DNA from: Colwellia sp. Arc7-635
GTDB taxonomy: Bacteria; Pseudomonadota; Gammaproteobacteria; Enterobacterales; Alteromonadaceae
Assembly: GCF_003971255.1 (NCBI RefSeq)
Contig: NZ_CP034660.1
Location: forward strand, 1,426,001 to 1,490,000
Direction: 5' to 3'
Length of the DNA: 64,000 nucleotides
The notes beneath the pieces are model-generated. The model had not been told where the DNA came from, searched no databases, and saw nothing but the letters and a program-made list of their open reading frames with translations. Shown one piece after another: positions 1 through 64,000 of this stretch. Both the position numbers and the translations under genes were made by a program. Each line of letters opens with the position of its first letter. Within the stretch, counting starts at the first letter, position 1.

Positions 1-1077
<1,077 letters not shown>

Positions 1078-1113
1078 ATGATTAATACGCTGATAATCGA
1101 ATGACGTTGTCTG

Positions 1114-1161
1114 TTACTCGATTACTCGATTACTCGGTTAATAGGTTAATAGATTAATAGG
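1114..1161. repeat. Two adjacent triplets of 8-bp tandem repeats
   Basis: Three copies of TTACTCG(A/G) at 1114-1137 are followed directly by three copies of TTAATAG(G/A) at 1138-1161. They lie in the 145-bp gap between ligA and the DUF3392 gene. The shared 8-bp period suggests slippage or divergence from one array. No function is assigned. Confidence 0.8.
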
Positions 1162-1222
1162 TTTTGTAGTTTTAAGCTCAAAATCTAAAATGATTTTTAC
1201 GTAACATAATTGATGAGGGTGT

Positions 1223-1546
1223 ATGACTGAGTTACTTGTTGATATTGGCCAGTGGTTTCGTGGTTATCAATATCAAACTGCAATGGCTATTGTTGCTACA
1301 TTATTAGTGGTGTTCGGTAATGATATTAACAGTGCTGTTCGTAAGTTAGTGGCGAAACAGCATTTTATCGTGCGAGTTATAACGTTTATTATGGTTTGTG
1401 CTTTTGGTTATGGCTTATTAACTATTTGGCTGACTGCATTATTGGCGCAACAGCTAGCGCAAGTGCCAAACAGTTATATTTTACCTTTGGTGGTGGGCAT
1501 TTTTAGTGTCTTAGGTGCTTATGCACAGCGCCGCCGTCATATCTGA
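1223..1546 (+). CDS. DUF3392 family inner-membrane protein
   Basis: This is a 107-residue protein of unknown function that matches the DUF3392 family by overall pattern and by its place after ligA. Three hydrophobic segments are visible, at about residues 18-34, 48-72 and 83-100. A basic loop lies between the first two (RKLVAKQH), and the C terminus is very basic (AQRRRHI), so the C terminus is probably cytoplasmic. The ATG is preceded by a GAGGG ribosome binding site. Family placement rests on recognition of the sequence, without a profile search. Confidence 0.75.
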   Translation: MTELLVDIGQWFRGYQYQTAMAIVATLLVVFGNDINSAVRKLVAKQHFIVRVITFIMVCAFGYGLLTIWLTALLAQQLAQVPNSYILPLVVGIFSVLGAYAQRRRHI

Positions 1547-1590
1547 TTTTTGAACTATGAAAACTTTAGCATAAACATTAAGCGCTAAGG

Positions 1591-1962
1591 TCAAATAGCA
1601 CCTAAACGAATAAAGGCATAAATAAATAATATTACCGGCAATGGCAGCAGTATGGTAAATAGTATTGTCTCACACCACTCTATCGTTCGATAAAATTGAT
1701 ACCAAGCGGCATTTTCTTCTCGAGTGGAGGGCAATACTTGAAAGAAAAACATAAAAGCTGCAACCACTAAACTTTCTATCGCAATAAATAAAATAAGGAT
1801 CGCTATCCAAACTAATATCGTGGGGGTTTTAAGTTGAATTTGTGCCTGTAAGCCAATAAAAAGCACGAAGAAGAATGCGCTCCACGCTAATAGTTGCCAC
1901 TTAAAGCGCCCAAAGGTAATAGCAATATAATTAAAAAGTTCTGGGGTGATTGAAAATGTCAT
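1591..1962 (-). CDS. Hypothetical small multi-pass membrane protein
   Basis: I do not recognise a family for this 123-residue protein. It has about four strongly hydrophobic segments (roughly residues 20-37, 50-72 and 95-118, the first of these following FGRFKWQLLAW). There is a short polar loop with STREENAAWYQFYRTIEWCE near the middle. It converges with the DUF3392 gene, with only 44 bp between the two stop codons. The ribosome binding site is weak, so the exact start is uncertain. The composition is that of a real membrane protein, and no larger overlapping gene competes with it. Confidence 0.6.
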   Translation of the reverse strand: MTFSITPELFNYIAITFGRFKWQLLAWSAFFFVLFIGLQAQIQLKTPTILVWIAILILFIAIESLVVAAFMFFFQVLPSTREENAAWYQFYRTIEWCETILFTILLPLPVILFIYAFIRLGAI

Positions 1963-2490
1963 GTAACGAAAAGTAGCTCCGACTAATTGTTTAAGTCATT
2001 GAATAAGACAAGGCCTGAGAATGTTGTGACCGCAATATGTTGTTTTACGTTTTAAGTGTTTTAAAGCGCCCATTAGTATATCGACTAACGTGATGAAATT
2101 CAGCAATAGCATAAATTAAACTATTCACTAGCAGCTAGTTGCATCCGCTTATTGCTAGTAATAGTGTTTAGTAAGGTGTCATCGGCTTCGCTATGTATTA
2201 TTACTCTGCGTTGTCGCTATAAAATACTCGCAATACCCTATCGTCAAACAAAGCGAACAAGCCTGAAAAAAATGACCAACTAAACAATAAGCGCGATAGC
2301 TAAACATTATTAAACAAGTGTTGTGGCTCGATATACTAACTAGCAAAGTGGCTAGATTTTGGCTGTTTGACTTAAATCCTCTGGCTGATATCGTTATTTT
2401 TTGGCATACTCGCCGCTAAGTGTGGCGTTGCTAAGTGTGAAAATAGCTTAATGGTTTTAATGCTCCTGTTAGCATAACCTAGGAAATGAA
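1963..2490. other. Intergenic region without a recognisable gene
   Basis: This 528-bp AT-rich stretch separates the leftward membrane protein from the rightward secreted protein, so it must hold both promoters. A direct repeat GCTAAGTGTG lies near 2414 and 2429. Otherwise I see no gene, RNA or mobile element. An AGGAAATGAA sequence just before 2491 provides the ribosome binding site of the next gene. Confidence 0.5.
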
Positions 2491-3192
2491 ATGAACAATA
2501 AGATTAACTGCCTTTTAGGCGCTGTAATATTAATGATAAGTGCCAATTCGGTCATGGCGACAACATTGACTCATAATCTTGTGGCGACACAAGAAAAAAT
2601 GTCTGTCATTGAAGGGCATAAATCTCCTTTAATTACTCCATACGCTGCTATTAAAAAGAAAAATGAGTCACCACTAGCAAGAGCGTTAGCGCAGTTGCCA
2701 AGCCAATCGACGGCTGATGCTCTTGATGCACCTTTTAATGTCGATAAGACCTTAACACTAGAGGTTAGCGAACTTAAAGATAGTAGTGGCTTAGTTTATT
2801 TAGGGGGGAAAGTCTCAGCGGCAGAGCTTAGTGGATACTTAGATCAACTAAAAAATGAATTAGGCGAAGAGCAATATGTTATTTATCGCCAACATCAATC
2901 AGCACGAGATCATCAGTCTTTTCATGTGACCTTAATAAACCCTTATGAATATCAAACGTTAAATAAAGAAAAATTAAAAAAATTACCATCATTTAAAGTT
3001 ACTTTACATGGCGTTGGTCGGGTTGCAAAAGGTGCTAAAGAAAGTTATTTTGTTGTCACATCTTCGGCTGATGGACAATTCATTCGTCAAAAATTATTGT
3101 TAAAAAATAAAGACTTCCATGTAACTCTAGGCTTTTCGCCCGATGATGTTTTTGGCGTGAGTAAAGGTCGAGACACGCTAATCAAGAAATAA
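2491..3192 (+). CDS. Secreted protein with two HxT motifs, 2H phosphoesterase-like
   Basis: The 233-residue product starts with a typical signal peptide (hydrophobic residues 8-20, likely cleavage after VMA at residue 23), so it acts outside the cytoplasm. The mature part carries FHVTLI with H145 and T147, and DFHVTLGF with H210 and T212. Two H-x-T/S motifs, each on a beta strand and 65 residues apart, are the signature of the 2H phosphoesterase superfamily, which acts on cyclic phosphates or phosphodiesters of RNA or nucleotides. The closest fit I recall is the 2H domain called Swiss Army Knife. The function is inferred from motifs only; the substrate is unknown. It precedes the spondin genes on the same strand with a 115-bp gap. 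Confidence 0.6.
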   Translation: MNNKINCLLGAVILMISANSVMATTLTHNLVATQEKMSVIEGHKSPLITPYAAIKKKNESPLARALAQLPSQSTADALDAPFNVDKTLTLEVSELKDSSGLVYLGGKVSAAELSGYLDQLKNELGEEQYVIYRQHQSARDHQSFHVTLINPYEYQTLNKEKLKKLPSFKVTLHGVGRVAKGAKESYFVVTSSADGQFIRQKLLLKNKDFHVTLGFSPDDVFGVSKGRDTLIKK

Positions 3193-3307
3193 ATTTCATT
3201 ACGTTTAATTTATAAACTTGTGATACATTTGTGATAACTCTGTGAAAGTTTAGCAATGTTTCCTTTGCATACTGAATGCGAAATCATTTAGTCATCAAGG
3301 GAAACTT

Positions 3308-4138
3308 ATGAAATTTATTAAAACCGCAGCTGCAATTGCATTAGCTTGCTCAAGCTCAGCGCTAATGGCGCAAACCATTCAAATTGAAATTACTAACCTT
3401 ACTCATGCACAACACTTTACACCACGTTTAGTGATAGCGCATGACAATTCAGTTGACGCCTTTGAACCCGGTGCTGAAGCTTCAACAGCTTTAGCATGGT
3501 TAGCCGAAGCTGGCGTAATTGACGATGCTCAAAATGCTGCTTCTTCTGGACAAAATTTTGAAGCCCTTTTAGGCCCTGTTGATACTGATAATACCACTAA
3601 TACTTGGCATCGTTTTGGTGGTCTAGTACCGCCATCATCATCGTTAAGTTATCCATTTGACACTATGGATAAGCCTTACCTTTCTATTCTAGCGATGTTA
3701 GTACCGACTAATGATGCGTTTGTTGGTTTGGATAGTATGAAAATACCAACAATACCTGGTACTTATACATACATGTTACATGCTTATGATGCTGGTACAG
3801 AGCTAAATGATGAATTAAATAGCACACGTACAGATATTGTTATGCAAGGTGGTACTCCTCTTGGCGGCTACGGTGCTCCAGGCGTTGCTGGTGTTGGTGC
3901 ATCTCCAGTGCCATTAGGCGTTGGCGGAACAGGCGTTGCAGTTCAAGTTGGTTTTGCACAAGATGGTACAGCAATCGGTGCTAATGAAGTTGTTGATGGA
4001 ACAGATGGTCCAGTACATATTCATAGAAATGTTTTAGGTGATACTAGCCTTACAGATGGCGCTAGTGATTTACAATCGACAAGTCATCGTTGGTTGAACC
4101 CTGTTGCTCGCGTAACTATTACTATCCCAGCACCTTAA
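3308..4138 (+). CDS. Spondin-domain secreted protein
   Basis: This 276-residue protein has a signal peptide ending at about residue 21 (SSALMA before QTIQ) and then a bacterial spondin domain. Diagnostic are the start IQIEITNLTHAQHFTP, the central block SYPFDTMDKPYLSILAMLVPTNDAFVGLD, and the end RWLNPVARVTITIP. The middle also has a Gly/Pro/Val-rich loop (residues about 190-220) and an HIHRN segment that could bind metal. Spondin domains are extracellular adhesion or matrix modules in animals; in bacteria the role is unclear. A good ribosome binding site (AAGGGAAACTT) precedes the ATG. It is followed 17 bp later by a related gene, so the two are probably co-transcribed. Confidence 0.85.
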   Translation: MKFIKTAAAIALACSSSALMAQTIQIEITNLTHAQHFTPRLVIAHDNSVDAFEPGAEASTALAWLAEAGVIDDAQNAASSGQNFEALLGPVDTDNTTNTWHRFGGLVPPSSSLSYPFDTMDKPYLSILAMLVPTNDAFVGLDSMKIPTIPGTYTYMLHAYDAGTELNDELNSTRTDIVMQGGTPLGGYGAPGVAGVGASPVPLGVGGTGVAVQVGFAQDGTAIGANEVVDGTDGPVHIHRNVLGDTSLTDGASDLQSTSHRWLNPVARVTITIPAP

Positions 4139-4155
4139 TTTAGGGAGAATAGATC

Positions 4156-5007
4156 ATGAAAATGAACAAAATAAGTTTAGCTTTGCTGCCGCTTATTGCA
4201 GTATTAGCAACCGGTTGTGGCGGAGATGATGGCGACAACGGTGCTGCAGGTATTGCTGGTGTTGATGGCACGAATGGCGTTGACGGTAGTAACGGAATAG
4301 ATGGTAGTAACGGAATAGATGGTAGCAACGGAACCAATGGTAACCTTGCTGTTTTTACTGTGCAATTAACTAATTTAACCTATAGTCAGCCATTTTCACC
4401 TGCTGCTATTGTGTTACATGAACCTGGCTACAATGCTTTTATTGATGGCGAACCTGCTAGTGTAGCGTTAGAGCAACTTGCAGAAGGCGGAAATCCAGCT
4501 GAGTTGATGGCTGAAGCTTTAGCTGCTACTCAGTATTTAGATGCTGTAACTACAGATGGTGCGACACCTCCAAGATCGAAAGGCAGTGTTTCAACGTTAT
4601 TAGTGCCACTACTTGATATTGACAATTTACGTATTAGTTTTACCACGATGTTAGTTGATACTAACGATGCGTTTACTGGCTTAAATGCAACAGACATCAG
4701 TAATATGGCTGTTGGCCAAACAATGAGTTTTATGGCTCCTACTTGGGACTCAGGTACAGAAGCGAATACTGAAACGGCAAGTACAATGCCTGGCCCTGCT
4801 GCGGGTGCTGCCGGCGGTGGTGGTGCAAGTGCTGGCTTCGATGCTGCACGTGATGATCTTTTTGACTTAGTACATTTTCATCGTGGTGTTTTAACCAATG
4901 CCAATGCAGATGACGCTAGCAAAGAAGGTTTGAGTACGTCGGTATTAACAGAAGCGGATCGTTGGGATAATCCAACTTCGCGTATTGTTATCACGCGTAC
5001 AAGATAA
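4156..5007 (+). CDS. Spondin-domain lipoprotein with collagen-like Gly-x-x stretch
   Basis: The 283-residue product begins with a lipoprotein signal (LIAVLATGC, lipidated Cys near residue 21). It then runs through about 35 residues of Gly-Asp/Asn-Gly and Gly-x-x triplets before a spondin domain (FTVQLTNLTYSQPFSPAAIVLHE; LRISFTTMLVDTNDAFTGLN; HFHRGVL; RWDNPTSRIVITR). The arrangement suggests a surface lipoprotein that holds the spondin domain away from the membrane on a spacer. It shares the conserved blocks with the upstream spondin gene and is probably a diverged duplicate. Aspartate after Cys is absent at position +2 (Gly instead), which favours outer-membrane sorting. The function is unknown. 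Confidence 0.85.
   Translation: MKMNKISLALLPLIAVLATGCGGDDGDNGAAGIAGVDGTNGVDGSNGIDGSNGIDGSNGTNGNLAVFTVQLTNLTYSQPFSPAAIVLHEPGYNAFIDGEPASVALEQLAEGGNPAELMAEALAATQYLDAVTTDGATPPRSKGSVSTLLVPLLDIDNLRISFTTMLVDTNDAFTGLNATDISNMAVGQTMSFMAPTWDSGTEANTETASTMPGPAAGAAGGGGASAGFDAARDDLFDLVHFHRGVLTNANADDASKEGLSTSVLTEADRWDNPTSRIVITRTR
4285..4338 (+). repeat. In-frame 18-bp tandem repeat in spondin lipoprotein gene
   Basis: Two identical 18-bp units (GGTAGTAACGGAATAGAT at 4285-4302 and 4303-4320) and a third diverged unit at 4321-4338 encode GSNGID-type hexapeptides. Gain or loss of a unit would change spacer length without a frameshift. Confidence 0.85.
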
Positions 5008-5016
5008 GTGAATTAG

Positions 5017-5034
5017 ACGCCTTTTTTTGGCGTC
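5017..5034 (+). terminator. Hairpin after the spondin gene pair
   Basis: GACGCC and GGCGTC pair across a loop of T residues just after the stop codon of the second spondin gene. The hairpin lacks a clear T-tract after the stem, so it may act as a weak terminator or an mRNA-end stabiliser. Confidence 0.45.
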
Positions 5035-5254
5035 AATACCTTTAGCTTTTTTGTAACTTGCTTATGAATAAGCTTTCATATAAAAATGAATTAATAAAGG
5101 TGATGAAAGTATTTCTGAACCAACAAGTTCTTATGTTCTAGGTACAGAAATAATTAAATTATAACATCGATATTTTAGTTTCTAATAAAGCAAATAACAT
5201 GCTGATACTGAAGGTTAAAATGTCGATGTTGTGGTTATGAATACAACAGCTGAG

Positions 5255-5281
5255 CAATAGCCTTTAGGCTTATTGTTTTTT
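5255..5281 (+). terminator. Candidate intrinsic terminator upstream of the two-component system
   Basis: CAATAGCC and GGCTTATTG pair with one bulged T and are followed directly by a run of six T. It lies about 60 bp before the response regulator start. It could stop read-through from the spondin genes or attenuate the regulator transcript. The 333-bp gap from 5008 to 5340 shows nothing else recognisable. Confidence 0.5.
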
Positions 5282-5340
5282 ATCCTTGTATACTCTGTGC
5301 CTCGTTCTTGTCAATAAAGATAATAATAATGGAGCAGAAC

Positions 5341-6066
5341 ATGGATACCATACTCGTTGTTGAAGACGATCAAGATATTGCCGATTTAATAACCTTAAAC
5401 TTAGAAGAAATTGGTTTAACGGTTGAACACTGTTTATCAGGTGAAATCGCTTTAGAAAAATTAGCAAATAATCAATACGACTTAGTCATGCTTGATGTCA
5501 TGTTGCCTGGAATGTCTGGTTTAGACGTTTGCCGGCAATTACGAGAGCAAAAGCCCGAGCAGGTAATTCTAATGGTAACGTCAAGAAATAGTGAAATTGA
5601 TCGTGTACTGGGCTTAGAGCTTGGTGCTGATGATTACATGACAAAACCTTTTAGTGTGCGAGAGCTACAAGCAAGAGTGCGCAGTCAATTACGACGAGTG
5701 CATTTATTATCAAAAATTAGCCAGCAACAATTAGAAAAACAATCACCCGAGCAATATTTAGTCTTAGGCACATTACAAATAGACAATATTGCACACCGTG
5801 CTTCGCTCAATGGTAAAACGGTTGATTTAACGTCTACCGAATTCGATTTACTTTTCTACTTAGCATCGCATCCTGACCAAGTATTTTCCCGTGAACAGTT
5901 ACTAAGTTCAGTGTGGGGTTATCATCATAGTGGTTATGAGCATACGGTGAATTCACATATTAATCGCTTACGAAATAAAGTGGAACGCGACGCCACTAAA
6001 CCTGAAATAGTACAAACTGTTTGGGGTGTAGGTTATAAGCTTTGTCGTCAAGGTGTTGCCGCGTGA
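5341..6066 (+). CDS. OmpR/PhoB-family response regulator
   Basis: This DNA-binding regulator is 241 residues from the chosen start. The receiver domain (residues 1-120) shows the acidic pair E8-D9-D10, the phospho-acceptor D52 in MLDVMLPGMSG and the conserved Lys in DYMTKPFS. A winged-helix trans_reg_C domain occupies the C-terminal half (LTSTEFDLLFYLA, VWGVGYKL). The ATG at 5341 is preceded by GGAG six bases upstream; two earlier in-frame starts lack this spacing. The gene overlaps the kinase start by four bases, so the pair is translationally coupled. The target genes are unknown; the adjacent spondin pair and the M48 protease gene are natural candidates. Confidence 0.92.
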   Translation: MDTILVVEDDQDIADLITLNLEEIGLTVEHCLSGEIALEKLANNQYDLVMLDVMLPGMSGLDVCRQLREQKPEQVILMVTSRNSEIDRVLGLELGADDYMTKPFSVRELQARVRSQLRRVHLLSKISQQQLEKQSPEQYLVLGTLQIDNIAHRASLNGKTVDLTSTEFDLLFYLASHPDQVFSREQLLSSVWGYHHSGYEHTVNSHINRLRNKVERDATKPEIVQTVWGVGYKLCRQGVAA

Positions 6067-7544
6067 AACTCTCTCTTTACCACAGATTATCTTTGTCATT
6101 ATTAGTGGTATTTATCGTTATTATTAGTGTGTTTTTTGTTTGGGCAGAGCATTTAGAACAAACCACGCGCTACGAGTCAGAGCAGAACCTGCATTTATCA
6201 CTGGCGGCTAATTTAGCTCGTGACAATCCTTTGTTACAAGAAGGCGCTTACGATCACCAAGCCCTAAAAAACTTATTTCATACTTTGATGGTATTAGGAC
6301 CGGCATTCGAATTTTATTTTGTTGATGCTAATGGTGTCATTTTAACCCACTCTATTTCACCAACGTTGATAAAACGAGATCGCATAGATCTCACACCATT
6401 AATTCAATTAACACAAAACAAAGTAAGCTTGCCTATTTATGGTGATGATCCACAACACTTAGATCGCAAAAAAATATTCTCTGCAGCGCCAGTATTTAGT
6501 GGCAGTAAATTAAGTGGGTATCTGTACGTTATTGTTGCTGGCGAACGCTATGAGTCGGCTTATAATCGTTTAGAGTCTGCTCGTCAAGCAGAGCTCTCTA
6601 TGGTGCTACTTGTCGGTGCTTTATTATTTCTTTTTATTGTTATGCTTGGCATCTTTTATTACTTTACCCGACCACTTCGTCGTTTAAATCGTGATATTCA
6701 ACAATTAAAAGCCGTAGGTTTCGATAAATCACAACTAAATTTAGTCCCGTGGATGTCGAATAGCAGTAATGAAGTACATCAATTGGGTAGCGCGTTTGAA
6801 GAAATGGTTAACCAAATTAATGGCCAACTAACCCTATTACAACAAAGTGATGTACAGCGCCGTGAGTTGCTCGCCGATATTTCTCATGACTTGCGAACAC
6901 CTTTGTCTTCACTACAGGGTTACCTTGAAATGATCGCCCATAAAGGCGAGAAATTAACGGCCCAAGAACGTGAAAAATATATCAACACCGTACTTAAAAA
7001 TACGCTGCAATTAAAACTATTGATCGATCAAATTTTCGAACTTGCTCATCTTGAAGGTGGACAAGTATCGCTAAATTTTGAAGCCTTTAATTTAGCTGAA
7101 TTACTTTATGATGTTATGGCCAAATTTAACTTAGAAGCTAGCGCTAAAAATATCAACATGTCTGTTGTACCAAGTAGTTCTTATACTCAGGTGCACAGTG
7201 ATATTGCAAAACTTGAACGCGTGCTAAGTAACTTGCTCGAAAACGCTATTCGTCATACTAGTGACAACGGAAAAATTGTTTTTGCCATTGAAGAGTTTAA
7301 TGACAATCAATGTCGATTAACTATTACTGACAACGGTACCGGTATCAAAGCTGAAGAATTATCTTATATTTTTGACACTCGCTATCGAGCAAGTAACGCC
7401 GTACAAGATAAAAATAAGCATACTGGTTTAGGCTTAGCTATTACCAAAAAGCTATTAGAGTTACTAAAATCTGATATCAAAGTAAAAAGCACCTTAGGCG
7501 AAGGCACTTCATTCTCGTTTAATTTAAGACGCATCAATCACTAA
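6063..7544 (+). CDS. Membrane-bound sensor histidine kinase
   Basis: This kinase is the partner of the upstream response regulator. The start is taken as the GTG at 6063, which overlaps the regulator stop codon (GTGA). A first membrane helix lies at about residues 11-28 and a second at about 180-201, enclosing a periplasmic sensor of about 150 residues. A HAMP linker follows, then the HisKA H-box LADISHDLRTPLSSLQGY with phospho-acceptor H275. The ATPase domain has N (NLLENAIRHTSDNG), G1 (DNGTGI) and G2 (HTGLGLAI) boxes. The periplasmic domain is not one I can assign, so the signal is unknown. The architecture is orthodox and complete. Confidence 0.92.
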   Translation: MKLSLYHRLSLSLLVVFIVIISVFFVWAEHLEQTTRYESEQNLHLSLAANLARDNPLLQEGAYDHQALKNLFHTLMVLGPAFEFYFVDANGVILTHSISPTLIKRDRIDLTPLIQLTQNKVSLPIYGDDPQHLDRKKIFSAAPVFSGSKLSGYLYVIVAGERYESAYNRLESARQAELSMVLLVGALLFLFIVMLGIFYYFTRPLRRLNRDIQQLKAVGFDKSQLNLVPWMSNSSNEVHQLGSAFEEMVNQINGQLTLLQQSDVQRRELLADISHDLRTPLSSLQGYLEMIAHKGEKLTAQEREKYINTVLKNTLQLKLLIDQIFELAHLEGGQVSLNFEAFNLAELLYDVMAKFNLEASAKNINMSVVPSSSYTQVHSDIAKLERVLSNLLENAIRHTSDNGKIVFAIEEFNDNQCRLTITDNGTGIKAEELSYIFDTRYRASNAVQDKNKHTGLGLAITKKLLELLKSDIKVKSTLGEGTSFSFNLRRINH

Positions 7545-7655
7545 AACCCTGCACGATAGTTTTGTTCAATAAATAATTAACCATAGATATTTATATTCTC
7601 ATTCCTTAGAATGAAGCATTAAAGAAGATATTTTAAAGTTATTTTAGGGAATTAA

Positions 7656-8450
7656 ATGAAAATTAAATTAGCGATTTGTCTTGCTGTTATAACATTAGCT
7701 GGCTGTGCGAAGTCTTCAACGGGTCGTTCGCAATTAATGATGATGTCTGCAGACGAACTAAATAAAATGGGTGCTGCCTCATTTGAAGAAATGAAAACAA
7801 AAGAAAAAATCAGCCAATCACCTGAAATTAATCGTTATGTGCAATGTGTCGCCAGTGCTATTACAAAAAACGTGCCTAAATCAGCCCACGATGGCGCTTG
7901 GGAAGTGGTGGTTTTTGATTCTGAACAAGTGAATGCTTTTGCACTTCCGGGTGGAAAAATAGGGGTTTATACCGGTATATTAAAGGTTGCTGAAACCCAA
8001 GACCAGCTCGGTGCTATTATTGGCCATGAAGTCGGGCATGTTATTGAAAGCCATTCGAATGAACGTTTATCGTCAAACCAAGCTAGCCAAATGGGCTTAT
8101 CATTGGTTAATGTTTTACTCGAAAGTCAAAATGTTGAAAGCCGTAATACTGTTATGGCAGGCCTAGGTTTGGGGATGCAATATGGCGTATTAATGCCATA
8201 TGGTCGTAGTCACGAAAGCGAAGCAGACATTGTTGGTCAAGACCTAATGGCAAAGTCAGGCTTTGATCCAAAAGCAAGCATCAAACTTTGGCAAAATATG
8301 GCAAAAGTATCACAAGGTGCGCCACTTGAATTTATGTCAACTCATCCATCAAACGCGACACGCATTAAGCAGTTAACTGAGCACTTGCCTAAATCAACAC
8401 CATTTTTTAAGCAAGCAACGGCGCCTAAATGTGTAAAACCTAGTATGTAA
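7656..8450 (+). CDS. M48-family metalloprotease lipoprotein (LoiP/Oma1-like)
   Basis: The 264-residue product has a lipobox (LAGC, lipidated C17) and an M48 peptidase domain with zinc-binding HEVGH (H124-H128) and a downstream ESEAD block carrying the third ligand. The size and lipidation match the periplasmic outer-membrane-associated LoiP/YcaL class rather than the inner-membrane HtpX. Such enzymes degrade misfolded or damaged envelope proteins. It is located 111 bp after the sensor kinase on the same strand, and a strong terminator follows at 8612. The gene could therefore share transcripts or control with the two-component system; the sequence alone does not prove it. Confidence 0.9.
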   Translation: MKIKLAICLAVITLAGCAKSSTGRSQLMMMSADELNKMGAASFEEMKTKEKISQSPEINRYVQCVASAITKNVPKSAHDGAWEVVVFDSEQVNAFALPGGKIGVYTGILKVAETQDQLGAIIGHEVGHVIESHSNERLSSNQASQMGLSLVNVLLESQNVESRNTVMAGLGLGMQYGVLMPYGRSHESEADIVGQDLMAKSGFDPKASIKLWQNMAKVSQGAPLEFMSTHPSNATRIKQLTEHLPKSTPFFKQATAPKCVKPSM

Positions 8451-8611
8451 ATTAGATACCGGCTAGGAGGCAGTCATGTTTTTTTGTATTTACTGACTCT
8501 GAGTAAATTATGGCGCAGTTATTGAACTATCAAATTATCAAGAAAGCAAGTTAGATATTGGACTGTTTTGCTATTTAATAACGGTTAAATCCTAGCTAAA
8601 CTCTTGTTTTT

Positions 8612-8640
8612 TTAAGCCCGTGAATGCGGGCTTTTTTGTT
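8612..8640 (+). terminator. Intrinsic terminator after the M48 protease gene
   Basis: AAGCCCG and CGGGCTT pair around a short loop (TGAATG) and are followed by a run of six T. It ends the rightward transcript. The rest of the 384-bp gap 8451-8834 shows no gene. Confidence 0.85.
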
Positions 8641-8834
8641 TCAAATATATCGTTAACGTCAGTAAATAGAGACAATATAAACATCAGCCCTAATATGAAG
8701 ACTAAGGCTAATATCAACCATAAAAGGCTAGGGTTTATGTGTTTAAAGTTGATATTCACATATAACCCCAAGTAACGTAAATGGCTTACATTACTTGGAT
8801 TAGTTAGATTACGTTGGCTATTTAAATTATGACG

Positions 8835-10178
8835 TTATTTTCTAGTGATACGCCAAAACGCAAAGCTAGCAACAACAAATAAAATCATTGGGTAGTAAGC
8901 ATTCGCTACAACCTCAATCGGCGATATTTTTAAGGTAGCACCAAGCAATAACGCTTGTGCGCCATATGGTAATAAGCCTTGGTTTATACAGGCAAAAATA
9001 TCTAGCAAACTTGCTGAGTGGGCAGGGCTAAGCTCACCATCTTGCGCTAAGTCTTTCGCGGTTTCCCCCGTAACAATAATAGAAACGGTATTATTTGCGG
9101 TAAAAAAGTTACAGCAAAATGCTAATGCGCCAATACCAATACCAGCCGCACGTTTTTGATTATTAGGACTTACTGCGCGCGTTAAGCGTTCAATACTGGC
9201 CGTTAGCGCACTTAAACCACCTTGGCGCTTTACTAACTCACTTAAACCACCGATAAATAAAGATAAAATAAAGATATCCTGCATGCTAGCGAAACCTTTA
9301 TTAATATCACTAACCCAACTGACTAGATCATAACCATTGTTTAACATACCAATAGCAGCGGCTAAAACAATACCGATGATCAATACCAGAAATACATTTA
9401 CACCAGAAAGCGCTAACGCCAAAATAACGATATAAGGTAAGAAGCCGATAATATCGATTTCTTGACTAACCACATGATTCAGCGGCACGCCGTTGGCGGC
9501 CAGAATAGCTAAACAAATTAAAGCTGCAGGTACGGCAAACTTAAAATTAACCCGAAACTTATCTTTCATGTGCGCGCCTTGGCTGCGCGTTGAAGCAATG
9601 GTGGTATCCGATATTATTGATAGGTTGTCGCCAAAAATTGCCCCAGAAATGATACAGCCGGCGATAAGACTAGCGTCAATATCTGCCGACTCAACAAAGC
9701 CTAAAGCAATAGGAGCAACAGCAGCAATAGTACCCATTGAAGTGCCCATGGCCGTAGCAAGAAACGCTGATACTAGAAAAAGCCCTGGTAACAAAAAGTA
9801 ATCAGGAAATAGTGATAAACCCAATTGCACGCTAGCATCAACACTACCAGTAGCCTTAGCTACGGTCGCGAAAGCACCCGCTAAAAGATAAATAATACAC
9901 ATAGTAATGATATTTTGATGACCAGCACCTTGTATAAACTGACTTATTTTATCATTAACACTTTCTCGCCCCATGTAGATGGCAAGTAATATTGCCGGAA
10001 TAATAGCAATACTGGCAGGGAGTTGATAAAAAGCGAAATCAACACCTTGCAGTGTTAACACAATACCGGTGCCGAGAAATAAGGCGAGAAAAACGCCGAA
10101 AGGTAATAGGCTTTTCAAGCTATGTTGAGTCAAGTTCTTGTTTGCAGTTGCATTAATTAGATGATTTTTAGCTGTCAT
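8835..10178 (-). CDS. metT: NhaC-family secondary transporter, probable methionine transporter MetT
   Basis: This 447-residue integral membrane protein has about 11-12 hydrophobic helices and the NhaC-family layout, including GTSMGTIAAVAPIALGF and a second AGIGIGALAFCCNFFTANNTVS repeat. By sequence alone it would be called a Na+/H+ antiporter. The promoter, however, carries a perfect MetJ box next to a consensus -35 element. Comparative work on methionine regulons in gammaproteobacteria assigned the MetJ-controlled NhaC-like proteins as MetT, a methionine importer. I therefore favour methionine uptake, repressed when S-adenosylmethionine is plentiful. The family call is secure; the substrate is inferred from the operator. 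No gene lies close enough downstream to share its transcript. Confidence 0.8.
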   Translation of the reverse strand: MTAKNHLINATANKNLTQHSLKSLLPFGVFLALFLGTGIVLTLQGVDFAFYQLPASIAIIPAILLAIYMGRESVNDKISQFIQGAGHQNIITMCIIYLLAGAFATVAKATGSVDASVQLGLSLFPDYFLLPGLFLVSAFLATAMGTSMGTIAAVAPIALGFVESADIDASLIAGCIISGAIFGDNLSIISDTTIASTRSQGAHMKDKFRVNFKFAVPAALICLAILAANGVPLNHVVSQEIDIIGFLPYIVILALALSGVNVFLVLIIGIVLAAAIGMLNNGYDLVSWVSDINKGFASMQDIFILSLFIGGLSELVKRQGGLSALTASIERLTRAVSPNNQKRAAGIGIGALAFCCNFFTANNTVSIIVTGETAKDLAQDGELSPAHSASLLDIFACINQGLLPYGAQALLLGATLKISPIEVVANAYYPMILFVVASFAFWRITRK

Positions 10179-10262
10179 TAATAAGTTCTTTTTTAGTTAT
10201 TATTTTTATTATTTCTAATTAAAACAATAACCTTATTTTCTGGAATGTCTAGAGTGAATTGT

Positions 10263-10290
10263 ATTATATGGTGTTAATGTTATTTGTCAA
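10263..10290 (-). promoter_or_regulatory. Consensus sigma-70 promoter of the metT-like gene
   Basis: On the minus strand TTGACA (10290-10285) and TATAAT (10268-10263) are both perfect consensus hexamers separated by 16 bp. Transcription would start near 10256, leaving a leader of about 78 nt before the ATG at 10178. A promoter this strong would need a repressor, which fits the adjacent MetJ box. Confidence 0.85.
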
Positions 10291-10309
10291 TCTAGACGTC
10301 TAGAAGTTC
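10291..10309 (-). promoter_or_regulatory. MetJ operator (met box array)
   Basis: TCTAGACGTCTAGA at 10291-10304 contains the exact MetJ consensus AGACGTCT (10294-10301). An adjacent 8-bp unit on the minus strand, GAACTTCT (10309-10302), matches at five of eight positions in the tandem 8-bp register that MetJ uses. The array touches the -35 hexamer, so bound MetJ would block RNA polymerase. Confidence 0.75.
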
Positions 10310-10603
10310 ATTTTGACTTTGTATTTACTATTTTTAGTAGGGCTGGTTATTCAGCCTATTAAATAAAACAGATATTAATACGGTTTTTTAACTCAATTTT
10401 TATTAATGATAGTAACTTTGGCTTTAGCTACAGTGCTTTGTGGGGGATATGCTTTTAATGACGCTCTCTACTGCTAGGTTTAAGTTTGAAAAGATGAATT
10501 TTATTGTTAAATTGTTAATAGTCGAGCAGGTTTATAAAAATTGAACTACAAACAGTTTTGTTAGAACATACAGCTGGTTAGATACATTAAAAAAGGATTT
10601 ATA

Positions 10604-10675
10604 ATGGTTAAAATATTTGTTGTTAGTCTAGTTGTGATGATTGGTAGCACCATTTGTTTACTAGTTAGCGACTGA
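10604..10675 (+). CDS. Possible 23-residue single-helix membrane peptide
   Basis: A short reading frame encodes MVKIFVVSLVVMIGSTIC followed by LLVSD. The ATG is preceded by AAAAAGGATTT, a well-spaced AGGA ribosome binding site. The peptide is almost wholly hydrophobic and would span the membrane once. It lies alone in the 688-bp gap between the metT-like gene and the next secreted protein. Such peptides also arise by chance in AT-rich DNA, so this is only a candidate. Confidence 0.3.
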   Translation: MVKIFVVSLVVMIGSTICLLVSD

Positions 10676-10866
10676 TAATCCAAGATGTGCGAGCTAACAA
10701 ACATTAAACATTAAGTTGCTTATAACAAGATAAGAATAGACTCTATAAAGGCTATAACGCCGAATTTGAACCGGCTAATTATTACTGCTAATGTACTCTA
10801 GATTAGTTCTATGGCTGCCGCGCTTTGAAAAGTTTACTGATAAACGATTACTTACTGGAGTTATTA

Positions 10867-11238
10867 ATGAAAATTTTTATTATTTTTATCATATGTTTGA
10901 TGGTGACAAGTGTTCAAGCTGCAGAGCATGATCATGGTTTTGTTAGTAAAAGTAGTACTGGACAGCCACAAGCTTGGCATGCCAAGAAGAGTGAATGGTT
11001 GAGTATTGATTCTTTTTGGCAAGGTTTTGCAAAAAATAATAACACTAAATCTTGGCCCATTTCAGAGACATATCCTAATTATGCCGATGTGAGTGAACTC
11101 GACACCTTTACCGTAAAGCTAGAAGAAGGAACTTGTTTAATGCAATTTTATCATTCTCGATGGAGACGTGCTAACGATGTTCAGCGCTGGGATGATGCTT
11201 TTAATGATTACAGTGCTTGCCCATACGTTTTTAATTAA
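10867..11238 (+). CDS. Small secreted protein of unknown function
   Basis: From the ATG at 10867 (GGAG six bases upstream) the product has 123 residues. An earlier in-frame ATG would add 14 residues but has no ribosome binding site. The first 18 residues form a signal peptide (MKIFIIFIICLMVTSVQA). The mature protein begins AEHDHGF and is rich in Trp, Ser and Asn (SEWLSIDSFWQGFAKNNN; RWRRANDVQRWDDAFNDY), with two Cys (in GTCLMQF and SACPY) that could form a disulfide. I do not recognise a family. It appears to be monocistronic. Confidence 0.65.
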   Translation: MKIFIIFIICLMVTSVQAAEHDHGFVSKSSTGQPQAWHAKKSEWLSIDSFWQGFAKNNNTKSWPISETYPNYADVSELDTFTVKLEEGTCLMQFYHSRWRRANDVQRWDDAFNDYSACPYVFN

Positions 11239-11654
11239 TGGCTTTAGTGCTATTCATTAGCGTTTACTCTATAAATAAATAAATAAATAAATAAATAAAT
11301 AGCTAGGCGCTGGTGAGTCATTATTGACCTAGTTTTCAGTATATATACTCAAGTGGTTTGGTTATAAAACCTCACCTACAGAGTTATTCAATTACTTTTT
11401 GCTAAGCTAAATCAATTTTAGCCAAGTCAAACCACGGTAAACAAAGTAAAACCAAGCCAAGTCGAGCAAAGAAAAATCAAATAAAATGAACACGGTAATT
11501 ATACTAAAGCCATTAACTTCGCTGAGTGAGAAGAAACTGATTAGAATTGCTATTAATGCTTCGTTACTCTATTACTCTTAGCTATAACAGCGTAGGATCA
11601 ACTTACTTTAGATCAAAACTAGGTTTGCACTTCGGTGTACTAACATAAAAAAAT
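11239..11654. other. Repeat-rich intergenic region before the HflX-like gene
   Basis: This 416-bp gap holds a tetranucleotide microsatellite at 11271-11300 and, at about 11400-11480, a purine-rich stretch with diffuse repeats of the CCAAGTCAAACC type. I see no gene. The promoter of the HflX-like gene should lie in the last 150 bp, but no convincing -35/-10 pair is visible. Confidence 0.5.
11271..11300. repeat. (ATAA)n microsatellite
   Basis: Seven and a half uninterrupted copies of ATAA occupy 11271-11300. Simple repeats of this length slip during replication. It is outside any coding sequence, 33 bp after the preceding stop codon. Confidence 0.9.
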
Positions 11655-13004
11655 ATGCAACTAACAGCAAAAGCATCACTTAATCACGCTTTACTTATCT
11701 CTATTTGTACACCTGACTTTAAAGGTGATGAAGCAACAGAGTCACTGGCCGAGCTTGCGCGCTTAGTGACTACCCTAGGATTTAAAGTGGTTGGTACGCA
11801 GTCGCAAAAGCTAACGTCGACTAAAAGAGTGAATGTACTTGGCTTAGGCAAGTTAGCAGAAATAGCGCAACTGACCGGTAATAAAGGTGAAGCTTCAGAA
11901 GCAGAAGAGTTAGAAGATGTTGAAGACTTGTTCGAGGAAACAGAGTTTACCGAAATTCCTTCAGATAACTTGCCATTTGCCTGCGCTGATGTTGTGGTAT
12001 TTGATTGTGATTTAACGCCGTCTCAGTTACGTAATGTTGAAAATCAGTTAGGCGTAGAGGTATTTGATCGCACCGGCATTATTATTGAAATATTTAGTCG
12101 TCATGCCCGAACCAAAACCGCTAAATTACAAGTTGAAATTGCCCGTCTTAATTACGTTGCTCCACGACTTAGAGAGTCGTCTTGTGGTGATAAAGAACGC
12201 CAAATGGGTAAAGGGGCCGGTGAAACTACGCTTGAGCTAAACCGTCGTAAGGTACGTGACCAATTGGCTGAATTAAAGCGTGAGCTCTTAAGTGTTCAAG
12301 ATGTAATGATGGACAGAAGAACGCAACGTTCAGAACTTTTTTCCGTTGCATTAATTGGTTACACCAATGCCGGAAAGTCATCAATGATGCGTGCTATTAC
12401 CGGTAGTGATGTTGAAGGTGAGAATAAACTTTTTGCGACACTTGATACTACGGTGCGTGCGCTGTATCCAACGACTCAACCTCGCATACTGGTTTCAGAT
12501 ACCGTTGGTTTTATTAAAAAATTACCACATGATTTAGTTGCCTCATTTCATTCCACTTTAGCAGAGGCACATGATGCTTCATTGTTACTCTATGTTGTTG
12601 ATGCTTCAGATCCGTCTTTTCGTTCACAGCTTGAAGTTGTGCATAAAGTGCTGGCGGAAGTTGGCGTTGAAGGCAGTAAAAAGTTATTAGTATTGAATAA
12701 GTCTGATCAACTTAGCATTGAGCAACAACAGGCGCTTATGGAAGAGTTTCCAGATGCTATGATGACATCAACTCGTGATCCTGCCGATGTGAGTAAACTG
12801 CACAAATATATTGTTGGTGTTGCGCAAAACGAGATGATTGAAGACGAGATTATTATTCCTTATACCGCCAAAGGTATTATAGGAGAAATTCGTTCAAGCA
12901 TGAGTGTTACGAAAGAAGAGTATGAATATAGCCATATTAAACTAACAGTGCGCTCAAACGCGATTGATTTGGAAAGATTAAAGAAACGTATGCTGAACAT
13001 GTAG
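11655..13004 (+). CDS. hflX: HflX-like ribosome-associated GTPase
   Basis: HflX splits stalled 70S ribosomes in a GTP-dependent manner. The N-terminal HflX domain, the family loop GKGAGETTLELNRRKVRDQL (about residues 185-204) and the G domain are all present: G1 GYTNAGKS (235-242), G3 DTVGFI (282-287) and G4 NKSD. The product has 449 residues, slightly longer than E. coli HflX, because of a very acidic insertion at about residues 80-103 (SEAEELEDVEDLFEETE). It stands alone and not next to hfq or miaA, where the usual gammaproteobacterial hflX sits. It may therefore be a second, divergent copy. No clear ribosome binding site precedes the ATG. Confidence 0.85.
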   Translation: MQLTAKASLNHALLISICTPDFKGDEATESLAELARLVTTLGFKVVGTQSQKLTSTKRVNVLGLGKLAEIAQLTGNKGEASEAEELEDVEDLFEETEFTEIPSDNLPFACADVVVFDCDLTPSQLRNVENQLGVEVFDRTGIIIEIFSRHARTKTAKLQVEIARLNYVAPRLRESSCGDKERQMGKGAGETTLELNRRKVRDQLAELKRELLSVQDVMMDRRTQRSELFSVALIGYTNAGKSSMMRAITGSDVEGENKLFATLDTTVRALYPTTQPRILVSDTVGFIKKLPHDLVASFHSTLAEAHDASLLLYVVDASDPSFRSQLEVVHKVLAEVGVEGSKKLLVLNKSDQLSIEQQQALMEEFPDAMMTSTRDPADVSKLHKYIVGVAQNEMIEDEIIIPYTAKGIIGEIRSSMSVTKEEYEYSHIKLTVRSNAIDLERLKKRMLNM

Positions 13005-13009
13005 ATTGT

Positions 13010-13076
13010 AAATGTTGTCAGCAACGTTTATTGACAACATTTATCGTTTAGCCATCAAGATTATTGATGGCTAAAC
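13010..13076. terminator. Twin hairpins between the convergent hflX-like and pgi genes
   Basis: Two inverted repeats stand back to back. AAATGTTGTCA pairs with TGACAACATTT (13010-13042, 11-bp perfect stem), and GTTTAGCCATCAA pairs with TTGATGGCTAAAC (13046-13076, 13-bp perfect stem, 5-nt loop). The region lies between convergent genes, so a bidirectional transcript end is likely, though neither hairpin has a long T-tract. Confidence 0.65.
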
Positions 13077-13158
13077 TTAACTTTAAAGCTGAAAGTGAAC
13101 CTGTTTACTCAGGAGTGTTCTAGCTGAAAAATCCTACCTTATCATCAAACAAATCACG

Positions 13159-14799
13159 TTAAGTTATGCTGCGTCTGTTACGACAAATATTAATCAAGCC
13201 TTTCGTTGAACCATCCATATCAAGTGGTATATCGGTATTGGCAAGTTTGCTGAAAATATCATTACCTAGCGCTTTACCTAGTTCAACACCCCATTGATCG
13301 AAAGAGTTAATTTGCCAGATAACCCCCTGAACGAATACTTTATGTTCGTACAACGCAATCAGGCTACCTAAAGCTTTTGGCGTTAATTTTGGCATTAATA
13401 GCGTGTTGCTTGGTTTGTTACCTTTCATGACTTTATGAGATGACAAGTAGCTTATTTCATCGGTGCTACATTTTGCTTTTGTCATTGCCGCGATGACTTG
13501 CTCTTCAGATTGGCCTTCCATTAACGCTTGGCTTTGCCCCAAACAGTTAGCAATTAACATATCGTGATGATCAGAAATATCAACGTGCGGGTTAAGCGGT
13601 AAAATAAAGTCGACCGGAATTGGCGTTTTACTTTGATGGATTAATTGATGAAATGAATGTTGTCCGTTTGTGCCTTCGCTGCCCCAAATAATCGGACCCG
13701 TATCGTAGTTGGTTTCTTTGTTTTCTAAATTAACCGACTTACCATTACTTTCCATATCTAGTTGCTGGATATAAGCCGGCAAACCGCGTAAATAATGATA
13801 ATAAGGCAATAGTACTTGCGACTGTGCGCCATGAAAGTTTCTGTACCAAATACCTAGCAATGCCATGATCACCGGCATATTTTCTTCAAAAGGCGTTTTT
13901 CTGAAATGTTCATCCATTTCAAATGCACCCGTTAAAAACTCTAGGTAGTTGTCAAAACCGATACCAATAGCAAGTGGTAAGCCAATGGCTGACCAAATAG
14001 AGTAACGTCCGCCAACCCAATCCCACATTGGAAATATATTTTTTTCACTGATACCGAAGCTTTTTGCAGCTTCAATATTACTCGAAACACAAGCAAAGTT
14101 ATGTTGAATGTCTGCAACGTTTGCTTGTTTTAAAAACCACTCTTTTGCCGATTCAGTATTTCGCAGCGTTTCTTGCGTGGTTAAGGTTTTAGATGAGGTG
14201 ATCACTAATGTAGTTTCAGGGTCTAAAGCCGACAGCACATCATGAATATGGCAACCATCAACATTAGCAACGTAATGTACATTCAAATGCTTTTGGCGGT
14301 AAGGTTTTAAAGCTTCAGACATGATTTTAGGCCCTAAAAACGAGCCGCCAATACCAATAGCAACAATGTCAGTAAAGGCTTTGCCGCTATAACCTTTTGT
14401 CACGCCTGATGAAACATCGTTAACAAAGTTTTTTATCTTTTCTAAGGTCGATTTCACCAAGGGCATAATGTTTTTGCCATCAACATAAACCGGTTGTTCA
14501 GAAAAGTTGCGCAGGGCAGTGTGCAATACTGGACGGTTTTCTGTGGTGTTGATTGGGGCACCAGAAAACATTTGTTCTATCTTTTCACTAACACCACATT
14601 GCTTAGCTAAATCGACCAACAAGTTTTTTGTTTCTGCCACGATATGATTTTTTGAGTAATCTAAGGTTAACCCAGATGCGCTGATGGTATATTTGTCGAA
14701 TCGTGCAGCATCAATGCGAAATAAAGACTTTAAGTGTATTGTTTTACTGTCTAAATAGTGAATTTGTAAGTTCTGCCATGCCAGTGAATTAGTTAACAT
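13159..14799 (-). CDS. pgi: Glucose-6-phosphate isomerase
   Basis: Pgi interconverts glucose 6-phosphate and fructose 6-phosphate in glycolysis and gluconeogenesis. The 546-residue length is that of the bacterial enzyme. Family blocks are visible: DIVAIGIGGSFLGPK, TTLVITSSKTLTTQETLRN, WDWVGGRYSIWSAIGLP, and ESNGKSVNLENKETNYDTGPIIWGSEGTNGQHSFHQLIHQ split over the signature region. It lies downstream of the SorC regulator (175-bp gap), last in the leftward hexitol locus. There it would move fructose 6-phosphate made by the kinase towards glucose 6-phosphate. Identification is secure. Confidence 0.97.
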   Translation of the reverse strand: MLTNSLAWQNLQIHYLDSKTIHLKSLFRIDAARFDKYTISASGLTLDYSKNHIVAETKNLLVDLAKQCGVSEKIEQMFSGAPINTTENRPVLHTALRNFSEQPVYVDGKNIMPLVKSTLEKIKNFVNDVSSGVTKGYSGKAFTDIVAIGIGGSFLGPKIMSEALKPYRQKHLNVHYVANVDGCHIHDVLSALDPETTLVITSSKTLTTQETLRNTESAKEWFLKQANVADIQHNFACVSSNIEAAKSFGISEKNIFPMWDWVGGRYSIWSAIGLPLAIGIGFDNYLEFLTGAFEMDEHFRKTPFEENMPVIMALLGIWYRNFHGAQSQVLLPYYHYLRGLPAYIQQLDMESNGKSVNLENKETNYDTGPIIWGSEGTNGQHSFHQLIHQSKTPIPVDFILPLNPHVDISDHHDMLIANCLGQSQALMEGQSEEQVIAAMTKAKCSTDEISYLSSHKVMKGNKPSNTLLMPKLTPKALGSLIALYEHKVFVQGVIWQINSFDQWGVELGKALGNDIFSKLANTDIPLDMDGSTKGLINICRNRRSIT

Positions 14800-14974
14800 G
14801 TTTAATAAGCCTTTATAGTATTTATGTTTGTTTTTAAAAAATGTATTTGTTAGCTAAGTCATAACCGCTTTTATTACGCTACGGTCATTAAATGCTTTCT
14901 TTCATTCTCGCTAATCTAAGTGCTAAGTGATGAATGTATCACTTTAGCTACTCAAGTTATTTAAGCTATTTAAG

Positions 14975-15937
14975 TTAGGTTAACTGAGTTAATAAGCGTT
15001 CTGCGGTGTATTCATTGGTTATTAAACCATTGATCAATTTAGAGCGAAGTGCACCTAATATTGCCTGCACCTTTTCTTCACCGGCAGCAATAGCGTAAAC
15101 CGCCTTTTCAGGATTCACTTTTAGTGGTGTACTAGCGACGCGATCATTGACCGCACAGTCAATTAAATTACCGTCAACATCTAAAACCCAACTAATGATT
15201 TCTCCCACTGCGCCTTTGATTTGCAGCTCTTCTAGCTCTGCAGGGGTAACAAAACCATCAATATGCAGTGGAGAATTAATCGCTAAATTGCCGACGCCGA
15301 CAAAGGTAACATCAGCTTGTGCAGCTAGTTTCAAGTTATTAGCAACATAATGTTGTGCGTGTAGCTGGTCTTTTTCTTCTTTGCTGCTGGGCAGTACCGG
15401 CAATGGCATCGGATAATGCTTAGCATTTATATGCTCAGCCATGCGCATAACAACATCGTATGAAGATGCTGAGCCATCTGATGCCATATTACCCAGTAGT
15501 GCTACGATTTGATGATGTTGACAGTTCAATAAGGCAAGCTCTTCAACACAAGCACGTAAAACGCGGCCAGTACCTAGTGCTATCACCTTAGGTTGTGGTG
15601 ATTTTAAGTGCAGTTCTATTTCTTTTGCACCTGCTTGGGCAAGCCCTAAGGTAGACGACGGTTCGCCATCGGCGCTGGGTACCACAATACAAGAGCGTAA
15701 CCCGAAGCGCTCTTTAAGTTGAACTTGTAGATCCATACATTTAGCAATGGGATGCTCTAGCCTAACTTTAATCAAACCTTCACTGACCGACAGTGCAACC
15801 ATACGTTGTGCTGATTGGCGTGATACGTTGAGTTTTTTGGCTATTTCTTCTTGAGTATGACCGGCAACGTAATATAGCCAACCCGCTTTGGCGGCATCGT
15901 CTAACTTTCTTATGTCTGAATTAGAGCGCTTTAACAC
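14975..15937 (-). CDS. SorC/DeoR-like sugar-binding transcriptional regulator
   Basis: This 320-residue protein has an N-terminal helix-turn-helix (YYVAGHTQEEIAKKLNVSRQSAQRMV, about residues 22-47) and a SorC-type sugar-phosphate-binding domain (ALGTGRVLRACVEEL; FVGVGNLAINSPLHIDGFV). Members of the family sense phosphorylated sugars and control sugar or polyol operons. It follows the HAD phosphatase gene by 3 bp and sits inside the hexitol gene row, so it most likely regulates that row, perhaps in response to a hexose phosphate. Whether it activates or represses cannot be told from the sequence. Confidence 0.88.
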   Translation of the reverse strand: MLKRSNSDIRKLDDAAKAGWLYYVAGHTQEEIAKKLNVSRQSAQRMVALSVSEGLIKVRLEHPIAKCMDLQVQLKERFGLRSCIVVPSADGEPSSTLGLAQAGAKEIELHLKSPQPKVIALGTGRVLRACVEELALLNCQHHQIVALLGNMASDGSASSYDVVMRMAEHINAKHYPMPLPVLPSSKEEKDQLHAQHYVANNLKLAAQADVTFVGVGNLAINSPLHIDGFVTPAELEELQIKGAVGEIISWVLDVDGNLIDCAVNDRVASTPLKVNPEKAVYAIAAGEEKVQAILGALRSKLINGLITNEYTAERLLTQLT

Positions 15938-15940
15938 AGT

Positions 15941-16651
15941 TTACCTCTCGATTTTAGCTGATGAACTCAGTGACGGTAATTGTTCAAACAACTGGTTCCA
16001 ATGCGCTATTGTACTAACATCTGCTAGTGCTTGAGTAGAGTTATCGCTATTTTTCAGATGACTAGCGCCAATATATCGAATGACATGCATATTAGCTGCT
16101 AGTCCTGCGCTGACACCTGCGTTTGAATCTTCTATTACTAAGCAGTGTTGAGGTGCTACCGCCATCTGTTTTGCTGCATGTAAAAATAGATCAGGTGCGG
16201 GTTTACCATTTGTTACTTCAGAAGAGGTAAAAACATGACCATCGAAATAGCTTGTAAGTTGGGTGTAGTGCAGTGAATTTTTTACCTTTTCAGGACTGCC
16301 GCTAGTAGCAACACAGCTTTTCACGTTAAGCTCAGCCAATATTGCGCTTAAGCCTTCCGTTTTTTGCAGCTCTGTAGCAAACACCGTTATTAGTGCTGCT
16401 CGATAACTGTCTCGAAACTCTGCAGTTAACGTGACTGAAAAATCAGCGAACACTTTAGCGGTAACATGCTCAAAATTAAAACCTAAAAAGTTAGTCAGAA
16501 AATATTCCTTTGATACCACAACACCTAAGTCTTTGAGCATACTAAGTAATACACGTTGACTTAACATTTCGCTGTCGACTAATACCCCGTCACAATCAAA
16601 AATGACTAATTCAATCGTATCAGGTATGGAAAACGTTTTGGTTTGAGGCAT
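15941..16651 (-). CDS. HAD-superfamily phosphatase / beta-phosphoglucomutase-like enzyme
   Basis: The 236-residue product shows the HAD motif I nucleophile block VIFDCDGVLVDSEM near the N terminus, motif II (ATSGSPEKV), and motif III/IV (GKPAPDLFLHA; CLVIEDSNAGVSAGLAANM). A cap domain lies between motif I and motif II, as in subclass IA hexose- or hexitol-phosphate phosphatases and beta-phosphoglucomutase. In this locus a role in dephosphorylating or isomerising a sugar phosphate is likely, but the substrate is not determined by the motifs. It is coupled to the SorC regulator (3-bp gap). Confidence 0.85.
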   Translation of the reverse strand: MPQTKTFSIPDTIELVIFDCDGVLVDSEMLSQRVLLSMLKDLGVVVSKEYFLTNFLGFNFEHVTAKVFADFSVTLTAEFRDSYRAALITVFATELQKTEGLSAILAELNVKSCVATSGSPEKVKNSLHYTQLTSYFDGHVFTSSEVTNGKPAPDLFLHAAKQMAVAPQHCLVIEDSNAGVSAGLAANMHVIRYIGASHLKNSDNSTQALADVSTIAHWNQLFEQLPSLSSSAKIER

Positions 16652-16700
16652 CTTTTTTCCTTTTAAGAGCAGAGGTTATGCTTATTATGAGTCGCTTAAG

Positions 16701-16740
16701 CTGATAGGCAAGAGAAGCTGTGTTTTCTCAGACCTATCAG
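16701..16740 (-). other. Intercistronic hairpin between kinase and HAD genes
   Basis: CTGATAGG (16701-16708) pairs with CCTATCAG (16733-16740). Inside it GAGAA pairs with TTCTC across a symmetric 3/3 internal loop, giving 13 bp of stem. No T-tract follows on either strand, so it is more likely an mRNA processing or stability element than a terminator. Confidence 0.55.
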
Positions 16741-16763
16741 GTAAAACTATTATATCAAAGCGC

Positions 16764-16805
16764 GTTAATGTTGAGTGTTATAAAGTTAATGTTGAGTGCT
16801 ATAAA
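16764..16805. repeat. Tandem 21-bp duplication
   Basis: Two copies of a 21-bp unit beginning GTTAATGTTGAGTG lie head to tail (16764-16784 and 16785-16805) and differ at one base. They sit between the kinase and HAD genes, next to the hairpin at 16701. Confidence 0.85.
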
Positions 16806-16843
16806 TAAACTAATATCTTGATAAGCTGATAATAATGAAGGCA

Positions 16844-17764
16844 TTAAGCCGGATTCATAAATTGTTCAATATCAGCAAGTGACAATTCAGGTGTCGCGCC
16901 ATGATTGCTCGCGACCATAGCACCGACCGCACAGGCAAAGTTAACCGCATATTGGGCGTTAGTAGTATTGCACAGCTGATATATTAACGAACCTAAGAAA
17001 GCATCTCCTGCTCCTACGGTATCAACGACATTGATCAAAAAACCTGAATTATAATAGTTTTTATCATTAATTTTCAGTAAAGCACCATGCGAGCCTTTCG
17101 TTACACAGATATAAGGGCTATTGGTTTTTTCAGCAATAAATTCAATGTTTTGCTCTAATGAATTAAATTTAGAGCCCATCGCGTGTGCTATTTCATATAA
17201 TTCATCATCGTTTAATTTAATGAAATCAGCAGTTTCCATAAATTGTATTAAGGTTTCAAGCTGGTAATGAGGTTTACGTAAGTTAACATCAAAAACCTTG
17301 AATTGTGCCACATCAATTAGCTGCTTTAGGGTATTTAATGACACGGGGCTGCGAGCCACTAAGCTACCAAAAACAAAAATGTCTGTTGACTTTACTTGTG
17401 CAACAAGGGCAGGGATTAAAGCGATGTTATCCCAAGCGGTATCGGCAACAATTTCATAAGACGCGGAGCCGTTATCATCTAATGTTACTTCTACGGTACT
17501 GGTTTTTTTATCGCTATTAATGGCGATAAAATCAGTGTTCATATTACGAGATTTAATAATGTCTAAAAGCTCGTGCCCTAATGTGTCATCGCCAATCGCA
17601 CTTAACATTTTTGCATTGATGCCGAGTGAATTTAAGCGTAAGCAGACATTAAGCGGTGCACCACCTAAACGTTTATCGTTAGCAAAACAGTCCCATAATA
17701 CTTCACCAAAACAGCTAATCGATATTTCGCTTGGTGCCTTATGATTAATGAATAAACTGTTCAT
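16844..17764 (-). CDS. PfkB-family carbohydrate kinase, probable fructokinase
   Basis: The enzyme would phosphorylate fructose to fructose 6-phosphate. The 306-residue product has the PfkB N-terminal block (GEVLWDCFANDKRLGGAPLNVCLRL) and the C-terminal signature DTVGAGDAFLGSLIYQL with the catalytic Asp. The C-terminal variation fits the fructokinase/2-keto-3-deoxygluconate kinase branch. Its ATG overlaps the stop codon of the mannitol dehydrogenase gene (TAATG arrangement), which fits the next step after mannitol is oxidised to fructose. The exact sugar is inferred from this context. Confidence 0.88.
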   Translation of the reverse strand: MNSLFINHKAPSEISISCFGEVLWDCFANDKRLGGAPLNVCLRLNSLGINAKMLSAIGDDTLGHELLDIIKSRNMNTDFIAINSDKKTSTVEVTLDDNGSASYEIVADTAWDNIALIPALVAQVKSTDIFVFGSLVARSPVSLNTLKQLIDVAQFKVFDVNLRKPHYQLETLIQFMETADFIKLNDDELYEIAHAMGSKFNSLEQNIEFIAEKTNSPYICVTKGSHGALLKINDKNYYNSGFLINVVDTVGAGDAFLGSLIYQLCNTTNAQYAVNFACAVGAMVASNHGATPELSLADIEQFMNPA

Positions 17765-19317
17765 TATTTTGTCTCCGCACTAACTTTTTTATGTTTCTTC
17801 GAAAGTGTGCTTTTCATAATCTCTTTAATATCACTACTTGGAGAATACAAAGCGTCAATGGCGTTATCATAATGCTTATTAAATGCCCGTTTTATGATTA
17901 AATCGCCGAACAGACTATTTAATTTTAAAAAGGCGAATTTATCTGTTGGTGTTTTTTGGGCGTATTTGGCCAACTCATCTCGCATTGCATCTTGAATATC
18001 CAAAGCTTGTTGCGCTTGGTTTACTTGCTTGTCACTGTATAAACACCAGCTGGCGATTACTAAAGCGGCTAACGAACAGTCACGTTTTAGCGCTAGATTT
18101 TCTGTGATGGTAGCGATTAAAAATTTAGGTAGTTTAGCTGAGCTTTCTGAGCAAATACGCGCCAAACTATCTTTGATATTAGGGTTTGAGAAACGCTCAA
18201 TTAGGGTGTCTTTGTATTGCGCTAAATCGATACCGTCTAATTGATCTAAGAGTGGGGTTACCTCTAAGTCCATAAAAGCACGTAGGTAATCGGAAAAATC
18301 TTTATCGGATACGGTTTCATCTATAGTCGCGTAACCATGAATCGAGCCTAGTAAACCTAACACTGAATGACCGGCGTTTAATAAACGAATTTTCATCTTC
18401 TCAAATGGCGTGACATCGCTGACAAATTGCGCGCCGACTTTATCCCATTGCGGGCGGTCGTCATTAAAATTATCTTCAATAACCCATTGTGAAAACGACT
18501 CACAAGTGATTGGCCATTCATCAAGTAAACCAAAGGTTTGTGCTACGTAATCAATATCGGCTTTTGTTGTTACTGGTGTAATGCGATCGACCATAGCATT
18601 AGGAAATTGTACGTGCTGGGCAATCCACTGGCTTAGCTCGGCATCTGCTGGATTCTGTTGCTGAGTAAAGCTCAACAGCATTTTGCGTGTTACGGCGCCA
18701 TTGTGCTGAATATTGTCGCAAGATTGCACGGTAAAAGCCGGCATGCCGCTATTTTTTCGTATTTTTAGTGCCGCAACAATATAACCAAATGCTGTACTTG
18801 GATCGTCAGGATTAGCAATGTCATGAGCAATGCTTGCGTTGTTTAAATCAAGCTCGCCAGTGGTTGGGTTTACGTTGTAACCACCTTCAGTAATGGTTAA
18901 TGAAACAATTTTAGTGTCGCTATGGGCTAATTTATTAATGACAGCTTGTTTACTATCAGGAGCGAAAATAAAATCAATCATTGAACCAATAACTTTATTG
19001 TCAATGTTGCCATTAGGGTGGCGTACCACTAACGAATATAAGTAGTCTTGTTTGACTAAAATATCACGCAAGCCGCGATTACTTTCTAATAAACCCACAC
19101 CACAAATAGCCCATTGTTCAGAGCCAGGTGTTTTTAATAGCTCGTTGATATATACCGCTTGATGAGCTCGATGAAAGCCGCCAACGCCAATATGAACGAT
19201 GCCCGCTTTAAGTTGGCTGCGATCATACGTTGGTATATCAATAGATGTAGGTAATTTAGCTAAGTTACCTTGGCAGAGGGTTTGGCTTAGTGTTTGCTTT
19301 TTTGTCGTATTAGTCAT
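17764..19317 (-). CDS. Mannitol/fructuronate dehydrogenase family, probable mannitol 2-dehydrogenase
   Basis: The enzyme oxidises a polyol (most likely D-mannitol to D-fructose) with NAD+. The N terminus carries the nucleotide-binding block IVHIGVGGFHRAHQAVY. The catalytic signature K-x4-N-x2-H of long-chain mannitol dehydrogenases is visible in MKIRLLNAGHS. The ATG at 19317 is chosen over an in-frame TTG 18 bp upstream because AAGG lies eight bases before it. Length is about 517 residues, close to the family norm of about 490-500. It is translationally linked to the kinase gene downstream. Fructuronate or altronate oxidation is the alternative, but the kinase and Pgi neighbours favour mannitol. 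Confidence 0.9.
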   Translation of the reverse strand: MTNTTKKQTLSQTLCQGNLAKLPTSIDIPTYDRSQLKAGIVHIGVGGFHRAHQAVYINELLKTPGSEQWAICGVGLLESNRGLRDILVKQDYLYSLVVRHPNGNIDNKVIGSMIDFIFAPDSKQAVINKLAHSDTKIVSLTITEGGYNVNPTTGELDLNNASIAHDIANPDDPSTAFGYIVAALKIRKNSGMPAFTVQSCDNIQHNGAVTRKMLLSFTQQQNPADAELSQWIAQHVQFPNAMVDRITPVTTKADIDYVAQTFGLLDEWPITCESFSQWVIEDNFNDDRPQWDKVGAQFVSDVTPFEKMKIRLLNAGHSVLGLLGSIHGYATIDETVSDKDFSDYLRAFMDLEVTPLLDQLDGIDLAQYKDTLIERFSNPNIKDSLARICSESSAKLPKFLIATITENLALKRDCSLAALVIASWCLYSDKQVNQAQQALDIQDAMRDELAKYAQKTPTDKFAFLKLNSLFGDLIIKRAFNKHYDNAIDALYSPSSDIKEIMKSTLSKKHKKVSAETK

Positions 19318-19464
19318 GTCTTTTACCTTGCTCAATAAGATTGAACCTAAAAATTAATCAGGGCAGTGCTACTGCTGCTCGCCCTATTAATGGTTGTTTT
19401 CTGCCTTACAGCTAACGATTACTTAGTATTTAGCTATAAGGAGTTATTGCTTTTTTGTCTTATT

Positions 19465-19504
19465 GTTAGCTAACACTATGCTTGGTAAGTAAGTGTTAGT
19501 TAAC
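19465..19504 (-). other. Intercistronic hairpin between transporter and mannitol dehydrogenase genes
   Basis: GTTAGCTAACACT (19465-19477) pairs with AGTGTTAGTTAAC (19492-19504), a 13-bp stem with one wobble pair and a 14-nt loop. It follows the transporter stop codon and has no T-tract on the minus strand. This suggests an mRNA-end or processing element that sets unequal levels of the flanking cistrons. Confidence 0.6.
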
Positions 19505-19514
19505 GATACAATCA

Positions 19515-21230
19515 CTAATTATTAAGCACTTTATGACGTTTCAATACGATATAAGCACTGGCAAAATACATGATGGTAAAGATGAAACAATAAAGTTCAA
19601 ATTGCGCTTTATTGGCCTCATAAATTGCCATGGTTTCGCTAAAAAACATCACCTGACAAGCGAATATGGTAATGATTAATAATGAAATAACGGATACGGC
19701 ATTTAATACTTTGCTTAATAAACTGGTGTCTACAACATAAGCTTTATCGTTTCGTGCTTGCTCAGCTTGGTAAGTCGCAATATTTTGTTGCTCCAGTGCT
19801 TCGGCGACAACTTCCGCGCTGTAATCTTTATCGGCACCATATTTTTTCGCTAATACGGTATAAATAACAATGCTGAATATCCACGTTGGAATAAACAAAT
19901 AGTAGAACGACATAATATCTAACGCGTTTAAACCAAAGCCAAACACCAAGGCAAGCGCCCAAGTTGCAATGGCTGGAATACTGCGAGAAATATTTTGGTA
20001 TTTAGCCCAATAACGCGTTAAGCCAATTTTTGGAAATAGCATATGCTCAGCAAATACAATGCCGCCAACAGGTACAACTAATAAGCCGGCGTAAGTCAGT
20101 AGCGGTAGCATTTGAGAAAAAACAAAAGGGAAGCAGGCAATGATCACCGTGACTACCCCAACAACCGCGGTGGTTTTTTCACGAGAATGATTAACAAAAA
20201 TAGATTGAGCAGCCAAGCCTGCGCGATAAAGATTGGCGTTAGCGGTGGTCCAACCGGCAATAATAATGATGACAAAACCGGTTAAGCCCAAGGCATGATA
20301 AGCAACATCACCAGGGTCTAAGGAAGTAATGGTGGTTTTAAGCAATACCGCAGCACCTGCGCCCATAATACCGGCTGAAATCCAAGCAAGGTAATGGCCG
20401 AAAAACATGCCGACACCCGATAACAAACCGTAGCTTTTACGCTTAGCAAAGCGAAATATGGCCATATCAATTAAGCCAAAATGGGTGATTGAGTTAGCAG
20501 CCCATGCAAAACCGATAACTTCCAGTAAGCCGATGCCTTCTTCACCATCACTGGTAAATCCTGTCCATATGGAACTGTCACCAATGGTCATGAAGTCGCC
20601 CCAACCGCTAAGCGTTGTAGTCCCTAAAACATGATTTGATAAGGCAGGAAATAAAGCAAATGAACCGGCAATAAAAATAACAAATAACCAAGGTGCACAT
20701 ATTTTAGAAAAATCTGCGACAGTTGAAAAACCATACATAGCGACCACAACCACAATAGAGCCGACCGCGAGTACGATGGCAACAAACCAAAAGCTATTGG
20801 GATACCAATTAAGTTGGGCCGGAATATCAAACAAAAATCTAACCGCAGTCGATGAGACCGTGATCATGGCCGCTGAGATCACCGAAAATATCACCACATT
20901 TGCCCAGTTATAGAGCTTGGTCATGGAATTACCTGCGATTTTATTGAGGTAATTATATAAGCTTAAACGTGTTTCAACCGCTATTGGCGCTGTTAATAAC
21001 CACCATGAGCACATGGCTAATAAATTACCGATCAATAAGCCGAGTAATATATCAATAGTCGCAGCACCTAATGCGACGAACGTTGCGCCAATAACAAATT
21101 CAGTTGCCGCTACATGCTCCCCAGCATATAAGCCTGCAAAGTGTTTCCAACCATGCAATTTATTCTTTGCAACGGGCATTTGTTCCTCATTTATATCATT
21201 AAATGAGTTATCTCTATGAATATTAGCCAC
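19515..21230 (-). CDS. NCS1-family (cytosine/purine permease-like) transporter
   Basis: This is a 571-residue membrane protein with about 12 helices. The start is the GTG at 21230, with a GAGGA sequence upstream. The N-terminal part (GWKHFAGLYAGEHVAATEFVIGATFVALG split over helix 1) and the region with GWTTANANLYRAGLA match the purine-cytosine permease fold. NCS1 proteins are Na+- or H+-coupled importers of nucleobases and related compounds. As first gene in a row that otherwise handles mannitol and fructose, it may carry a sugar alcohol here, which would be unusual for the family. The fold is clear; the substrate is open. Confidence 0.8.
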   Translation of the reverse strand: MANIHRDNSFNDINEEQMPVAKNKLHGWKHFAGLYAGEHVAATEFVIGATFVALGAATIDILLGLLIGNLLAMCSWWLLTAPIAVETRLSLYNYLNKIAGNSMTKLYNWANVVIFSVISAAMITVSSTAVRFLFDIPAQLNWYPNSFWFVAIVLAVGSIVVVVAMYGFSTVADFSKICAPWLFVIFIAGSFALFPALSNHVLGTTTLSGWGDFMTIGDSSIWTGFTSDGEEGIGLLEVIGFAWAANSITHFGLIDMAIFRFAKRKSYGLLSGVGMFFGHYLAWISAGIMGAGAAVLLKTTITSLDPGDVAYHALGLTGFVIIIIAGWTTANANLYRAGLAAQSIFVNHSREKTTAVVGVVTVIIACFPFVFSQMLPLLTYAGLLVVPVGGIVFAEHMLFPKIGLTRYWAKYQNISRSIPAIATWALALVFGFGLNALDIMSFYYLFIPTWIFSIVIYTVLAKKYGADKDYSAEVVAEALEQQNIATYQAEQARNDKAYVVDTSLLSKVLNAVSVISLLIITIFACQVMFFSETMAIYEANKAQFELYCFIFTIMYFASAYIVLKRHKVLNN

Positions 21231-21934
21231 TTTTTGCTTTCCTCGTTATCAACAATGTTGAATAGCAGTTGTCTGATAAATTTTTTAAAATATTAATATT
21301 TAAAATTAACCGTTTATTGTTTTAACTTTGTAACTGTCTTAACAATTTTATTATGGCCAATATATTAGCTTGCACTTTAGTACGTTATTAATTGGTATTT
21401 ATTGTGATTTTTAGCTGTAAAAAAACCGACTTGAGCAACCGCTCAGTGCGTGAGCATAATCCCATGAAGGTTTTTTGTCGTCAACCAGTTTGTTATAAAA
21501 ATAGCCTGAATGTGTCATTAAAATAATATTAGTATTAATATTCAATGGATTATATATGTTGAATATTTACTGTTATTGCATGGTAGGAGGATTTTTTGTT
21601 AGTCGTTAGTGCCAAGCTAGTACCACGAGAGCAAGGACTACCGGATCTTCATTGGAGCATGGCGCATTTACTTGTCTTTTATTGCCTAATTTTCCTCACC
21701 TAATTTATTTAATAAGATGTAGAAGTTTAATGAGTAAAGATGACTTCTCAGATCAACAGCTCAGCGCTACCTATATTAGCTAAGGTTACCTTAAGCTATA
21801 TAAGCACATCATTTTATTCAAAGGCTCTTATCGTTAACCTTTATACCTTTATACCTTTTTTGCTTGAAGCGTCTGACCTTATGTATTTTTGCGTGATAAA
21901 CTGAGAAAAATTTACCGTATTTATAGGAAGAGTT
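21231..21934. other. Divergent intergenic region between hexitol locus and panE-like gene
   Basis: This 704-bp gap must hold the promoters of the leftward transporter and the rightward panE-like gene. At 21432-21445 an inverted repeat TGAGC-AACC-GCTCA is followed by a third half-site TGAGCA at 21451-21456. It is a plausible operator for the SorC regulator or another repressor about 200 bp before the transporter start. I see no gene in the rest. Confidence 0.4.
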
Positions 21935-22927
21935 ATGCATTTTGTTATCGTGGGTTGTGGTGCCGTTGGTGGTTATTTTGGTGGTCGATTGGCGCAACAC
22001 GGCGAAAATGTAACTTTTATCGCTCGAGGCCAACAGTTCGAAAATATGAAAAAATCGGGGTTAACCATTGAGAGTATTGAAGGCGATGTGCATTTAGATA
22101 AAGTTAATACTCTTGATGCCACTAGCTTAACAAGTGAGAGCTTAGCAACACCGGCGGATGTTATTTTTATCTGCGTTAAGTCATACCAATTAAGTACGGC
22201 GATTACACAAATAAAGCCTTTAATAACAGAGCATACCCGTGTTATTCCACTATTAAATGGTGTTAATGCGGCTGAGTTGATGCAAGCGCAGGGCATTGCG
22301 CCAGAGAATATTATTGGTGGCTTAGCAAAAATAATTGCTGAGAAAACTGCGGATGGTGTCATCAAGCATACCGGAGCCAAACCTCATATTACTTTAGGCT
22401 TGTTCACTGCTAGCACCTCAACAGAGCTTACTGAAGAACAAGTAATCGACAAGCAAGCCACGTTAGATGCTACAAAAACAGCACAACTGAGTCATATCGC
22501 AAAATGTTTTAAATTGGCTGGTATCAGCATTGGCGTAACCAGTGACATTGAACTCGCACTTTGGCGAAAGTACATGCTTGTTGCTGCATGGGGGGCTTTA
22601 GGTGCAGCACGAAAGCTTAATTTGGGTGAGATCCATGCACAAAGTCATATTGCCTTTTTATTAGAACGTATCGTTAATGAATATGCTGATATTGCTCGTA
22701 AAGTTGGTGTAAACCTTAGTGATAAGCATATTAGAGAAACATTGAGCTTTTTAACGCGCCTGCCTGATAGTAGTGAAACATCGATGCAACGTGACTTAGC
22801 TGCGGGAGGTAATTCAGAGTTTGATGTTTTAGTGGCTTATCCAATGACCTTAGTAGCAGCATTAAATCTATCGGCTCCTGTGTTAACACAATGTTATGAA
22901 AAAATAACAGCAGCTTTGCCAGAGTAA
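21935..22927 (+). CDS. panE: 2-dehydropantoate 2-reductase family protein
   Basis: PanE reduces 2-dehydropantoate to pantoate with NADPH in coenzyme A synthesis. The 330-residue product starts with a Rossmann nucleotide loop (VIVGCGAVGGYFGGRLAQ). It has CVKSYQLSTAI with the family Lys, LLNGVNAAELM, and ALWRKYMLVAAWGALGA with the second conserved Lys. Several PanE-like paralogs act on other 2-oxo acids, and this copy, somewhat longer than E. coli PanE (303 residues), could be one of them. An AGGAAGAG ribosome binding site precedes the ATG. It is not linked to panB or panC here. Confidence 0.75.
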   Translation: MHFVIVGCGAVGGYFGGRLAQHGENVTFIARGQQFENMKKSGLTIESIEGDVHLDKVNTLDATSLTSESLATPADVIFICVKSYQLSTAITQIKPLITEHTRVIPLLNGVNAAELMQAQGIAPENIIGGLAKIIAEKTADGVIKHTGAKPHITLGLFTASTSTELTEEQVIDKQATLDATKTAQLSHIAKCFKLAGISIGVTSDIELALWRKYMLVAAWGALGAARKLNLGEIHAQSHIAFLLERIVNEYADIARKVGVNLSDKHIRETLSFLTRLPDSSETSMQRDLAAGGNSEFDVLVAYPMTLVAALNLSAPVLTQCYEKITAALPE

Positions 22928-23079
22928 AACTAATTGATTGTCATATGCAATCAATCACGATTAAAAATAAAAAGCTTATAATAAATCGTAAAATTTGCCT
23001 TGCCAGCACTTTAGACAAGGTTAACTTTATGCTATTATTTCGCGAATTTTTATCGTATCAATTAATGTGAAGATTAAAT

Positions 23080-23703
23080 ATGTCTGAGAATAAAATCGAA
23101 ACAATCGAACAACGCGTAAGTTATGGTGTAGGTCGTCAATTAGGTGATCAACTACGTAATAATCCTTTTAAAGATTTTGACGTATCAGCTGTACAAGCTG
23201 GTTTAGCTGATGCAATTGCTAATTCAGCTAGCCAAGTATCTGATGAAGATTTAAATGAAGCATTTGGTATTGTATCGCAAAAGATGCAAGAACTAGAGCA
23301 AGCAGAAGCGAAAGAAAAGTCAGCTGAAGGCGAAGCTTTCTTAGTAGAAAATGCTAAACGTGATGAAGTTACAACAACAGAATCAGGTTTACAGTACGAA
23401 GTAATAGCAACCGGCGAAGGCGAAAAGCCAACAGCTGCTAGTACAGTACGTGTGCATTACCACGGAACATTCGTTAGCGGTGATATCTTTGATAGCTCTG
23501 TTGACCGTGGTCAGCCTGCAGAATTCCCAGTTGGCGGCGTTATTGCTGGTTGGACTGAAGCATTACAATTAATGACTGAAGGTTCAAAGTGGCGTTTATA
23601 TGTGCCATACAACTTAGCTTACGGTGAGCGTGGCTCTCAAGGTGCAATTCCTCCGTACGCAACGTTGATATTCGACGTTGAGTTATTAACTATCGTTAGT
23701 TAA
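23080..23703 (+). CDS. fklB: FKBP-type peptidyl-prolyl cis-trans isomerase, FklB type
   Basis: This folding enzyme isomerises Xaa-Pro bonds. It has an N-terminal dimerisation domain (VSYGVGRQLGDQLRNNPFKDFDVSAV...) and a C-terminal FKBP domain (VRVHYHGTFVSGDIFDSS; VIAGWTEALQLM; YGERGSQGAIPPYATLIFDVELL). There is no signal peptide, so it is cytoplasmic, as FklB (FKBP22) is, whereas FkpA is periplasmic. The length of 207 residues matches FklB (206). A strong terminator follows directly, so the gene is probably monocistronic. Confidence 0.93.
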   Translation: MSENKIETIEQRVSYGVGRQLGDQLRNNPFKDFDVSAVQAGLADAIANSASQVSDEDLNEAFGIVSQKMQELEQAEAKEKSAEGEAFLVENAKRDEVTTTESGLQYEVIATGEGEKPTAASTVRVHYHGTFVSGDIFDSSVDRGQPAEFPVGGVIAGWTEALQLMTEGSKWRLYVPYNLAYGERGSQGAIPPYATLIFDVELLTIVS

Positions 23704-23716
23704 TTAACCTGTTTTT

Positions 23717-23745
23717 TAAAAGCCCTCAGTTGAGGGCTTTTTTAT
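23717..23745 (+). terminator. Intrinsic terminator of fklB
   Basis: AAAGCCCTC and GAGGGCTTT form a 9-bp GC-rich stem with a 4-nt loop and are followed by a T-tract. It begins 13 bp after the fklB stop codon. Confidence 0.92.
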
Positions 23746-23820
23746 AAGCTTTATTTAATAACGGTCATTAATATTAAGTTAGTGTGATCGAGTTTGAGTT
23801 ATTTTTGAGTTATATAACTA

Positions 23821-24267
23821 ATGCATAAGTTAGCCATAGAACGATTATTTCAGTGTTATCTAAAAGCGTTTCATCAGCAAAATATGGCCGATACACGAAA
23901 GTGCTATCAGTTGCCTTGTACTTTGCACACGCCAGATAAAGTGGTATTAATTGATAGTGATAAAACCTTTGAACGAGAGTTTTTAGATATCTTCACCGTA
24001 CTTAGTCATGCAAAAATAACGCGCTTTGTCGCTTTAAAAGCTAGCTTTAGCGTGTTGAGCGAAAACTTGATGCTGGCATGCATTGATTGGCAGTTTATTG
24101 ACTCAGATGAGACAGTTTTTACCGACTTTTCAGCCTTTTATCATTTAGCGTTAAATGATGGGCAATGGCAAATTTTTAATGTGGTCTCACAAGAACTTAG
24201 TCAGTCAATAATATTAGATAATGCCTTTGAAATTATTGATACTCCCCTTATTAACATTACACAGTAG
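23821..24267 (+). CDS. NTF2-like (SnoaL-type) protein of unknown function
   Basis: This 148-residue soluble protein has the pattern of the NTF2-like fold. It has an N-terminal helix with LFQCYLKAFHQQNMADTRKCY and a central strand pair, and it ends with FSAFYHLALNDGQWQIFNVVSQEL. The fold serves enzymes and binding proteins with very different ligands, so no activity can be named. It ends 12 bp before dapB and has no terminator between, so the two are probably co-transcribed. The upstream gap of 117 bp contains the fklB terminator and leaves room for a promoter. Confidence 0.65.
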   Translation: MHKLAIERLFQCYLKAFHQQNMADTRKCYQLPCTLHTPDKVVLIDSDKTFEREFLDIFTVLSHAKITRFVALKASFSVLSENLMLACIDWQFIDSDETVFTDFSAFYHLALNDGQWQIFNVVSQELSQSIILDNAFEIIDTPLINITQ

Positions 24268-24279
24268 GAAAACGTTGCT

Positions 24280-25086
24280 ATGAAAGTAAAAGTAGCTATT
24301 TTAGGATGTAGCGGACGTATGGGCCGTAATTTAATACAAGCAGCAATAGAGCATAAGTCTGTTGAGCTTATTGGTGGCAGTGTTCGTGTCGGTTCATCTT
24401 TTGAAAATTTTGATTTAGGTGAAATTGCCGGTATTGGTGCGATAGGCCAAAAAACAACGACAGACATTGAAACCCTGCTAGCGGCCGATGTGTTTATTGA
24501 CTTTACCTCAATAGAGTCAACTTTTGAGCACCTAGCTTTGTGTCAGCAGCATAATAAAGCTTTGGTTATTGGCACAACCGGTTTTTCAGATAAACAAGTT
24601 GAGGAAATAAAAATTGCTGGGCAGACCATGCCGGTGATTTTAGCGCCTAACACCAGTGTTGGCGTAAACTTGTTGTTTAAATTACTGGAAGTCACAGCAA
24701 AAGCAATTGGTGACTATACTGATATAGAAATTTTTGAAGCGCATCATAGATTCAAAAAAGATGCACCATCAGGTACGGCTGTGAAGATGGGCCAGGTGAT
24801 TGCTGATACTTTAGGTCGTGATCTTAATAAAGTGGCGGTTTATGGTAGAGAAGGCATTACAGAAGAGCGCAGCAGAGAAACGATAGGTTTCGCTACCGTA
24901 AGAGCCGGTGACATCGTTGGTGAGCATACGGCGTACTTTGCCGATATCGGTGAAAGATTAGAATTAACCCATAAAGCGAGTTCACGTATGACCTTTGCTT
25001 TAGGCGCTATGCGTGCTGCATTTTGGTTAAGTGAAGCTAAAGCTGGCTTTTATGATATGCAAGATGTGCTAGGTTTAAAAGATTAA
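24280..25086 (+). CDS. dapB: 4-hydroxy-tetrahydrodipicolinate reductase
   Basis: DapB catalyses the NAD(P)H-dependent reduction of 4-hydroxy-tetrahydrodipicolinate in the lysine/diaminopimelate pathway. The 268-residue length is standard. The N-terminal [11 protein letters not shown] nucleotide loop, [20 protein letters not shown] and the catalytic block [18 protein letters not shown] are all present. In many gammaproteobacteria dapB lies between dnaJ and carA. Here carA follows as expected, but an NTF2-like gene and fklB lie upstream in place of dnaKJ. Confidence 0.97.
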
Positions 25087-25384
25087 CAAAAACACTTAAG
25101 TGAAATAAACCTGACTAGATGGTCAGTATTTACGGGTGTTTATTAGAGAAAAGTATTGGTTTTGACGTCTTTACATCAATTACGTTAAAAACAGAGAGTT
25201 TTTACAATTATCACTAGACGAAAGAAGCATACAAGCGTAAAATAAGTGGATTTTGTCAAAAATTTCCTGTTCATGATGAACTGGGGTAGGTTTTTGGCAT
25301 TTTTTGTACGTATCGCTTTTATCGTTAATGGCTAAATTATTAGTTATTTGCCATTAATATTCTTTCTTCTTAACGGAGGTTACA
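25087..25384 (+). promoter_or_regulatory. Leader/promoter region of carAB
   Basis: This 298-bp gap separates dapB from carA. It contains a small hairpin CTGAC-TAGATG-GTCAG at 25111-25126 and an inverted repeat GTTCATGATGAAC near 25269. A strong GGAGG ribosome binding site lies at 25375-25379, five bases before a TTG start. In related bacteria carAB is controlled by arginine and pyrimidines. I could not identify a convincing ArgR box, so the regulator is not assigned. Confidence 0.45.
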
Positions 25385-26530
25385 TTGACTAAATCTGCCA
25401 TTTTAGTGCTTGAAGACGGCACTGTATTTAAGGGCACCGCTATTGGTGCAGAAGGGGCGGCTGTTGGTGAAGTAGTATTTAATACTTCAATGACGGGCTA
25501 CCAAGAAATTTTGACTGACCCCTCTTATGCAGAGCAAATTGTTACTCTTACCTACCCACATATAGGTAATACGGGTACTAATAGCGAAGATGAAGAATCT
25601 AGCACTATATGGGCGAAAGGTTTAGTGATTCGTGACTTACCGTTATTAGCGAGTAATTTTCGAAATGAACAAAGTTTAGACGATTACCTAAAAGCTAAAA
25701 ACATCTTAGGTATTGCCGATATAGACACCCGTAAATTAACTCGTATTTTGCGTGAGAAAGGCGCTCAAAACGGTTGCATAATTGCAGGTGACTTAGCTGA
25801 CGTAAGTGCAGAAGAAGCAAAAGCTCTAGCACAAGCGCAAAGCTTCCCAGGCTTGAAAGGTATGGACTTAGCAAAAGTTGTATCTACTAAAGAAGCTTAC
25901 CAGTGGACTGAAGGTAGCTGGGTGTTGGGTAAAGGCCATATTACTCCTGAAAAGTCAGAGTTTCATGTGGTTGCATACGATTTTGGTGCTAAACGCAATA
26001 TTCTACGTATGTTAGTCGACCGTGGTTGTAAGCTAACCGTGGTGCCGGCGCAAACTTCTGCTGAAGAAGTCTTGGCGATGAATCCCGATGGTATCTTCCT
26101 ATCGAACGGCCCTGGTGACCCTGAGCCTTGTGATTATGCTATTACCGCGATTAAAAAATTCTTAACCACAGATATCCCAGTATTTGGTATTTGTTTAGGC
26201 CATCAATTGCTTGGTTTAGCTAGTGGTGCAAAAACAGTCAAAATGAAATTTGGTCATCATGGTGGTAACCATCCGGTGAAAGACTTCGAACGTAATGTTG
26301 TCATGATCACTGCGCAAAACCATGGTTTTGCTGTTGACGAAAATAATTTGCCTGAAAATTTGAAAGTGACGCATACCTCGCTATTTGATGGCTCAATTCA
26401 AGGTATTCATCGCACAGACAAGCCAGCGTTTAGCTTCCAAGGTCATCCTGAAGCAAGCCCAGGTCCAGCTGATGCTGCTCCATTGTTCGATCATTTTATC
26501 GACTTAATCGTTGCCGCTAAAAAAGCGTAA
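25385..26530 (+). CDS. carA: Carbamoyl-phosphate synthase small subunit
   Basis: CarA is the glutamine amidotransferase subunit that delivers ammonia to CarB for carbamoyl phosphate, the precursor of arginine and pyrimidines. The start is a TTG with GGAGG five bases upstream. The C-terminal class I amidotransferase domain shows the nucleophile C270 in GICLGHQLL and the catalytic H354 and E356 in GHPEASPGP. The N-terminal CPSase_sm_chain domain ([18 protein letters not shown]) is intact. The length of 381 residues is normal. carB follows after 29 bp in the same operon. Confidence 0.98.
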
Positions 26531-26559
26531 GCCCTAGACAAGAGAAGAGAGAATATAAA

Positions 26560-29500
26560 ATGGCAAAACGTACTGATTTAAAAAGTATCTTGATCTTAGG
26601 CGCTGGTCCAATTGTTATTGGCCAAGCATGTGAGTTCGATTACTCTGGCGCGCAAGCGTGTAAAGCCCTGCGCGAAGAAGGCTACCGAGTTATTCTAGTT
26701 AACTCAAATCCTGCAACGATAATGACCGACCCAGATATGGCTGATGCGACTTACATCGAGCCAATTCACTGGGAAGTTGTTCGCAAGATTATTGAAAAAG
26801 AACGTCCTTGTGCGGTGTTACCGACAATGGGCGGTCAAACGGCATTGAACTGTGCACTTGAGCTTGAAGCTAAAGGCGTATTAAAAGAATTCAACGTTGA
26901 AATGATTGGCGCAACAGCTGATGCAATTGATAAAGCTGAAGACCGTAGTCGTTTCGACAAAGCAATGAAAGCTATTGGCTTAGAAACGCCACGCGCTGAA
27001 ATTGTTCACACTATTGCAGAAGCACATGCAGCAAGTAAAAACTTAGGTTTCCCTTGTATTATTCGCCCATCGTTTACTATGGGTGGCTCGGGTGGCGGTA
27101 TTGCTTATAACCGCGAAGAATTTGATGAAATTTGTACGCGAGGTTTAGATCTTTCTCCAACCTCTGAATTATTGATTGATGAATCATTAATTGGTTGGAA
27201 AGAGTATGAAATGGAAGTGGTTCGCGACAAAAATGATAACTGTATTATTATTTGTTCGATTGAAAACTTTGACCCTATGGGGATTCATACGGGTGATTCA
27301 ATCACGGTTGCACCAGCACAAACCTTAACGGATAAAGAATACCAAATCATGCGTAATGCATCGATTGCGGTATTGCGTGAAATTGGTGTTGAAACAGGTG
27401 GTTCGAACGTACAGTTTGGTATTTGTCCTGACACTGGCCGTATGGTGATTATTGAGATGAACCCACGGGTATCTCGTTCATCAGCATTAGCGTCAAAAGC
27501 GACGGGTTTCCCAATTGCTAAAATTGCTGCGAAATTGGCTGTAGGTTATACGCTTGATGAATTAACAAATGATATTACTGGCGGCGCTACACCAGCATCA
27601 TTTGAACCAACTATCGATTACGTTGTTACTAAAATTCCACGTTTTAACTTTGAAAAATTTGCCGGCTGTGAAGACCGACTAACCACTCAAATGAAATCAG
27701 TGGGCGAAGTAATGGCCATTGGTCGTAACCAACAAGAATCATTGCAAAAAGCATTACGCGGCTTAGAAGTCGGCGTTAATGGTTTTGATCCTATGGTTGA
27801 TGTAACTCAACCTGGTGCTAAAACTAAAATCATGCATGAGCTACAAGAAGCTGGCTCAGACCGTATTTGGTACATCGCTGATGCGTTCCGCTTGGGTTTA
27901 ACGGTTGATGATATTTATCGTTTAACGAAAGTTGACCGTTGGTTCTTAGTACAAATTGAAGACATCATTTTAGAAGAAGCGAAAGTTGCTGAAGGCGGCT
28001 TGAAAATTTTAACATCGACATATTTACGTAAACTAAAACGTAAGGGTTTTGCTGACTCACGTTTAGCTGACCTTATTGGTGTTGCAGAAGCTGAAGTGCG
28101 TAAAAAACGCCATAATGCGAATATTTTCCCAGTGTATAAGCGTGTTGATACTTGTGCGGCTGAGTTTAGTTCAGATACCGCTTACATGTATTCTACTTAC
28201 GATGAAGAATGTGAAGCTAATCCAACCAATAATGAAAAAATCATGATATTGGGTGGCGGTCCAAACCGCATCGGTCAAGGTATCGAATTCGATTACTGTT
28301 GTGTACATGCTGCGCTTGCTTTACGCGAAGACGGTTATGAAACCATTATGGTTAACTGTAACCCTGAAACGGTTTCAACGGATTACGACACATCTGACCG
28401 CTTGTATTTTGAGTCGATTACGTTTGAAGATGTATTAGAAATTGTTCGTGTTGAAAAACCTAAAGGCGTTATTGTGCAATACGGTGGTCAAACACCACTT
28501 AAATTAGCACGTGCTTTAGAAGCGGCTGGCGTACCTATTATTGGTACATCACCAGATGCCATTGATAGAGCAGAAGACCGTGAACGTTTTCAACAAGCGG
28601 TAGACCGTTTAGGTTTATTACAACCTGAAAATGCGACGGTGACTTCTATTGATGAAGCTATGGCGAAAGCTGAAGCGATTGGTTTCCCATTAGTGGTTCG
28701 TCCGTCTTATGTTTTAGGTGGTCGTGCAATGGAAATCGTTTATGACTTAGATGATTTGCGTCGTTACATGACCGAAGCGGTGAGTGTATCGAATGATTCT
28801 CCGGTATTGCTTGATCATTTCCTTGATGATGCCATTGAAGTTGATATTGACGTGGTTTGTGATGGTACAGATGTAGTTGTTGGCGGCATTATGCAACATA
28901 TTGAACAAGCAGGTGTTCACTCAGGTGATTCAGCATGTTCATTACCGGCATACAGCTTAAGCCAAGAAGTACAAGATGTTATGCGCAAGCAAGTGACTGA
29001 CTTAGCATTTGAATTAGGTGTTATTGGCCTAATGAATACGCAAATGGCAGTAAAAGATGGCAAAGTGTACTTAATCGAAGTTAACCCTCGTGCTGCACGT
29101 ACCATTCCGTTTGTATCGAAAGCAACAGCCGTGCCGCTAGCCAAAATTGGTGCGCGTGTAATGGCGGGTAAATCACTGAAAGAACAAGGCATTACTAAGG
29201 AAATTATTCCACCGTATTTCTCTGTTAAAGAAGTGGTTATTCCGTTCAATAAATTCCACGGTAGTGACCCATTAGTTGGACCAGAAATGCGTTCAACTGG
29301 TGAAGTGATGGGCGTTGGTGATACCTTTGAAGAAGCATATGCTAAAGCTAACTTAGGTGCTGGTGTATCTGTACCAAAAGATGGTCGTGCCTTAATTTCA
29401 GTACGTCACAGCGATAAAGGCCGTGTTGTTGAGCTAGGCAAGCAAATGGTTGCTTTAGGTTACGAATTAGATGCAACTCACGGTACGGCGATTATTCTTG

Positions 29501-29778
29501 GTGAAGCTAATATTCCTTGTCGTTTGGTGAATAAAGTACACGAAGGTCGTCCTCATATTCTTGATAGAATTAAGAACGGTGAGTACAGCTACATTATCAA
29601 TACGACAGAAGGCCGTAAGGCGATTGAAGATTCTAAAGTATTACGTGGTGGTGCTTTACGTTACAAAGTCGCATATACTACAACTCTGAACGCTGCATTT
29701 GCTGCCTGTCAATCACATGCTGCAGATGATCGTAATATCGTAACCTCAATACAAGAGTTACATAAACGTTGTAAGTAA
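26560..29778 (+). CDS. carB: Carbamoyl-phosphate synthase large subunit
   Basis: CarB makes carbamoyl phosphate from bicarbonate, ammonia and two ATP. The 1072-residue protein holds the two homologous ATP-grasp halves. Both begin with a similar loop ([21 protein letters not shown] and [20 protein letters not shown], each about 20 residues), separated by about 550 residues. The glycine-rich ATP loops [10 protein letters not shown] and GGRAMEIVY and the C-terminal MGS-like allosteric domain (about residues 935-1072) follow. It is complete and forms an operon with carA. Confidence 0.98.
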
Positions 29779-29876
29779 GCAGCATGATAAATGAATTTGC
29801 TCACTGTATGAGGCGAGCATAAAGCCTGATAAAAGCGCAAATTCATTTTAAATTTTATGTAAGCGAATTATTTTCA

Positions 29877-29923
29877 AAAGGTGGTTGCCTACGACTCGTC
29901 GTATAGGTAGGCCGCCTTTCTTG
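29877..29923 (+). terminator. Long hairpin between carB and greA
   Basis: AAAGGTGG pairs with CCGCCTTT (one wobble), and inside it GCCTACGAC pairs imperfectly with GTCGTATAGG. The stem is followed by TTTCTTGTT. It is probably the carAB terminator or an attenuator before greA, 20 bp upstream of the greA start. Confidence 0.65.
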
Positions 29924-29942
29924 TTAGAAAAAGAAGAGTAAA

Positions 29943-30419
29943 ATGACAAAATATCCAATGACACTGTTAGGTGCTGAGCAATTAAAAGAAGAACTCAGAA
30001 TTTTAAAAACGGAAAAACGTCCGCGTATAGTCAAAGATATTGCCACGGCTCGTGAGCATGGCGATTTAAAAGAAAACGCAGAGTATCATGCCGCTAAAGA
30101 AGAACAGGGCTTCTGTGAAGGTCGTATTCAAGATATTGAAGGCCGTCTTTGTAATGCACAAGTTATTGATATAACGGCAATACCTAACCGTGGCAAAGTG
30201 ATCTTCGGTACAACAGTAAAGCTATTAAATCTTGATACTGACGTTGAAGTGACTTATAAAATTGTTGGTGATGATGAAGCAGACTTCAAAACGGGTCGTA
30301 TTTCATTAAATTCACCTATTGCCCGTGGTTTAATTGGCAAAGAAGTTGATACTGAAATAGAGATCACTACACCAGGTGGTGTGGTTGAATATGAAATAAT
30401 TGCTGTAGAGCATATCTAG
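29943..30419 (+). CDS. greA: Transcription elongation factor GreA
   Basis: GreA rescues backtracked RNA polymerase by stimulating cleavage of the nascent RNA. The 158-residue length is standard. The N-terminal coiled coil carries the basic/acidic tip motif [24 protein letters not shown] in two short blocks, and the C-terminal FKBP-like domain contains the typical [15 protein letters not shown]-like segment (here [16 protein letters not shown]). It follows carB, as in other gammaproteobacteria. Confidence 0.97.
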
Positions 30420-30578
30420 TACCTGATACCTAGTATCTATGTCTCGTGCTTAGCATCAACTACTAATCATTGGATACACAAGCTAGGCGCACTTGATATT
30501 GATTAAGTAGCTATATAGGTAGCTATTAAGTAGTTAATAGCTACTTGTTAGGTCTTTCTTAAGTGCTCATTAGGTATT

Positions 30579-30606
30579 GCCTGCTATAACATAAGCAGGC
30601 TATTTT
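30579..30606 (+). terminator. Probable greA terminator
   Basis: GCCTGCT and AGCAGGC form a 7-bp perfect stem with an 8-nt loop and are followed by TATTTTG. It lies between the convergent greA and rhodanese genes, about 160 bp after greA. Confidence 0.65.
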
Positions 30607-30666
30607 GATTAAACCAGTCGTTTTTAAGTAAATAATTTAGTTTAATAACTTTATTATTCTTATAAA

Positions 30667-31011
30667 TTACTGGTTTTTTTGTGCCTGACAAACGTCGTTA
30701 TGCGGGCAGCTGATCGCTTTGACATTTTTATAGCCTATACGTTGCAGTTGCTCAGCCGCTAGAGTTGCACGACCACCAGAGGCGCAATGAACATAAATTT
30801 CCATGTCTGAGTCAGGACAGTGCTGCGCAATGTTCATTTCTAGTACACCACGTGGGATTTGTAATGAGTTAGCAACAGGAGAGTTAGCACATTCTGCTGG
30901 CTCTCTAACATCGATGAATGTGGCATTTTTTTGAGTAAAAGCTTGCGCTGCGCTAACACATTGCACTGACTTTTTAGCTTGTGAAACTAGTTCCGGTACC
31001 GATAAAATCAT
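30667..31011 (-). CDS. Single-domain rhodanese-like protein
   Basis: The 114-residue product (from the ATG at 31011, with GAGG upstream; an earlier in-frame start adds 13 residues) is one rhodanese domain. It has the FIDVREPAEC block and the active-site loop VHCASGGRA, whose CxxGxR form (catalytic C76) resembles GlpE/PspE-type sulfurtransferases. It would carry a persulfide and move sulfur to cyanide or a biological acceptor. There is no signal peptide, so it is cytoplasmic. It is transcribed alone, convergent with greA. The physiological acceptor is unknown. Confidence 0.88.
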   Translation of the reverse strand: MILSVPELVSQAKKSVQCVSAAQAFTQKNATFIDVREPAECANSPVANSLQIPRGVLEMNIAQHCPDSDMEIYVHCASGGRATLAAEQLQRIGYKNVKAISCPHNDVCQAQKNQ

Positions 31012-31213
31012 TTTAAAGCCTCTTTTTATGCTTAATTTAATCATTAGCATTCTATGCTAAGTCTAAAATATTGTATATTAGTTTTTTCTAATGTACATTT
31101 TTGAGCTTTAAAACTTAAGTTTTTAGCTTTAATCGTAAGAAAATTTGAGGCTATTTAAATTACTATTAGATGAGAACGCCAAGCCACTTTTTAAACAAGA
31201 TAAAAAATAGCTA

Positions 31214-31236
31214 CAAAAAAAGGGCAGAAGCCCTTT
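31214..31236 (-). terminator. Intrinsic terminator of yhbY
   Basis: On the minus strand AAAGGGC and GCCCTTT form a short stem with a TTCT loop, followed by a run of T. It is 27 bp downstream of the yhbY stop codon. Confidence 0.88.
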
Positions 31237-31262
31237 AATTAATTACCAAGCATTTAAATAAA

Positions 31263-31559
31263 TTAAAGTTTTGGAATGCGTATTTTCTTTTCTTCCGTTG
31301 CACGGAAAATAATTAAGGTTTTACCGATAACTTGCACTTTAGTTGAGTTTGTTTCACGACAAATCGCGTCAACAATCAGTGCTTTATTCTCACGGTCATC
31401 AGTAGGAATTTTAATTTTGATTAATTCATGATGATTTAAAGCAAAGTCGACTTCTGCAACTACAGCTTCGGTAAGACCGTTATTACCTAGTAATACAACG
31501 GGTTTAAGGCTATGTGCTAGGCCTTTTAAATATTGAATTTGTTTATTATTTAAGTTCAT
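31263..31559 (-). CDS. yhbY: Ribosome-associated CRM-domain RNA-binding protein YhbY
   Basis: YhbY binds pre-50S ribosomal particles and helps large-subunit assembly. The 98-residue product is a single CRM (KH-like) domain with LKGLAHSLKPVVLLGNNGLTEAV, HHELIKIKIP and the C-terminal GKTLIIFRA. The inner ATG is preferred because the preceding TTG-TTA codons lack a ribosome binding site. It is divergent from rlmE, the usual arrangement in gammaproteobacteria. Confidence 0.94.
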   Translation of the reverse strand: MNLNNKQIQYLKGLAHSLKPVVLLGNNGLTEAVVAEVDFALNHHELIKIKIPTDDRENKALIVDAICRETNSTKVQVIGKTLIIFRATEEKKIRIPKL

Positions 31560-31771
31560 TAACAATTTTCGTTACAAGTTAGCTTGAATTATCGCTATTT
31601 TACCTCCATCTAGTTTGTAATACTAATATTGTTTACAAAGTGACAGCTTTTTAACGTACTTTTATGGTTTATTTTTAGTTAATATAGCCACTGCGTTATT
31701 TTAGTGGCCAATAAACGTAATAATCATAAATAATTTACGCTTTAAATAGCATAACTATATAAGTGGATTGA

Positions 31772-32401
31772 ATGAGTAAGAATAAAGTCAGTGTTAGTAG
31801 TGCTCGGTGGTTAAAAGAGCATTTCGATGATGAATATGTAAAAAAAGCACAACGTTTAGGGCTTCGCTCTCGTGCTGTGTTTAAAATTGAAGAGATAAAC
31901 ATAAAAGACAAACTAATCAAACCAGGTATGAAAGTGGTTGATTTAGGTGCGGCTCCCGGTGGTTGGTCTGAATACGCTACGAAAGTAGTTGGTGATAACG
32001 GACAAGTCGTTGCATGTGATATTTTAGCGATGGACCCAATTGCAGGGGTTGAATTTCTGCAAGGTGATTTTCGTGAAGAAGCCGTACTAGATGCTTTGTT
32101 AACTCGAATTAATGGTAAAAATATTGATGTTGTTATGTCTGACATGGCAGCAAATTTTACCGGTAATGATGCTGCAGACGCGGCCCGAAGCATGTATTTA
32201 GTGGAACTAGCACTGGATATGTGCAATCAAGTTTTAAAGAAAAATGGCGCTTTTGTAGTGAAAGTGTTTCAAGGAGAAGGCTTTGAGCAATTTATGAAAG
32301 ATGCTCGAGCCGCATTTAAAACGGTTAGAACTCGTAAGCCTGAATCATCACGAGCTCGTTCGCGCGAAGTTTATCTTGTGGCGACCGGCTTTAAATTGTA
32401 G
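31772..32401 (+). CDS. rlmE: 23S rRNA (uridine-2'-O)-methyltransferase RlmE
   Basis: RlmE (FtsJ/RrmJ) methylates the 2'-OH of U2552 in the A loop of 23S rRNA, a late step of 50S assembly. The 209-residue protein has the SAM loop [13 protein letters not shown] and the catalytic tetrad K38, D124, K164 and E199 at the same positions as in the E. coli enzyme. It is divergent from yhbY and precedes ftsH by 58 bp, as in E. coli. Confidence 0.98.
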
Positions 32402-32459
32402 TAAATTAGGTGCAATTAATTCATCGCACCATTTTGAACATTAGCAAGAGGTCATTAAG

Positions 32460-34421
32460 TTGAGCGATATGGCAAAAAATCTTATTTTATGGTTAGTTAT
32501 TGCAGTTGTACTAATGTCTGTTTTCCAAAGTTTTACACCGGGAAGCAGCAATGAACAACAAGTAGATTACACTCGATTTATCCAAGACGTACGTCAAGGA
32601 CAAATTAGAGAAGCGGACGTCGATAGAAATGGCGTTATTAAAGGCATTAAAAGTAGCGGTGAAAACTTCGTTACTGTCATCCCTGGTGGCTACGATCGTG
32701 ATTTAATTAACGATTTAGTTAAGCAAGGTGTTAAAGCATCTGGCGAATTACCGGAAGAACCTAGTTTCTTAATGACAATTTTTGTCTCTTGGTTCCCAAT
32801 GATTTTGTTAATTGGTGTATGGATTTTCTTCATGCGTCAAATGCAAGGTGGGGGCGGTAAGGGCGCAATGAGTTTCGGTAAATCGAAAGCGCGCTTATTA
32901 GGCGAAGATCAAATTAAAATCACTTTTGCCGACGTTGCAGGTTGTGACGAAGCAAAAGAAGAAGTTTCTGAGTTAGTTGATTACCTCAAAGAGCCTTCAC
33001 GCTTTCAAAAACTTGGTGGTCGTATTCCATCGGGTGTATTGTTAGTTGGACAGCCAGGTACGGGTAAAACCTTGTTAGCTAAAGCCATTGCTGGTGAAGC
33101 TAAAGTACCTTTCTTTACCATTTCTGGTTCAGACTTTGTTGAAATGTTTGTCGGTGTTGGTGCTTCTCGTGTTCGTGATATGTTCGAACAAGCGAAGAAA
33201 GCCGCGCCTTGTATTATCTTTATCGATGAAATCGATGCTGTAGGCCGCCAACGTGGTGCAGGTATGGGTGGCGGTAACGATGAACGCGAACAAACACTAA
33301 ACCAAATGTTAGTTGAAATGGATGGTTTTGAAGGTAATGAAGGCGTTATTGTTATTGCCGCGACTAACCGTCCTGACGTATTAGATCCAGCCTTGCTTCG
33401 TCCTGGCCGTTTTGACCGTCAAGTCACTGTTGGTTTACCTGATATTCGTGGTCGCGAACAAATTTTGAAAGTGCATATGCGCAAAGTACCGTTAGGCGAT
33501 GATGTTAAAGCATCAGTTATTGCTCGTGGTACTCCTGGTTTTTCAGGTGCTGATTTAGCTAACTTAGTTAACGAAGCGGCTCTATTTGCTGCACGTTCAG
33601 CGCGTCGCGTTGTTGGTATGGCAGAATTTGAAAAAGCAAAAGACAAAATTATGATGGGCTCTGAACGTCGATCGATGGTGATGAACGATGCAGAGAAAGA
33701 GATGACTGCTTATCATGAAGCTGGTCACGCCATTGTTGGTCGCTTAGTGCCAGATCATGACCCTGTTTATAAGGTAAGTATTATGCCACGCGGACGTGCG
33801 TTAGGCGTTACTATGTACTTACCTGAACAAGACAGATTCAGTCATAGTAAACAGCATTTAGAAAGCAATATTTCATCTTTATATGGTGGTCGTATTGCTG
33901 AAGAAATGATTTACGGTTTCGATAAAGTATCTACTGGTGCTTCAAACGATATTGAACGTGCGACACAACTTGCTCGTAAAATGGTAACACAATGGGGCTT
34001 TTCTCAAAAAATGGGTCCTATGCTATTTGCTGAAGAAGAAGGTGAAGTATTTTTAGGTAGAACATCATCTAAATCGTTAAATATGTCTGACGAAACTGCA
34101 CGTGCTATTGATGAAGAAATTAAAGACTTTGTTAATCGTAACTATGAACGTGCAGCGACTATCTTAAAAGAGAATGAAGATATTCTACATGCAATGAAAG
34201 ACGCATTAATGGAATATGAAACTATTGATGCATTGCAAGTTGATGACTTAATGAATCGTACTAAAGTTCGCCCACCAGCAGACTTTGACGCATCAGGCTC
34301 TGACGATAAGTCAGACAATAATGCCGATTCTAGTAAACCATCAGCGAAAACAGACGATAGTCAAAAAGAATCTAACGAGCCAACAAGCTCAAATGATACT
34401 TCGGATGTCCCTGTTAAGTAG
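32460..34421 (+). CDS. ftsH: ATP-dependent zinc metalloprotease FtsH
   Basis: FtsH is the essential membrane AAA+ protease that degrades LpxC, sigma-32 and misassembled membrane proteins. Helices lie at about residues 6-24 and 103-124, around a small periplasmic domain. The AAA domain has Walker A GQPGTGKT (197-204), Walker [10 protein letters not shown] and the [20 protein letters not shown]. The protease has the zinc site HEAGH (419-423). The Ser/Asp-rich tail is disordered. The start is taken as the TTG at 32460 with GAGG upstream; an ATG three codons later is possible. A terminator follows at 34440. Confidence 0.98.
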
Positions 34422-34439
34422 TTAATCAAGACTCTATCT

Positions 34440-34497
34440 AAAGCCTCAATGGTTTGAATCAATTGATTTAATCCCTATTGAGGCTTTATTATTTTAG
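34440..34497 (+). terminator. Terminator after ftsH
   Basis: AAAGCCTCAAT and ATTGAGGCTTT form an 11-bp perfect stem with a 26-nt loop and are followed by ATTATTTT. It separates ftsH from folP. Confidence 0.8.
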
Positions 34498-34670
34498 CCT
34501 TTGAATATTGTATGGCGGTAGTTAAAGGCTAGCGTAATAAAATGCTAAATTAGTAAGGTTCTGCTCTACTGCTCTAACAAAGTACTGATTTACAAAATAC
34601 TGAGTTGGCAAAGTAAAAGCATAACCAAGTTAAAATTTAGTAACATCACAGTTTAAATGAAGAGAATAAA

Positions 34671-35519
34671 GTGCTCAATCAACTTAATTGTCCCAATTCA
34701 ACATTAGATTTATCAACACCACAAGTGATGGGGATTCTTAATGTTACTCCTGATTCTTTCTCTGATGGTGGCAAGTTTGCTCACTTTGAGCATGCCTTAG
34801 CGCAAGTTGAACGCATGATTGCTGATGGTGCGACTATTATTGATATTGGTGGTGAGTCAACACGACCTGGCGCGCTAGTGGTTAGTGATGAAGACGAATT
34901 AGCTCGAGTTATTCCTATTTTAAAAGCGATTAAACAACGCTTTAATGTTTTTGTTTCTATCGATACCAGTAAAGTTTCAGTAATGAACGCTGCGATAGCC
35001 GCAGGTGCAGATATTATTAATGATGTGCGCGCATTACAAAATGAAGGTTGCTTAGCCGCAGTCGCGCAAAGTAATGTTCCGGTTTGTTTAATGCACATGC
35101 AAGGTTTACCTCAAACCATGCAAGACAGCCCAAGCTATGACAATGTTATGGCTGAGATAGAGGCGTTTTTTCACCAACGCATTGAGGCTTGTGTTGATGC
35201 TGGTATTGCTCGTGAACGTATCATACTCGATCCAGGTTTTGGTTTTGGTAAAACACTAGAGCAAAACTTTCATTTGCTCGCTAACTTATCATTATTTCGT
35301 CAATTTGACTTGCCTTTGTTAGCCGGATTATCGCGTAAATCTATGCTAGGCAATCTATTAGGACGAGACGTTGAACAACGCCTCGCTGGCAGCATAAGTG
35401 CTGCAGTTCTTGCTGCGCAACAAGGCGCACATATTATTCGTGTTCACGATGTTCAAGCGACCGTGGACGCATTAAAAGTATTAAAAGCCGTAACTGCTCA
35501 TCAAAAAATAACTGATTAA
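34671..35519 (+). CDS. folP: Dihydropteroate synthase
   Basis: FolP condenses p-aminobenzoate with dihydropterin pyrophosphate in folate synthesis and is the sulfonamide target. The 282-residue protein begins at a GTG and has the signature blocks MGILNVTPDSFSDGG, IDIGGESTRPGA, INDVRA, and LLAGLSRKSMLG. glmM follows at 67 bp, the usual folP-glmM pair. Confidence 0.97.
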   Translation: MLNQLNCPNSTLDLSTPQVMGILNVTPDSFSDGGKFAHFEHALAQVERMIADGATIIDIGGESTRPGALVVSDEDELARVIPILKAIKQRFNVFVSIDTSKVSVMNAAIAAGADIINDVRALQNEGCLAAVAQSNVPVCLMHMQGLPQTMQDSPSYDNVMAEIEAFFHQRIEACVDAGIARERIILDPGFGFGKTLEQNFHLLANLSLFRQFDLPLLAGLSRKSMLGNLLGRDVEQRLAGSISAAVLAAQQGAHIIRVHDVQATVDALKVLKAVTAHQKITD

Positions 35520-35585
35520 GCAATTAGGCATAATTATTCGCATTAAAATGCTGATGCCAACGTGCATAGCAAAAGGGAGAAAATA

Positions 35586-36923
35586 ATGTCAGAAAGAAGA
35601 TACTTCGGTACCGATGGAATTCGCGGTCTAGTTGGCCAATACCCAATTACACCTCAGTTTGTGATGAAGCTAGGCTATGCTGCAGGGCGTGTACTCGCTG
35701 CACAAGGCACTAAAAAAGTGTTAATTGGTAAAGACACGCGTATTTCCGGTTACATGCTAGAGTCTGCATTGGAAGCGGGCTTTTCTGCTGCCGGTATTGA
35801 TGTTGGATTATTAGGTCCTATGCCGACACCCGGTATTGCTTATTTAACTAAAACATTCCGTGCTGAAGCGGGCATTGTGATCAGTGCTTCACATAATCCA
35901 TTTTACGATAACGGTATTAAGTTTTTCTCTCAAGACGGACAAAAATTACCTGACGATGTAGAGCTAGCGATTGAAGCCGAGCTAGATAAAGAGATGGGCT
36001 GTGTTGAGTCAGCACATTTAGGTAAAGCGAGTCGTATTGTTGATGCTGCAGGTCGTTATATTGAGTTCTGTAAAAGTAACTTTCCAAGCCAATACTCATT
36101 AAAAGGTATGAAAATAGTCGTCGATTGTGCCAATGGTGCAACATATCATATTGCGCCAAATGTTTTTCGTGAGCTAGGCGCAGAGGTTATTGAGATTGGC
36201 GTTTCACCAAATGGTACCAACATTAACCATGAATGTGGCGCCACTTCTATGGCGGCAATTAGTGCTGCGGTTGTTGAGCATCAAGCGGACTTAGGTATCG
36301 CCCTTGATGGCGATGGCGACCGTTTAATGATGGTTGATCATACAGGTTATGTTATTGATGGCGATGAAAGTGTTTATGTTATTGCTTGTAATGATTTGCA
36401 AAATGGCAGTATCGATGGCGGTGTTGTCGGCACACTAATGAGTAATATGGGGCTAGAGCTCGCATTAGCAGATATGGATGTACCATTTGCTCGTAGTAAA
36501 GTCGGTGATCGCTATGTTATGGAAATGCTTAAGCAAAAAGGCTGGAAATTAGGCGCTGAAAATTCAGGGCATGTTATTAACTTAAATCATACGTCTACAG
36601 GTGACGGCATTATCGCGGCATTAAATGTATTAACTGCTGTTTGTAATACCGGTAAAACCTTGTATGAATTACGCCAAGGTATGACAAAATTACCTCAGGT
36701 TTTAGTTAACGTAAGATTTTCTGGTGACAGCGATCCTCTAACCAATGATAGCGTTCTTGCATCGGTAGATAGTGTTAATGAGAAATTAACCGGTCGAGGT
36801 CGTGTTTTATTAAGAAAATCAGGTACTGAACCTTTAATTCGTGTCATGGTAGAAGGCCCTGAGCATGATGAAGTTACCGCCTTGGCACATGAAATTGCCG
36901 ATGCTGTAAAACGCGCTTTTTAG
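35586..36923 (+). CDS. glmM: Phosphoglucosamine mutase
   Basis: GlmM converts glucosamine 6-phosphate to glucosamine 1-phosphate for UDP-GlcNAc, and thus for peptidoglycan and LPS. The start at 35586 has GGGAG upstream and gives 445 residues, the E. coli length. The active-site phosphoserine S102 lies in [12 protein letters not shown], the magnesium loop DGDGDR is at 241-246, and the C-terminal phosphate-binding [12 protein letters not shown] is present. Confidence 0.98.
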
Positions 36924-37050
36924 TCAATAAAACGTGCTTGTTATTATCGGTCGAGCGAATATTGAGCAATTAAACATGATATTGCTTGAAATGCTTGTAT
37001 CTTGCCGGAAGGTTAGTTAATATCTCGCCGCTTTGATTTAGGAATGAAAA

Positions 37051-37818
37051 ATGAATAGACGCGCAATAGTTGCAGCAAACTGGAAAATGAATGGCAGTTT
37101 AGCTTTAGTCAACTCGATGGTTTCAGAGTTAAATAACGTAACGTTAAATGAAAATGTTGAAGTTGTTGTTTGTCCTAGCTTTCCTTACTTAGCGGCATTT
37201 AGCTTAGCAAGCTCAAATGTAAACTTGGCAGCAGCGTTTAGTTTAGGTGCACAAAACCTAAGCGAACAAAGCCAAGGTGCATTTACTGGCGAAGTTTCTA
37301 CATCAATGTTACAAGAAGTTAGTGTTAACTACGTTATTGTTGGGCATTCTGAACGCCGTAGTATATATAAAGAATCAAGCGCTTTAGTTGCAAAAAAAGT
37401 TCAAGTAGCATTAGCTGCTGGCCTTAAGCCTATTTTATGTATAGGCGAGAGTGAAGACGAACGTGTAGCAGAGCAAACCGAAACTGTATTAGCTGCGCAA
37501 TTACAGCCAGTGATTGATGTTATCGGTATTGAAAGATTTGTAGATGTTGTTATTGCGTACGAGCCTGTTTGGGCGATAGGTACTGGAAAAACAGCATCGC
37601 CAGAAATGGCACAAACAACCCATCAATTTATACGCGAATTTATCGCTAAAGTTGATGAAAACGTCGCAGTTAAAGTACCATTGTTGTATGGTGGCAGTGT
37701 CAATGCTAAAAACTGTGAAGAATTATTTGCACAAGCTGATATCGATGGTGGATTAATCGGCGGTGCTAGTTTAAAAGCCGAAGAATTTAAAATAATTTGT
37801 TTGGCAGCAAAGGGATAA
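37051..37818 (+). CDS. tpiA: Triosephosphate isomerase
   Basis: TpiA interconverts dihydroxyacetone phosphate and glyceraldehyde 3-phosphate. The 255-residue protein shows AANWKMNG with the catalytic Lys, the electrophilic His in VIVGHSERR, the catalytic Glu in AYEPVWAIGTGK (followed by loop 6), and the phosphate loop LLYGGSVNAKN. It is located between glmM and secG as in most relatives, and secG follows after 4 bp. Confidence 0.98.
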   Translation: MNRRAIVAANWKMNGSLALVNSMVSELNNVTLNENVEVVVCPSFPYLAAFSLASSNVNLAAAFSLGAQNLSEQSQGAFTGEVSTSMLQEVSVNYVIVGHSERRSIYKESSALVAKKVQVALAAGLKPILCIGESEDERVAEQTETVLAAQLQPVIDVIGIERFVDVVIAYEPVWAIGTGKTASPEMAQTTHQFIREFIAKVDENVAVKVPLLYGGSVNAKNCEELFAQADIDGGLIGGASLKAEEFKIICLAAKG

Positions 37819-37822
37819 TAAA

Positions 37823-38218
37823 ATGTTGTATCAAGTGTTAATTGTAGTGTATTTGATCGTTGCTTTATGTTTGATTGGTTTAGTGCTAATTCAACAAGGT
37901 AAGGGTGCGGATATGGGCGCATCTTTTGGCGCTGGCTCATCAGCTACTATTTTTGGTTCAAGTGGTTCTGGTAACTTCTTAACTAAATCAACTACTTACT
38001 TAGCGATTGCATTCTTCGTGATCAGCTTGGTTTTAGGTAACTTAACAGCTAATCGTGTTAAAGCAGGCGCTGATTTTGATAACCTAGACGTGCCAGCGGG
38101 TCAAGTTGCCCCGGCGACTGATGCAATACCTACTGATAGCGTAGAACCTATGGTAGATAACGCTGATGTACCTGTTAGTGACACAGCAATAAAAAAAGAT
38201 AGCGACGTACCAAACTAG
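37823..38218 (+). CDS. secG: Preprotein translocase subunit SecG
   Basis: SecG is the small subunit of SecYEG and assists protein export. Two hydrophobic helices (about residues 3-22 and 53-70) flank a Gly-rich cytoplasmic loop with the family block LIQQGKGADMGASFGAGSSATIFGS, shown here in part. The C terminus is long and acidic (about 50 residues), longer than in E. coli. It is coupled to tpiA, and tRNA-Leu lies 115 bp downstream, the classical order. Confidence 0.96.
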   Translation: MLYQVLIVVYLIVALCLIGLVLIQQGKGADMGASFGAGSSATIFGSSGSGNFLTKSTTYLAIAFFVISLVLGNLTANRVKAGADFDNLDVPAGQVAPATDAIPTDSVEPMVDNADVPVSDTAIKKDSDVPN

Positions 38219-38333
38219 TTTCACGGTATTTTCCTATTGCTTTGAGGTGTATAACCTTAAAGATTAAGTTAGCTGATTAACCTCAATATTAGCAAAATAA
38301 CTTATAAATAAATTCGTATAAATTTAGTATTGC

Positions 38334-38418
38334 GCGGTTGTGGCGGAATTGGTAGACGCGTCAGCTTGAGGGGCTGATGACTTAGGTCGTGGGGGTTCAA
38401 GTCCCCCCAACCGCACCA
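38334..38418 (+). tRNA. tRNA-Leu (anticodon GAG)
   Basis: The acceptor arm GCGGTTG (38334-38340) pairs with CAACCGC (38408-38414), followed by discriminator A and an encoded CCA. The anticodon stem TCAGC/GCTGA encloses the loop TTGAGGG with anticodon GAG at 38368-38370. A long variable arm and the T-loop GTTCAAGTC are present, as expected of a class II leucine tRNA. A strong terminator follows. Confidence 0.97.
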
Positions 38419-38442
38419 CTAAAAATATACAAATAAATATCT

Positions 38443-38474
38443 AAAGGCCGATTCGTCATGAATCGGCCTTTTTT
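38443..38474 (+). terminator. Intrinsic terminator after tRNA-Leu
   Basis: AAAGGCCGATTC and GAATCGGCCTTT form a 12-bp perfect stem with a 5-nt loop and a T-tract. The following stretch to 38719 contains no visible gene, integrase or duplicated tRNA end. Confidence 0.95.
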
Positions 38475-38719
38475 GTTTGTTACCCTCCTGAAATAAGGTC
38501 GGCACATTGCATGACTTATTGAATAATATGAACTCTGGATAATGTCATTAGAATCATAGTGAGGTTAAGCTACTGATAGACAGTATCAATGCTTTAACGC
38601 TGAGAATGGGGTAAAAGGGAATGTTGAGCTACTGCTTATCCATAGTTCAGGCTAAATGCTATGTTCAAATGATAACCTAGCCCAATGAATACAAAGTGGA
38701 TATCCGAGCTGATATTTGT

Positions 38720-39478
38720 TTAATCAAAATACAACACGGCAGCTGCAGCTAGCGCCGTCATTATTAGTATTAAAATTTTCATTGTGCGTGCTTCTATCGT
38801 GATCGCAATTTTAACGGCAAGCCAAGCTCCGACAACATTACCTAGCGCTAGCGCCAATCCTGGCTGCCACAAAATTAAGTCCTGATAGATAAAAATAGCC
38901 AGAGAAGCGGCAGTAAAAGCTAGCGTACAGACTAATTTTAATGCGTTAGCTCTTACTAAGTCATAACGAAGTGACCCTGCAAGTGCCAATAGTAAGATAA
39001 AACCGACCCCAGCCTGTATTAATCCGCCATAAAAGCCTGCGGCAAAAAGTATCGGCCAGGAATGTCGAGTGGAGCTGACAAGATTAGGCGCCGTATTAAC
39101 CTCTGGTATTATTAATGCGGGAGCCAATAGCATAATGATAGCCATAGCTATCATTGAGCCAAGTAGTACATATTTGAGGCTTTCAGGTGACATAATCAAT
39201 GCAGTAGCGGCACCAAATATACCGCCTAAGATGGTTAAGCCTATAATGGCAGGTAAATCATGAGTGGGTAATCTGTCATGCTTTTTAAATCCAGCAATGC
39301 CAGAGCATGATTGTAGCAATACGCCAACCCTATTAGTTGCATTAGCAACATCGGCAGGCATACCTAAAACCATTAAAGCCGGAATAGTTAAATTAGAGCC
39401 GCCACCCGCTAATGTGTTGATAATACCTGCAATAAACCCCGTTACTATGAGCAGTAAAATAAACCATAAATCAATCAT
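38720..39478 (-). CDS. TauE/SafE-family membrane permease
   Basis: The 252-residue protein has seven to eight hydrophobic helices and the duplicated TauE/SafE pattern (FIAGIINTLAGGGSNLTIPALMVLG... and GFYGGLIQAGVGFILLLAL). The family exports sulfite, sulfoacetate or other organosulfur anions, or imports small anions. Substrates are rarely predictable from sequence. It is transcribed leftward, 102 bp downstream of dctM, and could be a distal part of the TRAP operon or independent. Confidence 0.85.
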   Translation of the reverse strand: MIDLWFILLLIVTGFIAGIINTLAGGGSNLTIPALMVLGMPADVANATNRVGVLLQSCSGIAGFKKHDRLPTHDLPAIIGLTILGGIFGAATALIMSPESLKYVLLGSMIAMAIIMLLAPALIIPEVNTAPNLVSSTRHSWPILFAAGFYGGLIQAGVGFILLLALAGSLRYDLVRANALKLVCTLAFTAASLAIFIYQDLILWQPGLALALGNVVGAWLAVKIAITIEARTMKILILIMTALAAAAVLYFD

Positions 39479-39580
39479 TAAAAAACTCAGTTGCTGCTTT
39501 AATGTTCATCTTAGGTCCAAAATCATAGTAACGGCCTTATTGAATGTGGTGCTAATAATAAAAGTGTTTTTACCCTTACT

Positions 39581-40861
39581 TTAGTAAAGTATTAAATACT
39601 CTGGTAACAGTAATACCAGCGATAAAACAATTAATTGCATAAGTATAAAAGGAATAACGCCTTTATATATTGTTAAGGTTTTTATTGATTTAGGAGCGAC
39701 TCCCTTCAAGTAAAATAGGCTAAATCCAAAGGGTGGCGTTAAAAATGAGGTTTGCAAATTCATGGTAATAAGAATCGCGAACCAAATTAAGTTAATGTCT
39801 AATGCCATTGCGATCGGCGTTAAAATAGGCACCACTAAGAAAGCTATTTCGATAAAATCGATGAAAAAACCGAGTATGAGTATCGCGACCATGGCTAATA
39901 ATATAAAGGTCCATTTCTCACCAGGAAGTCCTAGAAAAAACTCTTCAACGATATAATCACTACCTGAATAACTAAACACCATTGCAAAAGCCGTTGCACC
40001 AATAAGTACTGCAAAGATCATCGAAGTAACTTTTACTGACTCTTTAGAAACCGCATTAATCATTTTAAATGTAAATTTACCATAAAATGCTGCGAGTACA
40101 ACCGAGCCAATGGCGCCGATTGCTGCTGACTCTGTTGGCGTTGCAATGCCAGCAAAAATGGAACCCAATACCGTTATTATTAATACCATGGGCGGAACAA
40201 TATCTTTCATCGCTTGAGTTAACAGCTCACGCTTACTTTCTGTCACTATCATCGGCGGGCAATACTCAGGCTTTATTTTGCCTAGAATAAGAATGTAGAG
40301 TGTGTAAATAATAATGAGTAAAAAGCCCGGTAACATGGCTGCTTTGAATAAGTCGCCAACCGGAACACCCATCACATCACCCAAAATAATTAAAATAATT
40401 GAAGGTGGAATGATTTGCCCTAAAGTACCAGAAGCACAAATAACGCCAGTGGCGGTAGGTTGATGATAATTATTTTTTAACATCACTGGCAGGGATATAA
40501 CCCCCATAGCGACAACACTTGCTCCAACAACACCAGTAGATGCTGCTAGTAAAGCTCCGACGATAATTGTTGATACGGCAACACCGCCAGCGATACTGCC
40601 AAACAGTTTTGCTGATGACTCTAATAGCTTTTCTGCAAGCCCGGTTTTTTGTAAAACAATGCCCATAAAAATAAACATAGGAATAGCCATCAACGTGGTG
40701 TTTTCCATAATGCTCATAATGCGATAAGGCATAAAGGCGAAAAGATCAGAGCCTAAGCTAATAACACCGACAATAAGCGATATGCCAGCAAAAGTGAAAG
40801 CGACTGAGTAACCAAAAAATAAGCAAATCAACGCGATGGCAAATAAAATTAATCCAGTCAT
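39581..40861 (-). CDS. dctM: TRAP transporter large permease DctM
   Basis: This is the transport channel subunit of a tripartite ATP-independent periplasmic importer, driven by the sodium gradient. The 426-residue protein has 12 or so helices and the family blocks PMFIFMGIVLQKTGLAEKLL, GVICASGTLGQIIPPSI and PTESAAIGAIG. Together with DctQ and DctP it looks like the FcbT3/TakM-type branch linked to monocarboxylate 2-oxo acids rather than C4-dicarboxylates. Its start overlaps the dctQ stop codon by one base. Confidence 0.93.
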   Translation of the reverse strand: MTGLILFAIALICLFFGYSVAFTFAGISLIVGVISLGSDLFAFMPYRIMSIMENTTLMAIPMFIFMGIVLQKTGLAEKLLESSAKLFGSIAGGVAVSTIIVGALLAASTGVVGASVVAMGVISLPVMLKNNYHQPTATGVICASGTLGQIIPPSIILIILGDVMGVPVGDLFKAAMLPGFLLIIIYTLYILILGKIKPEYCPPMIVTESKRELLTQAMKDIVPPMVLIITVLGSIFAGIATPTESAAIGAIGSVVLAAFYGKFTFKMINAVSKESVKVTSMIFAVLIGATAFAMVFSYSGSDYIVEEFFLGLPGEKWTFILLAMVAILILGFFIDFIEIAFLVVPILTPIAMALDINLIWFAILITMNLQTSFLTPPFGFSLFYLKGVAPKSIKTLTIYKGVIPFILMQLIVLSLVLLLPEYLILY

Positions 40862-41379
40862 TATTTACCCTCTACCAAATTTGGCTTACTGATTAATTTT
40901 TGTATTTGAGTTAGCACGACATGGGCAATACAAACAATTAGAAATATTGAAGAAACAGGGATCACACTGCGTATTATCCAGCGATGTGGAAGTCCGCCAG
41001 GGTCACCACTACCTTCGCCAATAGCATAGGCTTCATAAGTATAATTCCAGCTAAAATAGATGAGTAACAAAGCGAATGGCAGTGCTAATACCAGCGAGCC
41101 TATAATGTTAATTATGGCTTTTTTCTGCTCTGATAATTGGTCATAGAATATATCAACCCTTACGTGGGCATCTTCTTTAAGTGAATAACCGATACCAAAC
41201 ATAAACATTGCTGCAAACAAGTGCCACTCAAGCTCTTGCATGCCGATACTGACATCATTAAAAAAGTAACGTAAAACAACGTCATAAAAGACGTTTAGAA
41301 TCATTAATATCATCAGTAAGCTACAAATATTACCGACGACATCAATGAATTTTTTTAAGCGATTAATTAAATTATTCAT
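40861..41379 (-). CDS. dctQ: TRAP transporter small permease DctQ
   Basis: This 172-residue protein has four hydrophobic helices (about residues 15-32, 48-66, 88-110 and 137-158) and the DctQ pattern VFYDVVLRYFFNDVSIGMQELEWHLFA in separate blocks. It pairs with DctM in the membrane. It is translationally coupled to dctM (overlap at 40861), while a 420-bp gap filled by a repeat element separates it from dctP. Confidence 0.92.
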   Translation of the reverse strand: MNNLINRLKKFIDVVGNICSLLMILMILNVFYDVVLRYFFNDVSIGMQELEWHLFAAMFMFGIGYSLKEDAHVRVDIFYDQLSEQKKAIINIIGSLVLALPFALLLIYFSWNYTYEAYAIGEGSGDPGGLPHRWIIRSVIPVSSIFLIVCIAHVVLTQIQKLISKPNLVEGK

Positions 41380-41434
41380 ATTAACTCCACACAGACCTAA
41401 TCAATATGATTAAGCCTGTGCGATTGTGGTTGTG

Positions 41435-41797
41435 TATACCCGTCCCACTTGAGGATGTAATTTCAGAGTTAAGCTAGGACATCAGAGCAAGGCGCGATAC
41501 GTAGATAATGGTTATTCCCTTATCAAGTATGGCACAGCTTTTTTGCTCCAGACAAAAGCTAAGTACATACATCCATGTATGCAACGCAGGGCTGATTTTC
41601 TAGCTTAGCTCCCTAGAGGCAAGCCGATAAAGGGTCATCTGTGGCGTTATTGATTTTGACAATGGAACAACCATTCTCGGCTCTGGCATCCTGCTTCGAT
41701 CTACCTTCACCATCCATGGTTTCGTCTTCAATCAATGCCTTGGTGCTAACCCTTTCTCGACTTGCTGAAACCTGTATCTTCAAGTGGAACGGGTATA
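41435..41797 (+). repeat. Interspersed modular repeat, copy 1 (363 bp), inside the TRAP operon
   Basis: The element starts TATACCCGTCCCACTTGAGG and ends with the inverted counterpart CAAGTGGAACGGGTATA. Internal inverted repeats pair GAGTTAAGCTAGGA with CTAGCTTAGCTCC, and AATGGTTATTCC with GGAACAACCATT, so a long fold-back is possible. It ends two bases before the dctP stop codon. Relative to the other copies it carries a 48-bp insertion at about 41678-41725. Confidence 0.85.
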
Positions 41798-41799
41798 AA

Positions 41800-42873
41800 T
41801 TATTTCGAATCGAAGTTTTCGAGATATGCTCGGTCAGAAAAGTTTGTCCAAGCACGTATTTGTTTTTGATATGTATTTATTGATTCTAAAATTTCTTTAG
41901 TTTTATCATCTTTTGCTGCAAATTCTGTTAACAGATCATCGTTAGCTTTTTTAATGGCTGCCATAACAGGTTTTGGAAAAGAAAGTATTTCAACATGAGG
42001 AAATTCATTTTGAATAGTGGCTAAATTTTTACCACTTTCATGCATAGATTGGGTATACATATCGTAAGCTGCTAGTTTCATTGCGGCGACGAGAATTTTT
42101 TGTAAATCTTCAGGTAGTGACGCATAGGCTTTTTCATTAACCATAAACTGAAGTTCTGTCGCAGGCTCATGCCAACCGGTGTAATAGAAAGGTGCTATTT
42201 TATGAAAGCCCATTCTAAGATCTAACGACGGGCCAACCCACTCTAAAGCATCAATGGTATTTCTTTCGAGTGCGGTATATAGCTCTCCAGGAGGAATGTT
42301 GGTCGGTTTAGCGCCGAGCTTAGCAAGTACTTCACCTGCAAAACCAGGGATGCGCATTTTCAATCCTTTGAGATCTTCAACTGTGTTTATTTTTTTTCTA
42401 AACCAGCCGCCCATTTGATTACCGGTATTACCGCCAGGAAATGACATGATGCCGTATTTGTCATAAACAGACTTCATTAACTCCATGCCACCACCATGGT
42501 AAAACCATGCATACTGTTCAGGTGCTGTCATACCAAAAGGTGTAGTCGTAAAGAACATGGTGTTGAAATCTTTGCCTTTCCAATAATAAGATGCTGAATG
42601 ACCCATTTGATACTGACCATTCTTAACAAAATCAAAAATACCAAAAGCTGATTTATGCTTATTTGCTGAATCAATTCTAATGGTTAAGCGGCCATTAGAC
42701 ATTTCATTAACTAAGCGTGCCATATTCTTCGATGCGTCACCAAAAATTGGAAAGTTAGGCCCCCAAGTTTCCGCTAATTTCCATCGGTATTTTTTGGTGT
42801 CTTCTGCACTTGCAAACATTGAGCATGTAACTGACGCGATGATCAGTAGCTTTACTATTGATTTTTTTAACAT
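41800..42873 (-). CDS. dctP: TRAP transporter substrate-binding protein DctP
   Basis: This periplasmic receptor has 357 residues and a signal peptide (cleavage near FASA-ED, residue 23). The blocks GMTAPEQYAWFYHGGG, LKGLKMRIPGFAGEVLAKLGA split over the hinge, and TALERNTIDALEWVGPSLD match the TakP/FcbT1 subgroup, whose characterised member TakP binds pyruvate and other 2-oxo monocarboxylates. Lactate or pyruvate-like substrates are therefore my best inference. The gene is bracketed by two copies of the interspersed repeat, 2 bp from its stop and 31 bp from its start, which isolates it from dctQM. Confidence 0.92.
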   Translation of the reverse strand: MLKKSIVKLLIIASVTCSMFASAEDTKKYRWKLAETWGPNFPIFGDASKNMARLVNEMSNGRLTIRIDSANKHKSAFGIFDFVKNGQYQMGHSASYYWKGKDFNTMFFTTTPFGMTAPEQYAWFYHGGGMELMKSVYDKYGIMSFPGGNTGNQMGGWFRKKINTVEDLKGLKMRIPGFAGEVLAKLGAKPTNIPPGELYTALERNTIDALEWVGPSLDLRMGFHKIAPFYYTGWHEPATELQFMVNEKAYASLPEDLQKILVAAMKLAAYDMYTQSMHESGKNLATIQNEFPHVEILSFPKPVMAAIKKANDDLLTEFAAKDDKTKEILESINTYQKQIRAWTNFSDRAYLENFDSK

Positions 42874-42904
42874 GTTTACTTTACCCTGTTGTCTATTGGT
42901 AGTT

Positions 42905-43170
42905 TATACCCGTTCCACTTCAATATGCAGTATCAGCGCTAAGCTAGGAATTCAGATCAAGGCGCAATACGCGGATAATGGTCACTCCCTTATCAAGTAT
43001 TGCAACGCAGAACTGACTTTCTAGCATAGTGCCCTGCGGGCAAGCCGATAACGGGTCATCTCCAGCGTTATTGATTTCGATAATAGAATAACTATTCTCT
43101 TCAATCAATGCCTTGGTGCTAACCCGTTATCGACTTGCTGAAATCTGCATATTGAAGTGGAGCGGGTATA
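42905..43170 (+). repeat. Interspersed modular repeat, copy 2 (266 bp), upstream of dctP
   Basis: The ends are TATACCCGTTCCACTTC and GAAGTGGAGCGGGTATA. It lacks the module with TTTTTTGCTCCAGAC found in the other copies. It fills most of the 430-bp region between divergent dctP and the sensor kinase gene, so it sits within both promoter regions. Confidence 0.85.
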
Positions 43171-43303
43171 TAAAACACTACTCTGTGAATGTATGCCTAC
43201 TGTTGCATAATATGCAGCAAGTAAGTATTAGACTTAGCGACTAGGTACTAATACCTAATTACTGATAAAGCATAGAAAGTTACGGCGAGTTTTGCGATGA
43301 TTG

Positions 43304-44767
43304 ATGCTGTTTTTCTTTAATACTAAAAAAGTTGCTGAAATGACACTGTCGTTACGAATGTTTTATATCGCTATAGTCCAGGTCATTTTGACTTCTTTTA
43401 TTATCTATTATTTAGTCACGAGTCAATATCGTGAATTATCAGATATGAACGTTCAAACGCTCGAATCATTCCTCATTGCACAAAAAGAACAAGAACTAAA
43501 AAACTACACCTCTATCGCACTTTCATCTGTTGAACACATGTATAAATTGGCAAAACAGACTGGGCAACCTAACCAGCCCAATCAGCCGAATAAAACTCAT
43601 CAGGCTGCTGTTGCCGATATCTTTGAAAATATGTTGTACAACGCTGACGACGGCTATTTTTTTATCTACGACAATAAAGGTGTTGCCATTGTTCACCCTA
43701 AAGAACCGAACAGGGTCGGAGAAAGTTGGTGGGAGTTAGAAGGTGAAAATGGCGATAAAATCATACAAATTCTTATCGAAAATGCCCATGCAGGTGGCGG
43801 CTTTTATCGGTACAAATGGTATAAACCTTCTGAAAAATTTAAGGCTGATAAGCTAGGCTATTCTGTTTACAGTGAAGAGTGGGAATGGATGTTGGGCACA
43901 GGTGTCTATTTAGATGATGTTTATGCGCAGTTAGATAATTTACATCAAGAAATAGACAACCATATTAATTACACCAAGCAGATAATTTTGATTGTTGCGC
44001 TTTCATCAATCTTTTTTATTTTTTTGTTTGGCATTGCCATGAACTTAAATCATAAGAAAAAAGCAGAAGAAAAAATTAGTGAGCTGGGGCAACGTGTTAT
44101 TGATGTTCAAGAAGAAGAGAATAGGCACATTTCAAGAGAGTTACATGATGGCATTATCCAAACCTTAATTTCGATTAAATATTCTCTTGAAGCAACTGCG
44201 CTATTTCTATTAAAAAACAAACAGGATAAACCCGCACCTTTAATACAAGCGGAAGAAAGCTTAGGTTTTGTAATTCAGGAAGTTAGGCGGATATCCCATC
44301 ATATGCATCCGCAAATATTAGACGAATTAGGTTTGTCATCAGCGATTGAAAGCCTTGCTATCGACTTCTCTAAACAAAGCGATGTACAAATCAATGTCAC
44401 CAAACCGATATTAAGAAAGTTGCTGCCTGACTTTATTAATACAACCCTCTACAGAGTGGTGCAAGAGTCGCTCACTAATATTAAAAAGCATGCTAAAGCT
44501 AACCATGTACTGATTGATATTGCTATACAAGACTCTTGGCTAACCTTGACCATTAAAGATGATGGTTTAGGTTTCGATATCAATGCAATAAGCCAAAAAG
44601 ATAATCATGGTATCGGGCTGAGAAATTTAGCTGAGCGCGTTGAGCATCATTCGGGTAAATTTAATATTATCTCATCAGAGCAGGGCACTGAAATAACGGT
44701 AAATATTCCCATAAGTAGCTTTACAAAGCATTTTCATCATACAACTAAAAAAAGTGAATTAAAATGA
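43304..44767 (+). CDS. sCache-domain sensor histidine kinase (NarX/UhpB-like HisKA_3)
   Basis: The protein has a first membrane helix at about residues 19-40. A periplasmic single-Cache domain follows (DDGYFFIYDNKGVAIVHP; EWEWMLGTGVYLDD), then a second helix at about 225-246. The cytoplasmic part has the HisKA_3 H-box SRELHDGIIQTLISIKYSLE and an HATPase_c domain (DGLGFDI; GIGLRNLAERV). sCache_2 domains commonly bind small carboxylates. It is divergent from the TRAP operon and overlaps its response regulator gene by four bases, so it likely senses the TRAP substrate. The initiator ATG at 43304 lacks a strong ribosome binding site. Confidence 0.9.
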   Translation: MLFFFNTKKVAEMTLSLRMFYIAIVQVILTSFIIYYLVTSQYRELSDMNVQTLESFLIAQKEQELKNYTSIALSSVEHMYKLAKQTGQPNQPNQPNKTHQAAVADIFENMLYNADDGYFFIYDNKGVAIVHPKEPNRVGESWWELEGENGDKIIQILIENAHAGGGFYRYKWYKPSEKFKADKLGYSVYSEEWEWMLGTGVYLDDVYAQLDNLHQEIDNHINYTKQIILIVALSSIFFIFLFGIAMNLNHKKKAEEKISELGQRVIDVQEEENRHISRELHDGIIQTLISIKYSLEATALFLLKNKQDKPAPLIQAEESLGFVIQEVRRISHHMHPQILDELGLSSAIESLAIDFSKQSDVQINVTKPILRKLLPDFINTTLYRVVQESLTNIKKHAKANHVLIDIAIQDSWLTLTIKDDGLGFDINAISQKDNHGIGLRNLAERVEHHSGKFNIISSEQGTEITVNIPISSFTKHFHHTTKKSELK

Positions 44768-45438
44768 ATGTTGATATGGATAGGCGCGAAAAAGAACCAA
44801 GAAAAATAACCGTTTTATTGGTCGATGATCATCCCATGGTTCAAGGAGGGTTAATGGCTTGTCTGGAATATTATGATGACATAGATGTTGTCGGTTTATG
44901 CAGTGATGGTGAAGATGCTCTTGCGAAAGTAAAGTCACTCACACCCAAGGTTATTTTGATGGATGTCAGTATGCCGCGAATGAATGGCATCGACGCAACC
45001 GAGATTATTACCGAGCAGTTCCCCAAGAGCAACGTGTTAATTTTTAGCATGCACGATAGTTCCGAATTTGTGCACAGCGCAATTCAGGCGGGAGCGTGCG
45101 GCTATGTGCTAAAAGACACTTCGTCAGAAGAGGTCTACGAGGCAATAAAAGCGGTGGCAAAAGGCAATAACTATTTTAGTAGCACCATTGCCAAAATGTT
45201 AATTGAAACACCGTTAAAAAGAGAACATGATAAATTAACCACACGGGAACAAGTTATTTTATCCTATGTTGCGCAAGGCTTTTCCAGTAAAGAAATAGCG
45301 AAAAAACTAGATATAAGTTTTCGTACCGTTGATGCGCACCGTCGTAATATAAAGACGAAATTGAATATAGAGTCTCTTGCTGATCTGGTTCGATACGCAA
45401 TTAATCATGGTTTGATCAAGCAAGAAAGTAGTGATTAA
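44764..45438 (+). CDS. NarL/FixJ-family response regulator
   Basis: This 224-residue regulator has a receiver domain with the acidic pair in LLVDDHPMVQGG, phospho-acceptor Asp in ILMDVSMPRMNG and the Lys in YVLKDTSSEEV. The C-terminal LuxR-type helix-turn-helix is LTTREQVILSYVAQGFSSKEIAKKL, given here in family order. Translation is coupled to the kinase (ATGA overlap). The natural target is the divergent dctPQM operon, whose promoter region lies next to repeat copy 2. Confidence 0.92.
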   Translation: MNVDMDRREKEPRKITVLLVDDHPMVQGGLMACLEYYDDIDVVGLCSDGEDALAKVKSLTPKVILMDVSMPRMNGIDATEIITEQFPKSNVLIFSMHDSSEFVHSAIQAGACGYVLKDTSSEEVYEAIKAVAKGNNYFSSTIAKMLIETPLKREHDKLTTREQVILSYVAQGFSSKEIAKKLDISFRTVDAHRRNIKTKLNIESLADLVRYAINHGLIKQESSD

Positions 45439-45786
45439 CATTTTGAATTTAAATGAAAAAAAAGCAGTGTTGCCGTTGGATACTATGCCTGTTCGATGAA
45501 AATAGATGATAGTCGCTAACAACTGAAGATAAGTAAAGTAGCCTAATAAACGGGCTAGCTCTTTTTTATGTGCTAAATCATGCCAAGGCTATGTGCTACA
45601 TAGCCTTAAGCCCCTGGTCACATTGGCTGACAAAACTATACTGTTGAATAGTCATTTGAATTATTCAAGTGAACATCTCAACTTATTGATTAGTAATGTT
45701 TTACTTATATCTAGTCGCTTTATTTTTAACGGCTATTAAGGGCTTGACGTAGCTTTACCATCATCAATATAAGTTCACTGTTGGGA
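45439..45786. other. Intergenic region with two hairpins
   Basis: This 348-bp gap lies between convergent genes. TAGCC/GGCTA with a following CTCTTTTTT (45539-45568) is a plausible terminator for the regulator gene. At 45585-45607 AAGGCTATGT pairs with ACATAGCCTT, a 10-bp perfect stem with a 3-nt loop. No gene is visible. Confidence 0.5.
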
Positions 45787-46578
45787 TTACTTAGGTCGAC
45801 TAAAAGGCATTTTTAGCAACGTGAGCAAATTAGCGTTCTTTTTAGTCGCCGGGTAACTTTTAAGGCCGATATCTAAGTCTTCATCACTTTTTTGCGCCTG
45901 TGATTTATAACTGCCAAACATTCTGTCCCACCAACTAACGCTAAAACCATAGTTACTATTAGTTTCGTTGACAACTTGGCTATGGTGAATACGATGCAAT
46001 ACTTGGGTAATAAGTATGGTGCGAAGGGGCAGCTCTAACCAACGTGGTAGTCGAATATTTGCATGATTGAACAGGGCAAAACCATTAAGGGCAACTTCAA
46101 AGATAATCACTGCAGTAGCGGGCACACCTAATATCAGTACAGCTAAAGCTTTCAATAAAATACTTAAGGCTATTTCAACCGGATGAAAGCGTAAGCCGGT
46201 ACTGGCATCGATATGGCTGTCAGCATGATGAACCTTGTGAAAACGCCATAGCATAGGCACAAGATGAAAAATTCGATGCTGCCAATAAATCATTAAATCT
46301 AATAACAACACACTGAGCGTAATACTGAGCCAGGTCGGTAAGTTAATGATATTAAAAAGGCCTATGCCCTGTGTCGAGGCATATAAGGCGATACCGGCAA
46401 CGCCAATAGGGATTAATAATCGGGCGACGATAGACGATAAAATTAACAGCGAAAAATTGCCTAACCAACGTACAGGTTTCGTTAATTTACTTTTTCGCGC
46501 TGGATAACAGCTTTCCAGCACGAGCATGACCAATAAAATAGTGAAGAATATACTGAGACGAAAACTGGCATCGGTCAT
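45787..46578 (-). CDS. Fatty acid hydroxylase/sterol desaturase superfamily membrane enzyme
   Basis: This 263-residue integral membrane protein carries the di-iron histidine boxes of the superfamily: HRIFH (H101, H105), HKVHH (H114, H117, H118), a lone H172, and HRIHH (H195, H198, H199). Such enzymes hydroxylate or desaturate lipids or related hydrophobic compounds with oxygen. It is the last gene of the leftward cluster and starts one base after the CDP-alcohol phosphatidyltransferase gene, so the two are tightly coupled. This suggests that both act on the same lipid. The product is unknown; bacterial relatives include carotenoid hydroxylases and alkylglycerol-type monooxygenases. Confidence 0.87.
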   Translation of the reverse strand: MTDASFRLSIFFTILLVMLVLESCYPARKSKLTKPVRWLGNFSLLILSSIVARLLIPIGVAGIALYASTQGIGLFNIINLPTWLSITLSVLLLDLMIYWQHRIFHLVPMLWRFHKVHHADSHIDASTGLRFHPVEIALSILLKALAVLILGVPATAVIIFEVALNGFALFNHANIRLPRWLELPLRTILITQVLHRIHHSQVVNETNSNYGFSVSWWDRMFGSYKSQAQKSDEDLDIGLKSYPATKKNANLLTLLKMPFSRPK

Positions 46579-47256
46579 TTATTTATCTGCTCCAGATATT
46601 TCTGTGTCGGTACTTGGACTGGCAACGTCGGCTTGGTCTAGATTGTGCGCTTTTAGCGTGTGATAGCCGCCATAAACTCGTGTAACAATAGTGATGCCAG
46701 CAAGGAAAGCGAAAGCATAAGCGAGTTCAGCAAAATACTGCGGCCATAAACAAAAGGCGACAAATATAAGGATGGTTTCGGTGCCTTCGGTTAAGCCGTT
46801 TAAATAGTAAAAACTTTTGTAAGCGAATTGCGGTTTGTCTAAATTGAATTTTTCTGCCGGAATTGCAAACGCTAAAAAGCTTGAGCCTGTGCCAATAAAT
46901 ACCGCTAATAATACGGCAGCAGCTAAAGCATTTTGTTCAGGATTCGCCAACGCAAAGCCTAATGGTATGGCAGCGTAGAATAAAAAATCTAGACAAATAT
47001 CTAAATAACCACCGGCGCTAGTGCTGTTGTTTTGATGACGAGCTAGCGCCCCGTCTAAACCATCGAGTATGCGGTTTAAAACAATAGCAGTTAAGGCGCA
47101 ATACCATAAATTTAAGGCCAACAAAGGTATAGCTAACATGCCAATGATAAAGCCAAATACCGTTAGTTGATCTGCAGTTACTTGGCGTTCATCTAATAAA
47201 CTCACGATAGGTTGTAATAATGGCTTTATAACGGGGGTGATATATTTATCTAGCAT
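46579..47256 (-). CDS. CDP-alcohol phosphatidyltransferase (YnjF-like)
   Basis: The 225-residue protein has about six helices and a complete CDP-alcohol phosphotransferase motif, D65-x2-D68-G69-x2-A72-R73-x8-G82-x3-D86-x3-D90. The family joins a CDP-activated lipid or alcohol to a second alcohol, as in phospholipid headgroup synthesis. It is not the housekeeping PgsA or PssA by sequence pattern. In E. coli the related ynjF lies beside ynjBCD, and here the gene again follows the three ABC genes, after 108 bp containing a hexanucleotide repeat. The substrates are unknown. Confidence 0.88.
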   Translation of the reverse strand: MLDKYITPVIKPLLQPIVSLLDERQVTADQLTVFGFIIGMLAIPLLALNLWYCALTAIVLNRILDGLDGALARHQNNSTSAGGYLDICLDFLFYAAIPLGFALANPEQNALAAAVLLAVFIGTGSSFLAFAIPAEKFNLDKPQFAYKSFYYLNGLTEGTETILIFVAFCLWPQYFAELAYAFAFLAGITIVTRVYGGYHTLKAHNLDQADVASPSTDTEISGADK

Positions 47257-47293
47257 AGATATTCTTCTTACTTATGTTGTGCTTCTATTGTGT

Positions 47294-47342
47294 TTAAATT
47301 TAAATCTAAATCTAGGGCTAAAACTAAAACTAAAACTAAAAC
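47294..47342. repeat. Hexanucleotide microsatellite upstream of the CDP-alcohol transferase gene
   Basis: Four copies of CTAAAA at 47318-47341 are preceded by related TCTAAA units from about 47294. The tract lies about 40 bp upstream of the transferase start, within the intercistronic gap after the ATPase gene. Copy-number change would alter promoter or leader spacing, not a reading frame. Confidence 0.85.
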
Positions 47343-47364
47343 CTGAGTTATGTTCATGCTGTCA

Positions 47365-48015
47365 TTAAGTGGCCGACAAATGAATAACCTTACCGTTAGC
47401 GGCTATAGCGTCTGACTCGTCATGTGTCACCATTATAGCGGGTAATTTGTGCTGTCTTATTTGCTCAAAAACAAGTTCTCGTGTTTCTTGGCGTAATTGG
47501 CTGTCTAATTTACTAAAGGGTTCGTCCAATAGTATCGCCTTAGGCTCGCTAAGTAATACCCGTAATAGTGCAACACGTGCTTGTTGTCCACCAGATAAAC
47601 TGTCAGGCTGGCGGTTGTCTAAACCTGCTAAGCCAACTTCAGCCAGTGCAAAACTAATTTTTAGCGCACGTGCTTTTTGATCACCCTTTGGCATCGCAAA
47701 AGCAATATTATTGGCCACCGATAAGTGCGGAAACAATAAAGCGTCTTGATACAATAAACCAATATGGCGTTGGTAACTCGCCACTTGCGTTATATCACGG
47801 CCATTGAGATGAACGTTCCCCTCAGCCTGAAAACCTTTTGGTAGCATACCGGTAAGCCAATTGAGTAATGTCGATTTTCCGCTGCCTGAAGGGCCCATGA
47901 TGGTTAATACTTCCCCACCTTTTATCGTTTCATTTAGGGATAATAACGCGGCTTTATCGCGTATTATAGTTAGGTTTTCTAACTGTAGACTGTTGGTCTG
48001 GAAAGAATTGCTCAT
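47365..48015 (-). CDS. ynjD: ABC transporter ATPase, YnjD-like
   Basis: This 216-residue nucleotide-binding subunit has Walker A GPSGSGKS (41-48), Q-loop LLYQD, signature LSGGQ (140-144), Walker B ILLDEP (161-166) and the switch His (198). It powers the adjacent two-domain permease. Its start overlaps the permease stop codon by four bases. Length and context match E. coli YnjD of the uncharacterised YnjBCD importer. Confidence 0.9.
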   Translation of the reverse strand: MSNSFQTNSLQLENLTIIRDKAALLSLNETIKGGEVLTIMGPSGSGKSTLLNWLTGMLPKGFQAEGNVHLNGRDITQVASYQRHIGLLYQDALLFPHLSVANNIAFAMPKGDQKARALKISFALAEVGLAGLDNRQPDSLSGGQQARVALLRVLLSEPKAILLDEPFSKLDSQLRQETRELVFEQIRQHKLPAIMVTHDESDAIAANGKVIHLSAT

Positions 48016-49793
48016 AGGTTAGCCTTGCTGATATAACTTGCCGTTTTATTATGGCGATTTGCCTGCGTTTTTTTTCTTTTTTGTCCTGTCGATACCAACC
48101 AAATCACAGAAAAAGCTATTGCGGGTAATAACATTTGTATTAGTGCATAAACCGCACTTGTCCGGCGACTATCACCATTGGCTAAACTGACGGCTTCTGT
48201 TGTTACAGTATTAATTCGACCACCGCCAACTAACAGGGTAGGCAAGTATTGACTGAAACTAATGGCCAGCCCTAATGCGCTAGCCATTAAAATAGGCATT
48301 AATAATTGCGGTAAACTCACCTGTAAAAATATTTTAACTGGCGAGGCACCTAAACTTGCGGCTACTTGTGCGTAGCGTGGATCAAGTCGGCGGTAACTGG
48401 TAGCCAAAGATAAAAATACGTAAGGTAAAACAAACAGCAAATGTGCTAAAGCCACATTAATGAAAGTGGTTTTGCTGTGCAAGGTTTCTTGTAGCCAAAC
48501 TAAGCCAAATAGAAAAGCAATGCTGGGGATCATTAGCGGCAGGTAAATAATTAAACTGCTAAAGCGTGAAAGTTTAATGCCGTTTTGTTTTTCATACTCT
48601 AGGCTTAGCAATGTTAAAATAACAGCTATGCTTGTGGCGACTAAACCTATAGACAGTGAGTTTATAATTGGCGTTTGTACTTGCAACAAGGCTGACTGCC
48701 AATGTAATAACACCCATTGCTCTGGTAAAGCTAAGGGAAATTGCCAGTAGCCAGCAAATGACCAAAATACCAAGCCGAGTAATGCTAAAGCAATTGAGCT
48801 GATCAGAAAAACAGTAAAAACATTGATGATTTTAGCCCATAAAGCATCACCATAGGTGCGTTGACCGTTACTTAAGCTTTTACAGCTTATCGCAAGTGTT
48901 AACCTTTCTAATAACCACCAAGTGATCAGCACTGACACTGTCACCATCAATTGTAATAAGGCACCAGCAGATGCTTTGATACGCAAACTTAAATCTACAT
49001 CATGAAACCAATTCATAATTGCTACGGCTAAGGTTGGCGGCGTATTAGGGCCAAGTATTAAAGGCATTTCTACACTGGCACTGGCGTAGGCGAGTATGGC
49101 TAATATGGGCAAACGCATTAATGGATAAATGTTCGGTAATACCGCTTTGAAAAACGCAGTCATGGGATAATAACCTAAGCTAAGCGCAAGTCGGTATTGT
49201 GCACGTAGTTTTATATTAAGATCTGGCTGAGCAATCGCACTTAAGGTCATTAGTAATAAAAAGGGTAACTCTTTTAACGTTAAGCCCATGATAATACTGA
49301 TACCGTAAGGGTCGTGGGGCAATAACCAATCAATGGGGCTTTGCCAGCCACTTAACCAAGGTGAAAATAAGCGGGCGATCATGCCAGATGGCGTGATTAA
49401 AAAAGCAATCGCGATGGCTGCTGCCGCATGAGGAATAACTAAAATAGGTCCTAACAAACGCTGAATGCGTGCTAACCAAGGGCTGTCAAAGTAATTTGCT
49501 AGCAATAAAAGTGTGATAGTAAAAGCAAGCAAACCACTGATAAGACTACTGAAAAAACTCAAGCCTATCATTTGTGTTATGCCAGGTGATTGCATTAATT
49601 GCTGAAAGCCTTGCACGCCTAATTGAGTCTTATCTAATGCTGGTAACCAACCAAATGCCGGTAAAATCACGCCAAGCAAGCCGCCTAGCACTGGCAATAC
49701 TAATAGTGCGACCAATAATTTAGGGCTGAAGCTTACGATGACATTAAAAAGCTTGTCGTGCATTTTCGTATTGCTGGTTAATGATTTATTCAT
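48012..49793 (-). CDS. ynjC: ABC transporter fused permease, YnjC-like
   Basis: The 593-residue protein has about 12 helices in two homologous halves, each with a binding-protein-dependent transport signature (YRLALSLGYYPMTAFFKAVLP and AQVAASLGASPVKIFLQVSLP). This is the ThiP/YnjC arrangement in which one chain serves as both permease subunits. It is coupled to the ATPase gene downstream (overlap) and the binding-protein gene upstream (3-bp gap). It is a core part of the YnjBCD-type importer. Confidence 0.9.
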   Translation of the reverse strand: MNKSLTSNTKMHDKLFNVIVSFSPKLLVALLVLPVLGGLLGVILPAFGWLPALDKTQLGVQGFQQLMQSPGITQMIGLSFFSSLISGLLAFTITLLLLANYFDSPWLARIQRLLGPILVIPHAAAAIAIAFLITPSGMIARLFSPWLSGWQSPIDWLLPHDPYGISIIMGLTLKELPFLLLMTLSAIAQPDLNIKLRAQYRLALSLGYYPMTAFFKAVLPNIYPLMRLPILAILAYASASVEMPLILGPNTPPTLAVAIMNWFHDVDLSLRIKASAGALLQLMVTVSVLITWWLLERLTLAISCKSLSNGQRTYGDALWAKIINVFTVFLISSIALALLGLVFWSFAGYWQFPLALPEQWVLLHWQSALLQVQTPIINSLSIGLVATSIAVILTLLSLEYEKQNGIKLSRFSSLIIYLPLMIPSIAFLFGLVWLQETLHSKTTFINVALAHLLFVLPYVFLSLATSYRRLDPRYAQVAASLGASPVKIFLQVSLPQLLMPILMASALGLAISFSQYLPTLLVGGGRINTVTTEAVSLANGDSRRTSAVYALIQMLLPAIAFSVIWLVSTGQKRKKTQANRHNKTASYISKANL

Positions 49794-49796
49794 GCG

Positions 49797-51305
49797 TTAT
49801 TGCGCCCCATAACGTTTTAGCCATTCACGGCTTATGAGTTTTGACCAACTTGGGTGTGGCTCACTTAACGCGATAATTTTGCTGTTGACAGGTAGTGTGC
49901 TCGGATGCTGCTGATCGGTACTAAACAATAACTGTTGTTGCTGACTTAATTGCGATACATCCAATACCGTGCTGTCGCCCCACATTGTCGCTTGTTGCTT
50001 TTTAGCTTGCGCCTCTACACTGAGCATAAAATTGGCTACGACTTTCGCGGCGTTATGATTGGCGGCGTTATAGGGAATCGCGACAAAATGAATATTACTT
50101 AAACTGCCATCTTCCATAACAAAGCTGCGGGTATTTTCAGGTAAGTTATAGCGATCGACTGATGCAGGGATTTGCGCAGCAGCAAAAGTAAAACCAAGGT
50201 TTATCTCACCATCACCAACCAATCGTTGTAATGCTGTGCCACTGGCAGCAAAATATTGTCCTTGATGCCATAAATTTGGATGTAATTCATCTAAAAATGA
50301 CCAGAGAGCAGGCAATAAATCATCTTGGCTTTGCGGCGTTACTGTTTGATATAAAGTTGATTTCACTTGTTCACTTTTATCTTGGTTTAATGTGATCAAT
50401 GCATACTTTAAAAAACTCAGTGATAAGAAATCTGGTGGCTTTGGGTAGGTAAAACGGCCTGGATTTTTCTTTGCCCAAGTGAGTAATTGTTTAATGTTTT
50501 TAGGCGCGTGACGAATACTGTTTTGATAAGAAACGGTTGGGGTTGCTAAGTTTTCGGCATTGCTACTCTTATCTGTTGTACTACTCTGATTACGTGCAAT
50601 GATTGGCGTATAATAAAAGGTCAATGATGCTTGTCCCCAAGGTGCTTCCATACCTTGAGTTGGCAAACCAAAATCACGGGTCATTGCCTCGTTCTCACTC
50701 GGATTTGTTAACGAGAAATTAGGCAGTTGTGCAACCCAACCTTGCGCTAATAGTTGATACTTTGCCATCGATGCAAAGTTTTCGCCGTTGATCCATACTA
50801 AATCAACTTGTCCTTGCTGATGATTGTCAGCAGATTTTTCTGCTAAAACACGACTAACGGCTTCGCTAGTATCGGTTAGTTTTACATGTTGTAATTGAAT
50901 GTTATATTCTTGCTTTACTCGTTTAGCAAGCCATTGAATATAGCCATTTATTTGTGGATCACCGCCCCAAGCATGAAAGTAAACGGCATTGTTTTTTGCT
51001 AGCTGTTCGAGCGAGTGCCACTCTTTTTGTGTCATAGAATTATTAGCATTGGTTACTTCAGCCACAGCATTTTTCGTTTTGTTTTTATCTGTTTTAGCTT
51101 CTGCTATATTTTCAGTGCTAGTACTAACATCTGCTGTAGAAACGCTCTTAAGCGAGTTGTTGGCGTAGCTTAATGATGCTGTCGACAACAAGGTAATAAA
51201 TATTAAGGCAAAGCACAGACTAAACTGTGTGGAAAGTTTTAATGTCGGCAGAAATGAGTTAGCCAAAAGTGCTTTTAAATCATGAGTTTTTTTTGTTTTT
51301 GGCAT
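49797..51305 (-). CDS. ynjB: ABC transporter substrate-binding protein, YnjB-like
   Basis: This periplasmic binding protein has about 502 residues from the chosen ATG at 51305. It has a signal peptide (FSLCFALIFITLLSTASLSYA) and a YnjB-type mature part (YFHAWGGDPQINGYIQWLA; QVDLVWINGENFASM; TQGMEAPWGQASLTFYY). The frame is open 49 codons further upstream, but that part looks non-coding and overlaps the DUF547 gene. About 60 linker residues after the signal peptide are rich in Lys, Asn, Thr and Ala. The family is distantly related to thiamine- and polyamine-binding proteins; the ligand is unknown. Confidence 0.85.
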   Translation of the reverse strand: MPKTKKTHDLKALLANSFLPTLKLSTQFSLCFALIFITLLSTASLSYANNSLKSVSTADVSTSTENIAEAKTDKNKTKNAVAEVTNANNSMTQKEWHSLEQLAKNNAVYFHAWGGDPQINGYIQWLAKRVKQEYNIQLQHVKLTDTSEAVSRVLAEKSADNHQQGQVDLVWINGENFASMAKYQLLAQGWVAQLPNFSLTNPSENEAMTRDFGLPTQGMEAPWGQASLTFYYTPIIARNQSSTTDKSSNAENLATPTVSYQNSIRHAPKNIKQLLTWAKKNPGRFTYPKPPDFLSLSFLKYALITLNQDKSEQVKSTLYQTVTPQSQDDLLPALWSFLDELHPNLWHQGQYFAASGTALQRLVGDGEINLGFTFAAAQIPASVDRYNLPENTRSFVMEDGSLSNIHFVAIPYNAANHNAAKVVANFMLSVEAQAKKQQATMWGDSTVLDVSQLSQQQQLLFSTDQQHPSTLPVNSKIIALSEPHPSWSKLISREWLKRYGAQ

Positions 51306-51438
51306 AAGCTTATCGGTAGATTGAAGGGTTAAGCCAATGACGCTTTGATATGAAAAACGCTGAAAAAGGCGAGTCGCCAAAGAAGTCGAAAAACAACTCT
51401 TTTGGCGACTCAAACATCGATTAGAAAAATACGGCGGT

Positions 51439-52311
51439 TTACCTAGCGGCATTTAACGCCCAATCATAATTCAAGAAATTAGTATCGATATCTTCTGACG
51501 TTAATAGTGCTTGTTGCGCTGGTGTTAAGTTCAATGCCTCACCGTAGAGCAATACGAAACCAGGTAAAGAGTTACTGCCACGAAAGCCTTGTGTGAAGTC
51601 ATCGCCATACCACTTAAAAATAGCGGAAAGCTCCATTGTATCTTCATTAAAACGATTCCGGCTTTTGTCGCTTAAAAAGCGTATCGTTTGCTCAGTAAGC
51701 TGTTGCTCTAGTTCGTCAGCACTATACGCTTCTTCACGTAAAGCAGGGCAGCCAATACTGGCACAGTTAACGGCAAAATGAATACGTGGGTCACCATATT
51801 TATTATCACCACGAATTAACTCATGCTCAATATTATCTAAGCTGCGGGTTTCACCAAGTAACACAATAAACTTCTTACTCCATGGCGAACTAAAAAAACT
51901 ACCCAGATCTTTTATCGATTTAATATCAGGGTAAGCCGTTAAAATAAGCTCAACTGTCCATGCATTGTAAGCGTTGATCAAAAATGACAATTGCTGAGGT
52001 GCAGGCCATTGCTCAAATGTCTGCTTATCAACCTTACCAAGCGCTGTTAAATAAGCCGTTAGCTTTGCATGATCTGTTTTCATGCCAGCATAATTCACCT
52101 GGCTTGAATGACCGTCATTAATTGGCGAAACGTGTTGAGTTAATAAAGCCTGCCATGGTTGATGCAAGGCTTCTTGCGCCGTTGTAACGGCGCTAAAAAC
52201 GGTGCTCAGCAGCAGCAACACAGCTAATGATAAAGATTTAGCCCTTGTCATTGCTAGCATTGCTGTTGACCGTGCTTTGTTTAAGTTAGCCTTCGCTATT
52301 AAACTCTTCAT
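51439..52311 (-). CDS. DUF547 secreted protein
   Basis: The 290-residue product (ATG at 52311 with GAGG upstream) has a hydrophobic signal segment (about residues 25-46, ending VTTAQEA). It then carries a DUF547 domain with LSFLINAYNAWTVELIL, FFSSPWSKKFIVLLGE, LDNIEHELIRG, DPRIHFAVNCASIGCPAL and the C-terminal NYDWALN. The domain has conserved Cys, His and Asp residues and may be an enzyme, but no reaction is established that I know of. It begins five bases after the stop codon of the VTT-flavoprotein gene, and such genes often adjoin each other in marine bacteria. Confidence 0.88.
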   Translation of the reverse strand: MKSLIAKANLNKARSTAMLAMTRAKSLSLAVLLLLSTVFSAVTTAQEALHQPWQALLTQHVSPINDGHSSQVNYAGMKTDHAKLTAYLTALGKVDKQTFEQWPAPQQLSFLINAYNAWTVELILTAYPDIKSIKDLGSFFSSPWSKKFIVLLGETRSLDNIEHELIRGDNKYGDPRIHFAVNCASIGCPALREEAYSADELEQQLTEQTIRFLSDKSRNRFNEDTMELSAIFKWYGDDFTQGFRGSNSLPGFVLLYGEALNLTPAQQALLTSEDIDTNFLNYDWALNAAR

Positions 52312-52316
52312 GGGTA

Positions 52317-54494
52317 TTAACCTCTTCTCCACGTGTGGAACTTCTCTAACCAGCTTAAAACGGTTTCTGGTGCATGATTACGCTTCCATTCACCTGCAGC
52401 GTATTTATTGCCTTCAGCCCACGTTGGGTAGCTGTGAATCGTGCCTAAAATTTTATTTAAGCCTAAACCATGCTTCATGGCTAATACGAATTCAGCAATT
52501 AAATCACCGGCATGTTCAGAGACAATAGTAACGCCGAGTATTTTATCTTTACCTTTAGGTGTGATTACTTTAATAAAACCATTGGCAGCACTATCGGTAA
52601 TTGCTCGGTCCAACTCTTCAAAGTCAAAACGGGTAATTTCATAATCGATACCTTGTTCAATGGCTTCTTGTTCGTTAATGCCTACACGTGCAACTTCTGG
52701 GTCAATAAAGGTTGCCCATGGAATAACACGGTAATCGACCTTAAACTTCTTAAAGGTGCCAAATAAAGCATTAACTGCAGCGTACCAACCTTGATGAGCG
52801 GCAACATGGGTAAATTGGTAAGGACCAACAATGTCACCTGCGGCAAAGATGTTCGGGTATAAGGTTTCTAAATACTCATTGGTTTGAATAGTACGGTTAG
52901 TTTCTATTCCTAGCTCTTCAAGACCGTAACCTTTCAAGCGAGCAGAGCGGCCAACAGCACATAGTAACTGGTCGTATTCAATGGCAATTTCTTCTTCTTG
53001 ATCTGAACCTTGTTCGTGCTTAAGGTTTTTCACAATGATGAATTTTTTACCGTCACGTTGTTCACAACGTAAAGCTTGGTGCGAAGTTAAAATATTCACG
53101 CCACTTTTTTGTAATGATTGGCTAGCAAATTCAGAGACTTCAAGGTCTTCTCTGATCATGATGCGCTCAGCCATTTCAATTTGTATTACTTGTGATCCCA
53201 AACGAGCGAAACTTTGCGCAAGTTCACTACCAATAGGACCGCCGCCTAATACCACTAGTTTTTTCGGTGCAGTATCAAGTTTGGCAAATTCTGTCCATAA
53301 AGTGTCACTAGTCACATAACCACTAGTTTCAATACCTGGTAATGGTGGCACAAATGGACGAGCACCGGTTGCAATAACAATACTGCGAGCGGTTAATGTT
53401 TGCATGGTGCCATCATTAAGCTTAATCTCTACAGTCCACGGATTAATTAATTTTCCGTAGCCTTTGATCACTTCTACACCTAAGTCTGTGTAACGTTCAA
53501 CACTGTCGTGTGGCGCAATATCGGCAATCACTTGATGTACACGTGCCATCACTTTCTTAAAAGAAAACTGTGGCGTAGCGTTCTCTAAACCATAGTGTTC
53601 GCCATGGGTAATTTGGTCGACTATTTTTGCACTTTTAATGATTGCCTTACTTGGTACACAACCATAATTTAAACAGTCTCCGCCCATTTCGCCGGCTTCA
53701 ATTAGTGTTACTTTTGCTTTTACAGCGGCAGCGATATAGCTTGTTACCAAACCACCAGCACCAGCACCAATCACCAATAAGTTACGGTCAAAGCTTTTTG
53801 GTTTTTGCCATTTTTTATAAACTTTACGTTGTTTAATTTTGTTAACAATCGCTTTACCAATAAGCGGTAATAGTCCAAGTAACACAAAAGATAAAATGAG
53901 TTTAGGTGACAATATGCCCGATAAGCTGTTTATTTCAGCCAACTGTGTACCCGCGTTAACATATACAACCGTACCAGCAAGCATACCTATTTGACTAACC
54001 CAGTAAAAAGTCCAAGCTTTTATGCCAGTAACGCCCATCAGTAAGTTAACTAAAAAGAACGGAAAAACAGGCACTAAACGTAAAGTAAATAGATAGAAAG
54101 CACCTTCTTTTTGCACGCCTTCATCAATGGCTTTTAAGCGCTCAGGGAATTTGCTTTTGATGCTATCGCGTAGTAAGTAACGAGATACCAAAAAGGCTAA
54201 TAGCGCGCCAAGGCTTGAAGCGAAAGATACCACTACAAAACCTTCCACTAAGCCAAATAAAGCGCCTGCAGCTAAAGTTAAAATAGCGGCGCCAGGTAAT
54301 GATAGTGCCGCGACTAAAACGTAAAGAGCAAAAAAGCCACCAACAACTAATAAAGGTGATTGTTCGCGCCACTGGCCAAACTGATCCATTGAGCCTTTCA
54401 ATCCCTCTAATGTCAGTAATTGGTTAAGATCATAATGAAAAAACAAAGCCACAAGCGTGATGGCAATAACTAATAATAATATTTTCTTAAACAT
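52317..54494 (-). CDS. VTT/DedA-like membrane domain fused to a pyridine nucleotide-disulfide oxidoreductase
   Basis: Residues 1-220 form a TVP38/TMEM64-type (VTT) membrane domain with about six helices (AAGALFGLVEGFVVV; FTLRLVPVFPFFLVNLLMG). Residues 235-725 form a flavoprotein. It has FAD loop GAGAGG (243-248), redox-active C274 and C279 in GGDCLNYGCVPSK, an NAD loop VVLGGGPIGSELAQSF and the dimerisation domain. The usual catalytic His of the family is Tyr (HSYPTWAE, Y689), as in mercuric reductases, yet the C terminus has no Cys pair and there is no HMA domain. It is therefore a membrane-anchored disulfide reductase of unknown substrate rather than MerA. Confidence 0.9.
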   Translation of the reverse strand: MFKKILLLVIAITLVALFFHYDLNQLLTLEGLKGSMDQFGQWREQSPLLVVGGFFALYVLVAALSLPGAAILTLAAGALFGLVEGFVVVSFASSLGALLAFLVSRYLLRDSIKSKFPERLKAIDEGVQKEGAFYLFTLRLVPVFPFFLVNLLMGVTGIKAWTFYWVSQIGMLAGTVVYVNAGTQLAEINSLSGILSPKLILSFVLLGLLPLIGKAIVNKIKQRKVYKKWQKPKSFDRNLLVIGAGAGGLVTSYIAAAVKAKVTLIEAGEMGGDCLNYGCVPSKAIIKSAKIVDQITHGEHYGLENATPQFSFKKVMARVHQVIADIAPHDSVERYTDLGVEVIKGYGKLINPWTVEIKLNDGTMQTLTARSIVIATGARPFVPPLPGIETSGYVTSDTLWTEFAKLDTAPKKLVVLGGGPIGSELAQSFARLGSQVIQIEMAERIMIREDLEVSEFASQSLQKSGVNILTSHQALRCEQRDGKKFIIVKNLKHEQGSDQEEEIAIEYDQLLCAVGRSARLKGYGLEELGIETNRTIQTNEYLETLYPNIFAAGDIVGPYQFTHVAAHQGWYAAVNALFGTFKKFKVDYRVIPWATFIDPEVARVGINEQEAIEQGIDYEITRFDFEELDRAITDSAANGFIKVITPKGKDKILGVTIVSEHAGDLIAEFVLAMKHGLGLNKILGTIHSYPTWAEGNKYAAGEWKRNHAPETVLSWLEKFHTWRRG

Positions 54495-54505
54495 GAAAAT
54501 TGTCC

Positions 54506-56851
54506 TTAGAAACTGTGTGTTAAAGTAAGTTTGGCATGAACAGGTAGTTCAGGAAAAACTAAGGTAGAGCCGAAATATCCGCCTTCAAATACCGGGCGCC
54601 AATTTTTCTGGTTAGTGACATTAGCAATATCGAAACGTAATTTAGTCTGTTCATTAATACGGTAACTCGTATTAATGCCTAGTGTGTATTGATCACGTAT
54701 ATTGACCGTTGCTAAAAAATCGAGTGGATAACTTGAAGTATATAAAGCGGCAAAACCAGCTTGCCATGATTCAGTAAGATAAATACCGCCGTTAACACTT
54801 AACGTTTGCTCCGGAACGCCTTGTACTCGTCGTTTAGAAGGAGCAAAAGCCGTGAAGTTTGGTGCGCCTACGCTAGTACCTTGAATAATATCAGGGCGAG
54901 AGTTATCAAACGCATCAGCAATTTGGCCGGAGTTTTGGCTGCTCGAAGAGTTATCGTAACGAGCATCAAGGTAGCTATACCCTATGTTAAACCAATAAGG
55001 TGCAGCGTCATAAAACACTTGCAGTTCAACACCTTTGGTTTTTATACCTGTGTTGCTGCCATCGCGATTACGTAAACTACGGCGTTGATTGAACACTGAA
55101 CCATCAATATACCAAGCACTATCATTTGGAATATATTTAATACCAACCTCATTTAGTGTGTTTTCAGTGGCAAAGTTTTGCTCACTAATTAAGTTATCAG
55201 CGCCAAGTGAAGTACCACCAGCCATACTATTTGAAGTTGCTTCGTTGTAACTTGTTGCTGCATAAACGGTTAAGTCAGTATTTAGCTTGTAATTAATGCT
55301 CGCTTGGCCAGAATGCAATATCTCATTAATGCTATCTCGTGCCGCTATTTGTCCGGTAGGAGCAATAGGGTCGCGGGCTTCAACATCATAAAAATCAATA
55401 CGGTAACCAAAATTTGTCCGTAGGCGGTCGCTCCATTCGCTATCTTGTTGAATGGCAAAACCGGTTTGCCAGCTAGTTGAGTCAGTGGTATCTGATAACG
55501 AATAATCGCCGGCGTTGTCATTATTAATATCATACTGACCACCCGGTGATACAAATAAGCCAGGACGAAGTTCTACTAGTCTAGATTGCTGTTCAGCAGT
55601 CAGTGGAATGCGACGGTTTGCAAGTGAACCGGTTAAATCAATAGGATCATCAGCTTCAGTGGTGAATTGGCTATAACCGCGTACTTTATTGTAGCGCACG
55701 TCAAAAGCTAAAATAGTTTGTTGTTCGCTATTCCAATCATAACTTAGTTCAAGGCGGTTTTGCGCGGTATCAGCACCGTCTATAATTTCCACAAAACTAT
55801 TTTGCGCAATTTCATCACGGGTTAAATGTTGATAATAGGTGGTATTTTTTAAACGTATTTGGTCAGTTATTTCACGGGTATATATACTGTGCAGTAAGAA
55901 CGTCTTCGCTTCGTTTTCATTATCAGGATCGGTTAGTACCGTACTGCGAGCAATTTTTACTTGTCCTGTTGGTGATACTACTGCACCAGCACCGGGTACG
56001 GTGCTACCGTTAGGCTGCACACCTTGACCTGTTATATATAAGCCGCTATCAATTAATGCTTGTGTCGGTCTATTAATACCGGCATTGTCGGTAAATTCAA
56101 CTTGGTATAATTCAAAGTTGATATCCCATGTGCTTTGGCTGTCAGGCAATAAACGAAAGGCCGCATAAAAGCTATCACTTTTAAAACTTGAATAATCATA
56201 AAAGCTGCCATTATCAACATGTTCAGCGCTAATTCTAAAGCCACTTTCACCTTCAACAATCGGAGCACCAATATCAAGTTGTGCACTGTATTGATCCCAA
56301 CGACCAGCAGTAAGTTTTACTTTCGCTAAGCTTTTGTCAGTTGATGCGCGTTTAGATTGTAAATTTACAAAGCCACCATTGCGTTGGCTACTACCAAACA
56401 ATACCGGTGGTGCACCTTTGATTACGTCAAGTTGATCTACTGAGTTAAATGATAGTGGTACACCAAAACCGTTATTACCGGCTTGACGGCGCATACCGTC
56501 TTGAAAAAGTTCGCCTAATTGACCACGCAAAGTAGGTAAGCTTGGCGCGCCAAAACCGCTTGCTGCATAACTACTTGGCGTAACGGCTAAAATGTCTTGT
56601 AAGTCAGTTATGTTTAACTGCTCCATCATTTCGCTAGTGATCGGTGTCATTGAACGTGCGATATCGGCTAAGCCTAAATCATCGCCAAATGGCCCATTGA
56701 TCGCAGTGTTTTTAGGAGAAAAACCATGATTGATAATACGTTGACCTGATACTTTAATAACTTCAACATCAGATTCTGTGCTTTCTTGAGCACTTACGAC
56801 TTGAGATTGAAAAATAAAGTGAATGCTAAGTGCTATTAAAGTGTACTTCAT
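54506..56851 (-). CDS. TonB-dependent outer-membrane receptor, siderophore-receptor type
   Basis: The 781-residue protein has a signal peptide (cleavage near VVSA-QE, residue 21) and a TonB box-like EVIKVSG (about residues 30-36). A plug domain (DLQDILAVTPSSYAASGFGAP; VIKGAPPVLFGSSQRNGGFVNLQSKR) leads into a 22-stranded barrel that ends in the C-terminal Phe (LTLTHSF). By layout it resembles FhuA-type siderophore receptors, but many relatives carry other ligands. It begins the leftward cluster, 12 bp before the VTT-flavoprotein gene. I see no Fur box in the 240 bp upstream, so iron control is not supported. Confidence 0.9.
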   Translation of the reverse strand: MKYTLIALSIHFIFQSQVVSAQESTESDVEVIKVSGQRIINHGFSPKNTAINGPFGDDLGLADIARSMTPITSEMMEQLNITDLQDILAVTPSSYAASGFGAPSLPTLRGQLGELFQDGMRRQAGNNGFGVPLSFNSVDQLDVIKGAPPVLFGSSQRNGGFVNLQSKRASTDKSLAKVKLTAGRWDQYSAQLDIGAPIVEGESGFRISAEHVDNGSFYDYSSFKSDSFYAAFRLLPDSQSTWDINFELYQVEFTDNAGINRPTQALIDSGLYITGQGVQPNGSTVPGAGAVVSPTGQVKIARSTVLTDPDNENEAKTFLLHSIYTREITDQIRLKNTTYYQHLTRDEIAQNSFVEIIDGADTAQNRLELSYDWNSEQQTILAFDVRYNKVRGYSQFTTEADDPIDLTGSLANRRIPLTAEQQSRLVELRPGLFVSPGGQYDINNDNAGDYSLSDTTDSTSWQTGFAIQQDSEWSDRLRTNFGYRIDFYDVEARDPIAPTGQIAARDSINEILHSGQASINYKLNTDLTVYAATSYNEATSNSMAGGTSLGADNLISEQNFATENTLNEVGIKYIPNDSAWYIDGSVFNQRRSLRNRDGSNTGIKTKGVELQVFYDAAPYWFNIGYSYLDARYDNSSSSQNSGQIADAFDNSRPDIIQGTSVGAPNFTAFAPSKRRVQGVPEQTLSVNGGIYLTESWQAGFAALYTSSYPLDFLATVNIRDQYTLGINTSYRINEQTKLRFDIANVTNQKNWRPVFEGGYFGSTLVFPELPVHAKLTLTHSF

Positions 56852-57092
56852 CTACGGATACCTACAATTTTGTGATCTATCATGTTTTTTGTATTTACTA
56901 ACGTTATTTTAATGTGATGCCAACCTAGACCGAGGTTAAAAATAATAAATTTCAGTTTTTTAATTTACTTTGCATTTTTAATGCAGATCGCGGGTAACAT
57001 GGCATTTTTCAAATCATTATAGGTGTATTCGAGGAAACTAGTAGGAGAATATAATGTTTTCATATAGCTAGAGGTAATAACAAGCTTATACT

Positions 57093-57407
57093 TATACCCA
57101 AACCATTTGAATATGCCGTTTCAGAGCTAAGCTAGGAAATCAGGTCAAGGCGCAGCACGAAGACAATGGTTATTCCCTTATCAAGTGCTGCACAGCTTTT
57201 TTGCTCCAGACAAAAGCTAAGTACATACATCCATATATGCAACGCTGAGTTGGTTTTCTAGCTTAGCTCCCTTCGGGCAAGGCGATAAAGGGCCATCTCC
57301 GGCGTTATTGATTTCAACAATGGAACAACCATTCACTTCAATCAATGCCTTGGTGCTAACCCTTTCTCGCCTTGCTGAATTCTGCATCTTCAAGGGGCTT
57401 GGGTATA
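57093..57407 (+). repeat. Interspersed modular repeat, copy 3 (315 bp)
   Basis: It starts TATACCCAAACCATTTGAA and ends CTTCAAGGGGCTTGGGTATA, with the same internal order as copies 1 and 2. It has one TTTTTTGCTCCAGAC module and no 48-bp insertion. It lies between the TonB receptor start and a small unknown gene, about 240 bp upstream of the receptor. Confidence 0.85.
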
Positions 57408-57546
57408 TACTCATTAATGTATTATTTTATTGGCTTTGATCTAAAGGTTATCAAGAGTAAATGTTAGTAATATATTGGGTTTGGAAAATGATAATTGCAA
57501 TGATTGGAAAACGTCAAAAGGTAATAATTGATCGTTAAATAGTGAC

Positions 57547-57732
57547 TTAGCTTCTTTTAGCTGGCTTTGAAGGAGGTAACGTTATTGCAGATGATAAACT
57601 CGTAGGAACAGTCGCTGTAGCTGAAGTGGTTGTTTTACTATAAGGCTGACGTAAAGGAAAAGATGACGAACTCGTATTAATTTTAATATTGTTGTTAATA
57701 AAGTCTAATGTCGATTTATTGATTCTTTTCAT
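57547..57732 (-). CDS. Possible 61-residue Ser/Thr/Pro-rich peptide
   Basis: From the ATG at 57732, preceded by AGGAAG at good spacing, the frame encodes a peptide with a polar, Asn-rich N-terminal half (MKRINKSTLDFINNNIKIN). The C-terminal half is very rich in Ser, Thr and Pro (SSSSFPLRQ; TTTSATATVPTSLSS) and ends KPAKRS. An upstream extension of 36 codons is possible but lacks a ribosome binding site. There is no signal peptide in the short form and no recognised family. It could be a secreted peptide precursor or a spurious frame. It is isolated between repeat copy 3 and the OmpA-like gene. Confidence 0.35.
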   Translation of the reverse strand: MKRINKSTLDFINNNIKINTSSSSFPLRQPYSKTTTSATATVPTSLSSAITLPPSKPAKRS

Positions 57733-57873
57733 CATACTTCCTGTTATGAAGAGCAACAGATTACTGTCGAGTGCCTGTAATTTTGTTGTGGTTATTAATG
57801 TGCTGAAGTGAATTATAAATAAAGTGAGAACGAGGCTCATAAAGCAGCCTCATTCTCATCAAAAAGTTAGTTT

Positions 57874-58914
57874 CTAACCTTTAGTAACAACTTCTTTTGT
57901 CATTGTTGCGATTTTAGCAACAACACGACGGTTTAACTTGTGAGCAGCAACCGTATTCTCTTGTGATAACAATTGAGACTGGCCGTAACCTTTACTTGTT
58001 AAACGAGACTCATCAATGTTGAATTTATTGATAAGAATGCTTCTTACCGCATCAGCACGCTTTTTAGAAAGCATTAAGTTATAGTCAGCAGCACCCGTAG
58101 TTGAACTATGGCCTTCAATTTCAACAGAAGTCGTAGTGTACTCTTTCATGAAATCAGCTAAACGTTGAATATCGTCTACTAATGCCGGCTTAACGATAGA
58201 GCTGTTATTAGCGAAAGCGATATTAAGTTTAATTTCAGCTTCATGCTCTGAATATAATGTACAACCAGTAGAGTCTACTTTCACTGTTGAAGGTGTATTT
58301 GCACAACGGTCGATAGCATCACTAACACCATCGTTATCGCTGTCTTTCATTACAGGTTTTACTGCTGCAACTGCTTTAGGCTTAGCTACTACTGGTGCTT
58401 GTTTAACGTCACCAAAAGCATACTTAAGGCCTAATTTTACACCTTGATCAGTAAAACCATAATCAAGATCTCGGTAAATAGCGGCTTCACTATAAAGAGA
58501 CAAACGATCGCTTACTTGATAGTCGTAACCCGCACCAATGTTTACAGCATTGTAGCTTCTAACATTGTTAAAACGTTTTACACCAGCGAACATGTATAAG
58601 TCGCTATCTTCTAATTTGTAAATAGCATCGATACCAGCACGAGTGCCGTAATCTTTGTCTGTACCATTGCCTACGTCATAACGTGTTTTTGCAATTTCAA
58701 GACGAACATTCCAGTAATCATTAATTACTTTTTGTAAATCAATACCGATAGACTTACCGGCTTCCATTTGATCCCATTCCGTTAGTGTTTCTTTACCCGT
58801 ACTTGACTTTATATAGTCGCCGAATACGCCAAGTTCCCATGTTTTATCGATGTTTTCTGCAGCTAGTGGTGCACTGATGAGAGCTGCTAATAGAGAGATG
58901 TTAAATACTTTCAT
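57874..58914 (-). CDS. OmpA-family outer-membrane protein with thrombospondin type 3 calcium repeat
   Basis: This 346-residue porin-like protein has a signal peptide (cleavage after PLAA, about residue 19). An eight-stranded N-terminal barrel (about residues 25-170) is followed by a short Pro/Ala/Lys linker, one thrombospondin type 3 motif DSDNDGVSDAIDRC that would bind calcium, and a C-terminal peptidoglycan-binding OmpA domain (VEIEGHSSTTGAADYN; LSKKRADAVRSIL; LNRRVVAKI). It anchors the outer membrane to the cell wall. AAGGAATTACC before the ATG is a good ribosome binding site. Three tandem 92-bp repeats precede the gene. Confidence 0.93.
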   Translation of the reverse strand: MKVFNISLLAALISAPLAAENIDKTWELGVFGDYIKSSTGKETLTEWDQMEAGKSIGIDLQKVINDYWNVRLEIAKTRYDVGNGTDKDYGTRAGIDAIYKLEDSDLYMFAGVKRFNNVRSYNAVNIGAGYDYQVSDRLSLYSEAAIYRDLDYGFTDQGVKLGLKYAFGDVKQAPVVAKPKAVAAVKPVMKDSDNDGVSDAIDRCANTPSTVKVDSTGCTLYSEHEAEIKLNIAFANNSSIVKPALVDDIQRLADFMKEYTTTSVEIEGHSSTTGAADYNLMLSKKRADAVRSILINKFNIDESRLTSKGYGQSQLLSQENTVAAHKLNRRVVAKIATMTKEVVTKG

Positions 58915-58949
58915 TGGTAATTCCTTGATTAGATCTAAATAATTTTATT

Positions 58950-59226
58950 AATTTCTGTCTTGTATAACGAATAGAAATGGAGAAAGTCACAAATTAATTT
59001 TTTAATTTAATTTTTAACTATTTCCTAATCATTATCTTGTTAATTACTGTCTTATATAACGAATAGAAGTAGAGAAAGTCACAAATTAATTTTTTTAATT
59101 TAATTTTTAACTATTTTCTATTCATTATCTTGCTAATTACTGTCTTATATAACGAATAGAAGTAGAGAAAGTCACAAATTAATTTTTTTAATTTAACTTT
59201 TAATTATTTTCTATCAATTATCTTAA
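58950..59226 (-). repeat. Three tandem 92-93-bp repeats upstream of the OmpA-like gene
   Basis: The unit begins CTGTCTTATATAACGAATAG and recurs at 58955, 59047 and 59140, with few differences between copies. Read on the minus strand each unit contains TTCGTTATATAAGACAG, an AT-rich stretch with a -10-like TATAAG, downstream of AATTTGTGAC. The array lies 36 bp or more upstream of the ompA-like start. It may carry three tandem promoters or three binding sites for one regulator. Confidence 0.85.
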
Positions 59227-59274
59227 GTAAAGCGGCGGTATGTACGTTGCTTGCTTCGATAAAGATCAAATATA

Positions 59275-59686
59275 TATACGCTCCACTTCAAAATGCAGAT
59301 TTGTGCAAGTCGATAGCGGGTTAGCACCAAGGCATTGATTGAAGGGAATAGTCATTCTATTCTCGAAATCAATAACGCCACAGATGACCCGTTATCACCT
59401 TGCCCGAAGGGAGCAAAGCTAGAAAACCAGCTCCACGTTGCATACATGGATGTATGTACTTAGCTTTTGTCTGGAGCAAAAAAGCTGTGCATACATGGAT
59501 GTATGTACTTAGCTTTTGTCTGGAGCAAAAAAGCTGTGCATACACGGATGTATGTACTTAGCTTTTGCCTGGAACAAAAAAGCTGTGCAGCATTTATATA
59601 AGGGAATAACCATTGTCTTCGTGCTGCGCCTTTACTCGATTTTCTAGCTTAGCGCTGAAACTGCATCTTCAAGTGGTTTGGGTATA
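59275..59686 (-). repeat. Interspersed modular repeat, copy 4 (412 bp), inverted, with a 49-bp triplication
   Basis: This copy is in the opposite orientation to copies 1-3. Its ends are TATACGCTCCACTTC and GAAGTGGTTTGGGTATA (approximate inverted pairs). The module with TTTTGTCTGGAGCAAAAAAG, single in copies 1 and 3, is present three times as a 49-bp tandem repeat at 59441-59489, 59490-59538 and 59539-59587; the third unit differs at three bases. Confidence 0.87.
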
Positions 59687-59854
59687 GTTGGCCATATTTT
59701 TAATTTTTAATGACAAACTTGCTCACAACTAGCGTAGAATTCGGCAAAATTATTAAAACGGTAGTTTTGAGTCATTAAAAAAAGAATATTATTGTGACTT
59801 TTGACATTAATAGCCGTTGTATTAAGAGCAGAAAAGTTATTGCTAGGGGGAAAG

Positions 59855-60091
59855 ATGAACAAGATAGAACAAAGTTTGACTGCAGCACTTGAGCGAGATG
59901 ATGAAGTTGCTTTTGTTAAAACGGATGAAGAGTTATTTAAACGCGCGGTTTCTACGGCCAGCGCAGAACAAGGTAGTAAAGATTTAATCGCGCTAGGTAT
60001 GGCCTCTATTTGGGTGGTATTTGCCAGCATATTTATGAAAATATTAAAGCCAGTATTTGAAAATATGGCCAATAAGAGTGGGAGCAAGTAA
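59855..60091 (+). CDS. Small single-helix membrane protein coupled to an MscS-like channel
   Basis: From the ATG at 59855, preceded by an AGGGGG ribosome binding site, the product has 78 residues. A longer frame starting 54 bp upstream lacks such a site. The N-terminal 45 residues are polar and helical (KIEQSLTAALERDDEVAFVKTDEEL), and one hydrophobic helix follows (ALGMASIWVVFASIFMKIL). I do not recognise a family. It overlaps the channel gene by one base, so it may be an accessory subunit. Confidence 0.65.
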   Translation: MNKIEQSLTAALERDDEVAFVKTDEELFKRAVSTASAEQGSKDLIALGMASIWVVFASIFMKILKPVFENMANKSGSK

Positions 60092-60915
60092 TGGAAACCG
60101 AAAATATCACTGAAAAAACTTATACCGGATTGATGACTGTTTGGAATAAGGTCATTACATTTATGCCCGACTTGATTGTTGCGATATTATTTTTACTTGT
60201 TGGCTGGGTTATCTCATCACTCATCAAGCGTTTTCTCAACAAAACCTTAATTAAAATTGGTTTCAACACCTTTTTAGACAAGCTTGGTTTTGATACTTTA
60301 TTGAATAAAATGGACGTCAAAGTTCAAGGTAGCCAGATAGTTGCCAGCATCATTTCTATTTTTATCTTATTAGTGTTCTTGTTAGCAGCGTTGGATATTG
60401 TTGGCCTAAATATGCTATCAGGTTTAATAGATACCTTAGTACTGTTTTTACCTAAATTACTTGCTGCGTTAGCGGTGTTGATGTGTGGTTTTTTTGTGGC
60501 GCAAATTGTTTTCAATGGTGTGAAAATAGCGTCGAAAAATACTGGTGTTGATTACGGACGTTCAGTTGCTGAAGTTTGTCGAGGCATCATTATTGTTATT
60601 ACGGTTTCTTTATCGATAACTCAATTAGATATAGATGTATCGCTACTTAATAATATCCTTTCAGTGATTATTGCTAGTGTTGGTCTTGCGGCTGCAATTT
60701 CATTAGGTATAGGTACTAAATCGATGGCACAAGAAGTTGTTGCCGGTGTTTATCTTCGCGAAATGTACCAAATTGGCGACAATATTTCAGTACAAGAAGT
60801 TAAAGGAACATTAGTTTCTATCGGTAGTGTAGCAAGTAAAGTGATGGCCGAAGAAGAAGCAATCGTGACCGTGCCAAATACCTTTTTGTTAGCGAATAAA
60901 GTAACTAAGCAATAA
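60091..60915 (+). CDS. Mechanosensitive-channel (MscS) family protein, short form
   Basis: The 274-residue protein has four to five hydrophobic helices including TM-helix repeats typical of MscS relatives (LIVAILFLLVGWVISSLIKRF). The pore-lining helix (about residues 190-212, ASVGLAAAISLGIGTKSMAQEVVAG) carries the alternating Gly/Ala pattern. The beta domain follows (YQIGDNISVQEVKGTLVSIG; VPNTFLLANK), but the protein ends there and lacks the large C-terminal vestibule domain of MscS. It would relieve osmotic stress or conduct ions. It is coupled to the small protein upstream and lies 26 bp before a sigma factor gene. Confidence 0.85.
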   Translation: METENITEKTYTGLMTVWNKVITFMPDLIVAILFLLVGWVISSLIKRFLNKTLIKIGFNTFLDKLGFDTLLNKMDVKVQGSQIVASIISIFILLVFLLAALDIVGLNMLSGLIDTLVLFLPKLLAALAVLMCGFFVAQIVFNGVKIASKNTGVDYGRSVAEVCRGIIIVITVSLSITQLDIDVSLLNNILSVIIASVGLAAAISLGIGTKSMAQEVVAGVYLREMYQIGDNISVQEVKGTLVSIGSVASKVMAEEEAIVTVPNTFLLANKVTKQ

Positions 60916-60941
60916 GTTATAGGCAATAGGCTACTTTTGAT

Positions 60942-61481
60942 TTGAATTCGTTTAACGAACGCCAGCTCGTTGCATTAGTGCAAGAGAGCTTACCTTATGA
61001 TACGCGCTTCTTTCAGCAGCTGATCACCCCTTACTTGCCTCAATTGAAAGGTTATTGTGTAAAGGTGCTCAGTAATCAGTCAGATGCTGAAGATGCAGTG
61101 CAAGAAACTATTATTAAAGCCCTAACAAATTTGAAAGGCTTTAAATGGTTAGTGTCGTTTAAAGTGTGGCTGTTCAAAATTGCTCATCATGAATGTATCA
61201 ACAAAATTAGAGACCGTCGTTGGGATATAATGCAATACGACGATGATTATCTCGATAGCCTTGAAGCTAAATTACCAGATGAAAACGATATTGCAGTGTT
61301 AATTTTTACTATGCTTGATAGCTTATCTTTTGTTGATCGTAACATTATGTTGTTGCGCTATCGAACAGGGCTCGATTTTCAGGATATTGCTGATATTAAT
61401 GAAATGAAACTTTCTGCGGTTAAAATGAGGCATAAAAGGGTACTTGAATTTCTCACTTGCCAAATGGACGCAGAACAATAG
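60942..61481 (+). CDS. ECF-type RNA polymerase sigma factor
   Basis: This 179-residue protein starts at a TTG. It has sigma region 2 (LKGYCVKVLSNQSDAEDAVQETIIKAL, family order; FKVWLFKIAHHECINKIRDRR) and region 4 (LSFVDRNIMLLRYRTGLDFQDIADI; LSAVKMRHKRVLEFL). Region 3 is missing, as expected for the extracytoplasmic-function group. No anti-sigma gene follows; the three genes small protein-channel-sigma form one unit, ended by a terminator at 61522. Its control mechanism is open, and the adjacent membrane proteins might take the place of an anti-sigma factor. Confidence 0.87.
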   Translation: MNSFNERQLVALVQESLPYDTRFFQQLITPYLPQLKGYCVKVLSNQSDAEDAVQETIIKALTNLKGFKWLVSFKVWLFKIAHHECINKIRDRRWDIMQYDDDYLDSLEAKLPDENDIAVLIFTMLDSLSFVDRNIMLLRYRTGLDFQDIADINEMKLSAVKMRHKRVLEFLTCQMDAEQ

Positions 61482-61521
61482 CAGGTAGGTTTTAGCAAAC
61501 GCTGAAAACCACTGAGTTATA

Positions 61522-61559
61522 GATATAAAAAAAGGGGCTGTTTGCCCCATTTTTATATC
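61522..61559. terminator. Bidirectional intrinsic terminator
   Basis: GGGGC and GCCCC form the GC core around a TGTTT loop. Flanking A and T tracts (GATATAAAAA and TTTTTATATC) extend the palindrome, so it can serve both the sigma factor gene from the left and ydbL from the right. Confidence 0.9.
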
Positions 61560-61596
61560 TTTTAAAGCTACTTTTATAGCGACTAATAGAACGCTA

Positions 61597-61950
61597 TTAT
61601 TTTTTTACCCATTGTCCGGCAGCGTTTTGGATGTAATGACCTGCTTGGGTTTTAGCTAAGGCTTTTTGTCCTGCTAAGGCGGTCACTTGTTGCATAGTGA
61701 TTTTATTTTTACGCGCTAAGTTAAGGTAAATGTTTTTACGTTTTTCATTAACACTTGCGACTAAACTTTTCGCTTCAGCATTATTGACCACTAAGCCCAA
61801 ATAACCGTTAGGCATTTCGCCAATCAAACCCTGTTGTTTTGCATCATCAAGTGAAATTGCCCATGCAGAAAATGCCATTGTTGATGCTAATAGCACACAG
61901 GTTAATTTTTTAATTATGTTATTGGTAAAGCTACTTGTTAATTTATTCAT
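61597..61950 (-). CDS. ydbL: YdbL family protein (DUF1318)
   Basis: The 117-residue product has a signal peptide (ACVLLASTMAFSAWA) and the DUF1318 pattern DDAKQQGLIGEMPNGYLGLV, followed by VNEKRKNIYLNLARKN and a C-terminal GQWVKK. In E. coli YdbL acts in the YdbH-YnbE-YdbL intermembrane lipid transport system and is thought to keep the YnbE bridge in order. AGGAG lies upstream of the chosen ATG; another ATG one codon earlier is possible. The gene lies 10 bp from ynbE in the usual order. Confidence 0.93.
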   Translation of the reverse strand: MNKLTSSFTNNIIKKLTCVLLASTMAFSAWAISLDDAKQQGLIGEMPNGYLGLVVNNAEAKSLVASVNEKRKNIYLNLARKNKITMQQVTALAGQKALAKTQAGHYIQNAAGQWVKK

Positions 61951-61959
61951 CATTACTCC

Positions 61960-62142
61960 TTAAAATACGTCGCTATCTTCACTAAAAATGTCATCAAGTT
62001 GTTTATCGACTTTTATTTTGATCTCATGATCAATTTTTAAATTCAAATTAATGGTGATTGGTTCTTTAGCGCTAACTTCAATTTTATGTGTACAGCCACT
62101 TATTATAAAAATAGCTAACACTGCGGTTAGTATTTTGCTCAT
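61960..62142 (-). CDS. ynbE: YnbE-like outer-membrane lipoprotein
   Basis: This 60-residue lipoprotein has the lipobox ISGC (Cys16) and a short mature part with alternating hydrophobic residues (KIEVSAKEPITINLNLKID) suited to stacking as a beta strand. In E. coli YnbE oligomers extend the YdbH bridge to the outer membrane for phospholipid transport. A perfect AAGGAG precedes the ATG. It starts 10 bp after ydbH. Confidence 0.94.
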   Translation of the reverse strand: MSKILTAVLAIFIISGCTHKIEVSAKEPITINLNLKIDHEIKIKVDKQLDDIFSEDSDVF

Positions 62143-62151
62143 ACTTACTCC

Positions 62152-64000
62152 TTAATGTTTTTGTAAACCTTTGATAATACTTTTTTCAAATCGTTCGGTA
62201 ATTGACATTGATTCTAGCAAGCCTAATAAGTCATAGCTTAAGTTCAAATTCAGATTCACATCGTTGTCGATGTCAGGGTTACGGCCTTTAATCACCGTTT
62301 CTAGTAACATATAACCGTCATCTGCCATAGATACATCAGATGACAGTTGATGATAGTGTAAGTTCTGCAGTGCATCAAACGCTAACTTTAATTGTGAGTT
62401 ATTGGCTTTAAGTTCTTCAACCGCAGGATTATTCATTACTTGAATAAGTCCATCGCCAACATTATGCAACTCGCCTTGCTCCATAGTATATTTTTCGCCA
62501 TCAAAACCAATAGGTAATTGTCCTGATATACTGCCTGTAACCACAATACCTTGTTTTTTGTCTAATGCTAACACTTGCTCTAAGTCTATATGAGTAAGCT
62601 GAACGTTAACTGAATGTCCGTGGTCTAGTGGCCATAAAACTTTCGGGACAGAAAAACTACCACCTAAAATATCGCCACTAAGTTTTGTTGCTGAAATTTT
62701 AAAATCTTTTTGATAGCTCCAGGCCGTGCTGATTGATAATTTAGATATTGGTGTAGGGGTATCAATGAGTGCCACGGTCAAATTAGCTTTCGATTTTTCA
62801 GCTGTAGTGTTTTCGTCGTCGCTCTCTTTACGATCTCCTTGTGTGGTTAATTTTCCCGCTACATAAGTAAAGTTTTGCGTAAAATTAAGTTCTTGTATCC
62901 AAATGCCATCAACGTCACCACTGAGAGAACTTATTGCTACGGATAGCGCTAACGGTGTATTTTGCACATTCGCTAGGTCGGTTACTTGACCTTTGACGCT
63001 ATAACTTAGCGCGCCATCAATAAGTGCAATTTCTGTTGGTAACTTGATATTTAGTGACAGTAAATCTGTCAACGACAACGCCTGCGCGCTTAGCTCAATA
63101 CTGGGTTTATCTACTGCGCCTTTGATGGTTAATCGACCCAAAGGAAAGGTATCAGCTGTAGCGAACGTATTTACTTCAATATCGTTCAAATCACCCATGA
63201 TAGTTGTCTTTAGGGCTAGTGTTTTTATGTCAATAATATTTGCAGCACGCAGGTTTTCCGCTTGGTTGTCTATTTTCAAATCTAGATTAATACTTTGCTG
63301 TTGAGTTGACTGTTGCTTGGCGTTTATCGATATATTAGCGTTGCTATCCATGTTATTAGTGCTATCAACAGCGTTCTGACTTTGCCCCTGGTTCTGACTT
63401 TGCGCGGCGATATAGTTTTGAATTTTTACCTTACCTTGCACCTGAGTTTTTAATGTTTTGATCGACAGTAATTTTTTGCTAGATTTTTTTTGCTTACTGC
63501 TGAGTGCTATATTGTTACTCGTAAAAGATGAGTTTTCATTAAGTTCTATTGTTGTTTGTGCTTGATGATGACTGATTGAGCCTTGCAGATTAATTACTAT
63601 CGGTTTATCAGTGAAATTATTAATTACTGAGAGCTTTAATGGACTATCAAGGGTGAAATCTAATTGAGCAAGCAGTGGCGTGTTTTTATCAATAGCCATT
63701 TCAATCGTTGTATTGTCTGCGGCATCAGAATTTGTCGGTTGCTCTAGGTATTCACTGAGGCTAAGGGCAATATTATCTAGCTTGAGTTGATGAGTTTGTT
63801 GAGCGTTTTTAGCCTTCACTTCAATATGTGACAGTGATAACTGCTTGCTATTTAAGTTATAAATCAGCTCTCCTTCAGGGTGAAGTGCTAATCGTGTGAC
63901 GGGGTTATCTTTCAATATCGTAACAAGTTCAGCAGATAGCGCTTGCTCACTGATAAGCGCCATAATGTGCGGATGACTAAATTGTAGTTGCAATGTATTG
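62152..64000 (-). CDS. ydbH: YdbH-family AsmA-like intermembrane lipid transport protein, C-terminal part (start outside window)
   Basis: The frame is open through the right edge of the window, and about 613 or more C-terminal residues are visible. YdbH proteins are large periplasm-spanning AsmA-like beta-groove proteins that, with TamB and YhdP, move phospholipids to the outer membrane. The last 120 residues (SGQLPIGFDGEKYTMEQGELHNVGDGLIQV, shared DUF748-like block, and the HYHQLSSDVSMADDGYMLLE segment) are the recognisable end. A low-complexity region rich in Gln, Asn and Ser (about residues 200-245 of the visible part) is longer than in E. coli. ynbE and ydbL follow in operon order. Confidence 0.9.
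   Translation of the reverse strand, partial: NTLQLQFSHPHIMALISEQALSAELVTILKDNPVTRLALHPEGELIYNLNSKQLSLSHIEVKAKNAQQTHQLKLDNIALSLSEYLEQPTNSDAADNTTIEMAIDKNTPLLAQLDFTLDSPLKLSVINNFTDKPIVINLQGSISHHQAQTTIELNENSSFTSNNIALSSKQKKSSKKLLSIKTLKTQVQGKVKIQNYIAAQSQNQGQSQNAVDSTNNMDSNANISINAKQQSTQQQSINLDLKIDNQAENLRAANIIDIKTLALKTTIMGDLNDIEVNTFATADTFPLGRLTIKGAVDKPSIELSAQALSLTDLLSLNIKLPTEIALIDGALSYSVKGQVTDLANVQNTPLALSVAISSLSGDVDGIWIQELNFTQNFTYVAGKLTTQGDRKESDDENTTAEKSKANLTVALIDTPTPISKLSISTAWSYQKDFKISATKLSGDILGGSFSVPKVLWPLDHGHSVNVQLTHIDLEQVLALDKKQGIVVTGSISGQLPIGFDGEKYTMEQGELHNVGDGLIQVMNNPAVEELKANNSQLKLAFDALQNLHYHQLSSDVSMADDGYMLLETVIKGRNPDIDNDVNLNLNLSYDLLGLLESMSITERFEKSIIKGLQKH

What the first reader, a model, noticed from the sequence alone, without database searches (positions are those of the whole stretch)
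45787..56851. Expanded YnjBCD-type cluster combining a TonB receptor, membrane flavoprotein, DUF547 protein and lipid enzymes
Eight leftward genes with mostly overlapping or tiny gaps cover uptake across the outer membrane (TonB receptor), a membrane-anchored disulfide reductase with a VTT domain, a DUF547 secreted protein, a complete YnjB-YnjC-YnjD ABC importer, a CDP-alcohol phosphatidyltransferase and a di-iron hydroxylase. Sequence shows the order and coupling. From established knowledge, E. coli has ydjXYZ-ynjABCDEF with VTT proteins, YnjBCD and the transferase YnjF close together, and no assigned function. Recurrence of these components in a rearranged and enlarged form argues for one pathway. 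My inference is import of an unknown compound coupled to membrane redox chemistry and to synthesis of a modified lipid.
Basis: partly seen in the sequence, partly recalled or inferred. Interest (0 to 1): 0.78.

Follow-up and report, generated by a model that had tools for sequence, protein, structure and literature searches.

The report
Stress-regulated uptake, redox and lipid operon
Eight neighbouring genes in a marine Colwellia form a conserved operon that appears to share its on-switch with genes for copper-binding peptides and repair of oxidant damage, which points an unassigned E. coli-type transporter towards copper and oxidant stress at the cell surface.

Summary
The eight genes are real, lie at the stated coordinates and keep their order across several Alteromonadales genera, so the operon is not a one-genome accident. 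New here is its promoter. A bipartite motif, TGAAA-N18-GGTCT, precedes the first gene in 29 of 31 related loci (at most 1 mismatch; 22 exact), against 0 of 420 exact and 8 of 420 with at most 1 mismatch at other genes of the same loci. The same motif (spacer 17 or 18) is exact upstream of 11 of 12 EGKCG-type copper-peptide genes found beside MNIO enzymes, and in single genomes upstream of MsrA, CutA/DsbD, glutathione reductase, catalase-peroxidase and BufA2. This parallels the published Haemophilus RpoE2 and Neisseria SigE regulons. Best reading: an ECF-sigma-controlled envelope oxidant/copper stress operon in which a TonB receptor and YnjBCD import a small ligand, a membrane-tethered MerA/RclA-like flavoprotein carries out a reduction, and two lipid enzymes modify the membrane. 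The shared promoter is supported by sequence only; ligand, chemistry and cognate sigma factor are inferred or unknown. An arsenosugar reading was tested and set aside.

The parts
54506..56851 (-). TonB-dependent receptor, first gene of the operon
   Evidence: ORF; Plug 37.8 bits and barrel 53.7 bits; weak sequence hit to the pyochelin receptor 1xkw, 40.6 bits
52317..54494 (-). VTT domain fused to a MerA/RclA-like FAD oxidoreductase; redox Cys pair CLNYGC present; Tyr at the place of the GR-type C-terminal His
51439..52332 (-).
   Evidence: 92.3 bits, cut-off 27; model pLDDT 90 with no PDB fold match at E<=0.001
49797..51452 (-). YnjB substrate-binding protein, with a longer N-terminus than most relatives aligned
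   Evidence: NF008633 456.8 bits (cut-off 203); alignment; model pLDDT 92.8; fold matches
48012..49793 (-). YnjC ABC permease
   Evidence: BPD_transp_1 45.4 bits; homologues score with both window and E. coli YnjC
47365..48015 (-). YnjD ABC ATPase
   Evidence: ABC_tran 114.6 bits
46579..47256 (-). YnjF-type CDP-alcohol phosphatidyltransferase with four conserved Asp (D65, D68, D86, D90)
   Evidence: invariant in the alignment of 11
45787..46578 (-). Fatty-acid-hydroxylase superfamily membrane enzyme with three His boxes
   Evidence: 102.8 bits, cut-off 31; OlsE model 95.3 bits, below its cut-off 475
56925..56954 (-). ECF-type promoter motif TGAAA-N18-GGTCT, 103 bp upstream of the receptor start codon
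   Evidence: conservation and control
57825..57858 (-). Terminator-like hairpin separating the upstream ompA-like gene
   Evidence: consensus scan

Best explanation
The eight genes are one operon with an ECF-sigma-type promoter, and they belong to an envelope oxidant/copper stress regulon together with copper-binding RiPP genes (HvfA/EGKCG, BufA2, HvfX), MsrA, CutA/DsbD and antioxidant enzymes. Shown: conservation of the operon, the shared promoter motif and the family assignments. Inferred: under such stress the TonB receptor and YnjBCD import a small scarce or chelated ligand. Also inferred: the VTT-anchored MerA/RclA-like flavoprotein reduces it, or a metal or oxidant, at the inner membrane; the DUF547 protein acts in the periplasm; and YnjF plus the hydroxylase change the head group or chains of a membrane lipid to harden the envelope. 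The cognate sigma factor is not identified.
For: Operon conservation. Motif with fixed 18-base spacing at the first gene: 19 of 23 loci with at most 1 mismatch (after leaving out 5 near-duplicates and one contig end), against 0-3 of 23 for each other spacing from 12 to 25; 29 of 31 loci against 8 of 420 other genes. Independent test: of 12 complete EGKCG genes next to an MNIO gene in loci found through the MNIO family, 11 have an exact site, 3 of them with spacer 17. Four stand-alone HvfA genes also have it, but these were found through the motif. Of 55 exact sites in 7 genomes, 28 lie at most 170 nt upstream of an ORF (24, 4); about 4.25 expected by a rough estimate. NCBIfam names genes downstream HvfA, BufA2, HvfX, MsrA, Gor and DsbD above their cut-offs, and CutA and a truncated KatG below theirs. 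The H. influenzae RpoE2 regulon holds msrAB and the doxX cluster and answers hypochlorite (PMC7907618, passages). RclA, a homologous flavoprotein, is a Cu(II) reductase (PMC7527725, start of abstract).
Against: No expression data. Total motif counts per genome do not exceed the reversed-pattern control (55 against 51), so single sites outside conserved positions are unreliable. The loci are related, and the set of 31 holds near-duplicates, so they are not independent. The Psychrobacter (0 of 11), Halomonas (0 of 22) and E. coli versions lack the motif, so the link is clade-specific. One EGKCG-MNIO cluster, in Colwellia G003, lacks it and instead has its own TIGR02943 sigma gene nearby. That sigma family is absent from 32 of 33 genomes tested at E<=1e-30. 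Eight Colwellia genomes with the operon have no MNIO enzyme, two of them with HvfA. YnjB has no ligand assignment.
Confidence: 0.55

Rival explanations
1. Nutrient and lipid reading: the receptor and YnjBCD import an organic phosphate or polyol that YnjF attaches to CDP-diacylglycerol, giving a special phospholipid; stress control is secondary.
For: YnjB model is closest to STM0429, AfuA (hexose-6-phosphate) and polyamine binders; YnjF is nearest to inositol-phosphate-type phosphatidyltransferases, below their cut-offs; YnjBCD-YnjF also occurs without the window's redox genes adjacent in L038 and L056, and in L036 with only a distant flavoprotein relative several kb away.
Against: The 50 fold matches shown have TM 0.46-0.65 to the query and 12-18% identity, and cover many ligand classes; it does not explain the promoter shared with copper RiPPs and MsrA.
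Confidence: 0.2
2. Metalloid reading: a branch of the arsenosugar (ArsS/ArsM) pathway, as NCBI names of neighbours in Halomonas suggest.
For: TIGR04282 and TIGR04283 'arsenosugar biosynthesis glycosyltransferases' beside YnjBCD in Halomonas (named in L090 and L091; others by tblastn); the VTT-flavoprotein lies within about 3 kb of ArsS in L221, L224, L226, L233 and L238.
Against: No ArsS above its cut-off in the window genome, and ArsS in only 4 of 62 YnjB genomes, all Psychrobacter; 29 of 40 VTT-flavoprotein genomes (one a partial match) and 27 of 40 without it have ArsS, so no genome-level link.
Confidence: 0.08
3. The stress regulon membership is right but the transporter is incidental: the operon's role is membrane lipid remodelling (VTT flippase-like domain, YnjF, hydroxylase), with the receptor and YnjBCD serving a separate nutrient.
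For: Parts are lost separately: the hydroxylase is missing in 8 Psychrobacter loci (a further one, L074, is cut by its contig end), and no Psychrobacter locus shows the receptor or DUF547.
Against: VTT-flavoprotein and YnjBCD stay adjacent in loci that have lost DUF547 or the hydroxylase, such as L061 and most Psychrobacter loci (L076 is an exception).
Confidence: 0.15

Closest known systems
E. coli ydjXYZ-ynjABCD-ynjE / ynjF (L005)
   Same: YnjB, YnjC, YnjD and YnjF homologues together, and VTT (DedA-type) proteins in the same cluster
   Different: VTT proteins are separate genes without a flavoprotein; no TonB receptor, DUF547 or hydroxylase in the stretch shown; listed in the FNR regulon (PMC3688515, passages); no TGAAA-N18-GGTCT site (2 mismatches)
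H. influenzae RpoE2 and N. meningitidis SigE regulons
   Same: MsrA(B) and a doxX cluster with UPF0276 and DUF2063 genes under one ECF sigma factor (PMC7907618, passages)
   Different: The passages seen list no YnjBCD or VTT-flavoprotein operon; the cognate sigma was not found here
Bufferins/captophorins (HvfA, BufA2; MNIO-modified copper RiPPs)
   Same: Share the promoter motif with the operon; copper binding reported in PMC13097082 (passages)
   Different: RiPP genes were found elsewhere in the genome, not inside this operon; the words TonB and YnjB do not occur in the main text of PMC12452194
RclA / MerA flavoproteins
   Same: Same oxidoreductase family: MerA model 371.4 bits, RclA 199.7 bits
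   Different: Below the cut-offs of both models (454.45 and 740); carries an N-terminal VTT membrane domain
Methanobactin operon (TonB importer, binding protein, ECF sigma, MNIO; recalled)
   Same: Receptor plus periplasmic binding protein plus ECF-type promoter, with MNIO-type peptides in the same regulon
   Different: YnjB belongs to another binding-protein family (recalled), and the peptide genes are unlinked

Membership tests
YnjB substrate-binding proteins (NF008633) | Score above the curated cut-off of 203 bits | tested here: met
   456.8 bits
YnjBCD importer | Binding protein, permease and ATPase adjacent | tested here: met
   same order
CDP-alcohol phosphatidyltransferase | Pfam gathering score and catalytic Asp motif | tested here: met
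   43.8 bits (cut-off 22); D65, D68, D86 and D90 invariant in 11
OlsE ornithine-lipid hydroxylase | NF052566 cut-off of 475 bits | tested here: not met
   95.3 bits; the His boxes are present
RpoE2/SigE-type stress regulon | Promoter shared with msrA and hvf/EGKCG genes | tested here: met
   exception L363
RpoE2/SigE-type stress regulon | Cognate ECF sigma with zinc anti-sigma | tested here: inconclusive
   TIGR02943 absent in 32 of 33 genomes at E<=1e-30; other ECF families not searched
RpoE2/SigE-type stress regulon | Induction by hypochlorite, peroxide or copper | not testable with these tools
   needs expression data
Arsenosugar pathway | ArsS radical SAM enzyme in the genome | tested here: not met
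   best own-genome match 38.5 bits against cut-off 300
MerA / RclA | Score above the curated cut-off | tested here: not met
   371.4 of 454.45 and 199.7 of 740
Glutathione-type disulfide reductase | C-terminal His of the HPT motif (role recalled) | tested here: not met
   YPT in four and YPA in one of five VTT-flavoproteins, HPT in Gor

The most novel reading that the evidence does not exclude
The operon is a methanobactin-like retrieval system for copper-loaded thiooxazole peptides: the stress regulon exports EGKCG-type peptides, and the TonB receptor with YnjBCD takes back copper-loaded peptides or their fragments. The VTT-flavoprotein then reduces Cu(II) or the ligand, giving YnjBCD a first substrate class.
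Probability: 0.12. Interest if true: 0.85.

Novelty: new variant of a known kind. Interest (0 to 1): 0.6.

Why it matters

Tried and rejected
Arsenosugar branch: followed because of TIGR04282/TIGR04283 neighbours in Halomonas and ArsS near the VTT-flavoprotein in other genomes. Set aside for Colwellia because ArsS is missing. An idea that YnjB genomes avoid ArsS was also dropped: in a sample of 80 genomes with and without YnjB, mostly from the same families, none had ArsS.

Iron, thiamine and other known control: no Fur match above the shuffle maximum, none of 13 recalled regulator consensuses enriched (highest z 1.1), and no Rfam match at gathering scores in 6 loci. In the window stretch only three weak matches appeared, far below their gathering scores.

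Cognate sigma: TIGR02943 rejected for the window genome. The ECF gene in the window (60942-61481, SigX-type) is judged unlikely, because no site with 18-base spacing and at most 1 mismatch was among the best rows shown upstream of the neighbouring ompA-like gene in 9 loci; three of them have a 1-mismatch site with spacing 17 or 19. That step is inference. The rseABC-linked rpoE beside the operon in L051 and L057 has a GAACTT-type element upstream, read by eye.

Structure: the DUF547 model found no PDB match at E<=0.001. YnjB matched many binders without singling out a ligand. In the gene-order counts, 14 of 103 loci had no YnjB ORF called by my script; re-read the named ones with tblastn. In one search the 80 genomes were a part of the class sample: 40 with the fusion and 40 without it, both picked by size and completeness from the listing.
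Full report
Observation. The eight ORFs are at the stated places on the minus strand with the stated domains. YnjB scores 456.8 bits in its subfamily model (cut-off 203). Spacings run from an 11-bp gap to a 16-bp overlap, except a 108-bp gap between ynjD and the CDP-alcohol transferase gene. A consensus scan shows no terminator-like site in that gap and a strong one upstream, behind the ompA-like gene. Catalytic motifs are intact: four Asp in the transferase, three His boxes in the hydroxylase and a Cys pair in the flavoprotein.

Conservation. In 60 relatives, 22 have YnjB above the cut-off; in a phylum-wide sample, 51 of 398. Of 23 fetched loci (one, L058, without YnjB), 11 keep the full eight-gene order; L043 lacks the hydroxylase and L042 the receptor; L054 and L055 lack DUF547 and have the hydroxylase on the other strand, and L055 also lacks the receptor. 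Of these 80, 15 have all eight genes in order (Colwellia, Cognaticolwellia, Pseudocolwellia, Pseudoalteromonas, Shewanella, Alteromonas, Salinimonas, an Alteromonadaceae MAG), 2 Psychromonas lack only the receptor, and most Psychrobacter loci keep VTT-flavoprotein-YnjBCD-YnjF with or without the hydroxylase. Three of the 15 are the same genomes as. In Halomonas the neighbours change: an APH-type kinase, TIGR04283 and TIGR04282 transferases (named in L091 and L090) and, in 11 loci, the VTT-flavoprotein.

Promoter. Upstream of the first gene stands TGAAA, 18 bases, GGTCT. With at most one mismatch it occurs in 19 of 23 loci (29 minus 5 near-duplicates and L081), and in 0-3 of 23 for every other spacing from 12 to 25. 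With the first gene of 31 Alteromonadales-type loci (near-duplicates included), it is found in 29 (22 exact). The misses are L054 (2 mismatches) and L081, where the contig ends and an exact site lies just inside the called ORF. Other ORFs of at least 150 aa in the same loci, operon genes included, give 0 of 420 exact and 8 of 420 with at most one mismatch. The loci are related, so this is not 31 independent trials. Psychrobacter (0 of 11), Halomonas (0 of 22) and E. coli ydjX (2 mismatches) lack it.

Regulon by motif. In seven genomes, 55 exact sites were found against 51 for the reversed control pattern, so most sites could be chance; position and conservation decide. At most 170 nt upstream of an ORF lie 24 of the 51 sites read (two more sit before ORFs under 75 aa and were dropped; two of the 24, L282 and L288, overlap the called start of an opposite ORF) and all 4 of the rest; about 4.25 are expected by a rough estimate. 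Downstream genes: the operon; HvfA in 4 of 4 Colwellia genomes; MsrA in two Colwellia and one Pseudoalteromonas genome (one of the three by eye only); CutA in two Pseudoalteromonas genomes (by eye) and in the window genome. The same site is conserved in all four Colwellia genomes: before CutA in G000, before DsbD in G005, before an ORF of similar size 201 nt away in G008, and with no ORF called in G003. Gor, KatG, HvfX, BufA2 and a few unnamed genes follow in single or paired genomes. HvfA scores 127.8 bits (cut-off 19.5), BufA2 126.1 (60), HvfX 226 and 210.4 (80), MsrA 144.2 and 143.9 (108.1), Gor 736.7 (480) and DsbD 553.8 (330). CutA scores 117.5 (cut-off 145) and a truncated KatG 757.5 (981), both below.

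Regulon by an independent route. MNIO enzymes (PF05114) occur in 26 of 51 genomes searched, 39 matches in all. Among the loci held around them (not all 39), 12 distinct complete EGKCG genes were found; 11 have an exact site upstream (8 with spacer 18, 3 with spacer 17), four of these in genomes without YnjB (G029, G032, G033, G035). The twelfth, L363 in Colwellia G003, has none and carries its own TIGR02943 sigma gene nearby. L333 is cut by its contig end. Other MNIO clusters: BufA2 in Pseudoalteromonas exact (L327); four Colwellia HvfX-type clusters one mismatch (L324, L330, L331, L332); L338 one mismatch; L325, L326 and L337 none. Eight Colwellia genomes with the operon have no MNIO, two of them (G005, G008) with HvfA.

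Published parallel. In H. influenzae, RpoE2 controls msrAB and a doxX cluster homologous to the Neisseria SigE set, and is induced by hypochlorite (PMC7907618, passages). EGKCG precursors, DoxX and sigma genes in MNIO clusters are described in PMC12452194 (passages). Copper binding and the name captophorins come from PMC13097082 (passages). RclA as a Cu(II) reductase induced by hypochlorous acid comes from PMC7527725 (start of abstract). Caulobacter sigmaF controls a DUF2282-DUF692-DUF2063-DoxX operon under metal stress with a different promoter (PMC3511200, passages).

The flavoprotein. Fusion of this oxidoreductase to the domain is already noted as the commonest COG0398 fusion (PMC10127716, passages). 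In 185 class-wide genomes, 45 carry a nearly full-length fusion above 890 bits, one of them with two stops. Neighbours in 40 fetched loci include DUF547 (3) and, in a few, ArsS, ArsM-like and TIGR0428x genes. The HPT motif of Gor is YPT in four and YPA in one of the five VTT proteins aligned with it. It is below the MerA and RclA cut-offs. Its substrate cannot be named.

Structures. The YnjB model (pLDDT 92.8) is nearest to STM0429, AfuA (hexose-6-phosphate), polyamine and ferric binders, at 12-18% identity in the 50 rows shown. The DUF547 model (pLDDT 90) has no PDB match at E<=0.001.

Judgement. Operon as a conserved unit: near certain. Shared ECF-type promoter with copper RiPP and repair genes in Alteromonadales: well supported by sequence, not by expression. 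Ligand, redox substrate, lipid product and sigma factor: unknown.

Noticed in passing
window:57874-61481: ompA/OprF-like gene, an MscS-like membrane-channel gene (by eye, no family call) and a SigX-type ECF sigma gene (NF007222 212.3 bits, cut-off 194), resembling the Pseudomonas cmpX-sigX-oprF locus (recalled).
   Followed up: partly
L042:3653-15762 (G045): The operon sits between ribonucleotide reductase large and small subunit genes; two Psychromonas loci (L063, L127) have similarly sized flanking genes that I did not identify.
   Followed up: no
L041:16283-16696 and similar places: A small DoxX/MauE-like membrane gene (DoxX 25.9 bits, cut-off 23.6) lies next to the operon in many genera; L066 has a second exact motif on the opposite strand between it and the receptor gene.
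   Followed up: partly
L221, L224, L226, L233, L238: The VTT-flavoprotein lies within about 3 kb of ArsS (named in L221, 452.7 bits, cut-off 300; others by cluster and place); unfused FAD relatives lie close to ArsS in several further genomes.
   Followed up: partly
L089-L112: Halomonas clusters: APH-type kinase, YnjBCD, TIGR04283, TIGR04282, then either VTT-flavoprotein plus a small FAD oxidoreductase or an ECF sigma gene (TIGR02943, named in L102; others by similarity); no shared function assigned.
   Followed up: partly
L363:3411-6826 (G003): EGKCG-MNIO cluster without the motif, with a TIGR02943 sigma gene and a small Cys-containing protein beside it that may be its anti-sigma (by eye).
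   Followed up: partly
L040, L053: YnjB relatives with no YnjC or YnjD matched within the 20 kb fetched: orphan binding proteins.
   Followed up: no
window:18395 (-): A second motif-like site (TGAAA-N18-GGTCA) in the window; downstream gene not examined.
   Followed up: no
window:43301-45438: Sensor kinase (MctS model 429.7 bits, below cut-off 700) and response regulator convergent with the operon's end.
   Followed up: no
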